A stretch of DNA of 64,000 nucleotides from positions 1 through 64,000 of the forward strand of contig NZ_LR217717.1 in the NCBI RefSeq assembly GCF_900698945.1, written 5' to 3'. This document shows positions 1 through 64,000 of the stretch, piece by piece. Position 1 is the stretch's first letter, and each line of letters starts with the position of its first letter. This stretch comes from Buchnera aphidicola (Cinara laricifoliae) (GTDB taxonomy: Bacteria > Pseudomonadota > Gammaproteobacteria > Enterobacterales > Enterobacteriaceae). The notes beneath the pieces are model-generated. The model searched no databases. It was not told the DNA's origin and saw nothing but the letters and a program-made list of their open reading frames with translations. The position numbers were made by a program, and so were the translations under genes.

Positions 1-39
1 GTATATAAATATATAAGTATAAATATTTAGGAAAAAAAA

Positions 40-1926
40 ATGGTTTTTTATGAAAAATTCGATATCATTGTGATTGGGGGCGGACATGCAGGTACAGAAG
101 CAGCGTCTGCTTCTTCAAGAATGGGGCAAAAAACTTTATTATTAACACAAAATATAGATACAATTGGAGCATTATCTTGTAATCCAGCTATTGGAGGATT
201 AGGTAAAAGTCAATTAGTTAAAGAAATTGATGCAATGGGTGGTTTAATGGCACGAGTAATTGATTACGCTGGAATTCAATTTAAAAAATTAAATTCTAGA
301 AAAGGATCTGCAGTACAATCTACTCGTGCTCAAGCAGATAGATCTTTATATAAAAAAAAAATGCAATATTTTTTAAAAAATCAAAATAATTTAACAATCC
401 TTGAAAAAGAAGTATTAGATTTAATTATTAAGGATGATCAAGTACACGGAGTAATAACTCATGATGGTAATTATTTCAAATCTTCTATTGTTATATTAAC
501 GACTGGTACATTTTTAAATGGAAAAATGTATATTGGTTCTAAAATTTTATCAGGAGGTAGACGTGGTGATGTTAATTCATTAAAATTAGCTAAAAATTTA
601 AAAAAATATCCTTTTAGAATTGGACGATTAAAAACAGGTACACCTCCACGTTTACATATTAATACAATTAATTTTAACGATTTAGAAGTACAACGGGGTG
701 ATGAACCTACTCCCTGTTTTTCTTTTACAGGAAATATTTTACAGCATCCAAAACAGGTATCTTGTTATATTACATATACAAATTTAAATACACATAAATT
801 AATTAAAGAAAATTTATATAATAGTCCATTATATAATGGTGTTATTACCGGAATAGGTCCTAGATACTGTCCTTCTATTGAAGATAAAGTAGTTCGTTTT
901 CCTGACAAAAATCGTCATCAAATTTTTTTAGAACCAGAAGGTATTAATAGTGAAATTATTTATCCTAATGGTATTTCTACTAGTTTATCTGTAGAGCTAC
1001 AAAAAAAAATAGTTCAATCTATTAAAGGTTTAGAAAAGGCTCAAATTGTTCATCCTGGATATGCTGTAGAGTATGATTTTTTTGATCCTAGAGATTTAAA
1101 AATGACATTAGAATCAAAAATCATTAAAAATTTATTTTTAGCTGGACAAATTAATGGTACTACTGGTTATGAAGAAGCTGGTGCTCAAGGTTTGTTAGCA
1201 GGTATAAATGCTGCTTTATTTGTTCAAAAAAAAGATCCTTGGTATCCTAAACGAGATCAAGCCTATATGGGGGTATTAATAGATGATTTATGCAATAAAG
1301 GTACTTTGGAGCCTTATCGCATGTTTACTGCTAGGGCAGAATATCGACTATTATTACGTGAAAATAATGCTGACGATCGTTTAACTCAAATTGGTTATGA
1401 ATTAGGTTTAGTTACTTGTAAACAATGGAGTGTGTTTTCTAAAAAAAAAATTAAAATAAAACAAGAATGTCAGCGATTGAAAAATATTATAATTACACCT
1501 AAATTAGTTAATCGATTTTTTAAACATAAAAATTTAAATATTACTTTGAGGAAAGATTGTACTGCTTTTGATTTTTTACGTCGACCTAATATTACATATG
1601 ATATTTTAATAAAATTTATAAATTGTTTTATATCTGATAAATTATTTATAAAAAATAAAATAATTATTGATGAAATTGAAACTAAAAGTAAATATTATGG
1701 ATATATTCAACGACAAAAAAAAGAAGTAAAAAAAAATATACGTTATGAATATATGAAATTATCTTCTATTAAAGATTATACATGTATTAATGGTTTATCT
1801 AATGAAGTAATTACTAAATTAAATGAATATCGTCCTTATTCTCTTGGTCAAGCTTCTCGTATTCCAGGAATAACGCCTACGGCAATCTCTATTTTGCTTA
1901 TTTTTTTAAAAAAAATGAAATATTAA
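40..1926 (+). CDS. mnmG: MnmG (GidA), tRNA uridine-34 modification FAD enzyme
   Basis: Partner of MnmE in making the 5-carboxymethylaminomethyl group at wobble uridine 34 of several tRNAs, in the cytoplasm. The 628 residues match the usual family length. Visible are the FAD Rossmann motif [10 protein letters not shown] near residue 12, the conserved [10 protein letters not shown] near residue 48, the second conserved block [17 protein letters not shown] near residue 370, and the C-terminal helical domain with GLSNEV and [12 protein letters not shown] ribosome site TTAGGA sits just before the ATG. It converges on gyrB. In described Buchnera genomes the atp operon follows mnmG, but here it does not. 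mnmE, its partner, is also in the window. Confidence 0.97.
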
Positions 1927-1983
1927 TATAAATATTTTATTTTTATAATAAATTTTAAAAAAAATATTAATTTTTTTTAATTG

Positions 1984-2021
1984 ATTTTGGCAGGTTTATT
2001 AAATTTATTTCCTGCCGAAAT
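1984..2021. terminator. Hairpin between convergent mnmG and gyrB
   Basis: GGCAGG (1989-1994) pairs with CCTGCC (2011-2016). The stem extends to about 11 bp if one G-U pair is allowed on the plus strand. It is the only GC-rich patch in the 136-base gap between two convergent genes, so it probably ends transcription from one or both. No long T-run follows directly. Confidence 0.6.
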
Positions 2022-2062
2022 TAATAAAATATAAATTTATTTTTTAATAACTAAAAAATATT

Positions 2063-4474
<2,412 letters not shown>

Positions 4475-4548
4475 TTATTATCCTATTTTATCAGTGATAT
4501 TTTATATATAAAATTTTGTATAAAAAAATTAAATTATTTTAAATAAAT

Positions 4549-5655
4549 TTATATTTTTAAGGGCATTATGATATATTTTATTTCTTTTTGTATATTAGAT
4601 TGAATTTGTATACTTGAAATTGGTATATTAAAAATAACATTGATTTTATTAGTTTTTAATACATTAAGAACGTCAAGTAAATAAAAAACATTTATAGAAA
4701 ATGAAATATTTTCATATTTATAATCAATAAAAAAAGAATCACATGATTCTTCATCTTCTTGATTATTTGATGTAATTGTTAACAAATTTTTAGAAAAACT
4801 TAAACATACACCTTTAAAAGTAGTATTACATAAAATTGATGTTTTTAATAATGATTCTTTTAATTTTTCAGCTGATATTAAAATACAATATGTATATTTA
4901 TTTAAAATAACATCAGTATAGTTTGGAAAACTACCATCTATTAATTTAGTGATTAGTAGTATTTCGTTAACTTGAAATGATATATAATGGTAATGAATAA
5001 TAATTTTTATTAATTCTGTTGTATAAGTTAACAATCTATACAATTCTAAGATAGCTTTTTTATTAATAATTATAGAAAAAATAGATATGTTTAAATTTAA
5101 ATAAGTTTTGTACATCGATAATCTATGTCCATCTGTAGTAACTCCGTATAGATAATTATTTTTATATTCTAATAACATTCCGTTTAAAGTATTTCGAATA
5201 TCATTATTAGCGATAGAAAAATATGTTAAAGATATTATTTCTTTTAACATGAATTGTGATATAAAAAATATTTTTTTATCTTCAATGGTTTTAAATATTG
5301 GAAAATTATTACATGAAATTGTGTTTATTTTAAATAAACTACTAAATACCTTAATATATATTTTTTTATTAATTAATCGAAAATGTAATTCTGCATCATT
5401 TTTTACGTTACGAAAGATATTAAATATTTTTTTTCCAGAAACTGTAATACAACCAGCTGTATAAAAAGTATAATATTTTTTATCTATACACGTATTTAAT
5501 TCAATGTCTAATGTAGAGCTAGTCAATTTAAGTATGTTTTTATCAATTTTTATGATTACATTTTCTAATATTGGAAATATTGTATTTTTAGTAATAATTC
5601 TATTGATTTTTTTAAAAGAATTTAAAAAATCATTTTTTTTAATTTTGAATTCCAT
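4549..5655 (-). CDS. dnaN: DNA polymerase III sliding clamp (beta subunit)
   Basis: Ring-shaped clamp that tethers DNA polymerase III to DNA. The protein has 368 residues against 366 in E. coli and begins MEFKIKKNDFLNSFKKI. Recognisable blocks are NTIFPILENVII, RNTLNGMLLE, TTDGHRLSMYK near the middle and a C-terminal IIMPLKI corresponding to the MPMRL end. Its start lies 3 bases beyond the dnaA stop codon, so the two are presumably co-transcribed as in E. coli. Conservation is clearly weaker than in gyrB, but the frame is intact. Confidence 0.95.
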   Translation of the reverse strand: MEFKIKKNDFLNSFKKINRIITKNTIFPILENVIIKIDKNILKLTSSTLDIELNTCIDKKYYTFYTAGCITVSGKKIFNIFRNVKNDAELHFRLINKKIYIKVFSSLFKINTISCNNFPIFKTIEDKKIFFISQFMLKEIISLTYFSIANNDIRNTLNGMLLEYKNNYLYGVTTDGHRLSMYKTYLNLNISIFSIIINKKAILELYRLLTYTTELIKIIIHYHYISFQVNEILLITKLIDGSFPNYTDVILNKYTYCILISAEKLKESLLKTSILCNTTFKGVCLSFSKNLLTITSNNQEDEESCDSFFIDYKYENISFSINVFYLLDVLNVLKTNKINVIFNIPISSIQIQSNIQKEIKYIIMPLKI

Positions 5656-5658
5656 ATT

Positions 5659-6772
5659 TTATGAGTTTAGTTGGTTAAATAAATATAAAAAATCATAATA
5701 GATTTTATTTTTTTTTTTTAGTTGATTGATTTTTTTATATGCATGTAATACAGTAGTATGGTTTTTTTTACCAAAAGCTATACCTATTTCTGAAAAACTA
5801 TAATTAGTTAGTTTTTTAATTAATGTCATAGCAATTTGTCTTGACGTTATAATAGATTTAGATCTTTTTTTTGAAATCATATCTGACATTTTAATATTAA
5901 AATATATAGAAACTTTTTTTTGAATTAATTTTATATCTATATTATTTTTTTTTTTTTTATATTTTTTTTTAATTCTTTTTGAATAAAACGCATTTTTATT
6001 TTTTTTTTAATAAATAATGATGTTATATATATTTTTTTTAAAAAATTCTTTAATTCCCGTATATTAGAATATAATTTTTTCGCAATATATTTAGCTAATT
6101 GGTATGATAAGTCAATTTTGTAGTCATATGCTTTATTTAAAATAATATGTGTTCTAGTAATTAACTCTGGTGGATGAATTGATACAGTCAGTCCTTTTTT
6201 TAAATAAAATCGTAAATTTTTATCAATTCCATTAATATAACTAGGGTAACAATTTGCAGTTAATACAATTTTTTGATTTTTTTCAAATAGTTTTTTAAAT
6301 ATATATGATAATTCTTTTTGTAAATATTGTTTATGAGAAAATAATTGAATATCATCTATTAATAATACATTAATAGAACTATAATAATTTTTTAAATGTT
6401 CAATAGAATTATTTTTTATTGAATGTATCACATTCTCAATAAAATTTTTTGAATGTATATAAATTACTTTTATATTGTAATTATCTATTAAAAATTTATT
6501 GCCTATTGCATGAAGCAAGTGTGTTTTACCTAGACCTGTATTGCTATATAAAAATAATGGATTATAAATATTTTTTAAATTTTTAGTAAATTTATATGAT
6601 GAATAACGAGCTAATTTATTTGATTTACCTTCAATAAAATTATTAAATTGATATTTTTGATTAATACCGGTATTTAATAATAATTTTATTTGTAACTTTT
6701 TTTTTATTTTCTTATATATATTTTTTTTTATTTTTTTTTTTTTTTTAATTTTTTATTTAATATATGTGTCAT
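5659..6772 (-). pseudogene. dnaA: DnaA replication initiator, truncated and frameshifted at poly(A) runs
   Basis: DnaA normally opens oriC and loads DnaB. Three pieces are visible. The AAA+ domain III runs from about 6690 down to 5937, with Walker A GLGKTH, Walker B VLLIDDIQ and sensor-2 RELK. The DNA-binding domain IV lies at 5889-5659 (SKKRSKS, RQIAM, NHTTVLHA). They are in different frames: domain III runs into a stop just after a 14-A run (complement of 5945-5958), and adding one A joins the frames. Upstream, the domain III frame has no ATG, GTG or TTG before the Walker motif. The nearest ATG (6772-6770) is out of frame across a 16-A run and again needs one extra A. Domains I and II, about 100 residues, are absent. 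E. coli arginine-finger positions R281 and R285 align with N and Y. Corrected length would be about 371 residues against 467. It may be rescued by polymerase slippage or be a dying gene. Confidence 0.85.
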
Positions 6773-7229
6773 AAAGAAAGATTATTTTATGTTTGTATAA
6801 CTTAAATATTAGTGGTTAAATATTTTTTATATATTTTTAATTCACTTTATTACAATGTGATTAAGAGTATATAAAATAATTATATTTTAATAGGAATATT
6901 TACATATTTAATTTTATTGGTGATAATATAATTTTAATGCAATTAAAAATTTTCTTAATTAAAAATTTTATATAATTGATTTTCATGTAATATTGAATTA
7001 TTTTATATATTCTATATATTAGTATATAATTATATTATATATGGTTTTTTGGCTAAATAAATATAATGAGATCTTATTTAATTAAAATAAATAATTAGAT
7101 CAATAAATTTATTATAATCAATATTATTTTTGAATATTTTTTAAAATTAAATTTTACTTTAATTACTATTTTAATTATCAATTTTAATTGATAAAAATAT
7201 ATTTAAAATCTATAAAAAGGAAAAATTTT
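6773..7229. other. AT-only spacer between dnaA and rpmH (candidate oriC region)
   Basis: This 457-base noncoding stretch lies between divergent dnaA and rpmH. In many gammaproteobacteria origins lie near dnaA or gidA. I see no convincing DnaA box (TTATCCACA type); the closest is TGTGATTAAG near 6856. I also see no relic of DnaA domain I on the minus strand. The promoters of rpmH and dnaA must lie here, but none stands out in such AT-rich sequence. Confidence 0.4.
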
Positions 7230-7364
7230 ATGAAACGTACTTTTCAGCCATCTATTATTAAACGAAATCGTACTCATGGTTTTCGTACTCGTATGTCTTC
7301 TAAGAGTGGTAGAAAAATATTATCTCATAGACGTTTAAAGTCACGTTCAATGTTATGTGTATAA
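7230..7364 (+). CDS. rpmH: 50S ribosomal protein L34
   Basis: Small basic protein of the large ribosomal subunit. The 44-residue product begins MKRTFQPS and contains the L34 signature [12 protein letters not shown], followed by [12 protein letters not shown]. An AAGG ribosome site lies about 9 bases before the ATG. rnpA starts 9 bases after the stop, which is the usual rpmH-rnpA-yidC order. It ends with a short LCV tail where E. coli has a KG-type ending. Confidence 0.97.
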
Positions 7365-7373
7365 AAAATTTTT

Positions 7374-7760
7374 ATGAAATCATCTAATATCCCTCAGTTT
7401 TTTTTTAGTAAGAAATTACGTTTATTGTCAAATGATCAGTTTAAACATGTTTATAACAAAAATTTTAAAATTAATATTAAACCATTTATTATGTTGAGAT
7501 GTTTAAATTGTTTAAAATTTCCAAGATTAGGTATTTCTATTGCTAAAAAAAATATTATGTATGCGCATGATCGCAATAGGATTAAACGTTTAATTAGAGA
7601 AAGTTTTCGTTTGATTCAACATAACTTGTTATTCATGGATTTTATTATTATTGTTAAAAAAAATACACATTTATTAAGTAATAATAATATATTATATTTT
7701 TTACAAACGTTATGGTGTTATAATAAAAAAAATAATTTTTTAAATATAAATAAAGTATAA
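7374..7760 (+). CDS. rnpA: Ribonuclease P protein component
   Basis: Protein cofactor of RNase P, which removes tRNA 5' leaders. Its RNA partner rnpB is near the other end of the window. The 128-residue protein shows FFSKKLRLLSNDQFKHVY at the N-terminus, PRLGISIAKKN and the RNP signature RNRIKRLIRESFR near residue 65. Length is close to the E. coli protein (119). It is co-transcribed with rpmH by position. Confidence 0.96.
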   Translation: MKSSNIPQFFFSKKLRLLSNDQFKHVYNKNFKINIKPFIMLRCLNCLKFPRLGISIAKKNIMYAHDRNRIKRLIRESFRLIQHNLLFMDFIIIVKKNTHLLSNNNILYFLQTLWCYNKKNNFLNINKV

Positions 7761-7787
7761 TATGAATTTATATATTATCAATTCATA
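7761..7787 (+). terminator. Hairpin after rnpA
   Basis: An inverted repeat, TATGAATT (7761-7768) and AATTCATA (7780-7787), immediately follows the rnpA stop and is followed by a T-rich stretch. It could be a terminator or a processing hairpin between rnpA and yidC. The all-AT stem makes the call weak. Confidence 0.45.
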
Positions 7788-7825
7788 ATATTTTATTTTT
7801 TATTTTTATTTAATGAGACGATTTT

Positions 7826-8896
7826 ATGATATATTTTAAACGTATTTTTTTTATAATATCTTGTGTTTTATTCTCTTTTTTAGTATGGAATTTTTGGAAT
7901 ACACATTTTTCTATAAATCAAAATAATTTAAAGGTAAATAATTCTATACATAAAATTTACAATATTAATGACAACAATAAAGATCAATTAATTAATATCA
8001 AAAATAATTTCATATCATCAAATATTAATTTATTAGATAGCAATATTCAATATACTAGTTTCTTAAATCATTATAGATATTTAAAAATATCATCTTTATT
8101 TACTTTATTTCAAAATAAAAAAGAGATTATTTTTAAATTTATAAATAATATAGATAATATTTATTTTAATAATTTTTTTAAAATATTTTCTGATATACAG
8201 ATAGGATCTAAGATACAAAATAAAATACTAAAAATTTCTGAAAATTCAAAATTTCGTGTAAATCGTAAATTGTTATATATATTATCTTATCCTTTATATA
8301 AATTATTAAGTTTTTTTAATAGTAAATTAAAAAATTGGGGTATTTCTATTATTTTAGTTACTATTTTATTAAAAATAATTACATACCCAGCAACTAAATT
8401 ACAATATATATCTATTTTAAAAATGAAGTTATTAAAACTAGAAATAAAAAAGATAAAAAGTGAATTTTGTGATGATTTAGACACTATGAATAAAAAAATT
8501 CTTTTACTATATAAATCTAAAAAAGTTAATCCTTTTATCACTTTACTTTCTGCAGTTTTACAAATTCCTATATTTTTATCTTTTTATTATGTATTAGTTT
8601 CTTCAGTTGAATTACATAATGCTCCCTTTTTTTTATGGATTAGAGATTTATCTCATTATGATCCTTACTATGTATTACCTATATGTATAAGTCTCAGTGT
8701 TTTACTTATACAATTAAATGAATTAAATTTTAATAAAATTTTTACACGAAAAAATTTTTTATGTATTCTTCCTGTATTATTTACTGGTTTTTTTATTTGG
8801 TTGCCTTCTGGTTTAGCTTTATATTATTTAACTGGTAATATTTTTACTTGTTCACAACAATGGATAATACGTCGTAATTTCATTAAAAATAAATGA
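7826..8896 (+). CDS. yidC: YidC membrane protein insertase, reduced periplasmic domain
   Basis: Inserts and folds inner-membrane proteins with or without SecYEG. The 356 residues compare with 548 in E. coli. The N-terminal membrane segment is present at residues 4-22. The large periplasmic P1 domain is shrunk to about 140 low-complexity residues. The conserved core follows: ILSYPLYKLL, GNWG-like KNWGISIILVT, YPATKLQY, VNPFITLLSAVLQIPIFLSFYYVL, DPYYVLPI and WLPSGLALYYLT, with about five membrane segments. The charged groove residue equivalent to E. coli Arg366 is a Lys, near residue 183. The gene is third in the rpmH-rnpA-yidC order. The core looks functional. Confidence 0.93.
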   Translation: MIYFKRIFFIISCVLFSFLVWNFWNTHFSINQNNLKVNNSIHKIYNINDNNKDQLINIKNNFISSNINLLDSNIQYTSFLNHYRYLKISSLFTLFQNKKEIIFKFINNIDNIYFNNFFKIFSDIQIGSKIQNKILKISENSKFRVNRKLLYILSYPLYKLLSFFNSKLKNWGISIILVTILLKIITYPATKLQYISILKMKLLKLEIKKIKSEFCDDLDTMNKKILLLYKSKKVNPFITLLSAVLQIPIFLSFYYVLVSSVELHNAPFFLWIRDLSHYDPYYVLPICISLSVLLIQLNELNFNKIFTRKNFLCILPVLFTGFFIWLPSGLALYYLTGNIFTCSQQWIIRRNFIKNK

Positions 8897-8972
8897 TATT
8901 TTATATCATAAATAATATTTATTTTATTGTAATAATCGAAAATATTTTATATATTTGGAATAAGAATAAAAT

Positions 8973-10328
8973 ATGAAATTTTATGAAACTATTATAGCTC
9001 CCGCAACAGCTTTTGGCCAATCAGGTATTGGAATTATACGAATTTCTGGTTCTTCCGTTGCACAAATAATAAAAAAATTCTTAAATATTTCAATGAAAGA
9101 ACGATTTGCTCATTATACATCTTTTTTAGATATTAACGGTAATATTATTGATTATGGTATTGCTTTATTTTTTTCTGCTCCTCGATCTTTTACGGGTGAA
9201 GATATACTAGAATTTCATGGTCATGGAAATCCAATTTTATTAGATTTATTAATAGAAAATATATTATTACTTAAAAACGTCCGTATTGCTCGTCCAGGAG
9301 AGTTTACAGAACGAGCTTTTTTAAATAAAAAGATAGATTTAATTCAAGCAGAGGCTATTGGCGATATAATTAGTGCACAATCTAAACTTGCAGTAAAATC
9401 TGCTTTACGTTCTTTATCGGGTACTTTTTCAAAAAAAATATGTATAATTATTGATTATTTGAAAAATTTATATTCTAGAATAGAAGCTATTATTAATTTT
9501 CCTGATGAAATAAGTAATTTTTTTGATATAAAAAATAATTTATCAAAAACAATTAAATTACTTAAAGATTTAATATATATCGCAAAAAAAAGTAATGTAT
9601 TACAAAAAGGTATAAAAATCGTTATAGCAGGACCACCTAATGTTGGTAAATCAAGTTTATTTAATTATTTATCTGATCAAAAAATTTCGATTGTTACTAA
9701 TGTTCCCGGAACTACTCGTGATGTAATGCATAACAGTATATATATAAACGGAGTATCTTGTGAATTATTAGATACTGCAGGATTATGTAAAAGTAATAAT
9801 ACTGTTGAAAGGATAGGTATAAAATTAGCGAAAAAAAATATTTTGGACTGTGATCATATTTTTTTTGTATTAGATATTACTAATAATAATAAAATAAATA
9901 ATCATATGATTTTAAATAGTATATATAAATTACAAAAAAATCAAAATATTACATTTATTTTTAACAAAATAGATCTTGTTAACCAAATACCACGAGTAGA
10001 TATTATACATAAAAAATTTTCATGTTTATATTTGTCAGTAAAAAAAAGAATAGGAGTAAATTTATTAACTAGTAAAATTCAAGAAATATCTAGAATTTTA
10101 AATAATGCTGAAGGTATTTTTTTGGCTCGTCGCAGACATTTAGTAGAATTAGAAAAATCAGTAAATTATTTAATCATTGGTAAAAAAGATTGGTTAGAAA
10201 ATGATAATATTGAATTATTATCAGATAATATACGTTTATCGATGCAAAGTTTATTTATGATTACTGGACATTTTAGTAATGATGATTTATTAAATAAAAT
10301 TTTTTCCGAATTTTGTATCGGAAAATAA
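8973..10328 (+). CDS. mnmE: MnmE (TrmE/ThdF) tRNA-modifying GTPase
   Basis: GTPase that works with MnmG on wobble uridine 34. The 451 residues match the family (454 in E. coli). The N-terminal folate-binding domain shows APATAFGQSGIGIIRISG and RPGEFTERAFLN. The G domain has GPPNVGKSSLFN, DTAGL and FNKIDLV, and the protein ends with the catalytic FCIGK (Cys448). The frame is intact. Its retention together with mnmG indicates the modification is still made. Confidence 0.97.
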   Translation: MKFYETIIAPATAFGQSGIGIIRISGSSVAQIIKKFLNISMKERFAHYTSFLDINGNIIDYGIALFFSAPRSFTGEDILEFHGHGNPILLDLLIENILLLKNVRIARPGEFTERAFLNKKIDLIQAEAIGDIISAQSKLAVKSALRSLSGTFSKKICIIIDYLKNLYSRIEAIINFPDEISNFFDIKNNLSKTIKLLKDLIYIAKKSNVLQKGIKIVIAGPPNVGKSSLFNYLSDQKISIVTNVPGTTRDVMHNSIYINGVSCELLDTAGLCKSNNTVERIGIKLAKKNILDCDHIFFVLDITNNNKINNHMILNSIYKLQKNQNITFIFNKIDLVNQIPRVDIIHKKFSCLYLSVKKRIGVNLLTSKIQEISRILNNAEGIFLARRRHLVELEKSVNYLIIGKKDWLENDNIELLSDNIRLSMQSLFMITGHFSNDDLLNKIFSEFCIGK

Positions 10329-10368
10329 AATATTGTTTATATAAAAATGTTATTTTTATTAAAAAATT

Positions 10369-10441
10369 TGCCCGGAGACGGAATTGAACCGCCGACACGG
10401 GGATTTTCAGTCCCCTGCTCTACCGACTGAGCTATCCGGGC
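10369..10441 (-). tRNA. tRNA-Phe (GAA)
   Basis: A cloverleaf on the minus strand with acceptor GCCCGGA/TCCGGGC, D-arm GCTCAGTCGGTAGAGC, anticodon loop CTGAAAA (GAA) and T-loop GGTTCAATTCC. The discriminator is A, and no CCA is encoded, so it depends on Cca (present in the window). Confidence 0.97.
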
Positions 10442-10700
10442 ATTAAAATTATTAAACATCAAAACATTTATTTTGTCAATAATTTTATTAAATAAAATTA
10501 TTATTTATTTGTATAATAAATTAATATTTATATATTAAAAAATTAATAAATTAGAGTTTTTTAAAAAATAATTTTTTAAGAAAAAAATTTGATATATTTT
10601 AAATTTTTTATATTGATTTTGTCAATTAATTAAAATTAATTTTTTTATTTTTTTTTATTAAGTAAAACTATTAAAATAATTAAATAAAAATTTAAATAAA

Positions 10701-10729
10701 CCCTTGAAATTCTTTATTTGGATCCATAT
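10701..10729 (+). promoter_or_regulatory. Sigma-32 (heat-shock) promoter of groESL
   Basis: CCCTTGAAA (10701-10709) and GATCCATAT (10721-10729) closely match the sigma-32 -35 (CTTGAAA) and -10 (CCCCATNT) elements at a suitable spacing, about 90 bases upstream of groES. They stand out from the AT-only background. rpoH, which encodes sigma-32, is in the same window. The remainder of the spacer between tRNA-Phe and groES (10442-10700) shows nothing else. Confidence 0.85.
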
Positions 10730-10818
10730 ATTCTTAAAATATAAGAATATATTACAAATATTTATAGTTATATTATTTTTTAAAAAATTATATTATGTTT
10801 ATTAAAGAGGATTAAAAT

Positions 10819-11112
10819 ATGAAACTTCGTCCATTACATGATAGAGTAATTATTAAACGTAATGAAGCTGAATTAAAATCTGCTGGTGGTATTGTATTAA
10901 CTGGATCTGCAGCTGGAAAATCTACTCGTGGTATAGTTCTTTCAGTAGGAAAAGGTCGAGTACTAGATAACGGTCATATAAAAAAATTAGACGTTAAAGT
11001 CGGTGATGTTGTTATATTTAATGAAGGTTATGGTGCAAAAACTGAAACTATTGACAATGAAGAAGTTTTAATTCTTACTGAAAGTGATATTTTAGCAATT
11101 ATAGAAGAATAA
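10819..11112 (+). CDS. groES: GroES co-chaperonin
   Basis: Lid of the GroEL folding chamber. The 97-residue protein starts [14 protein letters not shown], has the mobile-loop segment [21 protein letters not shown] (residues about 18-37), and ends [11 protein letters not shown] strong AGAGGA ribosome site precedes the ATG. It is first in the groESL operon behind a sigma-32-type promoter. G+C and conservation are higher than in neighbouring genes, typical of this highly expressed symbiont operon. Confidence 0.98.
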
Positions 11113-11142
11113 TATAATTAATTAATTAACTAATAATTTTAA

Positions 11143-12813
<1,671 letters not shown>

Positions 12814-12909
12814 TTGTAGTTGCCATTTTTAATATTACTTTGAATAAAGTATTACTACCATAAAAATAAAAATAATTTATTTGTATTAATTTTTATAAAT
12901 TAATGGTCT

Positions 12910-12946
12910 CCTTGTTCTCTAGAACAATAACTATGTGAGAACAAGG
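12910..12946 (+). terminator. Strong hairpin between groEL and efp
   Basis: CCTTGTTCTC (12910-12919) and GAGAACAAGG (12937-12946) form a perfect 10-bp GC-containing stem with a 17-base loop, then a T-rich tract. Its 5' arm overlaps a second small palindrome, TTGTTCTCTAGAACAA. It probably terminates groESL. Because it ends only 29 bases before efp, it could also affect efp translation. Confidence 0.7.
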
Positions 12947-12975
12947 GGTTATATTTATTTTTTGAGGTATATATT

Positions 12976-13545
12976 ATGACAGCTTATAGTGGTAACTCTT
13001 TAAAATCAGGAGTAAAAATTTTAATAAATAATGATCCATGTGAAATTCAATATAGTGAATTTATTAAACCTGGAAAAGGACAAGCTTTTGTTAGAATTAA
13101 ATTTAAACAACTTTTAACAGGTAAGTTATTAAGCAAAACTGTTAAAGCTACTGATATTTTTTATTCAACAGATGTTATAGAAATTAATGTTGTATATTTA
13201 TACACTAATAAATCTATTTGGGTATTTATGAATAACGAAAGTTTTGAACATATTTATGTATCGCGTAAATTTTTGTTTGGTTCTGAAAAATGGTTAACAA
13301 ATTTATCTAAATGTAAAATTACTTTATGGAATAATTCACCTATTGCTGTTTATATAGATAATTTTGTAAATTTAAAAGTACAAGATACAGATATTGTAGT
13401 GAAAGGAGATACGGTTAGTTCATCTAATAAATTAGTTACTGTAGAAACTGGAACTATTATACGTGTACCTTTATTTATTAAAAAAGGAGATTCTATAAAG
13501 ATAGATACACGTAATGGAAAATATATTTCTCGTGTAACTAACTAA
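12976..13545 (+). CDS. efp: Elongation factor P
   Basis: Relieves ribosome stalling at polyproline stretches. The 189-residue protein (E. coli 188) has EFIKPGKGQAFVRIK with the modifiable lysine at position 34, and the C-terminal signature near residue 150 (KGDTVSSSNK, VPLFIKKGD). A TGAGG ribosome site precedes the ATG. Lys34 needs EpmA/EpmB modification in E. coli; those genes are not in the window. Confidence 0.97.
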   Translation: MTAYSGNSLKSGVKILINNDPCEIQYSEFIKPGKGQAFVRIKFKQLLTGKLLSKTVKATDIFYSTDVIEINVVYLYTNKSIWVFMNNESFEHIYVSRKFLFGSEKWLTNLSKCKITLWNNSPIAVYIDNFVNLKVQDTDIVVKGDTVSSSNKLVTVETGTIIRVPLFIKKGDSIKIDTRNGKYISRVTN

Positions 13546-13576
13546 TTAAATTTAATATAAAAATACTTTTTTATAT

Positions 13577-14329
13577 TTATTTATTTCCATATATATTTTT
13601 GCGATAGCTTTCCCATTCAAATGTTAGCCATAAACTATTACCTAAACACATTCGATCAACTACTCTTTCTCCTAATAAATTTTTTAGTTGTTTATGGTTT
13701 AAATTAGATAACATTCCGGTAGATTTTTTTGATGAAGATCGTCTATCTATAATTTGATTGATAATCATTTTTTCGTATCGAGACTCTATTTGCATACCAA
13801 TTTCATCAATTATAAGTAAATCTACTGTACTTAAATTTTGTAATAATTTTTCTTCTGTAATTTTCGTTAAAGATCGGTTAAATGTACTTTTTATAGTAGA
13901 CATTAAATCTGCTACTGTAATTATTAATATGTTATATCCATGTAAAATTAAATAATTTCCAATAGCTGAAGCTAAGTGATTTTTTCCTGTTCCTGGTCGT
14001 CCTGAAAATATAAAACTAGCAATATTATTTTTAAAATTTTCTGCATATTTACGAGCTGCATAAAGGACTTTTCTATGTCCTTCATGATTAATATAATAAT
14101 TATTAAAAGAACAATTGATATACAATTCTTTTATTCCTGATCGACCTAATAACTGTTTTATTTTCATGGCTTTATTTTTACGTATAATAGATTCAGAATA
14201 TTTTTTTCCTTGTTCTTGATTCCATAAAAGTAGTTCTTTGTCGTTATAAAATTTAGGTTGAATATATGTAGGCATTATTTTTTTTAATTTTGCTAAAAAA
14301 TTATTTATTTTATATTTTTTTTTTCTCAT
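13577..14329 (-). CDS. dnaC: DnaC helicase loader
   Basis: AAA+ protein that delivers DnaB helicase to DNA during initiation and restart. The 250 residues match E. coli (245). Walker A is GRPGTGKNHLASAIGN near residue 110, Walker B VDLLIIDEIG near residue 168, and the C-terminal DRRSSSKKSTGMLSN and ERVVDRMCLGNSLWLTFEWESYR are well kept. It is a single minus-strand gene converging on efp. It is much better conserved than DnaA, which normally acts upstream of it. Confidence 0.96.
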   Translation of the reverse strand: MRKKKYKINNFLAKLKKIMPTYIQPKFYNDKELLLWNQEQGKKYSESIIRKNKAMKIKQLLGRSGIKELYINCSFNNYYINHEGHRKVLYAARKYAENFKNNIASFIFSGRPGTGKNHLASAIGNYLILHGYNILIITVADLMSTIKSTFNRSLTKITEEKLLQNLSTVDLLIIDEIGMQIESRYEKMIINQIIDRRSSSKKSTGMLSNLNHKQLKNLLGERVVDRMCLGNSLWLTFEWESYRKNIYGNK

Positions 14330-14592
14330 AATTATTTTTATTTGTAAAATATTTATAAAAATTATATTAAAAATTTTTTATATATTTTTGTGTATAGATG
14401 TTTAAAGATATATATCTTTAATTAATGATATAAAATAAAAATATATACGTATATTGCAATCGTTTGTAGTTTGTGTACAATAGATTTATTATAATTTATT
14501 TTATAAATAAATTTATTTTATTTTTATGAATTTATATATGCGTATATAACAATTTTTTATAAATATGGTTTTATATATATATTAATAATATT

Positions 14593-15168
14593 TTATATTA
14601 TTTTTGACTTGTAAAATAATGAAAGTGATACTATACCAATATTTTTTTTTTTGATTAATTTCCAATTATCAGGTATATATATATTGTTATCAATATGTTC
14701 AATATATATAATTGAATTATTATGAGTCCAGTTATATTTTTCTAAATATTTAATAGATAAATTTAGTAATAATTTATTATTAAACGGTGGATCTAAATAG
14801 ATAATATCAAACGGTTTACCGGTTTTTTTTAACCATTTTATTGTATTAACGTTAAATACAGATATATTTTTAATTAAAAAAAATTTTATTGTTTTTTTTA
14901 ATTTTTTGACTAAAACATAATTTTTTTCTAATGCTATCACTAATTTTGCTAATCGCGATATTGATTCTATACTTAAATTTCCGCTACCCGAAAAACAATC
15001 TAAACATAGAGAATTTTTTATATGGTTTTGTAACCAATTAAATAATACTTGTTTAACGCAGTTTCTAGTAGGTCGTATATTTATTTTATTTACTGAGTGT
15101 AATACTCGACTTCTTAAAAATCCGCCAGTAATACGAATTTTTTTTTGTTTATTTTTTTTGATTTTCAT
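14593..15168 (-). CDS. rsmD: RsmD, 16S rRNA m2G966 methyltransferase
   Basis: Methylates guanine 966 of 16S rRNA using SAM. I choose the internal ATG giving MKIKKNKQKKIRITGGFLRSR, since the family begins just before the RI-GG-RGR motif. The open frame extends 36 codons further upstream (to 15276), but that part is hydrophobic low-complexity sequence overlapping ftsY. The 191-residue product has RPTRNCVKQVLFNWL, LDCFSGSGNLSIES (SAM site) and the catalytic motif DPPF. It is divergent from ftsY, as in E. coli. Confidence 0.93.
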   Translation of the reverse strand: MKIKKNKQKKIRITGGFLRSRVLHSVNKINIRPTRNCVKQVLFNWLQNHIKNSLCLDCFSGSGNLSIESISRLAKLVIALEKNYVLVKKLKKTIKFFLIKNISVFNVNTIKWLKKTGKPFDIIYLDPPFNNKLLLNLSIKYLEKYNWTHNNSIIYIEHIDNNIYIPDNWKLIKKKNIGIVSLSLFYKSKII

Positions 15169-15243
15169 ATTTATAAATTTATTATAGAATTTTAGTATAT
15201 AGAATATTATAAAATATATTATAGTAAAAATTTGAGGTTTTAT

Positions 15244-16289
15244 ATGTTTAATAAAAAAAAAATTTTTTTTCTGCATTAAATATTTTTTCTAAAGATAAAA
15301 AAAAAACTAATAATAGTAAAGATGATAATAAAAATATTTTAGTTCAACATACAAAACGTTTCTCTAAAAAACCGGTTTTTTCTTTTTTAAATAGTTATGT
15401 ACATGTTGCAAAAAATTTTTTTATTAATAAAATTAATAGCATTTTTTCTAAGAAAACAATTGATAAACATATTTTTAAAGAATTAAAAAATTTATTATTA
15501 TTATCTGATTTTGGAGTTGTTGCTACTGAAAAAATTTTATGTATATTTAAAAAAAATCTTAATAAAAAAAATATTTCAGATACCAAGATAGCTATTGTAT
15601 ATTTTAAAACTTTATTATTAAAAATGTTAACAAATTCACAAAAATTTGAATATTGTGATTTTAAAAAAATTCCTTTTGTTATTCTAATTGTTGGTGTAAA
15701 TGGTGTAGGTAAAACTACTACTGCTACAAAATTAGCATATTTTTATAAACAACTTGGTCATTCTGTGCTTTTGGCTGCAGGAGATACATTTCGATCTGCG
15801 GCTATTGATCAATTAGTAGAATTAGGGTTAATGTATAATATTCCAGTATTTTCTAAACCAATAGGATCGGATTCTGCTTCAGTAATATTTGATGCTGTTA
15901 ATTTAGCGATGCAGCAAAAAAAAAATATTTTAATTATTGATACAGCAGGTCGCTTACATAATAAAGATCATTTGATTCAAGAATTACAAAAAATTAATCG
16001 AGTGATTAAAAAATGTTTACCAACAGCGCCTCAAGAAATTTTTTTAGTACTAGATGCTGGAATTGGTCAAAATTCTATACAACAAGCTAGAATTTTTTCT
16101 TCTTGTATTAAAATTACCGGATCTATTGTAACTAAATTAGATGGAACAGCTAAAGGAGGTATAATTTTTTCTATTGTTAATGAATTAATGATTCCTGTTC
16201 GTTATATCGGTGTAGGAGAAAAAATAACAGATTTTAAATTATTTGATCAAAAAAAATTTATTGATAGTTTTTTTGATATTGGTTTATAG
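15244..16289 (+). CDS. ftsY: FtsY signal recognition particle receptor, 5' frameshift in an A10T8 run
   Basis: GTPase receptor that docks SRP-ribosome complexes at the membrane. The C-terminal NG domain is intact, with GVNGVGKTTTATKLA, DTAGRLHNKD and TKLDGTAKGG. The reading frame is open back to about 15255 and encodes a plausible N domain (LSDFGVVATEKI). It has no ATG, GTG or TTG until 15624, which would delete the N domain. The ATG at 15244 has a perfect GAGG site 6 bases ahead and reads MFNKKK, but hits a stop after the run A10T8 (15253-15270). One extra base gives MFNKKKNFFSALNIFSK, resembling the E. coli KKRGFFSWLGFG start. Corrected length is about 348 residues. The acidic A domain of E. 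coli FtsY is absent. Confidence 0.88.
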
Positions 16290-16360
16290 AATATGATTAT
16301 TAATCTATTAACCAGTAAGTTTATAAGAATGAATAGTACATATTTTAACTTTAGGATAAA

Positions 16361-17236
16361 ATGAAAAAAATAAAAAATCAAATTAATTCAGTTAGTTTTT
16401 TTAATATTGGTAGTTTGGATGCATATATTCGTATGGCAAATTCTTTTTCTATTTTATCATCAAAAAAAGAAAAATTTCTTGCAAAAAAAATATATTTTTA
16501 TAGTGATATAGAATCAGCAAAATTATTAATTTTATCTAATTTACGGTTTGTTATTCTTGTTGCTAAAAATTATTCCGGATATGGTTTACCACAAGCAGAT
16601 TTAATTCAAGAAGGTAATATCGGATTAATGAAAGCAATTAGACGGTTTAATCCTAATATCAATGTTCGTTTAGTTTCTTTTGCAGTACATTGGATAAAGT
16701 CTGAAATTCATGAGTATGTTTTAAAAAATTGGCGTATAGTAAAAGTTGCAACAACTAAAGCACAACGAAAATTATTTTTTAATTTAAGAAAATCAAAAAA
16801 ACGATTAGGTTGGTTTAATCGTCATGAAATAGATATTGTAGCACGTGAGTTAGGAGTGAGTCAGCAGGAAGTAACAGAAATGGAAGCACGTATGTCTGCT
16901 CAAGATATTACATTAGATATTACAGCATCAGATTCTGATTCTGATTATACTATCAGTAATATACGTTCATCCTTTTATTTAGAAGATAAAAAATCAAATT
17001 TTGCAGTAAAAGTAGAACGAGATGATTGGGCGTTACATGCTACTAATAAATTAAGTAATGCCTTATTAGTATTAGATGAAAGAAGTCAGCAAATTATTAA
17101 AAGACGTTGGTTAGATCAAGATAATTCTAAAATTACTTTACAGGCAATTGCTCGAGATTATGGTATTTCAGCAGAACGAGTAAGACAATTAGAGAAAAAT
17201 GCTATGAAAAAATTAAAAATAGCCATTGAAACATAA
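16361..17236 (+). CDS. rpoH: RNA polymerase sigma-32 (heat-shock sigma factor)
   Basis: Directs RNA polymerase to heat-shock promoters such as the one before groES. The 291 residues (E. coli 284) include region 2 ([46 protein letters not shown]), the RpoH box QRKLFFNLR near residue 135 and the region 4 helix-turn-helix ([20 protein letters not shown]). The intact frame suggests an active heat-shock regulon. The order ftsY-rpoH omits ftsE and ftsX, which lie between them in E. coli. Confidence 0.97.
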
Positions 17237-17886
17237 TAATTTTATATATATTTTTAATTTTTTAATATTTGATTCATTTATTTTTATTTTTAATACTATT
17301 AAGTTATTTCATAATATGAATTATTTTTTTTAGGTTAAAAATTATTAATATTATTTTAAATATATTTATATTTTTTAAAAAATATAATTAGATTAAATAA
17401 TTATATTTAGTTACATTGATATGTAATTTATAAATATTGTTGTGTATATTTGAATTAATTTAAAATAATAAATATTATATTAATTTATATGAATAATTTT
17501 TATTTATACATTTTTATTTTTATTATAAATTTTTATAAATTTATTTATTATAGAATTTAACAAACATTTTATATTTTACATAGAAATTAATAATTGTATT
17601 GATAATTTATCATTTAATTTTAGATATATTAGTAATTCATTGTTTATAATAATAAATATTATTATAATTATTTTTTTATATGTAAATATATAACATATAT
17701 TTTTATATATAATTATATTAATTTTTCTGATATATTAAATATATTTATTTTAATTAAGTGATATATATAATTTAATTTATTAACTGATTTGACAAATGAT
17801 AGTAATTATTTTAATGATTATTATTATCAATTTTTTTAATTTTTATAATATTATTTTCATATAAAATATAATAGGAAAATTTATAT
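17237..17886. other. 650-base AT-rich spacer between rpoH and metE
   Basis: I find no open frame with recognisable protein sequence on either strand, no RNA gene and no clear GC-containing hairpin. The only element that stands out is a candidate promoter near 17789. It is probably the site of past gene loss. Confidence 0.6.
17789..17818 (+). promoter_or_regulatory. Candidate sigma-70 promoter of metE
   Basis: A perfect TTGACA (17789-17794) is followed after 18 bases by AATGAT (17813-17818), a four-of-six match to TATAAT, about 70 bases before the metE start. In sequence this AT-rich the -10 is weak evidence; the -35 with its two G/C bases carries the call. No MetJ or MetR operator is recognisable. 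Confidence 0.5.
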
Positions 17887-20169
17887 ATGGCTATAAAAAA
17901 TCATATACTAGGATTTCCTAGAATTGGTTTGCATCGTGAATTAAAATTCGCCTTAGAAAATTATTGGTCAAAAAAAATTACATTGAATGAATTATTAACT
18001 ATTGGTAAAGAAATTAGATATAGTAATTGGAAATGTCAATCTGATAGTGGTTTAGATTATGTAACGGTAGGTGATTTTGCATGGTATGATCATGTTTTAA
18101 ATATCAGTATGATGATTAATAATATCCCAAAAAGACATCAGATTAATGAACAAAAAATAAATTTAGATACCTTATTTAGAGTTGCTCGAGGATCTAATTT
18201 AATTGATAAAAATTGTTCGGCATCTGAAATGACAAAATGGTTTAATACTAATTATCATTATATTGTACCGGAATTTACATATGATCAAAAATTTTGTTTT
18301 TCTTGGAAACAAATTATAGAAGAAACTGATGAAGCGTTATCACTAGGTTATAGTGTAAAACCTGTTTTATTAGGTCCTCTTACTTATATTTGGTTAGGAA
18401 AAGTTAAAGGAATTAGTTTTAATAAATTAGATCTTATAGAAAAAATAATACCTATTTATCAAGAGGTTTTAGCAGAATTATCTAAAAGAAAAATTAAATG
18501 GATTCAAATTGATGAACCTATTTTAGTTTTAGACATTTCAAAAGAATGGAAAAAAGCATTTATTCGAACATATAAACAGATATATACTAATAAAATAAAA
18601 ATTTTATTATCTACATATTTTGGTGATGTACATCATAATTTAGATTTAATTAATATATTACCGATTGATGGTTTACATATCGATTTGATTGCTGGAAAAT
18701 ATGATTTATTAAAATTACATAATTATTTTAATAAAAAATTTTTATTATCTTTAGGTATTATTAACGGTCGTAATATTTGGAAATCTGATCTATTAAAATG
18801 GTTTACTCAATTAAAATCTTTTATGAAGTTTAGAAATGTTTTTTGGATCAGTACATCTTGTTCTTTATTACATGTTCCGTTAGATCTATCATTAGAAGAT
18901 AATTTAACAGATTTTGTTAAATCTTGGTTTTCATTTGGTATACAAAAATGTTTAGAATTATCTATATTATCTCGTGTTTTAAATGATAAATTAGATATAG
19001 AAGAAATATATCGTTGGATTAAACCAATTAATGCATATAAATCATCTAATATTGTTAATAATGTTGTTGTACAAAATCGTGTATTACAAATTTCTCCTGA
19101 TCAAATGAAAAGAAAAAATGATTTTCTTATTCGTTCTAAAATTCAAAAATTAAGTTTAAATTTACCTATATTACCTACAACGACTATTGGTTCTTTTCCG
19201 CAGACATCAGATATTAGAAAATTACGTTTGGATTATAAAAGTAAAAAAATTAGTCAATTAGACTATGAAAATTCTATAAAAAAACATATTAAAAATAATA
19301 TTATTCAGCAAGAAAAATTAGAGTTAGATGTTTTAGTTCATGGAGAACCAGAACGAAATGATATGGTAGAATATTTTAGTGAATATTTAGAAGGTTTTGT
19401 TTTTACACAATATGGATGGGTTCAAAGTTATGGTTCACGTTGTGTTAAACCGCCGATTATTGTAGGTGATATTAGTCGAATTACTCCAATTACAGTGATG
19501 TGGTCTAAATTTGCTCAAACATTAACTAAAAAACCAATTAAAGCAATGTTAACGGGTCCGGTAACAATTTTATGTTGGTCATTTCCCCGTGAAGATATTT
19601 CTAAAGAAAATATTGCTAATCAAATCGCTTTGGCTTTAAGAGATGAAGTTTTAGATTTAGAAAATGCTGGTATTAACATTATTCAAATTGATGAACCTGC
19701 TTTAAGAGAAGGATTACCATTAAGAAAAAATTATTGGAATAATTATTTATCTTGGGCTGTTAAATCTTTTCAATTATGTTCTTCAGGTGTCAAGGATAGT
19801 ACACAAATTCATACTCATATGTGTTATTGTGAGTTCAATGATATTATGTCAGCTATAGTAGATTTAGATGTTGATGTTATTACTATCGAAACATCTCGTT
19901 CTGATATGGAATTATTAGAATTTTTTAAAAATTTCAAATATCCAAATGGTATTGGACCAGGAGTATATGATATTCATTCTCCAAATATTCCAACAATTGA
20001 TTGGATTGAACAATTATTAATTAAAGCAATAAAATATATTCCAATACAGCAGTTATGGGTAAATCCTGATTGTGGTTTAAAAACGCGTACTTGGATGGAA
20101 ACATCATTAGCGTTACAAAATATGATACAAGCAACTATTAATATTAGAAAAAAATTTTTGAAAAAATAA
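17887..20169 (+). CDS. metE: MetE, cobalamin-independent methionine synthase
   Basis: Transfers the methyl group of 5-methyltetrahydropteroyltriglutamate to homocysteine, making methionine. The 760 residues match the family (753). Visible are the N-terminal GFPRIGLHRELKFALE, the linker LPTTTIGSFPQT near residue 435, the folate and homocysteine site motifs EPERNDMVEYF and IQIDEPALREGLP, and the zinc ligands in HTHMCYC and NPDCGLKTR. AGGA precedes the ATG. With MetF (also in the window) it lets the symbiont make methionine if homocysteine is supplied. Confidence 0.98.
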   Translation: MAIKNHILGFPRIGLHRELKFALENYWSKKITLNELLTIGKEIRYSNWKCQSDSGLDYVTVGDFAWYDHVLNISMMINNIPKRHQINEQKINLDTLFRVARGSNLIDKNCSASEMTKWFNTNYHYIVPEFTYDQKFCFSWKQIIEETDEALSLGYSVKPVLLGPLTYIWLGKVKGISFNKLDLIEKIIPIYQEVLAELSKRKIKWIQIDEPILVLDISKEWKKAFIRTYKQIYTNKIKILLSTYFGDVHHNLDLINILPIDGLHIDLIAGKYDLLKLHNYFNKKFLLSLGIINGRNIWKSDLLKWFTQLKSFMKFRNVFWISTSCSLLHVPLDLSLEDNLTDFVKSWFSFGIQKCLELSILSRVLNDKLDIEEIYRWIKPINAYKSSNIVNNVVVQNRVLQISPDQMKRKNDFLIRSKIQKLSLNLPILPTTTIGSFPQTSDIRKLRLDYKSKKISQLDYENSIKKHIKNNIIQQEKLELDVLVHGEPERNDMVEYFSEYLEGFVFTQYGWVQSYGSRCVKPPIIVGDISRITPITVMWSKFAQTLTKKPIKAMLTGPVTILCWSFPREDISKENIANQIALALRDEVLDLENAGINIIQIDEPALREGLPLRKNYWNNYLSWAVKSFQLCSSGVKDSTQIHTHMCYCEFNDIMSAIVDLDVDVITIETSRSDMELLEFFKNFKYPNGIGPGVYDIHSPNIPTIDWIEQLLIKAIKYIPIQQLWVNPDCGLKTRTWMETSLALQNMIQATINIRKKFLKK

Positions 20170-20184
20170 ATATAAATTTATATT

Positions 20185-20228
20185 CCACTTCATGCAATCT
20201 AGTTTTTTTTTTTGATTGTATTTAGTGG
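20185..20228 (+). terminator. Hairpin after metE
   Basis: CCACT (20185-20189) pairs with AGTGG (20224-20228), and CAATC (20195-20199) with GATTG (20214-20218), around a 12-T run in the loop. It lies 15 bases after the metE stop. The bulged structure makes it a moderate terminator candidate. The T-run inside the loop is unusual. Confidence 0.5.
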
Positions 20229-20377
20229 TAGTAATCTTTTTATTTTATTTTAAATATTGATTTTTATGTACTATAGATTATATATAAAAATATATAATTA
20301 ATTATTTTTATTAATTACAATTTAATATTGTATTTTGTTATTTTAATGAATTATATTTTTATATATATTTATATGTA

Positions 20378-20403
20378 TCGAGCTGTTGATAAAATCAGCT
20401 CGA
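20378..20403 (-). terminator. Terminator of the rpoBC operon
   Basis: TCGAGCTG (20378-20385) and CAGCTCGA (20396-20403) form a perfect 8-bp GC-rich stem with a 10-base loop, only 10 bases beyond the rpoC stop. This is rare GC clustering in this genome and the expected place for the rplKAJL-rpoBC terminator. Confidence 0.75.
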
Positions 20404-20412
20404 AGTATATTT

Positions 20413-23400
20413 TTATATATTGTTATTAATGTTTTCAGTAGAATTTAATAATTCAGATAAATTTGCTACTGCTTCTTCTACACTAATTGATTTTTTATTA
20501 TTTTTTTTATTTGATAGATTTTTTGTTTTATTTTTTAATCGTTGTCTATGATATTGATATCCTGTCCCGGCTGGAATTAATCTACCAACAATAACGTTTT
20601 CTTTTAATCCGCGTAATTTATCTTTTTTTCCTGCCACGGCAGATTCTGTCAATACACGGGTAGTTTCTTGAAATGATGCAGCTGAGATAAATGATTCTGT
20701 AGCTAATGAAGCTTTAGTAATACCTAATAAATTTCGAGAAAATTTTATTATTTTTTTTTTATTTTTTTTTAATTTTTTGTTTTCTAGCATAATACGTGAA
20801 TATTCTATTTGTTCTCCTTGTAAAAAATTTGAATCTCCGGAACTTGTTATTGTTGCTTTTCTCAACATTTGTCTAATAATAACTTCAATATGTTTATTAT
20901 TAATTTTTACGCCTTGTAATCGATAAACTTCTTGAACTTCATTTATGATATAGTTTGTAACAGATTGTACGCCTCTTAATCTTAATATATCATGTGGAGA
21001 TTCAGGACCGTCGGAAATAATATCTCCTTTTTCTACTCTTTCTCCTTCAAACACATTAAGTTGTCTCCATTTTGGGATCATTTCTTCATAAATATCATTT
21101 CCATTGGATGGAGTGAGAATCAATCTTCTTTTTCCTTTAGTTTCTTTACCAAATGAAATAATTCCATTAATTTCTGCTAAAATAGCTAATTCTTTAGGTT
21201 TTCTTGCCTCAAATAAATCCGCGACTCTCGGTAAACCACCAGTAATATCTTTAGTTCCGACCGATTCTTGAGGTACACGAGCTAATGTGTCTCCTGAAGA
21301 TATTTTCATTCCGTTGTCTAATTGTACAATAGATTTATAAGGTAAGAAATATTGAGCAGGCATTTCAGTTCCAGGTATAAATACGTCTGAACCGTTTTTA
21401 TTAATAATTTTTAAAGAAGGTTTTAGATCTTTTCCTTGTATATTTCTTTCAGATGTATCAAGAATTATTATAGAAGATAAACCTGTTAATTCATCAGTTT
21501 GTTTAGTAATACTTTGTCCATCAATCATATCGATAAATTGAATGTATCCGCTTACTTCTGTAATTACTGGAATGGTATGGGGATCCCATCGAGCAATTAT
21601 TTCACCTGCATTAATTTTTTCTCCTTCTCCTTTTGTTAATATAGATCCATATGGTATTTTATAACTTTCTTGTGTTTTTCCAGATTTATCTAACATTTTT
21701 AATTCAACGTTTCTAGATATGATAACAATTTTTCCGTTAGAATTAATAACAGATTTTGCTTGATTTAAATGAATTCGTCCATTTTTTCGAATTTGAATGC
21801 TAGATTCAGATGCTACTTTAGAAGCAGCGCCTCCAATATGAAATGTACGCATTGTTAATTGTGTGCCGGGTTCGCCAATAGATTGAGCCGCAATAACACC
21901 TATTGCTTCACCTTTATTAACTAAAGTTCCGCGAGCTAAATCACGTCCATAGCAATATGCACATACTCCGAATGTTGTTTCACAATGTACTACAGATCTT
22001 ACTTTTATTGTATCAATAGAATTATTTTCTAAAATACTACACCATTTTTCATTTAATAAAGTATTTTTAGGTATCATTATTTTCAAAGAATCTATAAAAA
22101 ATATATTTTCAGTAGTTATGCGGCCTAGCACTCTCTCTCTTAAAGATTCTTTAATATCTCCTCCTTCAATTAAAGCGCTCATTAAAATACCTTTATGAGT
22201 TTTACAGTCTGTTTCAGTAATTACTAAATCTTGAGCTACATCTACTAATCGTCTAGTTAGATAACCGGAATTGGCTGTTTTTAATGCGGTATCAGCTAAT
22301 CCTTTTCTAGCACCATGTGTAGAAATAAAATATTGTAGTACATTCAATCCTTCTCGAAAATTTGCTGTTATTGGTGTTTCTATAATGGAACCATCTGGTT
22401 TAGCCATTAATCCACGCATTCCCGCTAGTTGTCTAATTTGTGCTGCAGAACCTCTTGCTCCAGAATCTGCCATAATAAAAATATTATTAAAAGATTTTTG
22501 AATTATTTTTTTTTTATTTTTATCATAAAAAATATCATATGATAAATTTTTCATCATAGCATCAGCAATATCGTCATTTGCTATCGCCCATATATCTATT
22601 ACCTTATTATATCGTTCACTTGCAGTAACTAATCCTGTTTGAAATTGTTTATGTATTTTAGAAACTTCTTTTTCTGCTTTTATTATTATTTTTGTTTTTT
22701 CTTGTGGAATAATAATATCATTAATTCCTACAGATACGCCGGATTTTGCTGCATATGAAAATCCTACGTACATAATTTGATCAGCTAAATTTACAGTTTC
22801 TGTTAAACCTAGAGTTCTATAACAAGTATTTAGTATTTTAGAAATATCTGGTTTTTTTAAAGTTTTATTAACTATATTAAATGGTAATCCACGAGGCATT
22901 ATGGTCCATAAAATAGCTCTACCAATAGTTGTTTTTATAATTTTTTTTTGTTTTTTAAAATTATCGTGATTATCTTTAATGTATTCAGATATACGGATTT
23001 TAACAATAGAATGTAGGTCAACTGCTCTGAGTGAATACATACGCTCAGCTTCTTTTGGAGACCGTAATAACATGTTGGCACCTTTTCCATGACGTTTTTT
23101 TCTTGTCATATAATATATGCCTAAAATTACGTCTTGAGATGGAACAATAATAGGTTCGCCATTAGCAGGAGATAGTATATTTTTAGTTGACATCATTAAT
23201 GATCGAGCTTCTTTTTGAGCAGATTTTGTTAATGGAATATGAATTGCCATTTGGTCTCCATCAAAATCAGCATTATATGCTGCACATACTAATGGGTGTA
23301 ATTGTATAGCTTTACCTTCAATTAAAATTGGTTCAAATGCTTGTATTCCTAATCGGTGTAATGTAGGTGCGCGATTTAATAAAATTGGATGTTTACGTAT

Positions 23401-24645
23401 AATTTCAGCAAGTATATCCCAAACAATAGATTCTTCATTTTCTACCATTTTTTTTGCAGATTTAATAGTAGTAGCGAGATTTCTTTGTTCTAATTTACCA
23501 TATATAAAAGGTTTAAATAATTCTAAAGCCATTTTTTTAGGTATACCACATTGATTTAAATGTAAGTATGGACCTACTGTAATCACTGATCGACCAGAAT
23601 AATCTACTCGTTTACCTAATAAATTTTGTCTAAATCTACCTTGTTTTCCTTTAATCATATCAGCTAAAGATTTTAAAGGTCTTTTATTAGATCCGGTAAT
23701 AGATCGTCCGCGTCTGCCATTATCTAATAATGCATCAATAGCTTCTTGTAACATTCTTTTTTCATTTTTAACAATTATATCGGGAGCTGAAAGTTCTAAT
23801 AAACGTTTTAATCTATTATTTCGATTAATTACTCTTCTGTATAAGTCATTTAAATCTGAAGTTGCAAATCTTCCTCCATCTAATGGAACGAGTGGTCGAA
23901 GATCTGGAGGTAATATGGGAAGTACAGTTAAAATCATCCATTCTGGTTTATTTTTTGATATTAACAATGATTCTACAAGTTTAATTCTTTTTGTAATTTT
24001 TTTTTTCTTTGTTTCTGAGTTAGTATCAAGTATTTCATTTTTTAATCTTATACATATATTTTTTAAATCCATTTTTTTTAAAATTTGTTGTATAGCTTCT
24101 GCACCCATTTTTGCTTCAAAATCATCGCCAAATTCATCAATTGCTTGTATATATTGATCTTCTGTTAATATTTGATATTTCTCTAAGTTTGTCATTCCAG
24201 ATTCTACTACAATATATGATTCAAAGTATAATACTCGTTCTATATCTCTTAAAGGAATATCTATTAATAAACCAATTCTTGATGGTAACGATTTTAAAAA
24301 CCATATATGAGCTATAGGTGCTGCTAATTCAATATGACCCATTCTTTCTCTACGAACTTTACTTTGTGTAACTTCAACACCACATTTTTCACATATAACT
24401 CCTCTATGTTTTAAGCGTTTATATTTTCCGCATAAACATTCGTAATCTTTTATCGGTCCAAATATACGTGCGCAAAATAATCCATCACGTTCTGGTTTAA
24501 ATGTTCGATAATTTATAGTTTCAGGTTTTTTTACTTCTCCAAAAGACCAAGATCGTATTATTTCAGGAGATGCTAATGAAATCTGAATAGAATCAAATTC
24601 TTCAATTTTAGTTTTTTTTTTAAAAAATCTTAATATATCTTTCAT
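20413..24645 (-). CDS. rpoC: RNA polymerase beta' subunit
   Basis: Carries the catalytic magnesium of RNA polymerase. The 1410 residues match E. coli (1407). It begins [13 protein letters not shown], with zinc cysteines in [20 protein letters not shown] near residue 70, the active-site NADFDGDQM near residue 460, a trigger-loop region with SQDVILG and [19 protein letters not shown] near residue 930, and a C-terminal domain with [14 protein letters not shown]. The frame is intact over 4.2 kb. It lies 99 bases after rpoB. Confidence 0.99.
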
Positions 24646-24744
24646 AAATTGTTTCTTATAAATGTATAGATAATTAGTAAAATAAGATGAAATAATAGGA
24701 TTAATTTTGATAATTTAGTATTTTAAGTTTAAATATTTTATATT

Positions 24745-27700
24745 TTATTCATTATTTAAGTCAATATTAATACCTAAGGAACGTATTTCTTTTATTAATA
24801 CATTAAATGATTCAGGCATACCTGGTTCCATTTTATATTTTCCACTGACTATATTTTTATACATTTTTGTTCTTCCAGTTACATCATCTGATTTTACTGT
24901 TAACATTTCTTGTAATGTATGTGATGCCCCATATGCTTCTAACGCCCATACTTCCATTTCTCCAAATCTTTGTCCGCCGAATTGTGCTTTTCCTCCTAAT
25001 GGTTGTTGTGTAATTAAACTGTATGATCCAGTTGACCTTGCATGCATTTTATCATCGACTAAATGATTTAGTTTTAACATATACATATATCCTACTGTAA
25101 CTTTTCTTTCAAACTTCTCTCCAGTTCGTCCGTCAAATAAAGTAATTTGTCCTGAAGTAGAAAAGTTGCCCATTCTTAATAATTCTTTGATTTCTTGTTC
25201 ACTAGCTCCGTCAAATACCGGTGTAGCAATTGGCATACCATTTCGTAAGTTTTGTGCTAGTTGTAATATTTCTTCATCAGAAAAGTTATTTAAATTAATT
25301 TTTTGATGTATTTTATTTCCAAGATTATATGCTTTTTGTAAAAATTTACGAATTTTAAATATTTTTTTGTGATTTTTTAACATTTTATTAATAACATTTC
25401 CAATTCCTTTTGCAGCTAAACCTAAATGTGTTTCAAGAATTTGGCCTAGATTCATGCGTGATGGTACACCCAATGGATTTAATACTATGTCTATAGGTAT
25501 TCCTTCATTATCATAAGGCATATCTTCAACAGGATTTATTTTAGACACTACACCTTTATTACCATGTCTTCCGGCCATTTTATCACCGGGTTGTATTTTT
25601 CTTTTTACTGCTAAATAAACTTTTACTATTTTTAAAATTCCTGGCGATAATTCATCACCTTGTTGTATTTTTTTATTTTTTTCTTTTATTTTTTTTGTAA
25701 ATTTATCTTTTAATTTTAAATATTCTTTTTTTAAACTATTTATCGTAATATCTAATTTTTTAGAATATTGAATATTTTTTTTAAAATAATTGTCTAATGA
25801 AGTTATATTAAGATCGTATTCTGGTGTATTAGATTTTATTAATATTTTTTTTATTCTATAAATTAGATTATCTTCAAATATTTTTAATTCTTCTGTTAAA
25901 TCTTTTTTAGATTTTTTTAACAACATTTCTTCTATTTCTAGAGTACGTAAATCTTTTTTTACTCCATCCCGAGTAAATATTTGTACGTCAATTATAGTTC
26001 CGTGCATACCATTTGGTACACGTAATGATGAATCTTTCACATCTGAAGCTTTTTCACCAAAAATAGCTCTCAATAATTTTTCTTCTGGAGTTAATTGAGT
26101 TTCACCTTTAGGAGTAACTTTTCCAACTAATACGTCTCCACTGGATACATCAGCGCCTACATAAATAATACCTGATGCATCTAGCTTTAATAATGCTGTT
26201 TCTCCTATATTTGGTATATCAGCAGTTATTTCTTCAATACCTAATTTTGTATCACGGCATATACAAGATAGTTCTTGAATATGGATTGTTGTAAATCTGT
26301 CATCTTTTACTACTTTTTCAGAAATAAGAATAGAATCTTCAAAATTATATCCGTTCCACGGCATAAAAGCTACGCGCATATTTTGTCCTAGAGCTAATTC
26401 TCCTAAGTCAGTAGAAGGACCATCTGCTAAAACATCGCCTTTTTTAATATAGTCATTAATATTGACGCAAGGTATTTGATTAATACAAGTATTTTGATTA
26501 GATCGAATATATTTTTTTAATTTATATATATCTATTCCAGATTGTCCTGAATTGATATTAGCTTTATTAACATTTACAATAATTTTAGAGGCGTCTACAT
26601 ATTGAATTATTCCGCTTCTTTTGGCAATAATAGTGACTCCTGAATCTATTGCTACTATTCTTTCCATGCCTGTCCCTACTAATGGTTTTTCTGATTTTAT
26701 TGTAGGAACAGCTTGTCTTTGCATATTAGCGCCCATTAGTGCACGGTTAGCATCATTATGTTCAAGAAATGGAATTAATGATGCTCCAACTGAAACTATT
26801 TGTTGAGTTGATACATCCATATATTGTACTTCTTTGTTATGAAATAGACCAAATTCTCCATTATATCGGCAAGTAACAAAATTTTCTTTAAATTGTCCGT
26901 TTTTATTGATTTTCAAATTAGCTTGTGCAATAATATAATTACCTTCTTCGATAGCAGATAGATATTTAATATCTGATGTAATAGTTCCATTTAATATTTT
27001 TCTATATGGAGTTTCTAAAAATCCATATTGATTTGTCTTAGCATATATAGATAATGAATTAATTAAACCAATGTTTGGTCCTTCGGGTGTTTCTACAGGA
27101 CATACTCTACCATAATGTGTAGGATGTACGTCTCTTACTTCAAAACCTGCTCTTTCTCTTGTTAATCCTCCTATTCCTAATGCAGAAATTCTGCGTTTAT
27201 GTGTAATTTCTGATAATGGATTATTTTGATCCATAAATTGCGATAATTGACTAGACCCAAAAAATTCTTTGATTGCTGAAGAGATAGGTTTAGCATTGAT
27301 AATGTCTTGAGGCATTAGTGTTTCTAAATCACTTAAAGATAATCTTTCTCGTACAGCTCGTTCAACACGAATTAAACCTATTCTAAATTGATTTTCTACC
27401 ATTTCTCCAACTGATCGTACACGGCGATTACCTAAATGATCTATATCGTCTGTTTCACCTTTTCCATTACGGATATTAATTAATTTTTTTATTACATCTA
27501 CTATATCTGTTGTATTTAATATTCCAGATCCGTTTATATTATTACGGTTTAATGATTTATTAAATTTCATTCTTCCGACAGGAGACAAATCATATTTTTC
27601 TTTGGAAAAAAAAAGACTATTAAATAAATTTTCAGTAGCTTCTTTTGTTGGTGGTTCTCCAGGTCTCATTATTTTATATATTTCAATTAATGCTGTATGT

Positions 27701-28776
27701 CGGTCTTTAGTAGGATCGATTTGTAGGGTATTTGAAATATAGGGTCCGTGATCAAGATTATTAGTAAACAATACGGATATTTCTTTATATTTAGATTTTT
27801 TTATTTTTTTAAAATCTTCTTTCATTAATTGAGTATTTGCAGTAATAATCGTTATTCCGGTATTTGGATCTATATAATTCTTACTAACTATTTTTCCATA
27901 TATATATTCGTTTGGTACTTTAATAGATGTAATTTTATTTTTGATTAACATGTTTACGTGTTGGAGTGTGATTCTTTTTCCCTTTTTAATATATGTTTTT
28001 TTATTTTTTTTTATATCAAATGATATTATTTCTCCAAGTAATCGTTTTGGAATTAGATTCATAGTCAGAGTGTTTTTTTTAATACAAAAAATATTGTGTT
28101 GAAAAAATATTTTTAGAATTTTTTCAGTACTAAAATTTAAAGCATGTAATATTACTGTAATTGGTATTTTTCTTCGGCGATCTATACGTGCAAATAAGTA
28201 ATCTTTAGAATCAAACTCAAAATCCAACCAAGAACCACGATATGGTATAATTCTTGCATTATATAATATTTTCCCTGATGAATGGGATTTTCCTTTATCA
28301 CTATCAAAAAATACACCTGGACTTCTATGTAGTTGTGATACGACTACTCGTTCTGTACCATTAACGATAAATGTACCATTATTGGTCATTAGCGGTAATT
28401 CACCCATATATACTTCTTGTTCTTTAATATATTTTACTGCAGTATTTTTTGAATCTTTCTCATATACAATTAATTGTAATTTTACTCTCAAAGGTACAGA
28501 ATAGGTAGTACCCCTTGTTTGAGATTCTTGTACGTTAAATGGTTTTTTTCCTAAAGTATAAGATACATATTGTAATTCAGCATGTTCGTTGTAACTTCGA
28601 ATAGGAAAAATAGATTGAAAAGCAGATTCTAATCCTTGATATTTATGTTTGTTAGATTGGATGAATTTTTTAAATGAATCGATTTGAATAGATAAAAGAT
28701 ATGGGATATCTAAAATTTTTTTTTGTTTACCAAAATTTTTTCGGATACGTTTTTTTTCAGTATGAGAGTAAACCAT
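24745..28776 (-). CDS. rpoB: RNA polymerase beta subunit
   Basis: Forms the other half of the RNA polymerase active cleft and the rifampicin pocket. The 1343 residues match E. coli (1342). Conserved blocks include [37 protein letters not shown] near residue 510, [43 protein letters not shown] near residue 1065 and [24 protein letters not shown]. The ribosome site GAGGAG precedes the ATG. It follows rplL after a gap holding a strong hairpin. Confidence 0.99.
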
Positions 28777-28924
28777 TAGCTCCTCAATATATTTATAAAT
28801 GATAATAAAAAGTTTTATGTAAATTATTTAAAATAATAAACTTTTATAAGAATAAAAATGAATTTAAATTGATATGTTTTACTTATGTATAATTTATTTT
28901 ATAAAAATATATATAACAGTAAGA

Positions 28925-28948
28925 ACTGGTGACTTAATAATCACCAGT
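28925..28948 (-). terminator. Hairpin in the rplL-rpoB gap (attenuator candidate)
   Basis: ACTGGTGA (28925-28932) and TCACCAGT (28941-28948) form a perfect 8-bp stem in the 219-base gap between rplL and rpoB. In E. coli a partial terminator and an RNase III site lie in this gap and lower rpoBC expression relative to ribosomal proteins. The position suggests a retained version. Confidence 0.65.
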
Positions 28949-28995
28949 CACTTTAGTACATTTATACATTTTTATATATATTTTTATATTTATTT

Positions 28996-29364
28996 TTATA
29001 TAATTTCTGCTGTAGCACCAGCATCTATTAACATTTTATGTAAACTATCTGCATTTTCTTTTGTTATATTTTCTTTTATAATAGTAGGAGCAGATTCTAC
29101 AAGATCTTTAGATTCCTTTAGTCCTAATCCAGTGGTACTGCGTATTATTTTAATAATAGAGACTTTGTTAGGCCCTATAGTCATTAATTTTACAGTAAAA
29201 GATACTTTTTCTTCTTTATTGGATTCAGTAGAAATTTTTTGATTATCCAAGGGAATGTTTGATGTGATATCAAATTTATTTTCTATCATTGAAACTAATT
29301 CCATAATTTCTTTTACTGACATTTCAGAAATAGCATGCAAGATTTCTTCTTTATTAATTAACAT
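28996..29364 (-). CDS. rplL: 50S ribosomal protein L7/L12
   Basis: Stalk protein that recruits translation GTPases. The 122 residues have an N-terminal dimerisation helix (EILHAISEMSVKEIMELVSMIE), a short linker near residues 38-50, and the C-terminal domain KVSIIKIIRSTTGLGLKESKDLVESAP. AAGGATAA lies before the ATG. It is 45 bases after rplJ. Confidence 0.98.
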   Translation of the reverse strand: MLINKEEILHAISEMSVKEIMELVSMIENKFDITSNIPLDNQKISTESNKEEKVSFTVKLMTIGPNKVSIIKIIRSTTGLGLKESKDLVESAPTIIKENITKENADSLHKMLIDAGATAEII

Positions 29365-29409
29365 GATTATTATCCTTAAAATTCAAAATATACATAAAAA
29401 TATTACAGT

Positions 29410-29901
29410 TTATATTGATTTGCGTATAATATGATTCAGTAATCTTATAAATTTTCCTAATGATATTTCTTTTAATAATAATATAAATTTTATTACAGCT
29501 TCTATGTGTGTTGGTAGTAATGCTAAATCAATTATTTCATTTTCTTTAAGTATTTTGTTTTCATAGATTGCTGTTTTTATTTTAAATTTTTTATTTTTTT
29601 TATTAAATTTTATAAATAATCTACTAGCGCTACCTGGATGTTTTAAAGAAAATGCTATTAATGTAGGTCCAGTTAATATATCAGTTAACTTATAAAAATT
29701 TGTATTAATTAAAGATTTTTTTAATAATGTATTTTTGATCACATAAATTTTTACGTAGGATTGTATCGATTTTTTACGTAATTGATTTATATTATTAACG
29801 GTTATTCCTGATGGATCTGCAGTTATTATAGATAATGATTTTTGCGCAATATCATTAATTTTTTTAATTATATCTTTTTTTTTATTGCGGTGTAATGCCA
29901 T
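29410..29901 (-). CDS. rplJ: 50S ribosomal protein L10
   Basis: Base of the L7/L12 stalk and, in E. coli, translational repressor of its own operon. The 163 residues (E. coli 165) begin MALHRNKKKDIIKKINDIA and contain VYVIKNTLLK-like YVIKNTLLKKS and a GPTLIAF block. The C-terminal helix that binds L12 is weakly conserved. It lies 148 bases after rplA, where the E. coli L10 leader sits. Confidence 0.95.
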   Translation of the reverse strand: MALHRNKKKDIIKKINDIAQKSLSIITADPSGITVNNINQLRKKSIQSYVKIYVIKNTLLKKSLINTNFYKLTDILTGPTLIAFSLKHPGSASRLFIKFNKKNKKFKIKTAIYENKILKENEIIDLALLPTHIEAVIKFILLLKEISLGKFIRLLNHIIRKSI

Positions 29902-30049
29902 TTTTTTATCCTATTTTTAATGATGTTTATAAATAATTATAAACAATTGATATTATAAATTTCAGGATATAAGGCGTATATTTTTTACAAAATATTTATA
30001 TATTATGGATTATTTTTTTTAAAAATTTTTTATAAATATATTAAATATA

Positions 30050-30757
30050 TTAAGGATATACTATATTTTGTAAAGATAGATGATCAATAATAATACCCGG
30101 ACTCATAGTGGTAGAGATACTGATTTTTTTGTAATAAATGCCTTTTAATTGATTTGGTTTAGATAGTGTAATTTGATTATATAGTGTTAAAAAATTTTCA
30201 TATAATTGAATTTTAGAAAAATTTATTTTGCCAAAGTTACTATGTATAATACCATTTTTATCGTTTCGGTAATTTATTTTCCCTTTTCGGGCATCTTTTA
30301 ATGATTTTTTTATATCAGTTGATATTGTTCCGAATTTTGGATTAGGCATAATACCTCTAGGTCCTAGAATAGGTCCTAATTTACCTACTAAATTCATAGT
30401 TTCTGGGGATGCAATAATTAAATCGAATTTTATAGTTTGTTTTTTGATAATTACAGCTAAATCTTCCATCCCCACAAAATCTGCTCCATATTTTTTTGCT
30501 ATTTTTATATTTTTTCCAGTAGTAAATACTCCAATTTTTATTTTTTTTCCAGTTCCGTGAGGTAATAATATAGATCCACGAATATTTTGTTCGGATTTTT
30601 TAGAATTAATATTTAAAATAAATGTTGCGTCAACACTTTCTATAAAATTAGCTGGTTTCATACTTTGTAATATTTCTATAGCCGAATTAATAGTATATTT
30701 TTTTTTTATTTCTGTTTTTTTGAGATTAAATTGCATTTTTTTTGATATTTTTTTCAT
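30050..30757 (-). CDS. rplA: 50S ribosomal protein L1
   Basis: L1-stalk protein that helps release E-site tRNA. The 235 residues match E. coli (234). Recognisable are the start KISKKM, VDATFILNINSKKSEQNIRGSILLPHGTGK near residue 40, KYGADFVGMEDL and the signature LGPILGPRGIMPNPKFGT near residue 128. It starts 2 bases after the rplK stop, so the two are translationally coupled. Confidence 0.98.
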   Translation of the reverse strand: MKKISKKMQFNLKKTEIKKKYTINSAIEILQSMKPANFIESVDATFILNINSKKSEQNIRGSILLPHGTGKKIKIGVFTTGKNIKIAKKYGADFVGMEDLAVIIKKQTIKFDLIIASPETMNLVGKLGPILGPRGIMPNPKFGTISTDIKKSLKDARKGKINYRNDKNGIIHSNFGKINFSKIQLYENFLTLYNQITLSKPNQLKGIYYKKISISTTMSPGIIIDHLSLQNIVYP

Positions 30758-30759
30758 TT

Positions 30760-31191
30760 TTATTCCTTTATTACTTTAATTCCCATTGATTGAGCAGTAC
30801 CTTCAATAGTTTTAGCTATTTTATCAATATTAGATCCCGTCATATCTATCATTTTTTGTTTTGCAATTTTATATATTTGATTTTTTGTAATTGTTCCAAC
30901 AATTTCGTGTTTAGGTTTTTTAGATCCGCTTTTAATTTCTAAAGATTTTTTTAATAAAATTGAAGCAGGCGGTGTTTTAACAATAAAAGTAAAAGTTTTA
31001 TCAGAATATACAGTAATAATAACCGGAGTAGGAATTCCTTTTTCTAACATTGAAGTTTGTGTGTTAAAATTTTTACAGAATTCCATTATATTTAATCCTT
31101 TTTGCCCTAATGCTGGACCTACAGGAGGACTAGGATTTGCCATGCCAGATGGAACTTGTAATTTTATATAAGATAAAATTTTTTTATTCAT
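30760..31191 (-). CDS. rplK: 50S ribosomal protein L11
   Basis: Part of the GTPase-associated centre of the ribosome. The 143 residues (E. coli 142) show [35 protein letters not shown] near the N-terminus and [25 protein letters not shown] at the C-terminus. A ribosome site AAGGAG lies before the ATG. It is first of the rplK-rplA pair downstream of nusG. Confidence 0.98.
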
Positions 31192-31256
31192 TATTATGCT
31201 CCTTATTAAGATATATTACTTTTATATTTATAAATATAAAAATTGAATGATATTTT

Positions 31257-31799
31257 TTAGTATTTTTCTACTTGATTAAAACTGAGCTCAACAGGGGTAG
31301 ATCGTCCAAATATTGATACAGAAACTTTTAATCGATTTTTTTCATAATCAACGGTTTCAACAATTCCGTTAAAATCTGAAAAAGGACCATCTTTAACTCG
31401 AATATTTTCACCAGGCTCAAACATTTTTTTTGGTCGCGGTTTATCACCAATTTTTTTTAATTTTTGTAATATAATATTTATTTCATTAGTACTAATTGGT
31501 GTCGGTTTTTCAGAAGTACCGCCTACAAAACCTAATACTTTTGGTAAACTTTTAATTAGATGCCAACTATCATTATTCATAACCATTTCAATTAAAATAT
31601 ATCCTGGAAAAAATTTGTAATCGCTTTTTTTTCTTTTACCTTTTCGAATTTCAATTACTTCTTCTGAGGGGACTACGACTTGACCGAATATATCTTGCAT
31701 TTTTTTTATTTTTTCATTATTAATTATTGAATGCGCTACTTTATTTTCAAAACCAGAAAAAGCTTGTAAAACATACCATTTTTTTTTATCTACGCACAA
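31257..31799 (-). CDS. nusG: Transcription elongation/antitermination factor NusG
   Basis: Binds RNA polymerase and links it to Rho or to ribosomes. The 180 residues (E. coli 181) contain [11 protein letters not shown] near residue 8, [14 protein letters not shown] near residue 63, [11 protein letters not shown] near residue 93 and the C-terminal KOW domain ([15 protein letters not shown]). It lies 4 bases after secE. Confidence 0.98.
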
Positions 31800-31803
31800 T
31801 TTC

Positions 31804-32190
31804 TTATAACCTCGGTGTCAATATCCAGGACACTATACGAAGTATTAATCCATCAGATATCCATAAAAATATAGATGTTAGTATGATTAATAAAATGACT
31901 ATCCCGGTTGTTTTTAATGTTTCTATATAATTAGGCCATGTGATTTTAGAAAATTCTAGTTTTATGTCTTGTATAAAAGTAATTATTTTTTTTCCGATAT
32001 TTGTATAAATAAATACACTACATAATAGTACAAAAGAAATAATGAAAAATATTATTTTTATTATTTTTGAAAATTTATGAATAAAAAAAATATAGTTAAA
32101 AAATATTGATATAAAGATAACAGTTATACATAACCACTTTATTTTTTCAGTGTGATTCATATATATTCTATATATTTTATGAATATGCAT
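31804..32190 (-). CDS. secE: Preprotein translocase subunit SecE
   Basis: Essential clamp of the SecYEG channel. The ORF codes 128 residues (E. coli 127), with three hydrophobic segments and the conserved cytoplasmic motif [16 protein letters not shown] near residue 83, then [15 protein letters not shown]. The upstream ATG (32190) gives E. coli-like length. A second ATG at 32160 (MNHTEKIKW) is possible, and neither has a good ribosome site. secE-nusG is the usual pair. Confidence 0.93.
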
Positions 32191-32384
32191 AATTATAGCG
32201 CTCTTGTTAGATTAATATAGTAAATTTTCTAAAAATCATTTAATTATAATTATTTTTATTAATATAATTCTATTATTTTAATTTGTATATAATTAAGAAT
32301 TAATTATATAATTATATGCATAATTCATGTATTAATAATAAAATATATTATGTCTTTGTAAGATAATTAATAAAAAAGCGCATA

Positions 32385-32411
32385 TTTTTTTTTTTTTTTT
32401 TTTTTTTTTTT
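32385..32411. repeat. 27-base T homopolymer (poly-A on the secE strand)
   Basis: An uninterrupted run of 27 T lies between the tRNA cluster and secE, by far the longest homopolymer in the window. On the transcribed minus strand it is A27, located between the last tRNA and the secE start. It is expected to vary in length between cells and could be a sequencing-length uncertainty. Confidence 0.9.
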
Positions 32412-32420
32412 GAATATTTT

Positions 32421-32444
32421 AATAGAATAATAGAATAATAGAAT
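32421..32444. repeat. Three tandem copies of AATAGAAT
   Basis: Three perfect 8-base copies follow the T27 run after a 9-base gap. The pair makes a compact microsatellite patch in the tRNA-Thr to secE spacer (32191-32467), where E. coli carries tufB. I see no coding sequence in that spacer. Confidence 0.85.
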
Positions 32445-32467
32445 AAATATTAATTAAATATTTTTTA

Positions 32468-32541
32468 TGCTGATACCTAGATTTGAACTAGGGACCTCAT
32501 CCATACCAAGGATGTGCTCTATCCGACTAAGCTATATCAGC
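32468..32541 (-). tRNA. tRNA-Thr (GGT)
   Basis: Acceptor GCTGATA/TATCAGC, anticodon loop TTGGTAT (GGT), T-arm CTAGTTCAAATCTAG, discriminator A and no encoded CCA. It is the last of four clustered minus-strand tRNAs in the order Thr-Tyr-Gly-Thr, the same as E. coli thrU-tyrU-glyT-thrT upstream of tufB-secE. Confidence 0.96.
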
Positions 32542-32589
32542 GGTATTTTTATTTTACTAATGTAGATATTATTGATTTTTTATTTTAAT

Positions 32590-32661
<72 letters not shown>

Positions 32662-32665
32662 TTTT

Positions 32666-32747
32666 TGGTGGGGGAAGGATTCGAACCTTCGAAGTCAATG
32701 ACGTCAGATTTACAGTCTGCTCCCTTTAACCACTCGGGAACCCCACC
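32666..32747 (-). tRNA. tRNA-Tyr (GTA)
   Basis: A class II tRNA with a long variable arm. Acceptor GGTGGGG/CCCCACC, anticodon loop CTGTAAA (GTA), and T-loop GGTTCGAATCC. Only 4 bases separate it from tRNA-Gly, so the two come from one precursor. Confidence 0.96.
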
Positions 32748-32751
32748 TTTT

Positions 32752-32824
<73 letters not shown>

Positions 32825-33293
32825 TATATTAATAGAAATATTATTAGAATTAAATTAATTTTAATAAAATTAAATATTTTTATATTTAATTATATCATAT
32901 ATTTTTAAAATATAAAACTATTTTAAATGGTTTTGTATTTTTATTTTTATTAAATTAATTTAATTAATATTTGATTTTTTTATAAGAATTATTTTTTAGT
33001 TTATAATATATATTATATTTTAGCTTTTTTTTATTTTTTAATAAATTTTATAATTATTAAAATAATGATATTTATTTTTTATAAATTTTGATTAAAAAAT
33101 ACATTTTAAAATATATAATTATAATTATATATAAATCTGTTACTTATAAATCTTAATAATAATCAATTAGAATAAACATATATATATTCCAAATATATAT
33201 TTTATATATTTATATGTCATTTTTTTATATTAAAATAATGTTATTATATACTTAACATAACAATATTTTATTCATCATAATTAGGATATATAT
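32825..33293. other. 469-base spacer between the tRNA cluster and metF
   Basis: Divergent promoters for the tRNA-secE block and metF must lie here, but the sequence is almost pure A and T. I see no convincing -35/-10 pair, no operator and no coding relic. Confidence 0.5.
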
Positions 33294-34175
33294 ATGATAA
33301 ATATGATTCAAGATCATAATGAAAAATATAATTATGAATCCTATCATTTGAAAAACAAAATAAAGATTTCTTTTGAAGTATTTCCTCCCAAAGATGTTTT
33401 TTTAGAAAAAAAATTATTTCACAATATCAAACTTTTAAATAAATGTCATCCTGATTTTTTTTCAGTAACAAATAGCATAAATTCCGAAAATCGTGATTCA
33501 ACATTTTTTATTGTCAAAAAAATACATTCTTTAACGCGTAAAACTGTATTTGCACATTTTACTACAGTTGGATATGATGAATTAGATATACAAACTATTG
33601 CAACTAATTATTGGAAAAATGGAATTAAACACATACTTGCATTACGTGGTGATTTACCTGCTCAATATACTAAAAAAATAATATATGCAAATAATTTAAT
33701 TAAATTATTAAAATCAATAAATGATTTTGAAATTTTAGTAGCTGCATATCCTGAATTACATCCTGAATCTAGTAATTTACAAGAAGATTTAAATAATTTA
33801 AAAAATAAGATTGATTTGGGTGTTAAAAAAGCTGTTACACAGTTTTTTTTTAATATAGATAAATTTTTAAAATTTCGTGATAATTGTACAGATATGGGTT
33901 TATCAGTATCTTTAATACCTGGAATATTACCGATTTTAAATATTAATCAATTAAAGAAATTTTCTAACATGACAAATGTTGATATTCCTCAATGGATTTT
34001 TAATGATTTTTATAAATATGAAGGTGATTTTGATAAATGTACTTCTTTGAGTGTTAGTATTGCTGTAAATTTGATTATTCGTTTATATAAAGAAGGTATT
34101 AAAAATTTTCATTTTTACACATTAAATCAATCATATTTAAGTTTAAAAATTTGTCATCAATTAGGTTTGATTTAG
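33294..34175 (+). CDS. metF: MetF, 5,10-methylenetetrahydrofolate reductase
   Basis: Makes the 5-methyl-THF used by MetE. The 293 residues (E. coli 296) contain ISFEVFPPK near residue 26, FAHFTTVGYDE, GIKHILALRGDLP near residue 112, VAAYPELHPE, AVTQFFFN near residue 180, PGILPILN and FHFYTLNQ. TTAGGA lies about 8 bases before the ATG; a second ATG 9 bases downstream is possible. The frame is intact. It is adjacent to the argG/argH pair, but separated by 810 bases of spacer. Confidence 0.97.
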   Translation: MINMIQDHNEKYNYESYHLKNKIKISFEVFPPKDVFLEKKLFHNIKLLNKCHPDFFSVTNSINSENRDSTFFIVKKIHSLTRKTVFAHFTTVGYDELDIQTIATNYWKNGIKHILALRGDLPAQYTKKIIYANNLIKLLKSINDFEILVAAYPELHPESSNLQEDLNNLKNKIDLGVKKAVTQFFFNIDKFLKFRDNCTDMGLSVSLIPGILPILNINQLKKFSNMTNVDIPQWIFNDFYKYEGDFDKCTSLSVSIAVNLIIRLYKEGIKNFHFYTLNQSYLSLKICHQLGLI

Positions 34176-34985
34176 TCGAGTGGTAAATTATTATTAATAA
34201 AATTTTTTATTATTAAAAATAAAATTGTTTATTATGTAAATAAAAATTATTTTTATGAATTTTCATAATTTAATATATTTTTAAAAATTTATATTAACAT
34301 GTATCTAACTAATATTTTTATTATAAATTATATTAACAATAAAGGTATTTTTATATATTTAATATAATTTAATTGAATTTTGTATTTTGATATTTAATTT
34401 TAATATAAAAATTTTTTATGTTATGTATTATTTAATATATTTTTATATTAATATAAATAATATATTATAAAGAATGTATAACATATGATTATTAAATTTT
34501 ATTGATATGATAGATGAATTTAATAATAAATAAAAATTAAAAATTTTATTAATAAAAAAATAAATAGAATACTGATATATAACATTATTTATATTTTTAG
34601 ATGGAAATATTATTTATTTTTTTGTTTCGTTATTTTTAAAACATGATATATTTTTAATATTAGTTTTGGTTCAATTATATATATTAATGAACCAATATAT
34701 ATAATTTAAGTATTTATTTGTATTGATAAATTTATTTGTATGTTAAATCGTTCAAAATAATATATGTATGTGATTTTATATAAAACTATATGGTTTAATT
34801 GTAATTTAACATGTTTGTTTTTAATGTAATTTATTGCATCATATTTTTATTAAAAATATATTTTTTAAATAAATTAATTAAAAATTAACTTGTTGGCATA
34901 ATTTAAATAATTTATTAAACTTATTTTAAGGATAGTCAATAGGTATTAATATTATAGAATATAACAAAATAGGTCTATAGAATAT
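34176..34985. other. 810-base spacer between metF and argG (argECB absent)
   Basis: I find no recognisable protein fragment on either strand. In described Buchnera such as the pea-aphid strain, argE, argC and argB lie in this neighbourhood before argG. Their absence suggests deletion and erosion. A perfect inverted repeat at 34666-34695 is the only clear structure. Confidence 0.6.
34666..34695. other. Inverted repeat in the metF-argG spacer
   Basis: TTGGTTCA (34666-34673) and TGAACCAA (34688-34695) form a perfect 8-bp stem with a 14-base AT loop, about 290 bases before argG. It could be a leftover terminator from an eroded gene or an operator-like site. No T-run follows. Confidence 0.55.
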
Positions 34986-36200
34986 ATGAAAAATAATAAT
35001 GCTAATGAAACAGTAGTTTTAGCATATTCCGGTGGATTAGATACTTCCGCTATTATACCTTGGATAAAGGACCATTATAAATTTAATGTAATTGCATTTG
35101 TTGCTGATATTGGTCAATCTCACAAAGATTTGTATAATATAAAGGAAAAAGCAATGATGTCAGGAGCATCTGACTGTTATGTTGCTGATTTAAAAGATGA
35201 GTTTGTGGCACAATATGTGTTTCCAATGTTAAAAATTGGTGCTATTTATGAAGGACAATATTTATTAGGAACAGCAATTGCTAGACCGTTAATAGCTAAA
35301 GCTCAAGTAGATTTCGCTAATAAAATTAATGCTATTGGGTTAAGTCACGGTGCTACGGGAAAAGGAAATGATCAAGTGCGTTTCGAGTTAGCATATGCGG
35401 CTCTTAATCCTTCATTGTTAGTTATAGCGCCTTGGAGGGAATGGGAATTTCAATCTAGAGAGGATTTATTAATATATTTACGTAAAAAAAATATTGAATC
35501 TAATGTAACTAAAAAAAAAATTTATAGTCGTGATGAAAATATATTTCATGTATCAACTGAAGGCGGTATTTTAGAAAATACTTGGAATGCTCCTGATAAT
35601 ACGTGTTGGGTGTGGACAAAGAACCGGCATGAAGCACCAAATAATCCAGAAAAAGTTCATTTAAAAATAAAACAAGGTTGTGTAACTGAAGTAAATCATG
35701 AATCATTAAATCCATATGAATGTTTAAAAAAATTGAATCATTTAGGCAGCGAACATTCTATTGGTCGAGTTGATATGGTCGAAAATCGTCTTATTGGTAT
35801 TAAATCACGAGGTTGTTATGAAACTCCTGGTGGAACGATTATATATTATGCTTTAAGAAGTTTAGAACAATTAGTATTAGATCGCGATAGTATGTATTGG
35901 AAGAATAAAATTGCGTTGGATATGTCATCTATAATATATGATGGTAAGTGGTTTACACCGGTTAGAAAATCCCTTCAAAAATCTTCAGAAATGTTATCCA
36001 GTAGTATTTCTGGTGAAGTAGTAGTTGAGTTATATAAAGGATCAGTGAATATTCTACAAAAAAAATCAAAAAATACATTATACTCTGAAGAGTATGCTAC
36101 GTTTAATAAAGATAATGTATATAGTCAAATAGATGCACAAGGTTTTATTCGTTTATTTTCATTGCCATCACGTATTCGTGCATTAAATACTAAAAAATAG
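34986..36200 (+). CDS. argG: ArgG, argininosuccinate synthase
   Basis: Condenses citrulline and aspartate with ATP to give argininosuccinate. The 404 residues fit the type I family. The ATP-binding SGGLDTS is near residue 16, GATGKGNDQVRFE near residue 120, and SREDLLIYL and SVEGG-like STEGGILE are kept. It starts 37 bases ahead of argH in a two-gene operon. No argF, argI or carAB is in the window, so the citrulline source is unknown here. Confidence 0.98.
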   Translation: MKNNNANETVVLAYSGGLDTSAIIPWIKDHYKFNVIAFVADIGQSHKDLYNIKEKAMMSGASDCYVADLKDEFVAQYVFPMLKIGAIYEGQYLLGTAIARPLIAKAQVDFANKINAIGLSHGATGKGNDQVRFELAYAALNPSLLVIAPWREWEFQSREDLLIYLRKKNIESNVTKKKIYSRDENIFHVSTEGGILENTWNAPDNTCWVWTKNRHEAPNNPEKVHLKIKQGCVTEVNHESLNPYECLKKLNHLGSEHSIGRVDMVENRLIGIKSRGCYETPGGTIIYYALRSLEQLVLDRDSMYWKNKIALDMSSIIYDGKWFTPVRKSLQKSSEMLSSSISGEVVVELYKGSVNILQKKSKNTLYSEEYATFNKDNVYSQIDAQGFIRLFSLPSRIRALNTKK

Positions 36201-36237
36201 TATGTGATATATTTATGGTGTATTTTGAGGTAGATAT

Positions 36238-37623
36238 ATGTCTCTTTGGGGTGGAAGATTTACTAAGGTATCTCATGTTAAATTTAAGAAATTTAATAAT
36301 TCTTTAAATATAGATTATCGATTAATAAAAGATGATATTAAATCTTCTATAGCATGGTCAAAAATATTAACAGATATTAAAATATTAACAGATAAAGAAC
36401 AAAAGTTAATAGAAAAAACATTAAATTGGATTTTAAATCAATATAGTAATGATATTAATGTTATATTAACATCAGATGCAGAAGATATACATAGTTGGAT
36501 AGAAACTATGTTAATTAATAAAATTGGTGATTTAGGAAAAAAAATATATACTGGAAGAAGTCGTAATGAGCAAATTGCTACTAATTTAAAATTATGGTGT
36601 AAAAGAAAATCTAAAATTATTTTAGAAAAAATTATTAAATTACAGTGTATTTTTTTAAATCAAGCATATTTACAGCAAGATACTATTATTCCTGGTTATA
36701 CGCATTTACAACAAGCACAGCCTATTACTTTTTCATATTGGTGTATAGCTTATATTGAAATGTTAGAAAGAGATCGATTACGAATTTTAGATTTAATGAA
36801 GTATTTAAATTTATCACCATTAGGGTCTGGTGCTATTGCTGGAACTTCGTGGAATATTGATAGAAAAAAATTAGCTTTATTAATGGGTTTCTCAGATTGC
36901 ACAAATAATGCATTAGATAGTGTATCAGATCGAGATTTTATTGTTGATATATTATCTGCAGCATCTATTAGTATGATGCATTTATCTCGTTTTTCTGAAG
37001 ATTTGATATTTTATAGTTCTGGTGAGGTAAATTTTATTGAATTATCTGATTCAATTACTTCAGGTTCTTCATTAATGCCACAAAAGAAAAATCCAGATAT
37101 TTTAGAGTTAATTAGAGGAAAATGTAGTGGTGTATATGGATCTTTATGTTCTATTTTAATTTTATTAAAAGGTTTGCCATTATCTTATAATAAGGATTTT
37201 CAGGAAGATAAAAAATATTTATTTCAAGGTTTAGATGTTTGGGAAGAATGTTTAGATATAGTATACATTGTAATGAATAATATTCATTTAAATAAAAAAC
37301 GTGCTAAAAAATTAGCTCAAGAAGGTTATAGTAATGCTACAGAATTAGCTGATTATTTAGTAAAAAAAGGAATTTCTTTTAGAGATGCTCATCATATTTC
37401 TGGGAATATTGTTGTAGAAGCTATTCGTCAGAATAAATATATTGAAGAATTAGATTTATTTATTTTTAAAAAATATTGTTCAATAATTGAAAAAGATGTA
37501 TATCAATGTTTAACATTAGAATCATGTTTAGAAAAAAAAGATGTAATTGGTGGTGTTTCTAAAAGACAAGTTAAAAATTCATTAGATTTTATAAGAGAAC
37601 GACTATCTCGTTTAAAGTCTTAA
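36238..37623 (+). CDS. argH: ArgH, argininosuccinate lyase
   Basis: Splits argininosuccinate into arginine and fumarate. The 461 residues (E. coli 457) begin SLWGGRF, with TGRSRNEQIATNLKLW near residue 108, TPGYTHLQ-like IPGYTHLQQAQPI and the fumarase/lyase signature GSSLMPQKKNP near residue 276. TTTGAGGTAG precedes the ATG. It ends before a strong terminator hairpin. Confidence 0.98.
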   Translation: MSLWGGRFTKVSHVKFKKFNNSLNIDYRLIKDDIKSSIAWSKILTDIKILTDKEQKLIEKTLNWILNQYSNDINVILTSDAEDIHSWIETMLINKIGDLGKKIYTGRSRNEQIATNLKLWCKRKSKIILEKIIKLQCIFLNQAYLQQDTIIPGYTHLQQAQPITFSYWCIAYIEMLERDRLRILDLMKYLNLSPLGSGAIAGTSWNIDRKKLALLMGFSDCTNNALDSVSDRDFIVDILSAASISMMHLSRFSEDLIFYSSGEVNFIELSDSITSGSSLMPQKKNPDILELIRGKCSGVYGSLCSILILLKGLPLSYNKDFQEDKKYLFQGLDVWEECLDIVYIVMNNIHLNKKRAKKLAQEGYSNATELADYLVKKGISFRDAHHISGNIVVEAIRQNKYIEELDLFIFKKYCSIIEKDVYQCLTLESCLEKKDVIGGVSKRQVKNSLDFIRERLSRLKS

Positions 37624-37666
37624 ATTTTATTTTATAAAATATAATATTATATTATAAAAAATTTAA

Positions 37667-37699
37667 TATATCACGCGATGGTTTATATCGCGTGATATA
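37667..37699 (+). terminator. Terminator of argGH
   Basis: TATATCACGCGAT (37667-37679) and ATCGCGTGATATA (37687-37699) form a perfect 13-bp stem with a 7-base loop, 43 bases after the argH stop. Then comes an AT-rich tract. It is one of the strongest hairpins in the window. Confidence 0.75.
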
Positions 37700-38394
37700 T
37701 ATAAAATATATTTTTAAAATCATATATTAGCAATATTTTTATATGAATATTTTTATTATTTTTTATATAAATAATTATTTTATATGATTTTTTTGGTTTA
37801 TTGGAATTTATTAACAGTAAGGTATTAGTTTTAATGAATATGGATTTGTTTTTATATTTCATGTGTTTTTATAAATAAAATTATATTTATAAAATTGTAG
37901 ATTATTTAATTTTTATTAATATATTAATTATTTTTAAAAATATTTTTATATATAAATTATATAGTTATTAATGATTAAGGAATTTTTAATTTTTTAAATA
38001 GTATATATAGATATATATATAATATTTAAATTTATATTAAATAAAGATCTTGTTTGTAAAAATAAAATATTTTAATTATAAATATTAATAATTTTATATA
38101 ACTAGCATATAAACAATTTTATTTTTTATGATTATTTTTAAGTATAAATATTATGTAAAATATATTTAGTATGTATTACGCTAAATATTTTATCTTTAAA
38201 TTTGAATTATTTAAGGTAATTTATACTAAGTAAATTTAAATATCGTTATTGTGATTAAAATAATTATCAATAATTATAAATTAATAAATTTTATTATTTT
38301 TAATATATATCTATATTTTTAAAAAATATTATTATGATTAGATTTTATATATTTATATTCATATAATAATGAATATATTAATTTCAATATAAAA
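37700..38394. other. About 695-base AT-rich spacer between argGH and rpoD
   Basis: It separates the argGH terminator from the rpoD stop codon (convergent). I see no open frame of recognisable sequence, no RNA gene and no strong hairpin. Confidence 0.5.
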
Positions 38395-40236
38395 TTAGGA
38401 ATTATCCAAAAAACTCTTTAATATTTCTGATCGACTAGGATGTCTTAATTTTCGTAGTGCTTTAGCTTCAATTTGACGTATTCTTTCGCGTGTAACATCG
38501 AACTGTTTTCCAACTTCTTCTAATGTATGATCGGTATTCATATCGATTCCAAATCTCATTCTTAATACCTTAGCTTCTCTTTCCGTTAATCCAGATAAGA
38601 CATCATTTGTAATAGCTTTTAAGCTTTCGGATGTAGCGGATTCTAATGGTAACTCTAAGTTTGTGTCTTCGATAAAATCACCTAAATGTGCATCATCATC
38701 TTCTCCTACAGGAGTTTCCATAGATATAGGTTCTTTTGCGATTTTTAGTACTTTTCTAATTTTTTCTTCTGGAATTAACATTTTTTCCGATAATTCTTCA
38801 GGAGTAGGTTCTCGTCCTGTTTCTTGTAGCATTTGTCTAGAAATTCTATTTAATTTATTAATTGTTTCAATCATATGTACAGGAATACGAATAGTTCTTG
38901 CTTGATCTGCAATAGATCGAGTAATGGCTTGGCGTATCCACCATGTTGCATAAGTAGAAAATTTATATCCTCTTCGATATTCAAATTTATCAACAGCTTT
39001 CATTAATCCGATATTACCTTCTTGAATAAGATCTAAGAATTGTAATCCTCTATTTGTATATTTTTTAGCAATAGATATTACTAATCTTAAATTAGCTTCT
39101 ACCATTTCTTTTTTAGCTCTTTTTGCTTTTTCTTCTCCTAATAATATACGTTGATTTATCTTTTTAATTTGTTTAATAGTTAAACCAGTTTTTTGTTCAA
39201 TAGTTAATAATGTTTGTATGCTTTTTTGGATATCTTTTTGTATTAAATTTAATTTAGAAGACCATGATTTTTTTTTATTAATAGCCATATTAAACCATAT
39301 AAAATTAGTTTCTTGTCCATGAAATAGCTTTATAAAAATTTTTTTAGGCATTTGACATTGTTCAGTACATAGTTTCATAACTTTTCTTTCTTGTAATCTA
39401 ATTTTTTTGATTATTTTTCTCATATTATTTACCAAATAATCAAATTGTTTTGGAACTAATCTAAATTGTTTAAATATTTTAGATAATGCATGGATAGCTG
39501 TTATAGAATCTTGGTGGTTTCTATTTTTTTTTATAATAGTGTTACTAGTAATATAGTATTGTTTTTTTAATTGTAAGAATTTTTTTTTTGCTAATGTAGG
39601 ATCAATATGATTGTAGTCATCTGTTTGTTCTTCTATTGGTCTAATATTTAATTGTTGTTCAATATTATGATTAGTTAGATAATCTAATGTATTTTCTGAT
39701 GAATGAGAAATTTTAGTTTCTATATCAGGGTCTATAAATCCTGTAATTAATTCTGATAACCTAATATCTCCGGATTCTACTCGATTATATTGTTCCAATA
39801 AATATAAAATAGCTTCAGGATATTCAGAAATAGAACATTGAACTTGATTGATTCCTTCTTCAATTCGTTTAGCAATATCTATTTCACCTTTTCGAGTAAG
39901 AAGTTCTACAGCACCCATTTCTCTCATATACATTCTTACAGGATCAGTAGTTCTGCCAATTTCTGTTTCGACATTTGATAACACTTGATCAGCAGCTTCT
40001 GCGGTATCTTCGTCGGTATCTATAGGAGTTTCTTTTATAATTATTTCCTCTATTTCTCTTGCCTCTTCTACTACTTGGATCCCTAAATCTTTTATCATTT
40101 GTATAATATTTTTAATTTGATCAGAATCTGTAATTTCATCTGGAAGATGATCATGTACTTCTGAATATGTTAAGTATCCTTGTTCCTTTCCATGAGAAAC
40201 TAATAGTTTTAATTGTGATTTTGGTTTTTTTTTCAT
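38395..40236 (-). CDS. rpoD: RNA polymerase sigma-70 (housekeeping sigma)
   Basis: Primary sigma factor. The 613 residues equal E. coli. Region 1.1 lies at residues 5-60, region 1.2 with [14 protein letters not shown] near residue 95, then the non-conserved insert, region 2 ([60 protein letters not shown]), region 3, and region 4 ([28 protein letters not shown]). It is last in rpsU-dnaG-rpoD, the E. coli macromolecular-synthesis operon, 182 bases after dnaG. Confidence 0.98.
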
Positions 40237-40418
40237 AAGACGATATCCATGTATATTGATTAATTTATTTTAGAAAGTAAATAATATATATGTATTACCA
40301 TATAAAATTAATATATTTTTATAATATTTTTATATATATTTTATATTTTATGGCAACACATTGTGATTCACCTTATAATATGAATGATTTAATAAGATTA
40401 AAGATTAGTAAAATATTT

Positions 40419-42203
40419 TTAATATAATTGATGTTTATCATCTTTTATTTTGATTATTTTTTTATTAATTTGCCATAATTTATTTTTTTCTACAAGATTA
40501 AGTCCATGTTTTCTTTCTAAAGTAATTAATTGATTATACTTATATTCTAGATGTTGAATTTTTAAATTATAGAATAGTTCTTGAATTATAGAAGATATTT
40601 TATTTTCGTGAATCATATGGTCCCATGTACTTAAATATTTAAAAATTTTTTCCCATGATGTATATCTATAAAATTCTAGTAAGTGTCCTGTTTTAGTTAT
40701 TTTGTTATGATGAATTAATTGTATTAATTCTATTAAAATATGTTTTCCATTTATATTAAGTTTTTTTATTTGTTTGATTTTTTTAATTTTTTTTACTAAT
40801 TTTGGATTTTGAATTATTAGGCTAATTAATAATCTCATTGTAGTTATTTTAATAGAGTTAACTTTATTTAAAGATTTTTTTATATTGGGTGTAGTAATAA
40901 ATTTGTTAAGTTGATATATATCTAATATTCCTGTTTTATTTCCTAAAATTTTTATTAAATAAATTTTTATTATTTTACTGGGTATTTTGTTAATTAAAGG
41001 AATAGTTAAACGAATTAGTTTAATACGATCATTAATGCAACCTAAATTTATATTATTAGTAATTTTATTAAATAAATATGAGTATAATGTTTCAGAATTT
41101 TTAATTCTATTTTCAAATTTTTTTTTTCCTTCTTTAAAAATAAGACTGCTAGGATCTTCATTATTTGGTAAAAATAAGAAATTTACTGTACAATTATCAT
41201 ATAGTAAATTTAACGATAAATTTAATGCAATCCAATTTGCTTGACGTCCAGCATTATCTCCGTCAAAACAAAATATAATTTTTTTACTGATATTGAATAA
41301 TATTTGTATTTGATATTTTGTAACATTTGTTCCTAGTAGGGCAACTGAATAATTAATATTAAATTGTGTTAATGAGATAACATCTAAATATCCTTCTACA
41401 ACTAATATTTTTTTTGGTTTAGGATTGTATAAATAAAGTTCGTATATTCCATAAAGATTTTTTTTTTTTTGAAATGTTATAGTTTCAGGTGAATTTAAGT
41501 ATTTAGGATAATTACATTCATTTAATACTCTACCGCCAAAACCTTGAATATGACCGTATTTATTTTTAATAGGAAAAATAATTCTTTCTTTAAATCGATC
41601 ATATTGATTTTTTTTTATGTGTTTAACAATTAAACCACAATCTGTTACAATAGATTGATTAATATATTTTTTTTTAATATAATCTGTAATTTGATTATTG
41701 GTTTTGATAGCAAAACCTAATGAAAATTTTTTCATGATTTCATGGTTAATTCCTCTTTTTTTTAGATATTGATATGCTATATTCGGTACTGTAAATAAAT
41801 TTTTATTATATATTTTTAATACTTTATTTAAGATATAAAAAATTTTTTTTTTATAAGAATGTTGTTGTATAAGAGTACAGTTATTATTAACATCTACAAT
41901 ATTGATACCATGTAATGTTGTTAGTTCAATAATGCTATTTAAAAAATCTAATTTTTCATATTTCATTAAGAAATCTATTACATTACCGTGTATACCACAT
42001 CCAAAGCAATAAAAAAATTGCTTTTGGGGGCTCACAATAAATGAAGGTGTTTTTTCATTATGAAATGGACATAGTGTTTTATAATTATTTCCAGATTTTT
42101 TTAATGTAATATATTTATTTATTAATTCTATAATATCTGTACGTTCTATTAATTCGTAAATGAATGTTTGAGAAATTTTTCCTGTTATTTTTTTAATTAT
42201 CAT
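40419..42203 (-). CDS. dnaG: DNA primase
   Basis: Makes RNA primers for replication. The 594 residues (E. coli 581) have the CHC2 zinc motif CPFHNEKTPSF...CFGCG near residues 44-70, the RNA-polymerase core with GFGGR, and TOPRIM motifs VVEGYLDV near residue 266 and FDGDNAGRQA near residue 312. The C-terminal DnaB-binding part is AT-biased and poorly conserved but open. The start may be 4 codons downstream. It follows rpsU and precedes rpoD. Confidence 0.97.
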   Translation of the reverse strand: MIIKKITGKISQTFIYELIERTDIIELINKYITLKKSGNNYKTLCPFHNEKTPSFIVSPQKQFFYCFGCGIHGNVIDFLMKYEKLDFLNSIIELTTLHGINIVDVNNNCTLIQQHSYKKKIFYILNKVLKIYNKNLFTVPNIAYQYLKKRGINHEIMKKFSLGFAIKTNNQITDYIKKKYINQSIVTDCGLIVKHIKKNQYDRFKERIIFPIKNKYGHIQGFGGRVLNECNYPKYLNSPETITFQKKKNLYGIYELYLYNPKPKKILVVEGYLDVISLTQFNINYSVALLGTNVTKYQIQILFNISKKIIFCFDGDNAGRQANWIALNLSLNLLYDNCTVNFLFLPNNEDPSSLIFKEGKKKFENRIKNSETLYSYLFNKITNNINLGCINDRIKLIRLTIPLINKIPSKIIKIYLIKILGNKTGILDIYQLNKFITTPNIKKSLNKVNSIKITTMRLLISLIIQNPKLVKKIKKIKQIKKLNINGKHILIELIQLIHHNKITKTGHLLEFYRYTSWEKIFKYLSTWDHMIHENKISSIIQELFYNLKIQHLEYKYNQLITLERKHGLNLVEKNKLWQINKKIIKIKDDKHQLY

Positions 42204-42281
42204 ATATTTTTTTTAATTTTTTGACCGTTATTATTTAAATATACGGTCTAAATATTTTTATAATATAAGAGTAGTATTTTA

Positions 42282-42497
42282 CTAATACATTCTAATATGT
42301 TTAGCGTTTTCACGTGCTAATTTTTTTGCTAATCGTTTTATTGCTGATGCTTTTGCGCGTTTTCTTTCTGTTGTAGGTTTTTCATAGAATTCTCGTCGAC
42401 GTATTTCTGCTAATATACCTGCTTTTTCACAGGATCTTTTAAATCTTCTTAATGCTACATCAAAAGGTTCGTTATCTCTTATTTTAATTACCGGCAT
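42282..42497 (-). CDS. rpsU: 30S ribosomal protein S21
   Basis: Small-subunit protein needed for initiation. I choose the ATG giving [21 protein letters not shown], 71 residues, exactly the E. coli length. The frame stays open 32 codons upstream (to 42593) with low-complexity sequence that has no counterpart. It is first of rpsU-dnaG-rpoD and divergent from tsaD, as in E. coli. Confidence 0.97.
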
Positions 42498-42726
42498 AAT
42501 AATTTCCATAAATTTATGTGATTTGTTTTGTAAAAATAAATAATAATTTATCATTATAGATAATAATATAGTATTATTATATGAATTGTTCATTATATAT
42601 ATAATATATAAAATATTAGTATTTATATATAAAAATGATTATATCATAATAAATATTATAGATTATTGGATAGATAATATATTTTAATAAATTTTTATTA
42701 ATAATAGTTATATTGATGGAAAAATT

Positions 42727-43758
42727 ATGCGAATATTGGGAATAGAAACATCTTGTGATGATACTTCTGTTGCTATTTATGATGCAGAATTAGGTTTAAT
42801 TTTTCATTCAACATTAAATCAAAATCATGTACATGCCAAATTCAATGGTATTGTACCAGAATTAGCTGCAAGATCTCATTTATATAAATTAATTTATTTA
42901 ATTAAAAAAGTTTGTATTAAATATTTATTTGATAATAAATATAATATCAAAAAAAATACTATTAATGCTATTGCGTATACTAGCGGTCCGGGCTTAGTGG
43001 GATCATTATTGGTAGGTGCAACGATTGCTCGTACTTTATCTTTATCTTTAAATATTCCTTGTATTTTAGTAAATCATTTAGAAGGTCATTTATTATCAGT
43101 AATGTTAAATAACAAAAAAAATCTATTTCCGTTTCTAGCGTTATTGGTATCTGGAGCAAATACACAATTAATTAGTACTCATTGTTTTGGTAAATATACT
43201 GTATTAGGTAAAACTATGGATGACTCAGTAGGTCATGTATTTGATTATATAGCAAAATTATTAGGTTTAGGATACCCGGGTGGAAAAAAATTATCTAATT
43301 TAGCAAAGCATGGTCAATCTGGAAAATATTTTTTTCCGAGACCTATGATAAATAATTCTAATTTAAATTTTAGTTTTTCGGGATTAAAAACACATGTTAA
43401 GAATGTTATTCTAGAATGTTCTGATTTATTTAATGAAAAGTATAATATTGCATGTTCTTTTGAAGAAGCTGTAGTGGATACATTAATTATCAAGTGTCAA
43501 CTTGCTATTCAGAGAAATAATTTAAAAAATTTTTTAGTATGTGGCGGTTTTAGCGCAAATGATTTATTAAGAAAAAAATTAAAAAACTTATTTAAAGATA
43601 GTAAAACAAAAATTTTTTTTTCTAAAAAAATTTTTTGTACGGATAATGCTGCTATGATTGCATATGTAGGTTTATTAAAATATAATTTAGGTTTATATTC
43701 TCAAGATCAATCTATAACAGTGTATCCTAATTTGTTAATTAATGAGAATATTGATTAA
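42727..43758 (+). CDS. tsaD: TsaD, tRNA t6A37 threonylcarbamoyltransferase
   Basis: Transfers threonylcarbamoyl to A37 of ANN-decoding tRNAs, with TsaB and TsaE. The 343 residues (E. coli 337) begin MRILGIETSCDDTSVAIYD. They have GIVPELAARSH near residue 41, the metal-binding HLEGHLLS near residue 119, LLVSGANTQL, GYPGG and the ATP-site VCGGFSAND. tsaB and tsaE are not in the window. Confidence 0.98.
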   Translation: MRILGIETSCDDTSVAIYDAELGLIFHSTLNQNHVHAKFNGIVPELAARSHLYKLIYLIKKVCIKYLFDNKYNIKKNTINAIAYTSGPGLVGSLLVGATIARTLSLSLNIPCILVNHLEGHLLSVMLNNKKNLFPFLALLVSGANTQLISTHCFGKYTVLGKTMDDSVGHVFDYIAKLLGLGYPGGKKLSNLAKHGQSGKYFFPRPMINNSNLNFSFSGLKTHVKNVILECSDLFNEKYNIACSFEEAVVDTLIIKCQLAIQRNNLKNFLVCGGFSANDLLRKKLKNLFKDSKTKIFFSKKIFCTDNAAMIAYVGLLKYNLGLYSQDQSITVYPNLLINENID

Positions 43759-43944
43759 TATTTAATAGAATATAAAAGAATTAATTTTTTCGAATAGTAT
43801 TATATTAATACAGAATTAAATTTACTGTATATATAAATTATTTATCTTACTGATTAAATATCAAGTATATACTCTAATTTATCAAGTGAAACGATAAGAG
43901 TAATAATTTATGGTCTATATTAGTGTTTTTATTTAGGTGATATT

Positions 43945-45171
43945 TTGAAAATTTATTTAGTTGGTGGAGCAATTCGAGATCGTTTATTAGGTTTTTCAGT
44001 ACATGATCGTGATTGGTTAGTAGTAGGTACCACACCTCAACAGATGTTACAAAAAAAATATCAACAAGTAGGTCGAGATTTTCCAGTTTTTATACATCCA
44101 ATAACACATGAAGAGTATGCATTAGCTAGAACTGAAAAAAAAAATGGATTTGGGTATTCAAATTTTTTGTTTAATTTTTCTCCAGATATTACTTTAAAAG
44201 AGGATTTAATTCGACGTGATTTAACTATTAATGCAATTGCACAGGATTGTTGTGGAAATATAATTGATTTTTTTAATGGTCAAAGAGATATCAAAAAACG
44301 AGTTTTGCGTCATATTTCATCTTCTTTTGTTGAAGATCCTGTACGAGTATTACGTGTTGCTAGATTTGCTGCAACTTTATCGCATTTAGGTTTTTATATC
44401 GCAAAAGAAACTTTATTTTTAATGAAATTAATTTGTTATCGTAAAGAATTATTGTATTTGACACCAGAAAGAATCTGGAAGGAAACATATAAAGGATTAT
44501 CTTCTCGTAATCCTCAGGTTTACTTTAAGATTTTACATCAGTGTAATGCTTTATTATACTTATTTCCTGAAATTAATTTTTTTTTTAAAAAAACTAGTTT
44601 TTTAAATTTAAACTATAATTGTAAAAATATTTTACAATATAGTTTGATGGAATTATCTAGAATTTCAAAAATTACGAAAGATATTGATATTAGATTTTCT
44701 TGTTTTATACAGTTTATAAGTTATTTTTGTTTTTATTATAAAAAAAGTTTAAATAGTTTGTTTTTTTATAAAGAACCGGTTGTGTTAATAAAAAATTTAT
44801 GTATTCGATTAAAAGTTCCTAAAGAAACACAAAATATTTTAATTTTTATGTGTGGTTTTCATCATTTTTTGCAAAATATTGAATTTCAAAGTTCTGAATT
44901 AATAATTAATTTTTTTAATTTTATTGATGTATGGAGAAAACCAGACAGATTGAATAAATTAATATATTTACGATTTTATTTTAATAAAAATATTATTAGT
45001 ATAAAAAATACATCTCATCTAGGTAGATTATTACAATCTATGTTTTCAGTTGTAAAAAATATATCTATTAATTCTTTTAAAAATAAACATTTATTTCATG
45101 GTATTGCTATAAAGCACGAATTATATCGTTTAAGAGTAGATTCATTGAATAAATGGAGACATCAACAATGA
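43945..45171 (+). CDS. cca: CCA-adding tRNA nucleotidyltransferase, HD motif lost
   Basis: Adds the CCA tail to tRNAs; all tRNAs in the window lack an encoded CCA, so it should be essential. The start is TTG, supported by AGGTGA 5 bases ahead and by the E. coli-like beginning MKIYLVGGAIRDRLLG. Catalytic DRDWLVVG near residue 21 and RRDLTINAIA near residue 90 are intact. The 408 residues match E. coli (412). The C-terminal phosphohydrolase motif CHDLGKG of E. coli aligns with IQFISYF near residue 255, so that activity is presumably gone. Confidence 0.96.
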   Translation: MKIYLVGGAIRDRLLGFSVHDRDWLVVGTTPQQMLQKKYQQVGRDFPVFIHPITHEEYALARTEKKNGFGYSNFLFNFSPDITLKEDLIRRDLTINAIAQDCCGNIIDFFNGQRDIKKRVLRHISSSFVEDPVRVLRVARFAATLSHLGFYIAKETLFLMKLICYRKELLYLTPERIWKETYKGLSSRNPQVYFKILHQCNALLYLFPEINFFFKKTSFLNLNYNCKNILQYSLMELSRISKITKDIDIRFSCFIQFISYFCFYYKKSLNSLFFYKEPVVLIKNLCIRLKVPKETQNILIFMCGFHHFLQNIEFQSSELIINFFNFIDVWRKPDRLNKLIYLRFYFNKNIISIKNTSHLGRLLQSMFSVVKNISINSFKNKHLFHGIAIKHELYRLRVDSLNKWRHQQ

Positions 45172-45266
45172 TTAAAATTTATAATATTTTTTATAAAGAT
45201 TTTTATAATTATTATTTTATGTATTTTATATATTTCAATATTGAAAATAAATATAGATCTTTATAT

Positions 45267-45284
45267 AAACTAAATATTTAGTTT
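45267..45284. terminator. Palindrome between convergent cca and crr
   Basis: AAACTAAATATTTAGTTT is a perfect 18-base palindrome between the two convergent stops, with T-rich sequence on one side. With no loop bases it would form a hairpin only by opening the centre. Weak terminator candidate. Confidence 0.35.
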
Positions 45285-45338
45285 TATTGGTATAAAAATT
45301 TTTTATTTAATGTATATTTTTGACTGTTTATATTTTAT

Positions 45339-45761
45339 TTAAATTACAGCTAAAATTGTAATTCCTGCTTGAACTTTATATAAAAATTTTTTTGTTTTTT
45401 TGATTTTTTTTTTACATGATATTTTTATTGTTGTTTGATAATAATTAGATTTTTTATTATTATCTAGATTAGATAATAATAAAATAATTTCTCCAGCACA
45501 TACATTACAGTTATGTATTTTACTAGGAAAAATATTATTATTTTTATTTTTTATTAAAATATGTATATCTGGATTAGATTGGATTGTAAAACTTATTTCT
45601 TTTGAAAAATTATTTTTTATTTTTCCATTGATGGGAGATACAATTATATTTTTTTTTGAGTTAATGATAATTTTTTTTTTGTAAGTAAAAAGATTTTTTG
45701 TTTCATAAATATTTTGAATTGTTCCTGTTATAGGAGATACAATATATATGATTTTTTTCAT
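45339..45761 (-). CDS. crr: Degenerate EIIA-Glc (Crr)-like protein without catalytic histidines
   Basis: The fold of glucose PTS enzyme IIA is recognisable: SPITGTIQNI, NIIVSPINGKIKNNFSK, SFTIQSNPDIHILI, VCAGEIILLL and KVQAGITILAV align in order with E. coli Crr. Length is 140 against 169. The phospho-acceptor His (NHAF in E. coli) aligns with Ile56 in EISF, and the second active-site His (FVHFG) with Lys71 in LIKNK. Neither can carry phosphate. ptsI and ptsH, its usual neighbours, are absent. It is either an eroding relic with an open frame or a protein kept for a non-PTS role. Confidence 0.8.
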   Translation of the reverse strand: MKKIIYIVSPITGTIQNIYETKNLFTYKKKIIINSKKNIIVSPINGKIKNNFSKEISFTIQSNPDIHILIKNKNNNIFPSKIHNCNVCAGEIILLLSNLDNNKKSNYYQTTIKISCKKKIKKTKKFLYKVQAGITILAVI

Positions 45762-47889
<2,128 letters not shown>

Positions 47890-47890
47890 A

Positions 47891-47926
47891 AATAACTATT
47901 AATAAATTACTGTTATTATAGTTATT
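47891..47926 (+). terminator. Hairpin after ligA
   Basis: AATAACTAT (47891-47899) and ATAGTTATT (47918-47926) form a perfect 9-bp stem right after the ligA stop, followed by TAATTTTA. It sits between ligA and the convergent tRNA-Lys and may end either transcript. Confidence 0.5.
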
Positions 47927-47934
47927 TAATTTTA

Positions 47935-48007
47935 TGGGTCGTGCAGGATTTGAACCTGCGACCAATTGATTAAAAGTCAACTGCTCTACCGACTGAGCTA
48001 ACGACCC
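47935..48007 (-). tRNA. tRNA-Lys (TTT)
   Basis: Acceptor GGGTCGT/ACGACCC, D-arm GCTCAGTCGGTAGAGC, anticodon loop CTTTTAA (TTT), and T-loop GGTTCAAATCC. It decodes the AAA codon that dominates these proteins. It follows tRNA-Val in a two-tRNA unit, as valT/lysW-type pairs do in E. coli. Confidence 0.97.
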
Positions 48008-48019
48008 TTTTTTATATTT

Positions 48020-48092
48020 TGGGTGATGACGGATTCGAACCGCCGACCTCCTCCGTGTAAAGGAGAAGCTCTACCAGCTGAGCTAATCACCC
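48020..48092 (-). tRNA. tRNA-Val (TAC)
   Basis: Acceptor GGGTGAT/ATCACCC, D-arm GCTCAGCTGGTAGAGC, anticodon loop TTTACAC (TAC), and T-loop GGTTCGAATCC. It lies 12 bases upstream of tRNA-Lys on the minus strand, divergent from gltX as in E. coli. Confidence 0.97.
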
Positions 48093-48243
48093 TGATAACA
48101 ATACTATATTGTAGAACAGATATATTGTGAGTCAATATATATTTTACGTATATATGTTTGTTTGATTAAAAAATATACAATTATTTTGTTTTTTTTTAAT
48201 TTATAAATATTTTAATAAACTGATTTATTAAATAGAGTATCTT

Positions 48244-49659
48244 ATGAAAGTTAAAACTAGATTTTCTCCTAGTCCTACTGGTTGTTTGCATATAGGTGGT
48301 GTACGAACTGCGTTATATTCATGGTTATTTGCACAAAAATATCGCGGATCATTTATTTTGCGTATTGAAGATACTGATACAAAAAGAGTAAACAATGATT
48401 ATATACAAGATATTTTGTATGGATTAAATTATTTAGGATTACATTGGGATGAAGGACCTTTTTATCAAAGTAATCGGTTAGATATATATAAAAATATAAT
48501 TTTATATATGTTAAAAAAAGGTATAGCATATAAATGCTATTGTTCACAAGAACGTTTAGACAGATTAAGAAAAAATCAAATTTTAAATAAAGAAAAACCA
48601 CGATATGATAGAAAATGTAGAGAATATTGTATTGTTTTAAAAAAATCAAATATACCATTTGTAGTACGCTTTAAAAATCCCTTAGAAGGTATAGTAAAAT
48701 TTAATGATATGATCCGAGGTTCAATACATATATCTAATCACGAGTTGGATGATTTTATCATTCAACGATCTAATGGAATGCCAACGTATAATTTTTGTGT
48801 TGTTATAGATGATTGGAAAATGAATATTACTCATGTTATTCGGGGAGAAGATCATGTTAATAATACTCCTAGACAAATTAATTTATTAAATGCATTGAAT
48901 GCACCAGTTCCATTATATGCTCATGTATCAATGATTTTAGATAATTCTGGTATTAAGTTATCTAAACGAAATCAATCTAGAAGCATTACTAGCTATATTA
49001 ATGAAGGATTTATTCCTGAAGCAATTTTAAATTATATATTAAGATTAGGATGGTCTTATAAAGATCAGGAAGTTTTTTCTATACATGAAATGAAAAATTT
49101 ATTTAATATAGAGAATGTTAGTAAATCACCAAGTATGATAAATGATAAAAAACTTCTATGGTTAAATCATTATTATTTAAATAGTTTGCCAATTAAAACT
49201 ATAATTTCATATTTTTCTATATTTTGTAAAAATAAAAAAATTTTTTTAGATACAGATATTGATATTCAAAATTTATTGAAAGAATTTCTATGTCATCATA
49301 ATACGTTGCAAGAATTTATATCATCATATGTATATTTTTATAAAGATATCAATTTATATAATGTAGATAATATTCAGATGTATTGTAGTTGTATTAATTT
49401 AAAAATATTAAAATTTCTATATAAAAAATTTTTTTTATTGACTTGCTGGTATAAGTCAGATATTTTATGTTTATTAAAACAATCAATAAAACGTTTTCAT
49501 GTTTGTTTTAAATATATAGCAACTTTAATTAGAATTGGTATTTCTGGAAAAAAAAATACACCTAATATTTCCTCTATAATTTTTTATATTGGAAAAAATA
49601 GATTTTTATCAAGAATACATAATTTAATAAAATATATACAATTACATATGTTAGTTTAA
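48244..49659 (+). CDS. gltX: Glutamyl-tRNA synthetase
   Basis: Charges tRNA-Glu. The 471 residues equal E. coli. The class I HIGH motif appears as PTGCLHIGGVRTALYSWL near residue 10, the KMSKS equivalent as GIKLSKRNQS near residue 236, and VIRGEDHVNNTPRQ and FCVVIDDW are kept. The C-terminal anticodon-binding domain is strongly AT-biased. The zinc motif region keeps CYCSQE and CREYC-like cysteines near residues 98-127. Confidence 0.98.
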   Translation: MKVKTRFSPSPTGCLHIGGVRTALYSWLFAQKYRGSFILRIEDTDTKRVNNDYIQDILYGLNYLGLHWDEGPFYQSNRLDIYKNIILYMLKKGIAYKCYCSQERLDRLRKNQILNKEKPRYDRKCREYCIVLKKSNIPFVVRFKNPLEGIVKFNDMIRGSIHISNHELDDFIIQRSNGMPTYNFCVVIDDWKMNITHVIRGEDHVNNTPRQINLLNALNAPVPLYAHVSMILDNSGIKLSKRNQSRSITSYINEGFIPEAILNYILRLGWSYKDQEVFSIHEMKNLFNIENVSKSPSMINDKKLLWLNHYYLNSLPIKTIISYFSIFCKNKKIFLDTDIDIQNLLKEFLCHHNTLQEFISSYVYFYKDINLYNVDNIQMYCSCINLKILKFLYKKFFLLTCWYKSDILCLLKQSIKRFHVCFKYIATLIRIGISGKKNTPNISSIIFYIGKNRFLSRIHNLIKYIQLHMLV

Positions 49660-49757
49660 TTTAATAATATTCTTATTAATAGTAATTATGCATTGTAAAA
49701 TACATGATTATTTATTTAATATTTTTTAATACAATATTTTTATATTATAATTATAAT

Positions 49758-49783
49758 ATACAATATTTAAAAAAATATTGTAT
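49758..49783. terminator. Terminator after gltX
   Basis: ATACAATATTT (49758-49768) and AAATATTGTAT (49773-49783) form a perfect 11-bp stem with a 4-base loop, then ATTATTTTA. It is in the gap between the convergent gltX and fliE. Confidence 0.55.
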
Positions 49784-49867
49784 ATTATTTTATGAATATG
49801 ATTTATTTATTATAATATATAAACTTTTTTATAAAAATAACCATTATTTTTAATAAACTATGTTTTT

Positions 49868-49894
49868 AAACATTATATTAATAATATAATGTTT
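49868..49894 (-). terminator. Terminator after fliE
   Basis: AAACATTATATT (49868-49879) and AATATAATGTTT (49883-49894) form a perfect 12-bp stem with a 3-base loop, 7 bases beyond the fliE stop. On the minus strand it is followed by AAAAACATAG, so the U-tail is poor. Confidence 0.55.
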
Positions 49895-49901
49895 AATATG
49901 T

Positions 49902-50183
49902 TTAAAGTTGCATGTTCATGATTTCTTCATATACATTAATTAGCTTTTCATTCAATTTTATTAATATTGTGATTTTTTTTTTATTTATTGATTTTATTTT
50001 TTTATTATATATATTACTATTATATATAGTATTTTTACTATTTTTTTGTATATTTTTAATTGGTAGATATTTTTGTAATGCATGGTTCCATATTGGAAAA
50101 AAATTTTTATTTTGATTCTTATTTTCTTGTATTAGATATTTTTTTGGATCTATTATTTTTTTTGATGATGAATTTATTTTCAT
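49902..50183 (-). CDS. fliE: FliE, flagellar basal-body adaptor
   Basis: Links the MS ring to the rod and export gate. I take the start MKINSSSKK because AGGATAA lies 8 bases ahead; an upstream start would add MLQNRINI. The 93-residue protein is Lys/Asn-rich, but its C-terminus KLINVYEEIMNMQL matches the family end (E. coli KLVAAYQEVMSMQV). It is divergent from fliF, as in E. coli. Confidence 0.88.
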   Translation of the reverse strand: MKINSSSKKIIDPKKYLIQENKNQNKNFFPIWNHALQKYLPIKNIQKNSKNTIYNSNIYNKKIKSINKKKITILIKLNEKLINVYEEIMNMQL

Positions 50184-50353
50184 AATATTTATCCTGTTTT
50201 GAAGCATATAGTTTAATATATTTTTTATATGTTGTATATATACTATATATTTTATATTTAGATACTTTTAAATGGTAAAATATATTGGTTATTTTAATAT
50301 TTAATTAATAAATAATCATATATTTATATCACAATTATTAAGTAGGAAAAATC

Positions 50354-52051
50354 ATGGATGTTATAAATATATTATTTCTTAAAATTAAAAAATATTGGCA
50401 TCATTTTTTAATTTATATATCACATCGATTAAAATTTATTATCTTTACTATTTGTATTATTTTATTTTTTATATGTTCTATTTTTTTTTGGTTTAATAAA
50501 GTTAATTATGTAGTATTATATGATAATTTATCGGATACGGATGGTAAATGGATTGTATCTAAATTACAAGATATGCATATATCATATCGGTTTAATAATT
50601 CTTATAAAACTTTATTAGTTCCAGAAGATAAACTGAATGAATTACATTTTTATTTATTAAATAATCAGGATATTAAACAAAAAACTGATGGTTTTGAATT
50701 ATTAGATAAAGAAAAATTTGGTATTAGTCAATTTCATGAGTATATTAATTATAATCGTGGATTAGAAGGTGAATTATCAAATACTTTAGAGCGTATATTT
50801 CCTATTCAGCATGCTCGAGTACATTTAGTTTGTAAACATGATACTGATTTTTTTAGAGAAAAACAAGTCCCGTCTGCATCTATAGTTTTAACTTTATTTC
50901 CAAATACACAACTAAATACTGAACAAATAGATGCGATTACTTTATTAGTGTCAGGTAGTATACCGGATTTATCGACTGATCATGTTGTTGTTGTTAATCA
51001 GTATGGAAATGTATTAAATAAATTTACATTAAATCAAAATAAATTTTTTAAAAAAAATCAATATAAAAAAATTAATTTTTTAGAACAATATTTATGTGAT
51101 CGTATTAATCAACTGTTAGTTCCTATGTATGGATCAAAAAATGTAATAGTACGTGTTACTGCAGGAGTAGAATTCGATAATACTATAATAAATAATTCTA
51201 ATGTAGATCATCTTCATGTAACTTCTTCTTATCCAAAAAAAATATTAGAAAATATTTTAGATATTATTCCGTATAAAAATAATATTTTAGATAATTCATT
51301 AAAACAATCATTTTTAGAATTATCTGTTATGAAGATGTTACGTAAATCGTGTACAAAACAAGGTTTAAAAAATAATTTATTTTATAAAAATTTTTTATTA
51401 AATAAACAATTTATTTATTTAAATCATTCTATTATACCCAATAAAAAAAATTTTTCTGATAATGTAAAAAAAAAAATAATTGATAGTAATACAAGATATG
51501 TAAATGATCTTGTTTTTTTTCCTGGTTTTAAAAATTCGGATATTCGAAATTTAACAATAACTATATTAATAAATTATAAACAAAATGATTTAGGTGTATT
51601 TGTTCCTTTATCTATACGTGAATTACAAGATGTAGAAAAATTAGTTAAATTAGCGATAAATTTCTCGGATAGTCGTGGTGATCGTATTAATATTATAAAT
51701 AATATGTTTGCTACTGTAGATACTAATTTACATCATCAAAATCATTATTTAAATATAAAATTCAATTTATATTATATGTTAGTAATTTTTTTCGGAATGT
51801 TGATTTTTATTTTAATTTTTTTTTTATTTATTAAAGATAATCGAATTAATAATAATAAAAAAAATTTTTTAAAATCGTCAAATAATACAGAAGCACGTTT
51901 AAAAAATAGTTTTAATAAAAATTTAAATAAATTAAATTTAAAGACAGATAACACTTTAAATAAGCATGATGTTCCTATAAAAAATGATATTTTTAGTAAA
52001 AATCCAAAAATTATTGAAAAAATTATACGTTATTGGATGAATAAGAAATGA
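50354..52051 (+). CDS. fliF: FliF, flagellar MS-ring protein
   Basis: Builds the membrane ring on which the flagellar export gate and C-ring sit. The 565 residues (E. coli 552) have membrane segments near residues 26-47 and 473-495 and the ring-building domains (VVLYDNLSDTDGKWIVSKL, GFELLDKEKFGISQFHEYINYNRGLEGELSNTLE, ARVHLV, SASIVLTLFP). The C-terminal FliG-binding tail is poorly conserved. AGGA precedes the ATG. Its stop overlaps the fliG start (ATGA). Confidence 0.96.
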   Translation: MDVINILFLKIKKYWHHFLIYISHRLKFIIFTICIILFFICSIFFWFNKVNYVVLYDNLSDTDGKWIVSKLQDMHISYRFNNSYKTLLVPEDKLNELHFYLLNNQDIKQKTDGFELLDKEKFGISQFHEYINYNRGLEGELSNTLERIFPIQHARVHLVCKHDTDFFREKQVPSASIVLTLFPNTQLNTEQIDAITLLVSGSIPDLSTDHVVVVNQYGNVLNKFTLNQNKFFKKNQYKKINFLEQYLCDRINQLLVPMYGSKNVIVRVTAGVEFDNTIINNSNVDHLHVTSSYPKKILENILDIIPYKNNILDNSLKQSFLELSVMKMLRKSCTKQGLKNNLFYKNFLLNKQFIYLNHSIIPNKKNFSDNVKKKIIDSNTRYVNDLVFFPGFKNSDIRNLTITILINYKQNDLGVFVPLSIRELQDVEKLVKLAINFSDSRGDRINIINNMFATVDTNLHHQNHYLNIKFNLYYMLVIFFGMLIFILIFFLFIKDNRINNNKKNFLKSSNNTEARLKNSFNKNLNKLNLKTDNTLNKHDVPIKNDIFSKNPKIIEKIIRYWMNKK

Positions 52052-53028
52052 TATATTTAAGTGGTATACAAAAAAGTGCTTTATTATTAATATCTATGGA
52101 TGTACAGCAATCAGCTGCTGTTTTAAAGTGTTTTAACAACTCAGAAATCAGTATGTTTATAGATGCAATGTTTTCATTAAATGATAATTTAATTAAATAT
52201 ATTGATGTTGTGATAGATGAATTCTATGATTTATTAAATAAAAATAAAATTATTAATTTTGATATAAAAACACGTATATCACAGATTATAGAAAATACGA
52301 TTGATTCAGATATGTCATATAAATTATTAAAAAAAAGTTTTATAAAAAATGATTTTTTACATAACATAACTATGTTAGAACAATTAGATGCAGAAGATAT
52401 TTTTTTTTTTCTCCAAAACGAGAATTTAAATATTATTTCAGCACTGTTGCTTCATATAAATGAGACGGTGTCTATAAAAATATTATCATTTTTTAATGAA
52501 ACAAAAAGATTAGATATTTTAAAAAAGATGGCAAATTGTAAAAAACTACATTATTTGGGATTTATAGAATTAAATAAAATTATTCGTTATTTTTTATATA
52601 TAAAACGATCCTCCTCTTTAGAGGAAGCCAGAATTAATCAAGTAGTTAATATTTTATCTTATTTTAAATGTGATGATATAATTCATTTTATTAATCAAAT
52701 AAAAACTCCGTATATAAATATTTTAAATAAAATCATTAGTAAAAATTTTAAATTTAGAGATATAATAAGTATTGACGATTATGGTATTAAATTTATTATT
52801 AATAATACAGATTTAGATCATTTATGTATTGTATTAAATCATATAAATGATTCTTTAAAAAATAAATTTATTTCTAATATGTCGTATGAAAAATATGAGT
52901 ATTTTAAAAAAAATAATCTATTAAATCAATCAATTACTGATGATATAATATATTTGAAAAAAAACTTGTTACTTAAAAATATAAAAAATTTTATACGAGA
53001 TAATAAGATTATCATTCGAAAAAAATAG
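52048..53028 (+). CDS. fliG: FliG, flagellar switch/C-ring protein
   Basis: In motile bacteria it is the rotor protein; here it may only support the export base. The 326 residues (E. coli 331) begin YLSGIQKSALLLISMD. The middle domain has MLEQLDAEDIFFFLQNENLNIISALLLH and the C-terminal domain keeps only scattered similarity. It overlaps fliF by 4 bases and is 9 bases before fliH. Confidence 0.93.
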   Translation: MIYLSGIQKSALLLISMDVQQSAAVLKCFNNSEISMFIDAMFSLNDNLIKYIDVVIDEFYDLLNKNKIINFDIKTRISQIIENTIDSDMSYKLLKKSFIKNDFLHNITMLEQLDAEDIFFFLQNENLNIISALLLHINETVSIKILSFFNETKRLDILKKMANCKKLHYLGFIELNKIIRYFLYIKRSSSLEEARINQVVNILSYFKCDDIIHFINQIKTPYINILNKIISKNFKFRDIISIDDYGIKFIINNTDLDHLCIVLNHINDSLKNKFISNMSYEKYEYFKKNNLLNQSITDDIIYLKKNLLLKNIKNFIRDNKIIIRKK

Positions 53029-53037
53029 GTATACTGT

Positions 53038-53718
53038 ATGAAAAATATTGTAAATAATAATTTATGGAAAGTATGGAATCCAAAAAAACCGAATAAAAAT
53101 TCCAGTATATTAAAGAAATCCGATATTATTAAATATAAAAAATCGTTATTTTCCGATGTTTTAAAGAAAAAAAATAAACCTATATATTCAAAAATTTATA
53201 AAAAAGGATACCAACAAGGTTTAATTGCTGGATACAAAAAAGGATATTTTATTGGATGGACACAAGGCTTGCATCACTCTCATAATTTTTTATTAGAAAA
53301 TACAACAAGATGTATACAAATACAATATGCTGATTTATTAAAAAAATTTAAAGTTGCTATAAATGATTTTAATGATAGTTTTTCAAAACGATTAATGAAA
53401 ATTGTATTGCATATTTCAAAAATTTTAGTAGATGATATTTTTTTAATTAATAAAAATTATTTTATTAAAAGAATTCAAAAATTAATGGAACAATCAAAAT
53501 TTATATTTAATAAACTTCAATTACATGTACATCCTAACAATTATAGGTTGATAATAAAAAAATTTGGAACCTTGATGGATAAATATAATTGGACTGTTAT
53601 TAGTAATGAAAAAATGGATCTTAATAGTTACCGCATTGTTACTTCTGATGAAGAAATAGATGCTTCTATATCATCTTTTTGGGATAAAATAAATAATGCA
53701 GCAAATTTATTGGATTAA
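53038..53718 (+). CDS. fliH: FliH, flagellar export ATPase regulator
   Basis: Binds and regulates the FliI ATPase and tethers it to the C-ring. The 226 residues (E. coli 228) have the glycine-rich central repeats GYQQGLIAGYKKGYFIGWTQGL near residues 58-80 and a C-terminal domain with HVHPNNYRLI and DEEIDASI. The N-terminus, LWKVWNPKKPN, resembles the conserved LW..W motif that binds FliN. It is 6 bases before fliI. Confidence 0.93.
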   Translation: MKNIVNNNLWKVWNPKKPNKNSSILKKSDIIKYKKSLFSDVLKKKNKPIYSKIYKKGYQQGLIAGYKKGYFIGWTQGLHHSHNFLLENTTRCIQIQYADLLKKFKVAINDFNDSFSKRLMKIVLHISKILVDDIFLINKNYFIKRIQKLMEQSKFIFNKLQLHVHPNNYRLIIKKFGTLMDKYNWTVISNEKMDLNSYRIVTSDEEIDASISSFWDKINNAANLLD

Positions 53719-53724
53719 AGATAT

Positions 53725-55101
53725 ATGAATTCTTTATTAAATGCCTGGTTTAACAAAATTGATGAATTTGAAAAAAAAATTTTCTCTTTTTCTCATGATA
53801 CTTCATATGGTCGAGTATTAAGTGTAAACAATTTAATTATTGAGGCAACTGGAATATATTTGCCTATTGGGAATTTTTGTTGGGTAGAAAGAATATATAA
53901 TAATATATTATCAGGAATTATATGTAAAATTATAGGTTTTAAAAAAAAAATTGTTTTTTTAGTTCCTATCTATAATTTAGACGGTGTTTTTCCAGGAGCA
54001 AAGGTTTTTTCACAATGCAATATAAACAATAATATTACTAAATATTCTAGTTGCCCGTTTGGGTATCGATTGTTGGGTCGAGTATTAGATAGTTTTGGTT
54101 ATCCTTTAGATAATTTAGGAGAAATTACATCAAAAAGAAAACCATTTAATTTTTTTGAATCATTTATTAATCCATTACAAAGATTTCCGATTACAGATAT
54201 TTTAGATACTGGGGTGCGAGCTATTAATAGTTTATTGACTATCGGTAGAGGACAAAGAATGGGTATATTTTCACAACCTGGTATTGGAAAAAGTATGTTG
54301 CTCGGAATGATATCTAGACATACTGATGCTGATATAATCGTAGTTTCTTTAGTTGGTGAAAGAGGTAGAGAAGTAAAAGAATTTATAGATAATGTTTTAG
54401 GTGTTCATAGTTTAAAAAAATCAGTAGTTATTGTTTCGCCTGCTGATGTTTCCCCTATTTTAAAAATTCAGTCTGTTCAGTATGCAACATCTATTGCAGA
54501 ATATTTTTGTAAAAAAAATAATCATGTTTTATTAATAGTTGATTCATTAACACGGTATGCTATGGCGTATCGAGAAGTATCAAATGCTATGCATGAAGTT
54601 CCTGTATTAAAAGGTTATCCTGCTTCTATTTTTTCAAATATTCCATATTTAATTGAACGTACAGGTAATATTAATCCTAATGGATTAGGGTCTATTACTG
54701 CTTTTTATACTGTCCTCACGGAAGGAGATGAATATAATGATCCAATCTTGGATATTGCAAAATCTGTACTAGATGGTCATATTATTTTATCAAAATTATT
54801 ATCAGAATCTGGTCATTATCCAGCCATTGATATCGAAAAATCTATTAGTCGATCAATGCATTCTATTGTAAATAGAAACCATTATAAAAATTCTATATAT
54901 TTAAAAAAATTAATTTCATGTTATTATCGTCATCATGACCTAATTAATTTAGGTGTTTATTCTTCTGGAACAAATAAGTTACTAGATAATTCTATTAAAA
55001 TTTGGTCAAATTTAGAAAAATTTTTACAACAAAAATTTTTGGAATGTTGTACGTATACACAATCAATGTCAGAATTAACTAAATTATTACAAAATATTTA
55101 G
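53725..55101 (+). CDS. fliI: FliI, flagellar export ATPase
   Basis: Hexameric F1-like ATPase that prepares export substrates. The 458 residues match E. coli (457). Walker A is SQPGIGKSMLLGMI near residue 187, Walker B VLLIVDSLTRYAMAYRE near residue 270, and VVSLVGERGREVKEF, GSITAFYTVLTEGDEYNDPI and HIILSKLLSESGHYPAIDI are well kept. Better conserved than the structural fli genes, so selection for export is evident. Confidence 0.97.
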   Translation: MNSLLNAWFNKIDEFEKKIFSFSHDTSYGRVLSVNNLIIEATGIYLPIGNFCWVERIYNNILSGIICKIIGFKKKIVFLVPIYNLDGVFPGAKVFSQCNINNNITKYSSCPFGYRLLGRVLDSFGYPLDNLGEITSKRKPFNFFESFINPLQRFPITDILDTGVRAINSLLTIGRGQRMGIFSQPGIGKSMLLGMISRHTDADIIVVSLVGERGREVKEFIDNVLGVHSLKKSVVIVSPADVSPILKIQSVQYATSIAEYFCKKNNHVLLIVDSLTRYAMAYREVSNAMHEVPVLKGYPASIFSNIPYLIERTGNINPNGLGSITAFYTVLTEGDEYNDPILDIAKSVLDGHIILSKLLSESGHYPAIDIEKSISRSMHSIVNRNHYKNSIYLKKLISCYYRHHDLINLGVYSSGTNKLLDNSIKIWSNLEKFLQQKFLECCTYTQSMSELTKLLQNI

Positions 55102-55121
55102 TATATAAAGCGGAGATGCAT

Positions 55122-55570
55122 ATGATTTTGAATATTTCTCGTATAGATATTATAAAAAAAAAATAGAAATAGATATTCAGAAAAATATTTATCATGTAGC
55201 GCGTTATGAAAATAAAAAAATAGAAATACAAAAATATTTATTAAAACTTAAACAATATAAAAAAAAATATATTTTTTTATTACATAAAATTTTTTTTTAC
55301 GGTACTCAACAATATATAATTAATTTATATATAAATTTTATATCTATGTTACAAAAATTTATTATCCAACAGAATATTTGGTTAGATTATTTTAAAAAAA
55401 AATTGAAAAGAAGATTATTAATACAACGTAAACTGTGTTCTAGTTTAGAACAATGGAAAAAATTAGAATTACGTTTTAAAAATCGTATATTAAATAAAAA
55501 AATATTAACGGAACAACGCGAAGATAATATGTTATGTTTAAATAATTATAATAATTTGCATAATAAATAA
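55122..55570 (+). CDS. fliJ: FliJ-like export chaperone, frameshift at A10
   Basis: Position between fliI and fliM and a coiled-coil-like Lys/Gln-rich sequence point to FliJ, the central stalk of the export ATPase. The ATG at 55122 has a GGAG site 6 bases ahead and reads MILNISRIDIIKKK, then a stop directly after ten A (55154-55163). One added A opens the frame through IEIDIQKNIYHVARYEN to the stop at 55570, about 148 residues, as in E. coli (147). Without correction only an internal ATG at 55346 is left, for 74 residues. Sequence similarity to FliJ is low; the call rests on context and length. Confidence 0.75.
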
Positions 55571-55680
55571 AAAAAAAATAATAATTTAGTTATTTATTTT
55601 ATAAAATATGATATGATATATTTAAAATAATTCTATGATTATATATAGATTATATCTATAATCAACAAAAGTTGTAAATT

Positions 55681-56313
55681 ATGTCTCAAAAATCTAATTT
55701 TTGGTTTAAACGATGTAGTGATAAGAAATTAAGTCATATAAATTTTATGAATTTTGTTTTAAACAAACAAAGTTTATTTTTTAAAAAATTATTTAATGAT
55801 TTTGTTTTATTATTTAATAAAAAATTTAGTGAATTTTTTTCTTGCTCTATAAATATAAAATTTATACATAGTCGTGTTGAATGTACTAATATACAAAGTA
55901 AGAGTGTATATTTAAAATATATTGGTAAACAATTTTTTTTAAGAGGTTACACTGATAAGTGCTTGATATTAATTACAAAAGATTTATTTATTATTTTTAT
56001 TGATTATTTATTTGGTAATTTTAATGAGAATATTTCTGAATACTTGAATCTTAATAATTTAACATATAATGAAATTAATATTTTGGATATTTTGTTAAAA
56101 AAAATTTTTATTATTTGTGATTCAACATTTTTAAAAAATATTTCAATATCAATTATTAATAATTGTAAATTTACTTTATTAAAAGATCTTTTATATAGAA
56201 GATTTATTGGGTTGCCTTATATATGTTTTACATTTAAAATATATATATATGATCGTATTAATATATTAAAAATATATATTCCGAATTATATTGTTTCAGA
56301 ATTTTATAAATAG
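55681..56313 (+). CDS. fliM: FliM, truncated at both ends
   Basis: C-ring switch protein. Only the middle domain is seen: NEINILDIL near residue 135 and the FIDYLFGN motif near residue 110 (E. coli AVDNLFGG). The 210 residues compare with 334 in E. coli. The N-terminal CheY-binding EIDALL peptide is missing, and the C-terminal FliN-like domain is absent after IYIPNYIVSEFYK. Genes fliK and fliL, normally on each side of this position, are also absent. Such a protein could hold FliG but not sense CheY. Confidence 0.82.
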   Translation: MSQKSNFWFKRCSDKKLSHINFMNFVLNKQSLFFKKLFNDFVLLFNKKFSEFFSCSINIKFIHSRVECTNIQSKSVYLKYIGKQFFLRGYTDKCLILITKDLFIIFIDYLFGNFNENISEYLNLNNLTYNEINILDILLKKIFIICDSTFLKNISISIINNCKFTLLKDLLYRRFIGLPYICFTFKIYIYDRINILKIYIPNYIVSEFYK

Positions 56314-56507
56314 AAATATTTTTTATTTTTATAATTTTGTTAATTATATGTTATATTTTTATTTCAAATATAGTATTATATATACTATAATATATAATTA
56401 TTATATAAAAATTTATTTAATTATTTTTAAATATTGTGTATAGTATATATATGATATATTAACAATTCATAATATAATATATATTTTAAATAATTTTATT
56501 TTAAAAG

Positions 56508-56831
56508 ATGATGGAAAATTTTGTGAATAAAAAAGAAGTTATACATCAAGAAACACAGAATAAAAATTCTGATGAAAATATAGTAGATAATTCTATGTTA
56601 AATAATTTATCTGTTATGTCTGTTCCTGTTTCTATTACTATAGAGTTAGGAAAAAATAAAATTACTATTTATGAATTATTACAGTTATCACACGGATCTA
56701 TATTAGAATTAGAAGATACAGTAGACAAGCCATTAAACATTTTTGTTAATAATTGTTTAATTGCATTAGGTGAATTAGTTGTACATAATGAAAAATACGG
56801 TGTTCGTATAGTAAAACTATTACACAAATAA
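56508..56831 (+). CDS. fliN: FliN, C-ring/export protein
   Basis: Forms the lower C-ring and binds FliH during export. The 107 residues (E. coli 137) keep the SpoA domain: SVPVSITIELGKNKITIYELLQLSHGSILELED near residues 36-68 and NNCLIALGELVVHNEKYGVRIVKLL at the C-terminus. The disordered N-terminus is shorter. The 194-base gap before it is AT-only, so transcription may start anew. Confidence 0.95.
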   Translation: MMENFVNKKEVIHQETQNKNSDENIVDNSMLNNLSVMSVPVSITIELGKNKITIYELLQLSHGSILELEDTVDKPLNIFVNNCLIALGELVVHNEKYGVRIVKLLHK

Positions 56832-56866
56832 TTTATAATATAAGCTTTTGATCATGTGGAAAATTT

Positions 56867-57265
56867 ATGAAATTAAACACTTATATGCAATTTAGTTATA
56901 TATATAATATATCTCATAAAAACATGATTCATTATTTTTCTAATCAAAATAATGGAAGTATATTTATGTATGTTATTTTATTTATTTTTGTTTTTTTATT
57001 TTTAATAAAAAAAATTAAATCATTTTATTCAAGTTTTAATAATACCGGTTATATAACTGATAAAATTTATTTGAATTCTAATCATTATATTTGTATATTA
57101 AATGTTGAGAAGATTAGATTATTAGTTGATGTTAATTTAAAGAAAATTCATGTAATACAAGAATTACCTCCTATTAAAGAGAATGCACTAAAAAAACAAA
57201 AGAAATTTTCATTTTATTCTAAATCCATAAATTTTTTTAAATCAATAATATCTTGGTTTAAGTGA
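56867..57265 (+). CDS. fliO: FliO-like flagellar export gate assembly protein
   Basis: Helps assemble the FliP ring. The 132 residues have one membrane segment near residues 34-48 (FMYVILFIFVFLFLI) and a C-terminal block LNVEKIRLLVDVNLKKIHVIQELPP that matches the FliO pattern V..VE..RLVLGV...INLLH.LPP. Position between fliN and fliP supports the call. The fliP start follows by 6 bases. Confidence 0.85.
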   Translation: MKLNTYMQFSYIYNISHKNMIHYFSNQNNGSIFMYVILFIFVFLFLIKKIKSFYSSFNNTGYITDKIYLNSNHYICILNVEKIRLLVDVNLKKIHVIQELPPIKENALKKQKKFSFYSKSINFFKSIISWFK

Positions 57266-57271
57266 GGTAAC

Positions 57272-58036
57272 ATGTTATATAAAAATATAATTTCTAACTT
57301 ATCTGTTATTCCACTTTTTTTATTGACAAATACGTCTAATAATAATGCAAATAATATAATTAATAACGGATTTGATATATTTAATTTATCTATTCAATCA
57401 TCAATACTATTAACTATTTTAAGTTTAGCTCCTATATTGTTATTAATGACGACATGTTTTACTCGTATTATTATTGTTTTTAATTTTTTAAGAACTGCAT
57501 TAGGAACACCTTATTCTCCTCCTAATCAAGTATTGATAGCACTATCTTTGTTTTTAACATTTTTTATTATGTCCCCAGTATTAGATAAAATATCTAGTAC
57601 AGCAATTGTACCGTTATATAAACATGAAATTAATATAAATGTAGCTTCTGCTAATATTATAAAACCATTATATAAGTTTATGCTGCAACAGACTAGAAAA
57701 TCTGATATTTCTGCATTGTTACGGTTATCTAAAGGATCATCACATAAAATAGATAAAATAGATAAAATAGATAAAATAGATATAAATGAAATACCTATCA
57801 GTGTATTAATACCAGCATTTATGATTAGTGAATTGAAAACTGCTTTTCAAATTGGTTTTACAATTTTTTTACCATTTTTAATTATTGATTTAGTAGTCGC
57901 GAGTGTTTTAATGTCTTTAGGTATGATGATGGTTCCACCTGCTACAATTGCTTTACCTTTAAAACTAATATTATTTGTTTTGTCGGATGGATGGAAATTA
58001 TTAATTATATCTCTTTCAAAAAGTTTTTTTGTTTAA
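57272..58036 (+). CDS. fliP: FliP, flagellar export gate membrane protein
   Basis: Core of the FliPQR export gate. The 254 residues (E. coli 245) carry an N-terminal signal-like segment, then TILSLAPILLLMTTCFTRIIIVFNFLRTALGTPYSPPNQVLIALSLFLTFF-type blocks and the signature FLPFLIIDLVVASVLMSLGMMMVPP near residue 205. A 9-base microsatellite codes four Lys-Ile-Asp repeats near residues 158-170, just before IPISVLIPAFMISELKTAFQIG. GAGG precedes the ATG. Confidence 0.97.
   Translation: MLYKNIISNLSVIPLFLLTNTSNNNANNIINNGFDIFNLSIQSSILLTILSLAPILLLMTTCFTRIIIVFNFLRTALGTPYSPPNQVLIALSLFLTFFIMSPVLDKISSTAIVPLYKHEININVASANIIKPLYKFMLQQTRKSDISALLRLSKGSSHKIDKIDKIDKIDINEIPISVLIPAFMISELKTAFQIGFTIFLPFLIIDLVVASVLMSLGMMMVPPATIALPLKLILFVLSDGWKLLIISLSKSFFV
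57744..57779. repeat. In-frame 9-base tandem repeat in fliP (four ATAAAATAG)
   Basis: Four perfect copies of ATAAAATAG in frame, coding repeated Lys-Ile-Asp. It extends the hydrophilic segment of FliP and can change copy number without shifting the frame. Confidence 0.9.
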
Positions 58037-58076
58037 AAAATTTACTATTTAATTACTGACTATAATGGATATTATT

Positions 58077-58343
58077 ATGAATCAAGAATTTTTGATTACA
58101 TTATTCCAAGATTCTATTAAGTTTGCGTTATTATTATCCGCACCTTGTTTGTTATCTACGTTATTGAGTGGTGTATTAATGAGTGTATTTCAAGCATCAG
58201 TACAAATAAATGAACAAACATTATCGTTTATACCTAAGATAATATCAGTATTTTTATCTTTTATTTTTTTTGGACCTTGGATGCTTCAACTTACTATAGA
58301 ATATATAAAAAATATTTTTCATATAATATCAATTATGAATTAA
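58077..58343 (+). CDS. fliQ: FliQ, flagellar export gate membrane protein
   Basis: Small two-helix gate subunit. I choose MNQEFLITLF because it aligns end to end with E. coli FliQ (89 residues; here 88); an ATG 12 bases upstream (58065) would add MDII. The body SAPCLLSTLLSGVLMSVFQASVQINEQTLSFIPKI is highly conserved. The fliR ATG follows the stop by 5 bases. Confidence 0.94.
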   Translation: MNQEFLITLFQDSIKFALLLSAPCLLSTLLSGVLMSVFQASVQINEQTLSFIPKIISVFLSFIFFGPWMLQLTIEYIKNIFHIISIMN

Positions 58344-58348
58344 TTATC

Positions 58349-59140
58349 ATGACACATAACTTACTTTATAAATATATTTTTGGTATGAGTAGTAAAATTA
58401 TATTAATTATGTCGCGTATTTTATCTACTTTAATGTATTCTAAGATATTCAGTTATATTAATTATGATTTATCTATTAAATTTTTTTTGGTATATTTAAT
58501 TAGCTATTTATTAGAACCATTTGTATCTGGTTATAATGTTAATAATTATGATATGGAATTTTTTATAATTTTATTTAATCAAATTATAATAGGAATAGCA
58601 ATAGGATTTTTGTTTCAATGTTTATTTTCTTCTATACTTTTAGTAGGAGAAATTATTAGTTCTCAGATTGGTTTATCGTTCTCTACTTTTTTTGATTCAG
58701 GGAATCATTTTTATTCTTTAGTTTTTTCACAGTTTTTAAATATTTTTTTTTTATTTGTATTTTTCATATATAATGGTCATTTAAAATTAATTATTTTTTT
58801 GATAAAAAGTTTTGATATATTTCCATTATATAATACATTTATATATAAAAATATTTTTTTATCTATTATCAATTTTTCTAGTCTTATTTTTTTAAACGGA
58901 GTATATTGTGTTTTACCAATTTTGTTTTTTTTTTTAATTTTATTTATAGCATGCGTGCTATTAAATCGATTAGTACCTAATACATCTTTATTTTCTTCTT
59001 TTCCAATTATTATTTTTGCTGTTGGTTTGATGTTGTTAAAATACTTTATTTGTCGATTTTACGGATTTAGCAAAATTTTACTTGATTATTTATTTTATTA
59101 CTTGAAAATGTATGTATTTAAGTTATTAAATTATTCTTAA
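58349..59140 (+). CDS. fliR: FliR, flagellar export gate membrane protein
   Basis: Plug subunit of the export gate. I choose MTHNLLYKYIFG, giving 263 residues (E. coli 261); a longer frame starting inside fliQ (58277) has no counterpart. About six membrane segments are seen, with GIAIGFLFQCLFSSILLVGEIISSQIGLSFSTFFD near residue 83 and LNRLVPNTSLFSSFPI near residue 208. It ends the fli block and is followed by a terminator. Confidence 0.95.
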   Translation: MTHNLLYKYIFGMSSKIILIMSRILSTLMYSKIFSYINYDLSIKFFLVYLISYLLEPFVSGYNVNNYDMEFFIILFNQIIIGIAIGFLFQCLFSSILLVGEIISSQIGLSFSTFFDSGNHFYSLVFSQFLNIFFLFVFFIYNGHLKLIIFLIKSFDIFPLYNTFIYKNIFLSIINFSSLIFLNGVYCVLPILFFFLILFIACVLLNRLVPNTSLFSSFPIIIFAVGLMLLKYFICRFYGFSKILLDYLFYYLKMYVFKLLNYS

Positions 59141-59181
59141 TATTAGTTATTTTAAATACATGATTTTTTCATGGTTTAATC

Positions 59182-59216
59182 AAAATAATATACATGATTA
59201 TAATGTATATTATTTT
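59182..59216 (+). terminator. Terminator of the fli cluster
   Basis: AAAATAATATACAT (59182-59195) and ATGTATATTATTTT (59203-59216) form a perfect 14-bp stem with a 7-base loop and a T-tail, 41 bases after the fliR stop. Confidence 0.65.
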
Positions 59217-59248
59217 TAAATACTAAATATTTATAAATATCATTTATT

Positions 59249-59270
59249 GGAGATCTTATAGTAGATCTCC
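59249..59270 (-). terminator. Terminator of rpmB-rpmG
   Basis: GGAGATCT (59249-59256) and AGATCTCC (59263-59270) form a perfect GC-containing 8-bp stem with a 6-base loop, 45 bases beyond the rpmG stop on the minus strand. Confidence 0.65.
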
Positions 59271-59314
59271 GGTAAAGTTATATAGATATAAATATTATTT
59301 TATAATTTTATATA

Positions 59315-59482
59315 TTATTTAATTTTTCTTTCTTCGTATAAAACATGTTTTCTAATAATTGGATCGTATTTCTTAATTTTTAATTTATTAGTTTGATTGC
59401 GTTTGTTTTTTGTAGTGGTGTAGTAGTGTTTACTTCCACTAGATGAAATTAGTTTTATTTTAATTCTATTATTTTTAGCCAT
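59315..59482 (-). CDS. rpmG: 50S ribosomal protein L33
   Basis: 55-residue large-subunit protein reading [26 protein letters not shown], then [23 protein letters not shown]. The family motif YTTTKNKR and KYDP..RKHV..KE are present. It is zinc-free, like the E. coli protein. It follows rpmB by 12 bases, in E. coli order. Confidence 0.97.
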
Positions 59483-59494
59483 ATTTTCTCTTTT

Positions 59495-59716
59495 TTATAT
59501 AATATATTTTTTATATATTTTTTCAATTCCAAATTTATTTACCATTCTCAATCCTTTTGCAGATATACGTATTTTTATTTTTTTATTTTGACTTGGTAAC
59601 CAGAACGAATGATATTGTATATTTAAAGAAAATTTTCTTTTAGTTGCGTTCATGGCATGTGAGCGATTTTGGCCCAACATTGGTTTTTTTTTAGTGATTT
59701 GACATATTTTTGACAT
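59495..59716 (-). CDS. rpmB: 50S ribosomal protein L28
   Basis: 73 residues (E. coli 78) beginning [29 protein letters not shown], with [16 protein letters not shown] near the C-terminus. First gene of the rpmB-rpmG pair on the minus strand. Confidence 0.97.
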
Positions 59717-59799
59717 AAAAATTATTCCGTTTAATAAAAATATAATTATTTTTATGAATTTAAAATAATTAAATATTTTAAATTTTTAATTTTTCTGTA

Positions 59800-60348
59800 T
59801 TATAAATTTAGATTTTTATATCTATTAACAGCATTTATTATTTCTAATTTTGCATATTCAACATCTTTCCATCCATTTATTTTAACTGATTTATTTTTTT
59901 CTAATTTTTTATAATTTTTAAAGAAATAAACAATTTGCTTTTTTAGTAATTTTGGTAATTGGTTAATATTACGAATATTTATATATTCTTGTGTAATTTT
60001 ATTATGTGGTACAGCAATTATTTTTTCATCTATCCCTGATTCATCTTCCATATCTAATAATCCGATAGGACGACATCGAATGATAGATGTAGGTTGTAGT
60101 GGATACGGGCTTGGTATTAAAACATCTAATGGATCTCCATCTAACGATAGAGTATGATTTATAAATCCGTAATTACAAGGATAAAACATATTAGTAGGTA
60201 TAAATCTGTCGACATATAACATTTGAAAGGATTTGTGTAATTCATATTTTACAGGAGTAGAATATGCAGGAATTTCTATAATCCCATATATGTCATCAGG
60301 AATATTTTTTCCTGTAGGTATTTGAGTAAAATTTTTTGTTTTTTTCAT
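59800..60348 (-). CDS. ppa: Inorganic pyrophosphatase
   Basis: Hydrolyses pyrophosphate to pull biosynthetic reactions forward. I use the ATG giving MKKTKNFTQIPTGKNIPDDIYGIIEIP, 182 residues (E. coli 176); a TTG 9 bases upstream is less likely. Catalytic signature SLDGDPLDVLIPSPYPLQPTSIIRCRPIG is near residue 75, and KYELHK and FYPCNYGFI are kept. Monocistronic by position. Confidence 0.97.
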   Translation of the reverse strand: MKKTKNFTQIPTGKNIPDDIYGIIEIPAYSTPVKYELHKSFQMLYVDRFIPTNMFYPCNYGFINHTLSLDGDPLDVLIPSPYPLQPTSIIRCRPIGLLDMEDESGIDEKIIAVPHNKITQEYINIRNINQLPKLLKKQIVYFFKNYKKLEKNKSVKINGWKDVEYAKLEIINAVNRYKNLNL

Positions 60349-60616
60349 ATATGTCAATGTAAATGATAGTAATGATAAATTATTATTATAATAGATAATT
60401 AATATAATAATATTAATTTTATTAAATAATTATATGCGAATATAATTATAAGTATATAAAAATAATTAAAATATATTAATATGCAATACATATATAAATG
60501 TGTAAATTGATATTATATATTTATATATGTATTATATTTATTAAATTTTTATTAATTTAATTTAATTTTTATGTTTTGTATTTTTAAAATTTATATTGGT
60601 TTAAGGTGCATTGAAA

Positions 60617-61966
60617 ATGTTATTTTTTTATGATATAGAAAAAGATTTAAATATTTTACTGCATAATATGCGGCAGGTAATATTTTATTTAAATAAAAAA
60701 AAATATACTGGTTTTATTAAAATAAAAAAAACATATTGTTTAATCGTATCAAATCGATATGGAGTTATAGACAATATTGAATCATTTAATTATATTAATA
60801 GTACAGTTATTACATACGATAATTATCGTCAATATTCTACATCATCCAATGACGTATCTATTTTAGGAATATGTAATTCTATTGATAAATCAATTTATCT
60901 ATCTAAGTATACAACTAAAGATAAATTTATCGGTTTACCTGATATAAATTTATTATATAATAATAATAAAAAAATAAATTTATTTTTTCCTCATTCTTTT
61001 AGTCTAGAGGAAATTAATAATTTAGTCAATACAGCAGATTCTGCAGCTTTGAATTTTGATGCTAGAATTATTAATACAGATAGTTCTATTTTTGAATATT
61101 TTATTAATATTAAGATTATAGGAAATAGTTTAGGTTGGATAGGAAATCAACTATCTACATATAATTGTTTATCTAGTTGTGTTATAGCCCGTGATAATAA
61201 TTCGATGGAAAAAGATATTAGTTATACTGTTGCAAGAGATTTTAATGATTTAGATGATCCTATATTTATAGGTCAGGATAGCGCAAAAAAAAGTATTGCA
61301 AAATTAAATTCGAAAAAAATACGTACGCAAATTTCTCCTGTTATATTTAGTTCTGATGTTTCTTGTGATTTATTTTTTTGCTTAATGAGTGCAATTAATG
61401 GACATGTTGTATATAATAAATCAACATTTTTATTAAATCATTTAAATAAAAAAATTTTTCCTGATTGGTTAAATATTTTTGAAAATCCATTTTTGGACAA
61501 AGGTTTATCGTCTTCATTATTTGATAATGAAGGTGTGGTAACTACTGCTAGAAAGATTATACATAACGGTATTTTACAAACATGGTTGTTAGATACATAT
61601 TCAGCTAATCGTTTAAATATGTATAACACTGGACATGCTGGAGGAGCATATAACTGGTTAGTATCAGCAGATACTAAATTTTTAACATCGTTTAATCAAA
61701 TTTTATATTCTATGTATCAAGGATTTTTAATTACTGAATTAATAGGTGATGGTTTTAATATAATGACTGGAGAGTATTCATGTGGTGCATGTGGTTTTTG
61801 GATAGAAAAAGGAAAAATAGAATATTCTGTTAATGAAGTTACTATTTCCGGTAATTTGTTGAATATGTATAAAAATATTATTTGTATAGCTGATGATATA
61901 AATATAAAAAATAAAGTTCAATGTTCTTCTATATTGATAGATAAAGTACAAATTTCTGGAATTTAG
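60617..61966 (+). CDS. pmbA: PmbA (TldE), metalloprotease partner subunit
   Basis: With TldD forms a zinc protease; PmbA/TldE lacks the metal site. I choose the ATG (MLFFYDIEKDLN) with AAGGTG 8 bases ahead; a TTG two codons upstream is possible. The 449 residues (E. coli 450) share LSSCVIARDNNSMEKDISYTVAR near residue 190, STFLLNHLNKKIFPDWL, STGHAGG-like NTGHAGGAYNW near residue 340, and ITGEYSCGACGFWIEKG. tldD is not in the window. The role in a symbiont without known microcins is unclear. Confidence 0.95.
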   Translation: MLFFYDIEKDLNILLHNMRQVIFYLNKKKYTGFIKIKKTYCLIVSNRYGVIDNIESFNYINSTVITYDNYRQYSTSSNDVSILGICNSIDKSIYLSKYTTKDKFIGLPDINLLYNNNKKINLFFPHSFSLEEINNLVNTADSAALNFDARIINTDSSIFEYFINIKIIGNSLGWIGNQLSTYNCLSSCVIARDNNSMEKDISYTVARDFNDLDDPIFIGQDSAKKSIAKLNSKKIRTQISPVIFSSDVSCDLFFCLMSAINGHVVYNKSTFLLNHLNKKIFPDWLNIFENPFLDKGLSSSLFDNEGVVTTARKIIHNGILQTWLLDTYSANRLNMYNTGHAGGAYNWLVSADTKFLTSFNQILYSMYQGFLITELIGDGFNIMTGEYSCGACGFWIEKGKIEYSVNEVTISGNLLNMYKNIICIADDINIKNKVQCSSILIDKVQISGI

Positions 61967-61989
61967 TAAGTAAATAAATTATATATTAT

Positions 61990-62356
61990 GAAGTTGATTT
62001 ATAAGCCGGGTTCTGTTTAAAACAGTCATTTATCTAGATTAATAATCACTTATTAATTCAAAGCAGTCTACCCGGAGTAGTTATGCGGGCCACATTCTCC
62101 TTCTTGACCTTGCTCCTGATGGAAGTTTACCATGCCAAGATTGTTACCAATTTTGCGGTGCGCTTTTACCGCACCATTTCACCTTTTCCTATTAAAATAT
62201 TATGATAATACATATTTTTTTTATATAGGTAGTTTATTTTCTGTTGCACTAGTCGTAAGATTACTCTTCCCAGGTGTTACCTGGCACCGTACCCTATGGA
62301 GCCCGGACTTTCCTCTGTCAATAAAATTATATTACAGTGACTGTTCAATCAACTTC
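61990..62356 (-). ncRNA. rnpB: RNase P RNA (M1 RNA, class A)
   Basis: Catalytic RNA that matures tRNA 5' ends with RnpA. On the minus strand the 5' end is GAAGTTGATT. The universal core GAGGAAAGTCCGGGCTCC (near 62305) and the 3' core AGAACCCGGCTTATA (near 62005) pair as P4. The intervening GGTGCCAGGTAACACCTGGG and GGTGCGGTAAAAGCGCACC helices and GGTAAACTTCCA are kept. The middle domain contains AT-only arms. Length about 367 bases against 377 in E. coli. It abuts the rsmI stop. Confidence 0.95.
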
Positions 62357-63212
62357 ATAAAATATTTTCTTTAATAATTTTATTATAAAGAACATTTTTA
62401 TTAAGTCCACATATTTTTTTGGTAATTTTTATTGCTGTAGTATTATTAGTTTCTTTTTTTATTATATTAAATATTTTTAATGCTTGTGAAGATATAGTTT
62501 TTGTATTATTTTTTTTATCTCCTTCAATAATAATAGTTATTTCTCCTTTTTTCCAGTATATATCATTACTAATTATTAATAATAATTGTTCAGCTGTTCC
62601 TCTCTGTATATTTTCCCATTTTTTAGTTATTTCTTTAGAAATTGTAATCTTTCGTGTAGCACCTATAATTTTTTTTATTAATTGTACTGTATGTATTAAT
62701 CGTTTTGGAGATTCATATAAAATTATTGTTCGTTTTTCTTTTCGTAAAGAATATATTTTTTTTTCACATTTTTTTTTTTTATTTGGTAAAAATCCTTCAT
62801 AACAAAATTGATTAGCTTTTAATCCTGAAGCACAGAGAGCTGTAATTGCTGCACATGCTCCAGGTAGTGGTACTACACGAATATTATTATAATATGCATG
62901 CTTGACTAATATATATCCGGGATCATTAATAATTGGAGTTCCGGCTTTAGATACAATTGCAATATTATTACCATTTTTTAATATATTAATATATTGATTA
63001 GTTTTTTTTTTTTCGTTAATAGTATTTAAAGATAATAATTTATTTATAATAGAAAATTGATTCAATAAAATTGATGTATGTTTAATATTTTCAGTTATAA
63101 TAAAATCTACTTTTTTTAGAATATTGACGGATCGATATGTTATATCTAATAAGTTTCCTATGGGTGTTGGTACAATATATAATAAACCGATATTATTTTT
63201 TTTTTTATACAT
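62355..63212 (-). CDS. rsmI: RsmI, 16S rRNA 2'-O-ribose C1402 methyltransferase
   Basis: Methylates ribose of C1402 in the decoding centre. The 285 residues (E. coli 286) begin with IVPTPIGNLLDITYRSVNILKKVD near residue 13, and contain VSKAGTPIINDPGY near residue 84, VVPLPGACAAITALCASGL and FCYEGFLPNKK, ending with a Lys/Asn-rich tail. Its stop codon (62355-62357) overlaps the first bases of rnpB, so both may come from one transcript. Confidence 0.96.
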   Translation of the reverse strand: MYKKKNNIGLLYIVPTPIGNLLDITYRSVNILKKVDFIITENIKHTSILLNQFSIINKLLSLNTINEKKKTNQYINILKNGNNIAIVSKAGTPIINDPGYILVKHAYYNNIRVVPLPGACAAITALCASGLKANQFCYEGFLPNKKKKCEKKIYSLRKEKRTIILYESPKRLIHTVQLIKKIIGATRKITISKEITKKWENIQRGTAEQLLLIISNDIYWKKGEITIIIEGDKKNNTKTISSQALKIFNIIKKETNNTTAIKITKKICGLNKNVLYNKIIKENIL

Positions 63213-63435
63213 AAAAATTAATGATTCCTTATATTATTAATGATATTTAATGTAAAATAAATGTTATTTAATAATTTCTAGTAAATAATTTATTAATTTA
63301 TAAATAAAAATTTTTATAATTAAATTATATAATAATTATTATATATAATAATTATTTGATATTTTAAATTATATTATAATATAAAAATAAGTATTCTAAT
63401 ACATTGATTGAGTGTTTTGTTAAGGATAACAATAA

Positions 63436-64000
63436 TTGAAAAGAATCGTTATTACTGGTTTTGGAATTGTTTCAAGTATAGGTACTACTGAAAAAAATAT
63501 TGTAAAATTATTAAAAGAAGGTATTTCAGGAATAATTTTTTCAAAAAAAATGAAAAAATATGGTTTACATAGTACTGTATGGGGAAAAATATCTTCTAGA
63601 AAAATGAATCAAATACCTAAAAAGTTTTTACGATTTATGAATTTTGCATCGATATATTCTTATTTATCCTTACAAGATGCTATTAAAGATAGTAAATTAT
63701 ATCCTGAAATATATATGAAGAATCCTAGAGTAGGTATTATTATGGGATCTGGTAGTGGATCTTTTAAATTAAATACATATTGGTGTAATAAAAAAAAAAA
63801 TAATGTTAATAAAATTAGTCCATATGTTGCTATTAAAAATATGACTTCTTCTATATCAGCCTGTTTAGGTACTTTTTTTAAAATTTATGGAATTAATTAT
63901 TCTATCAGTTCTGCTTGTTCTACTTCCGCACATTGTATTGGTAATGCGTATGAGTTAATTTCTTTAGGTAAACAAGATATTATTTTTGCTGGTGGTGGAG
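63436..64000 (+). CDS. fabB: FabB, 3-oxoacyl-ACP synthase I (5' part, cut by window end)
   Basis: Elongates fatty acids and is needed for unsaturated ones in E. coli. The start is TTG, with TAAGGA upstream, giving MKRIVITGFGIVSSIGTTE, colinear with E. coli MKRAVITGLGIVSSIGN. RFMNFASIYSYLSLQDAI, GIIMGSGSGSF and the active-site cysteine in SISSACSTSAHCIGNA (near residue 163) are visible. The sequence ends at AGGG-like FAGGG near residue 188. The frame is open to the window edge. Confidence 0.96.
   Translation, partial: MKRIVITGFGIVSSIGTTEKNIVKLLKEGISGIIFSKKMKKYGLHSTVWGKISSRKMNQIPKKFLRFMNFASIYSYLSLQDAIKDSKLYPEIYMKNPRVGIIMGSGSGSFKLNTYWCNKKKNNVNKISPYVAIKNMTSSISACLGTFFKIYGINYSISSACSTSAHCIGNAYELISLGKQDIIFAGGG

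Follow-up and report, generated by a model that had tools for sequence, protein, structure and literature searches.

An eroded dnaA gene in Buchnera aphidicola (Cinara laricifoliae): two frame offsets at poly-A runs, past selection and a possible plasmid role

The dnaA gene near the chromosome start of Buchnera aphidicola (Cinara laricifoliae) is truncated and twice out of frame, and the box VII arginines of its product are replaced. The explanation that we favour, with a probability of roughly 0.45, is that it encodes a true DnaA close to the end of its loss, which would have been supplying a working domain III-IV protein up to the very recent past and may do so even now, being read by slippage and perhaps kept for a plasmid. 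Alignments with relatives show an erosion series together with past selection on the gene, and rescue by slippage is likely.

A truncated dnaA in two reading frames

The window, the whole stretch of 64,000 nucleotides analysed here, is the start of a Buchnera-like chromosome in a genome of 445,591 bases and three contigs. Its genes, named from their open reading frames (dnaA and dnaC also by Pfam match), include in order mnmG, gyrB, dnaN, dnaA, rpmH, rnpA, yidC, mnmE, groES-groEL, efp and dnaC. The initial annotation placed the AAA+ and DNA-binding domains of DnaA in two frames that meet at a 14-A run (Table 1), and both the reading frames and the Pfam matches of the two pieces agree with it (Bac_DnaA, E=1.6e-27; Bac_DnaA_C, PF08299, E=5.1e-25); in a whole-genome profile search the match to Bac_DnaA (PF00308) had an E-value of 7.8e-51. 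The two frames overlap at 5940-6006. The frames also confirm that domain III is without a usual start codon and that the nearest ATG, at 6772, is out of frame at a 16-A run, as it opens an ORF that ends just past this run, one phase off domain III. No domain I reading frame was seen by eye in any phase upstream of domain III, in keeping with the earlier claim that this domain is gone, and dnaC, said to be well conserved, is so.

Table 1 Features of the window discussed in the text.
Feature	Position	Strand	Remark
mnmG-upstream (oriC) spacer, window part	1..39		142 bp with the contig end; no DnaA box
dnaN	4549..5655	-	intact; yardstick for dnaA
dnaA, whole locus	5659-6772	-	domains III and IV in different frames
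DnaA domain IV frame	5662..6006	-	stop to stop, 115 codons
Helix-turn-helix signature NHTTVLHA	5740-5763	-	in domain IV frame
DnaA domain III (AAA+) frame	5940..6752	-	271 codons, stop-free, no ATG before Walker A
14-A run	5945..5958	-	frame change between domains III and IV; private to the window
Codon TAT (Y) at E. coli arginine finger R285	6204..6206	-	alignment with E. coli K-12 DnaA
Codon AAT (N) at E. coli box VII R281	6216..6218	-	N also in G001, G002, G003, G004, G011
Walker B LLIDDIQ	6345-6365	-	in domain III frame
Walker A GLGKTH	6519-6536	-	in domain III frame
Short ATG ORF	6728..6772	-	14 codons; end of domain I; phase 1 relative to domain III
16-A run	6731..6746	-	between conserved ATG and domain III; offset common to relatives
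dnaC, helicase loader	13577..14329	-	intact; dN/dS 0.08 against dnaA-less sister G015

Within domains III-IV no stops or indels were found outside homopolymers. Three of the seven A/T runs of at least 12 bases in the 64 kb fall inside the 1.1 kb of dnaA, and A-runs of at least 9 bases occur at 6.3 per kb in dnaA, compared with 0.95 per kb on the sense strand of window ORFs of at least 90 codons.

Residues of the AAA+ and DNA-binding domains

Residues were called by aligning the window DnaA with E. coli K-12 DnaA. The alignment agrees with the earlier placement of N and Y opposite R281 and R285, and it shows no arginine at either place. Tyrosine at the place of R285 is shared by the window and G001, glutamine is present in G002, G004 and G011, and arginine in the other 10 genomes of the genus with dnaA. 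K178, D235, D236 and R334 are retained in the window protein. Passages of PMC5043019 and PMC7561715 describe recognition positions in DnaA domain IV that touch the bases of the box, those of the former assigning base-specific contacts to residues 399, 423, 432-435 and 438-439. In the window R399, H434, T435, L438 and H439 are kept at these positions, and P423, R432 and D433 are altered to S, K and N, respectively. Like E. coli DnaA, the window protein has Walker A and B motifs, a sensor 2 and a domain IV of the helix-turn-helix type; unlike it, it is without domains I-II, R281, R285, a single frame and boxes at oriC.

States of dnaA in related genomes

The window genome (G000) was compared with 15 other genomes of the genus, giving a set of 16, and a bootstrapped tree was constructed from six genes (2,978 columns). 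The window genome and G015 are sisters (bootstrap 99), joined by G001 (100) and then by G002, G004 and G011 (100), and these form the inner group of six. Group X comprises nine genomes, namely the inner six and G005-G007, as a clade with support of only 62. G003, G009 and G012 are weakly placed (support 41, 54); G008/G014 and G010/G013 are placed apart with a support of 100.

G008, G013 and G014 have a dnaA that retains a single frame, domain I and both arginines. Both arginines are also kept in G010, where domain I, read by eye, seems shifted between two A-runs, and in G012, where domain I is in a different frame. The gene is full length in G003 and G009, with N or Q at residue 281, and in G005-G007 it lacks domain I and has C at 281 with R285 retained. 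G002, G004 and G011 encode N at 281, Q at 285 and a sensor 2 altered by R334K, and the G004 gene is additionally broken within domain III at a 21-A run (near L049 6347), where G002 has 16 A and is in frame. Splits between domains I and III at A-rich linkers are found in G012, G124 and G141.

In the sister genome G015 a profile search gave no DnaA_C match, and the collinear dnaA remnants (76-79% identity) in the 837-bp gap between dnaN and rpmH are interrupted by 14 stops over 217 aligned codons and by 8 gaps that change the frame. Three further genomes, G044, G066 and G114, were taken as Buchnera-like on their gene order and a leu/repA plasmid; neither DnaA_C, searched genome-wide, nor dnaA, searched in the first 20 kb, gave a match in them. 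Buchnera is said in passages of PMC4389277 to retain dnaA; contrary to these, the gene is lost in G015 and in three other lineages. A search with a Buchnera DnaA alignment returned 80 loci, none of them titled Buchnera, and these were left out of the comparison. As a baseline for broken genes, 3 of the 47 G015 ORFs with a window match are broken in the window, as are 2 of 47 G001 ORFs, one of which is dnaA; in the reverse direction, of 48 window ORFs, G015 has 2 in broken form and G001 has 5.

Age of the two frame breaks

A conserved ATG near the end of domain I is found in 7 of the 8 dnaA-bearing genomes of group X, always in phase 1 relative to domain III; that of G001 lies three codons further on, and G011 has no ATG there. 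In 6 of the 8, a run of 16, 12, 9, 13, 14 or 14 A lies where the short ORF and the domain III frame overlap; in G002 the short ORF ends too soon. The distances from the ATG spot to Walker A are 236, 221, 233, 233, 239, 239 and 239 bases, with a constant remainder modulo 3. Since the phase of the upstream ATG recurs across group X, the offset is old, and an error in a single assembly would not produce it. Over the 1.0 kb compared, one 2-nt gap separates the window from G001, and it lies at 5944-5945, where the 14-A run ends. Judged from these alignments, the breaks differ in age, the one at 14 A being private to the window and the 16-A offset old.

It is highly improbable that the gene is in frame and one or both run lengths are errors of sequencing or assembly. 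Lengths of 14 and 16 A are hard to call and the 14-A break occurs in one assembly only, but the ATG phase repeats in six other assemblies, in five of which the overlap holds 9 to 14 A, and even an in-frame gene would be missing domain I and both box VII arginines. Improbable, too, is a start without slippage, in which domain III-IV would begin at a non-AUG codon (ATT or ATA) and the ATG would be a fossil of domain I. Such a start would suit G002 and G011, which keep an open domain III-IV frame though the ATG route is closed, and the peptide between the ATG and the A-run, which on our reading varies freely. It leaves the 14-A break unexplained, however, and the four distances between ATG and Walker A (236, 221, 233, 239) are equal modulo 3, as if both sides were read.

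Selection on the remaining domains

dN/dS was calculated by the Nei-Gojobori method with dnaN and gyrB as yardsticks. Between the window and G001 the first half of domain III has a ratio of 0.10, the second, which includes box VII, 0.37, and domain IV 0.16; pooled over domains III and IV the ratio is 0.20 (bootstrap 0.14-0.31), compared with 0.24 for dnaN and 0.14 for gyrB. The pooled value is 0.21 for G005-G006 and 0.15 for G006-G007. In the group with R285Q and R334K the dnaA ratio is 0.34-0.36 compared with 0.12-0.13 for dnaN, and this rise indicates weaker constraint there. On the window's own branch dnaA has 12 amino-acid-changing and 20 silent substitutions, no worse than dnaN (21/27), gyrB (25/52), mnmG (46/34) and mnmE (32/21). 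On the G001 branch constraint seems relaxed in the second half of domain III, where 15 amino-acid changes stand against 5 silent ones. All three domain blocks are stop-free, for which a neutral simulation at 0.22 substitutions per site gave P values of 0.003-0.009 per block. These comparisons show that purifying selection continued on domains III and IV once domain I and the in-frame start had been lost; in the window this selection may have ended very recently.

As the window gene looks selected, rescue by slippage or a very recent death is favoured. The latter would make it a very young pseudogene, killed by the 14-A break and the start offset. We consider this rather unlikely, although the arginine finger and domain I are already gone, the sister gene in G015 is shredded and three other Buchnera-like genomes are without dnaA; one private frameshift is enough to kill a gene, and a death so young would not show in dN/dS. 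Against it, the start offset is common to G005-G007, where the gene is selected (dN/dS of 0.15-0.21 for domains III and IV), a single gap separates the window from G001 over 1.0 kb, and the window branch has no excess of amino-acid changes. An offset between ATG and domain III that is shared while domains III and IV are selected is hard to explain unless it is read through or bypassed. The initial annotation had left the gene either on the way out or rescued by slippage, and both halves of this have gained support, the first from the G015 remnant and the three dnaA-less genomes, the second from the selected, shared offset; the dN/dS of 0.20 against G001 and the unexceptional window branch answer the question of selection that it had raised.

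DnaA boxes at the chromosomal origin

Two exact DnaA boxes 54-55 bp apart lie upstream of mnmG in G008, G010, G013 and G014, in a spacer of 432-580 bp. This pair is absent from 12 of the 16 genomes of the genus, where the spacer is 136-419 bp; 11 of them are without an exact box and G002 has one (0.00-0.04 exact boxes are expected per spacer). The 142-bp spacer of the window genome contains neither exact boxes nor boxes with one mismatch. The boxes seem to have been lost first, because in G003 and G009 the pair is missing and dnaA is full length. In eight other Buchnera-like genera with dnaA, judged as such by gene order, the pair is present in five and not in G141, G058 and G106. None of the dnaA-less G044, G066 and G114 has the pair, and G044 has one box. 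Across 24 genomes (16 of the genus and the eight genera, with the three dnaA-less genomes left out), dnaA is canonical in 7 of the 9 with the pair compared with 2 of the 15 without it (Fisher 0.003, shared ancestry ignored). The exceptions are G010 and G124, in which the pair accompanies an altered dnaA, and the reverse cases G106 and G058, the latter with canonical arginines and no oriC pair. GC skew climbs overall from the mnmG end across the window, with a dip at 20-32 kb.

In E. coli, double mutants in rnhA and dnaA start the chromosome from R-loops, a pathway of replication that requires PriA. Loss of RNase HI could in the same way have allowed R-loops to start chromosome replication here and made DnaA dispensable. 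The genus fits this idea, with rnhA present only in G008, G013 and G014, all of which have a canonical dnaA, but the idea failed across the family, where 16 of the 19 genomes without DnaA_C keep rnhA (149 genomes). G124 and G141, with a split dnaA, also keep rnhA, and none of the 16 genomes of the genus has a priA match above the cut-off. This explanation has been left only as a rival, and a most improbable one. As a separate observation, the absence of rnhA from 13 of the 16 genomes means that R-loop handling in the genus could be unusual. Proteins of the HU/IHF family have no match in G002, G004, G011 and G012, are broken in G001 and number two in the window genome; considered as a correlate, this pattern does not track the states of dnaA.

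DnaA boxes on trpEG plasmids

A genus-wide search for paired boxes led to arrays on small plasmids. Sixteen trpE plasmids were compared, eight from the genome set and eight of 44 Buchnera records, all of them from relatives of the window species. At least one exact DnaA box is present on 12 of the 16, where 0.2-0.6 would be expected on each. Within the genome set there are 20 boxes in G007 (11-bp unit TTATACACAGG; 0.5 expected), 25 in G008 (in a 22-bp unit), 5 in G106, 5 in G134 and 3 in G087, and seven of the eight record plasmids carry 1, 1, 2, 2, 2, 5 and 5. No exact box was found on the trpE plasmids of Kurisakia, G001, G013 and G105; the Kurisakia pTrp has other repeats. TrpE and TrpG are matched on all eight genome-set plasmids, and RepA only on that of G105, so that boxes without a RepA match characterise the plasmids of G007, G008, G087, G106 and G134 and not those of G013 and G105. 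In G106, dnaA is full length, the exact oriC pair is absent and four of the plasmid boxes lie 11 bp apart. No trpE was found on the chromosomes of the genus that were examined.

In G001 the plasmid array reads TTATGCACC. Its 11-bp unit is TTATGCACCGG, a box in which C replaces the last A, and in the searched sequence of the 16 genus genomes this unit occurs only on the G001 plasmid. Among 27 aligned DnaA rows, G001 is the sole one with a residue other than H at 434, its positions 432-439 reading KHRTTVMY compared with RDHTTVLH in E. coli. The G001 trpEG plasmid (L195) has 35.8% G+C compared with 26.6% for that of G007, in a very AT-rich organism.

These arrays suggest that the trpEG plasmid is the best candidate client for the retained DnaA, and a plasmid role is put forward as a tentative hypothesis, held at distinctly less than even odds. 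Weighing against it, the G013 plasmid, which carries trpEG and leu genes, has neither a DnaA box nor a RepA match, so that such plasmids can live without exact boxes; the Kurisakia pTrp is boxless, two of the Buchnera records have a single box each, and the co-change in G001 is a single event, on a branch where the second half of domain III seems relaxed. Somewhat more doubtful is the full form of the proposal, in which DnaA would no longer start the chromosome, a step taken over by the host or another route, and would survive only as the initiator of the tryptophan plasmid, its recognition helix co-evolving with the boxes (G001 H434R and TTATGCACC) until the gene is lost once unneeded.

Proposed course of the loss and comparison with known systems

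Among these relatives the box pair at oriC is absent even where dnaA is of full length (G003, G009). R281 and domain I were lost next, followed in the inner group of six by the arginine finger R285; frame breaks at poly-A runs came last, before decay of the gene in G015. On the explanation favoured here, translation would start at the conserved ATG and the 16-A offset would be bridged by slippage of RNA polymerase (or the ribosome), such that a minority of transcripts would encode the domain III-IV protein, and the second offset, at the 14-A run of the window, would lower the yield further. The product might be kept for the small trpEG plasmid and not for the chromosome, the compared plasmids being mostly box-bearing and without RepA. 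With the arginine finger gone, its activity would consist mainly in binding ATP and the boxes, and it would open the plasmid origin weakly. If helix and box have changed together, G001 domain IV should prefer its own box, TTATGCACC, over TTATACACA.

Poly-A genes that are frameshifted yet expressed were reportedly described in Buchnera and Blochmannia by Tamas et al. in 2008. Passages of PMC3017870 likewise treat poly-A frameshifts with transcriptional rescue in these two symbionts, citing about 30% full-length transcripts. The window dnaA resembles the genes described there in having a homopolymer offset in an otherwise sound and selected gene, some such offsets being shared between species; it differs in having two offsets, one of which separates the start codon from the first retained domain, and in being lost in the sister. 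Blochmannia does not lack dnaA altogether, as the initial annotation had it, since in the accessible text of PMC4389277 the gene is intact in B. turneri, a pseudogene in B. obliquus and absent from four Camponotus symbionts. The parallel loss of the chromosomal initiator, with few or no DnaA boxes by mnmG, is common to both systems as far as that text describes Blochmannia. Unlike Blochmannia, this genus has a graded series, a measure of selection on the remnant, the loss of the oriC pair placed on a tree and a candidate reason for the delay. In its small circles with trpE and trpG the plasmid set resembles the known Buchnera trpEG plasmids (pTrp of APS, S. graminum, U. ambrosiae and others), with boxes in 7 of 8; unlike these, G007 and G008 have long perfect arrays, and in G001 both the box and the recognition helix of DnaA are altered.

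Symbiont dnaA loss, poly-A rescue and readings in which the host takes control of replication after such loss are already known from the parts of PMC4389277, PMC3017870 and PMC8611330, respectively, that deal with them. In the openly licensed literature searched, nothing was found on a truncated or frameshifted Buchnera dnaA or on DnaA boxes of pTrp; older plasmid papers may cover the boxes. How symbionts live without the near-universal DnaA is an old question that is usually argued from end states, the gene being present or absent. The genus supplies intermediate steps, with a likely order of origin boxes, helicase-loading and ATP-sensing residues, frame and gene. A plasmid client would be a testable reason for the lingering of dnaA, and a changed protein and a changed site come with it as a natural pair; for the question of how much protein slippage at poly-A runs can supply, the window gene is a strong natural case.

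Other frame breaks and homopolymers

The longest homopolymer of the window is a 27-base T run at 32385-32411. The apparent yidC ORF ranges from 285 to 549 codons across the 16 genomes, possibly through more frame breaks or decay. At 31585-31927, 60566-61960 and 62083-62320 of the window, homologues of G015 ORFs are split in two frames or contain a stop, and these loci are candidates for recent erosion or slippage.
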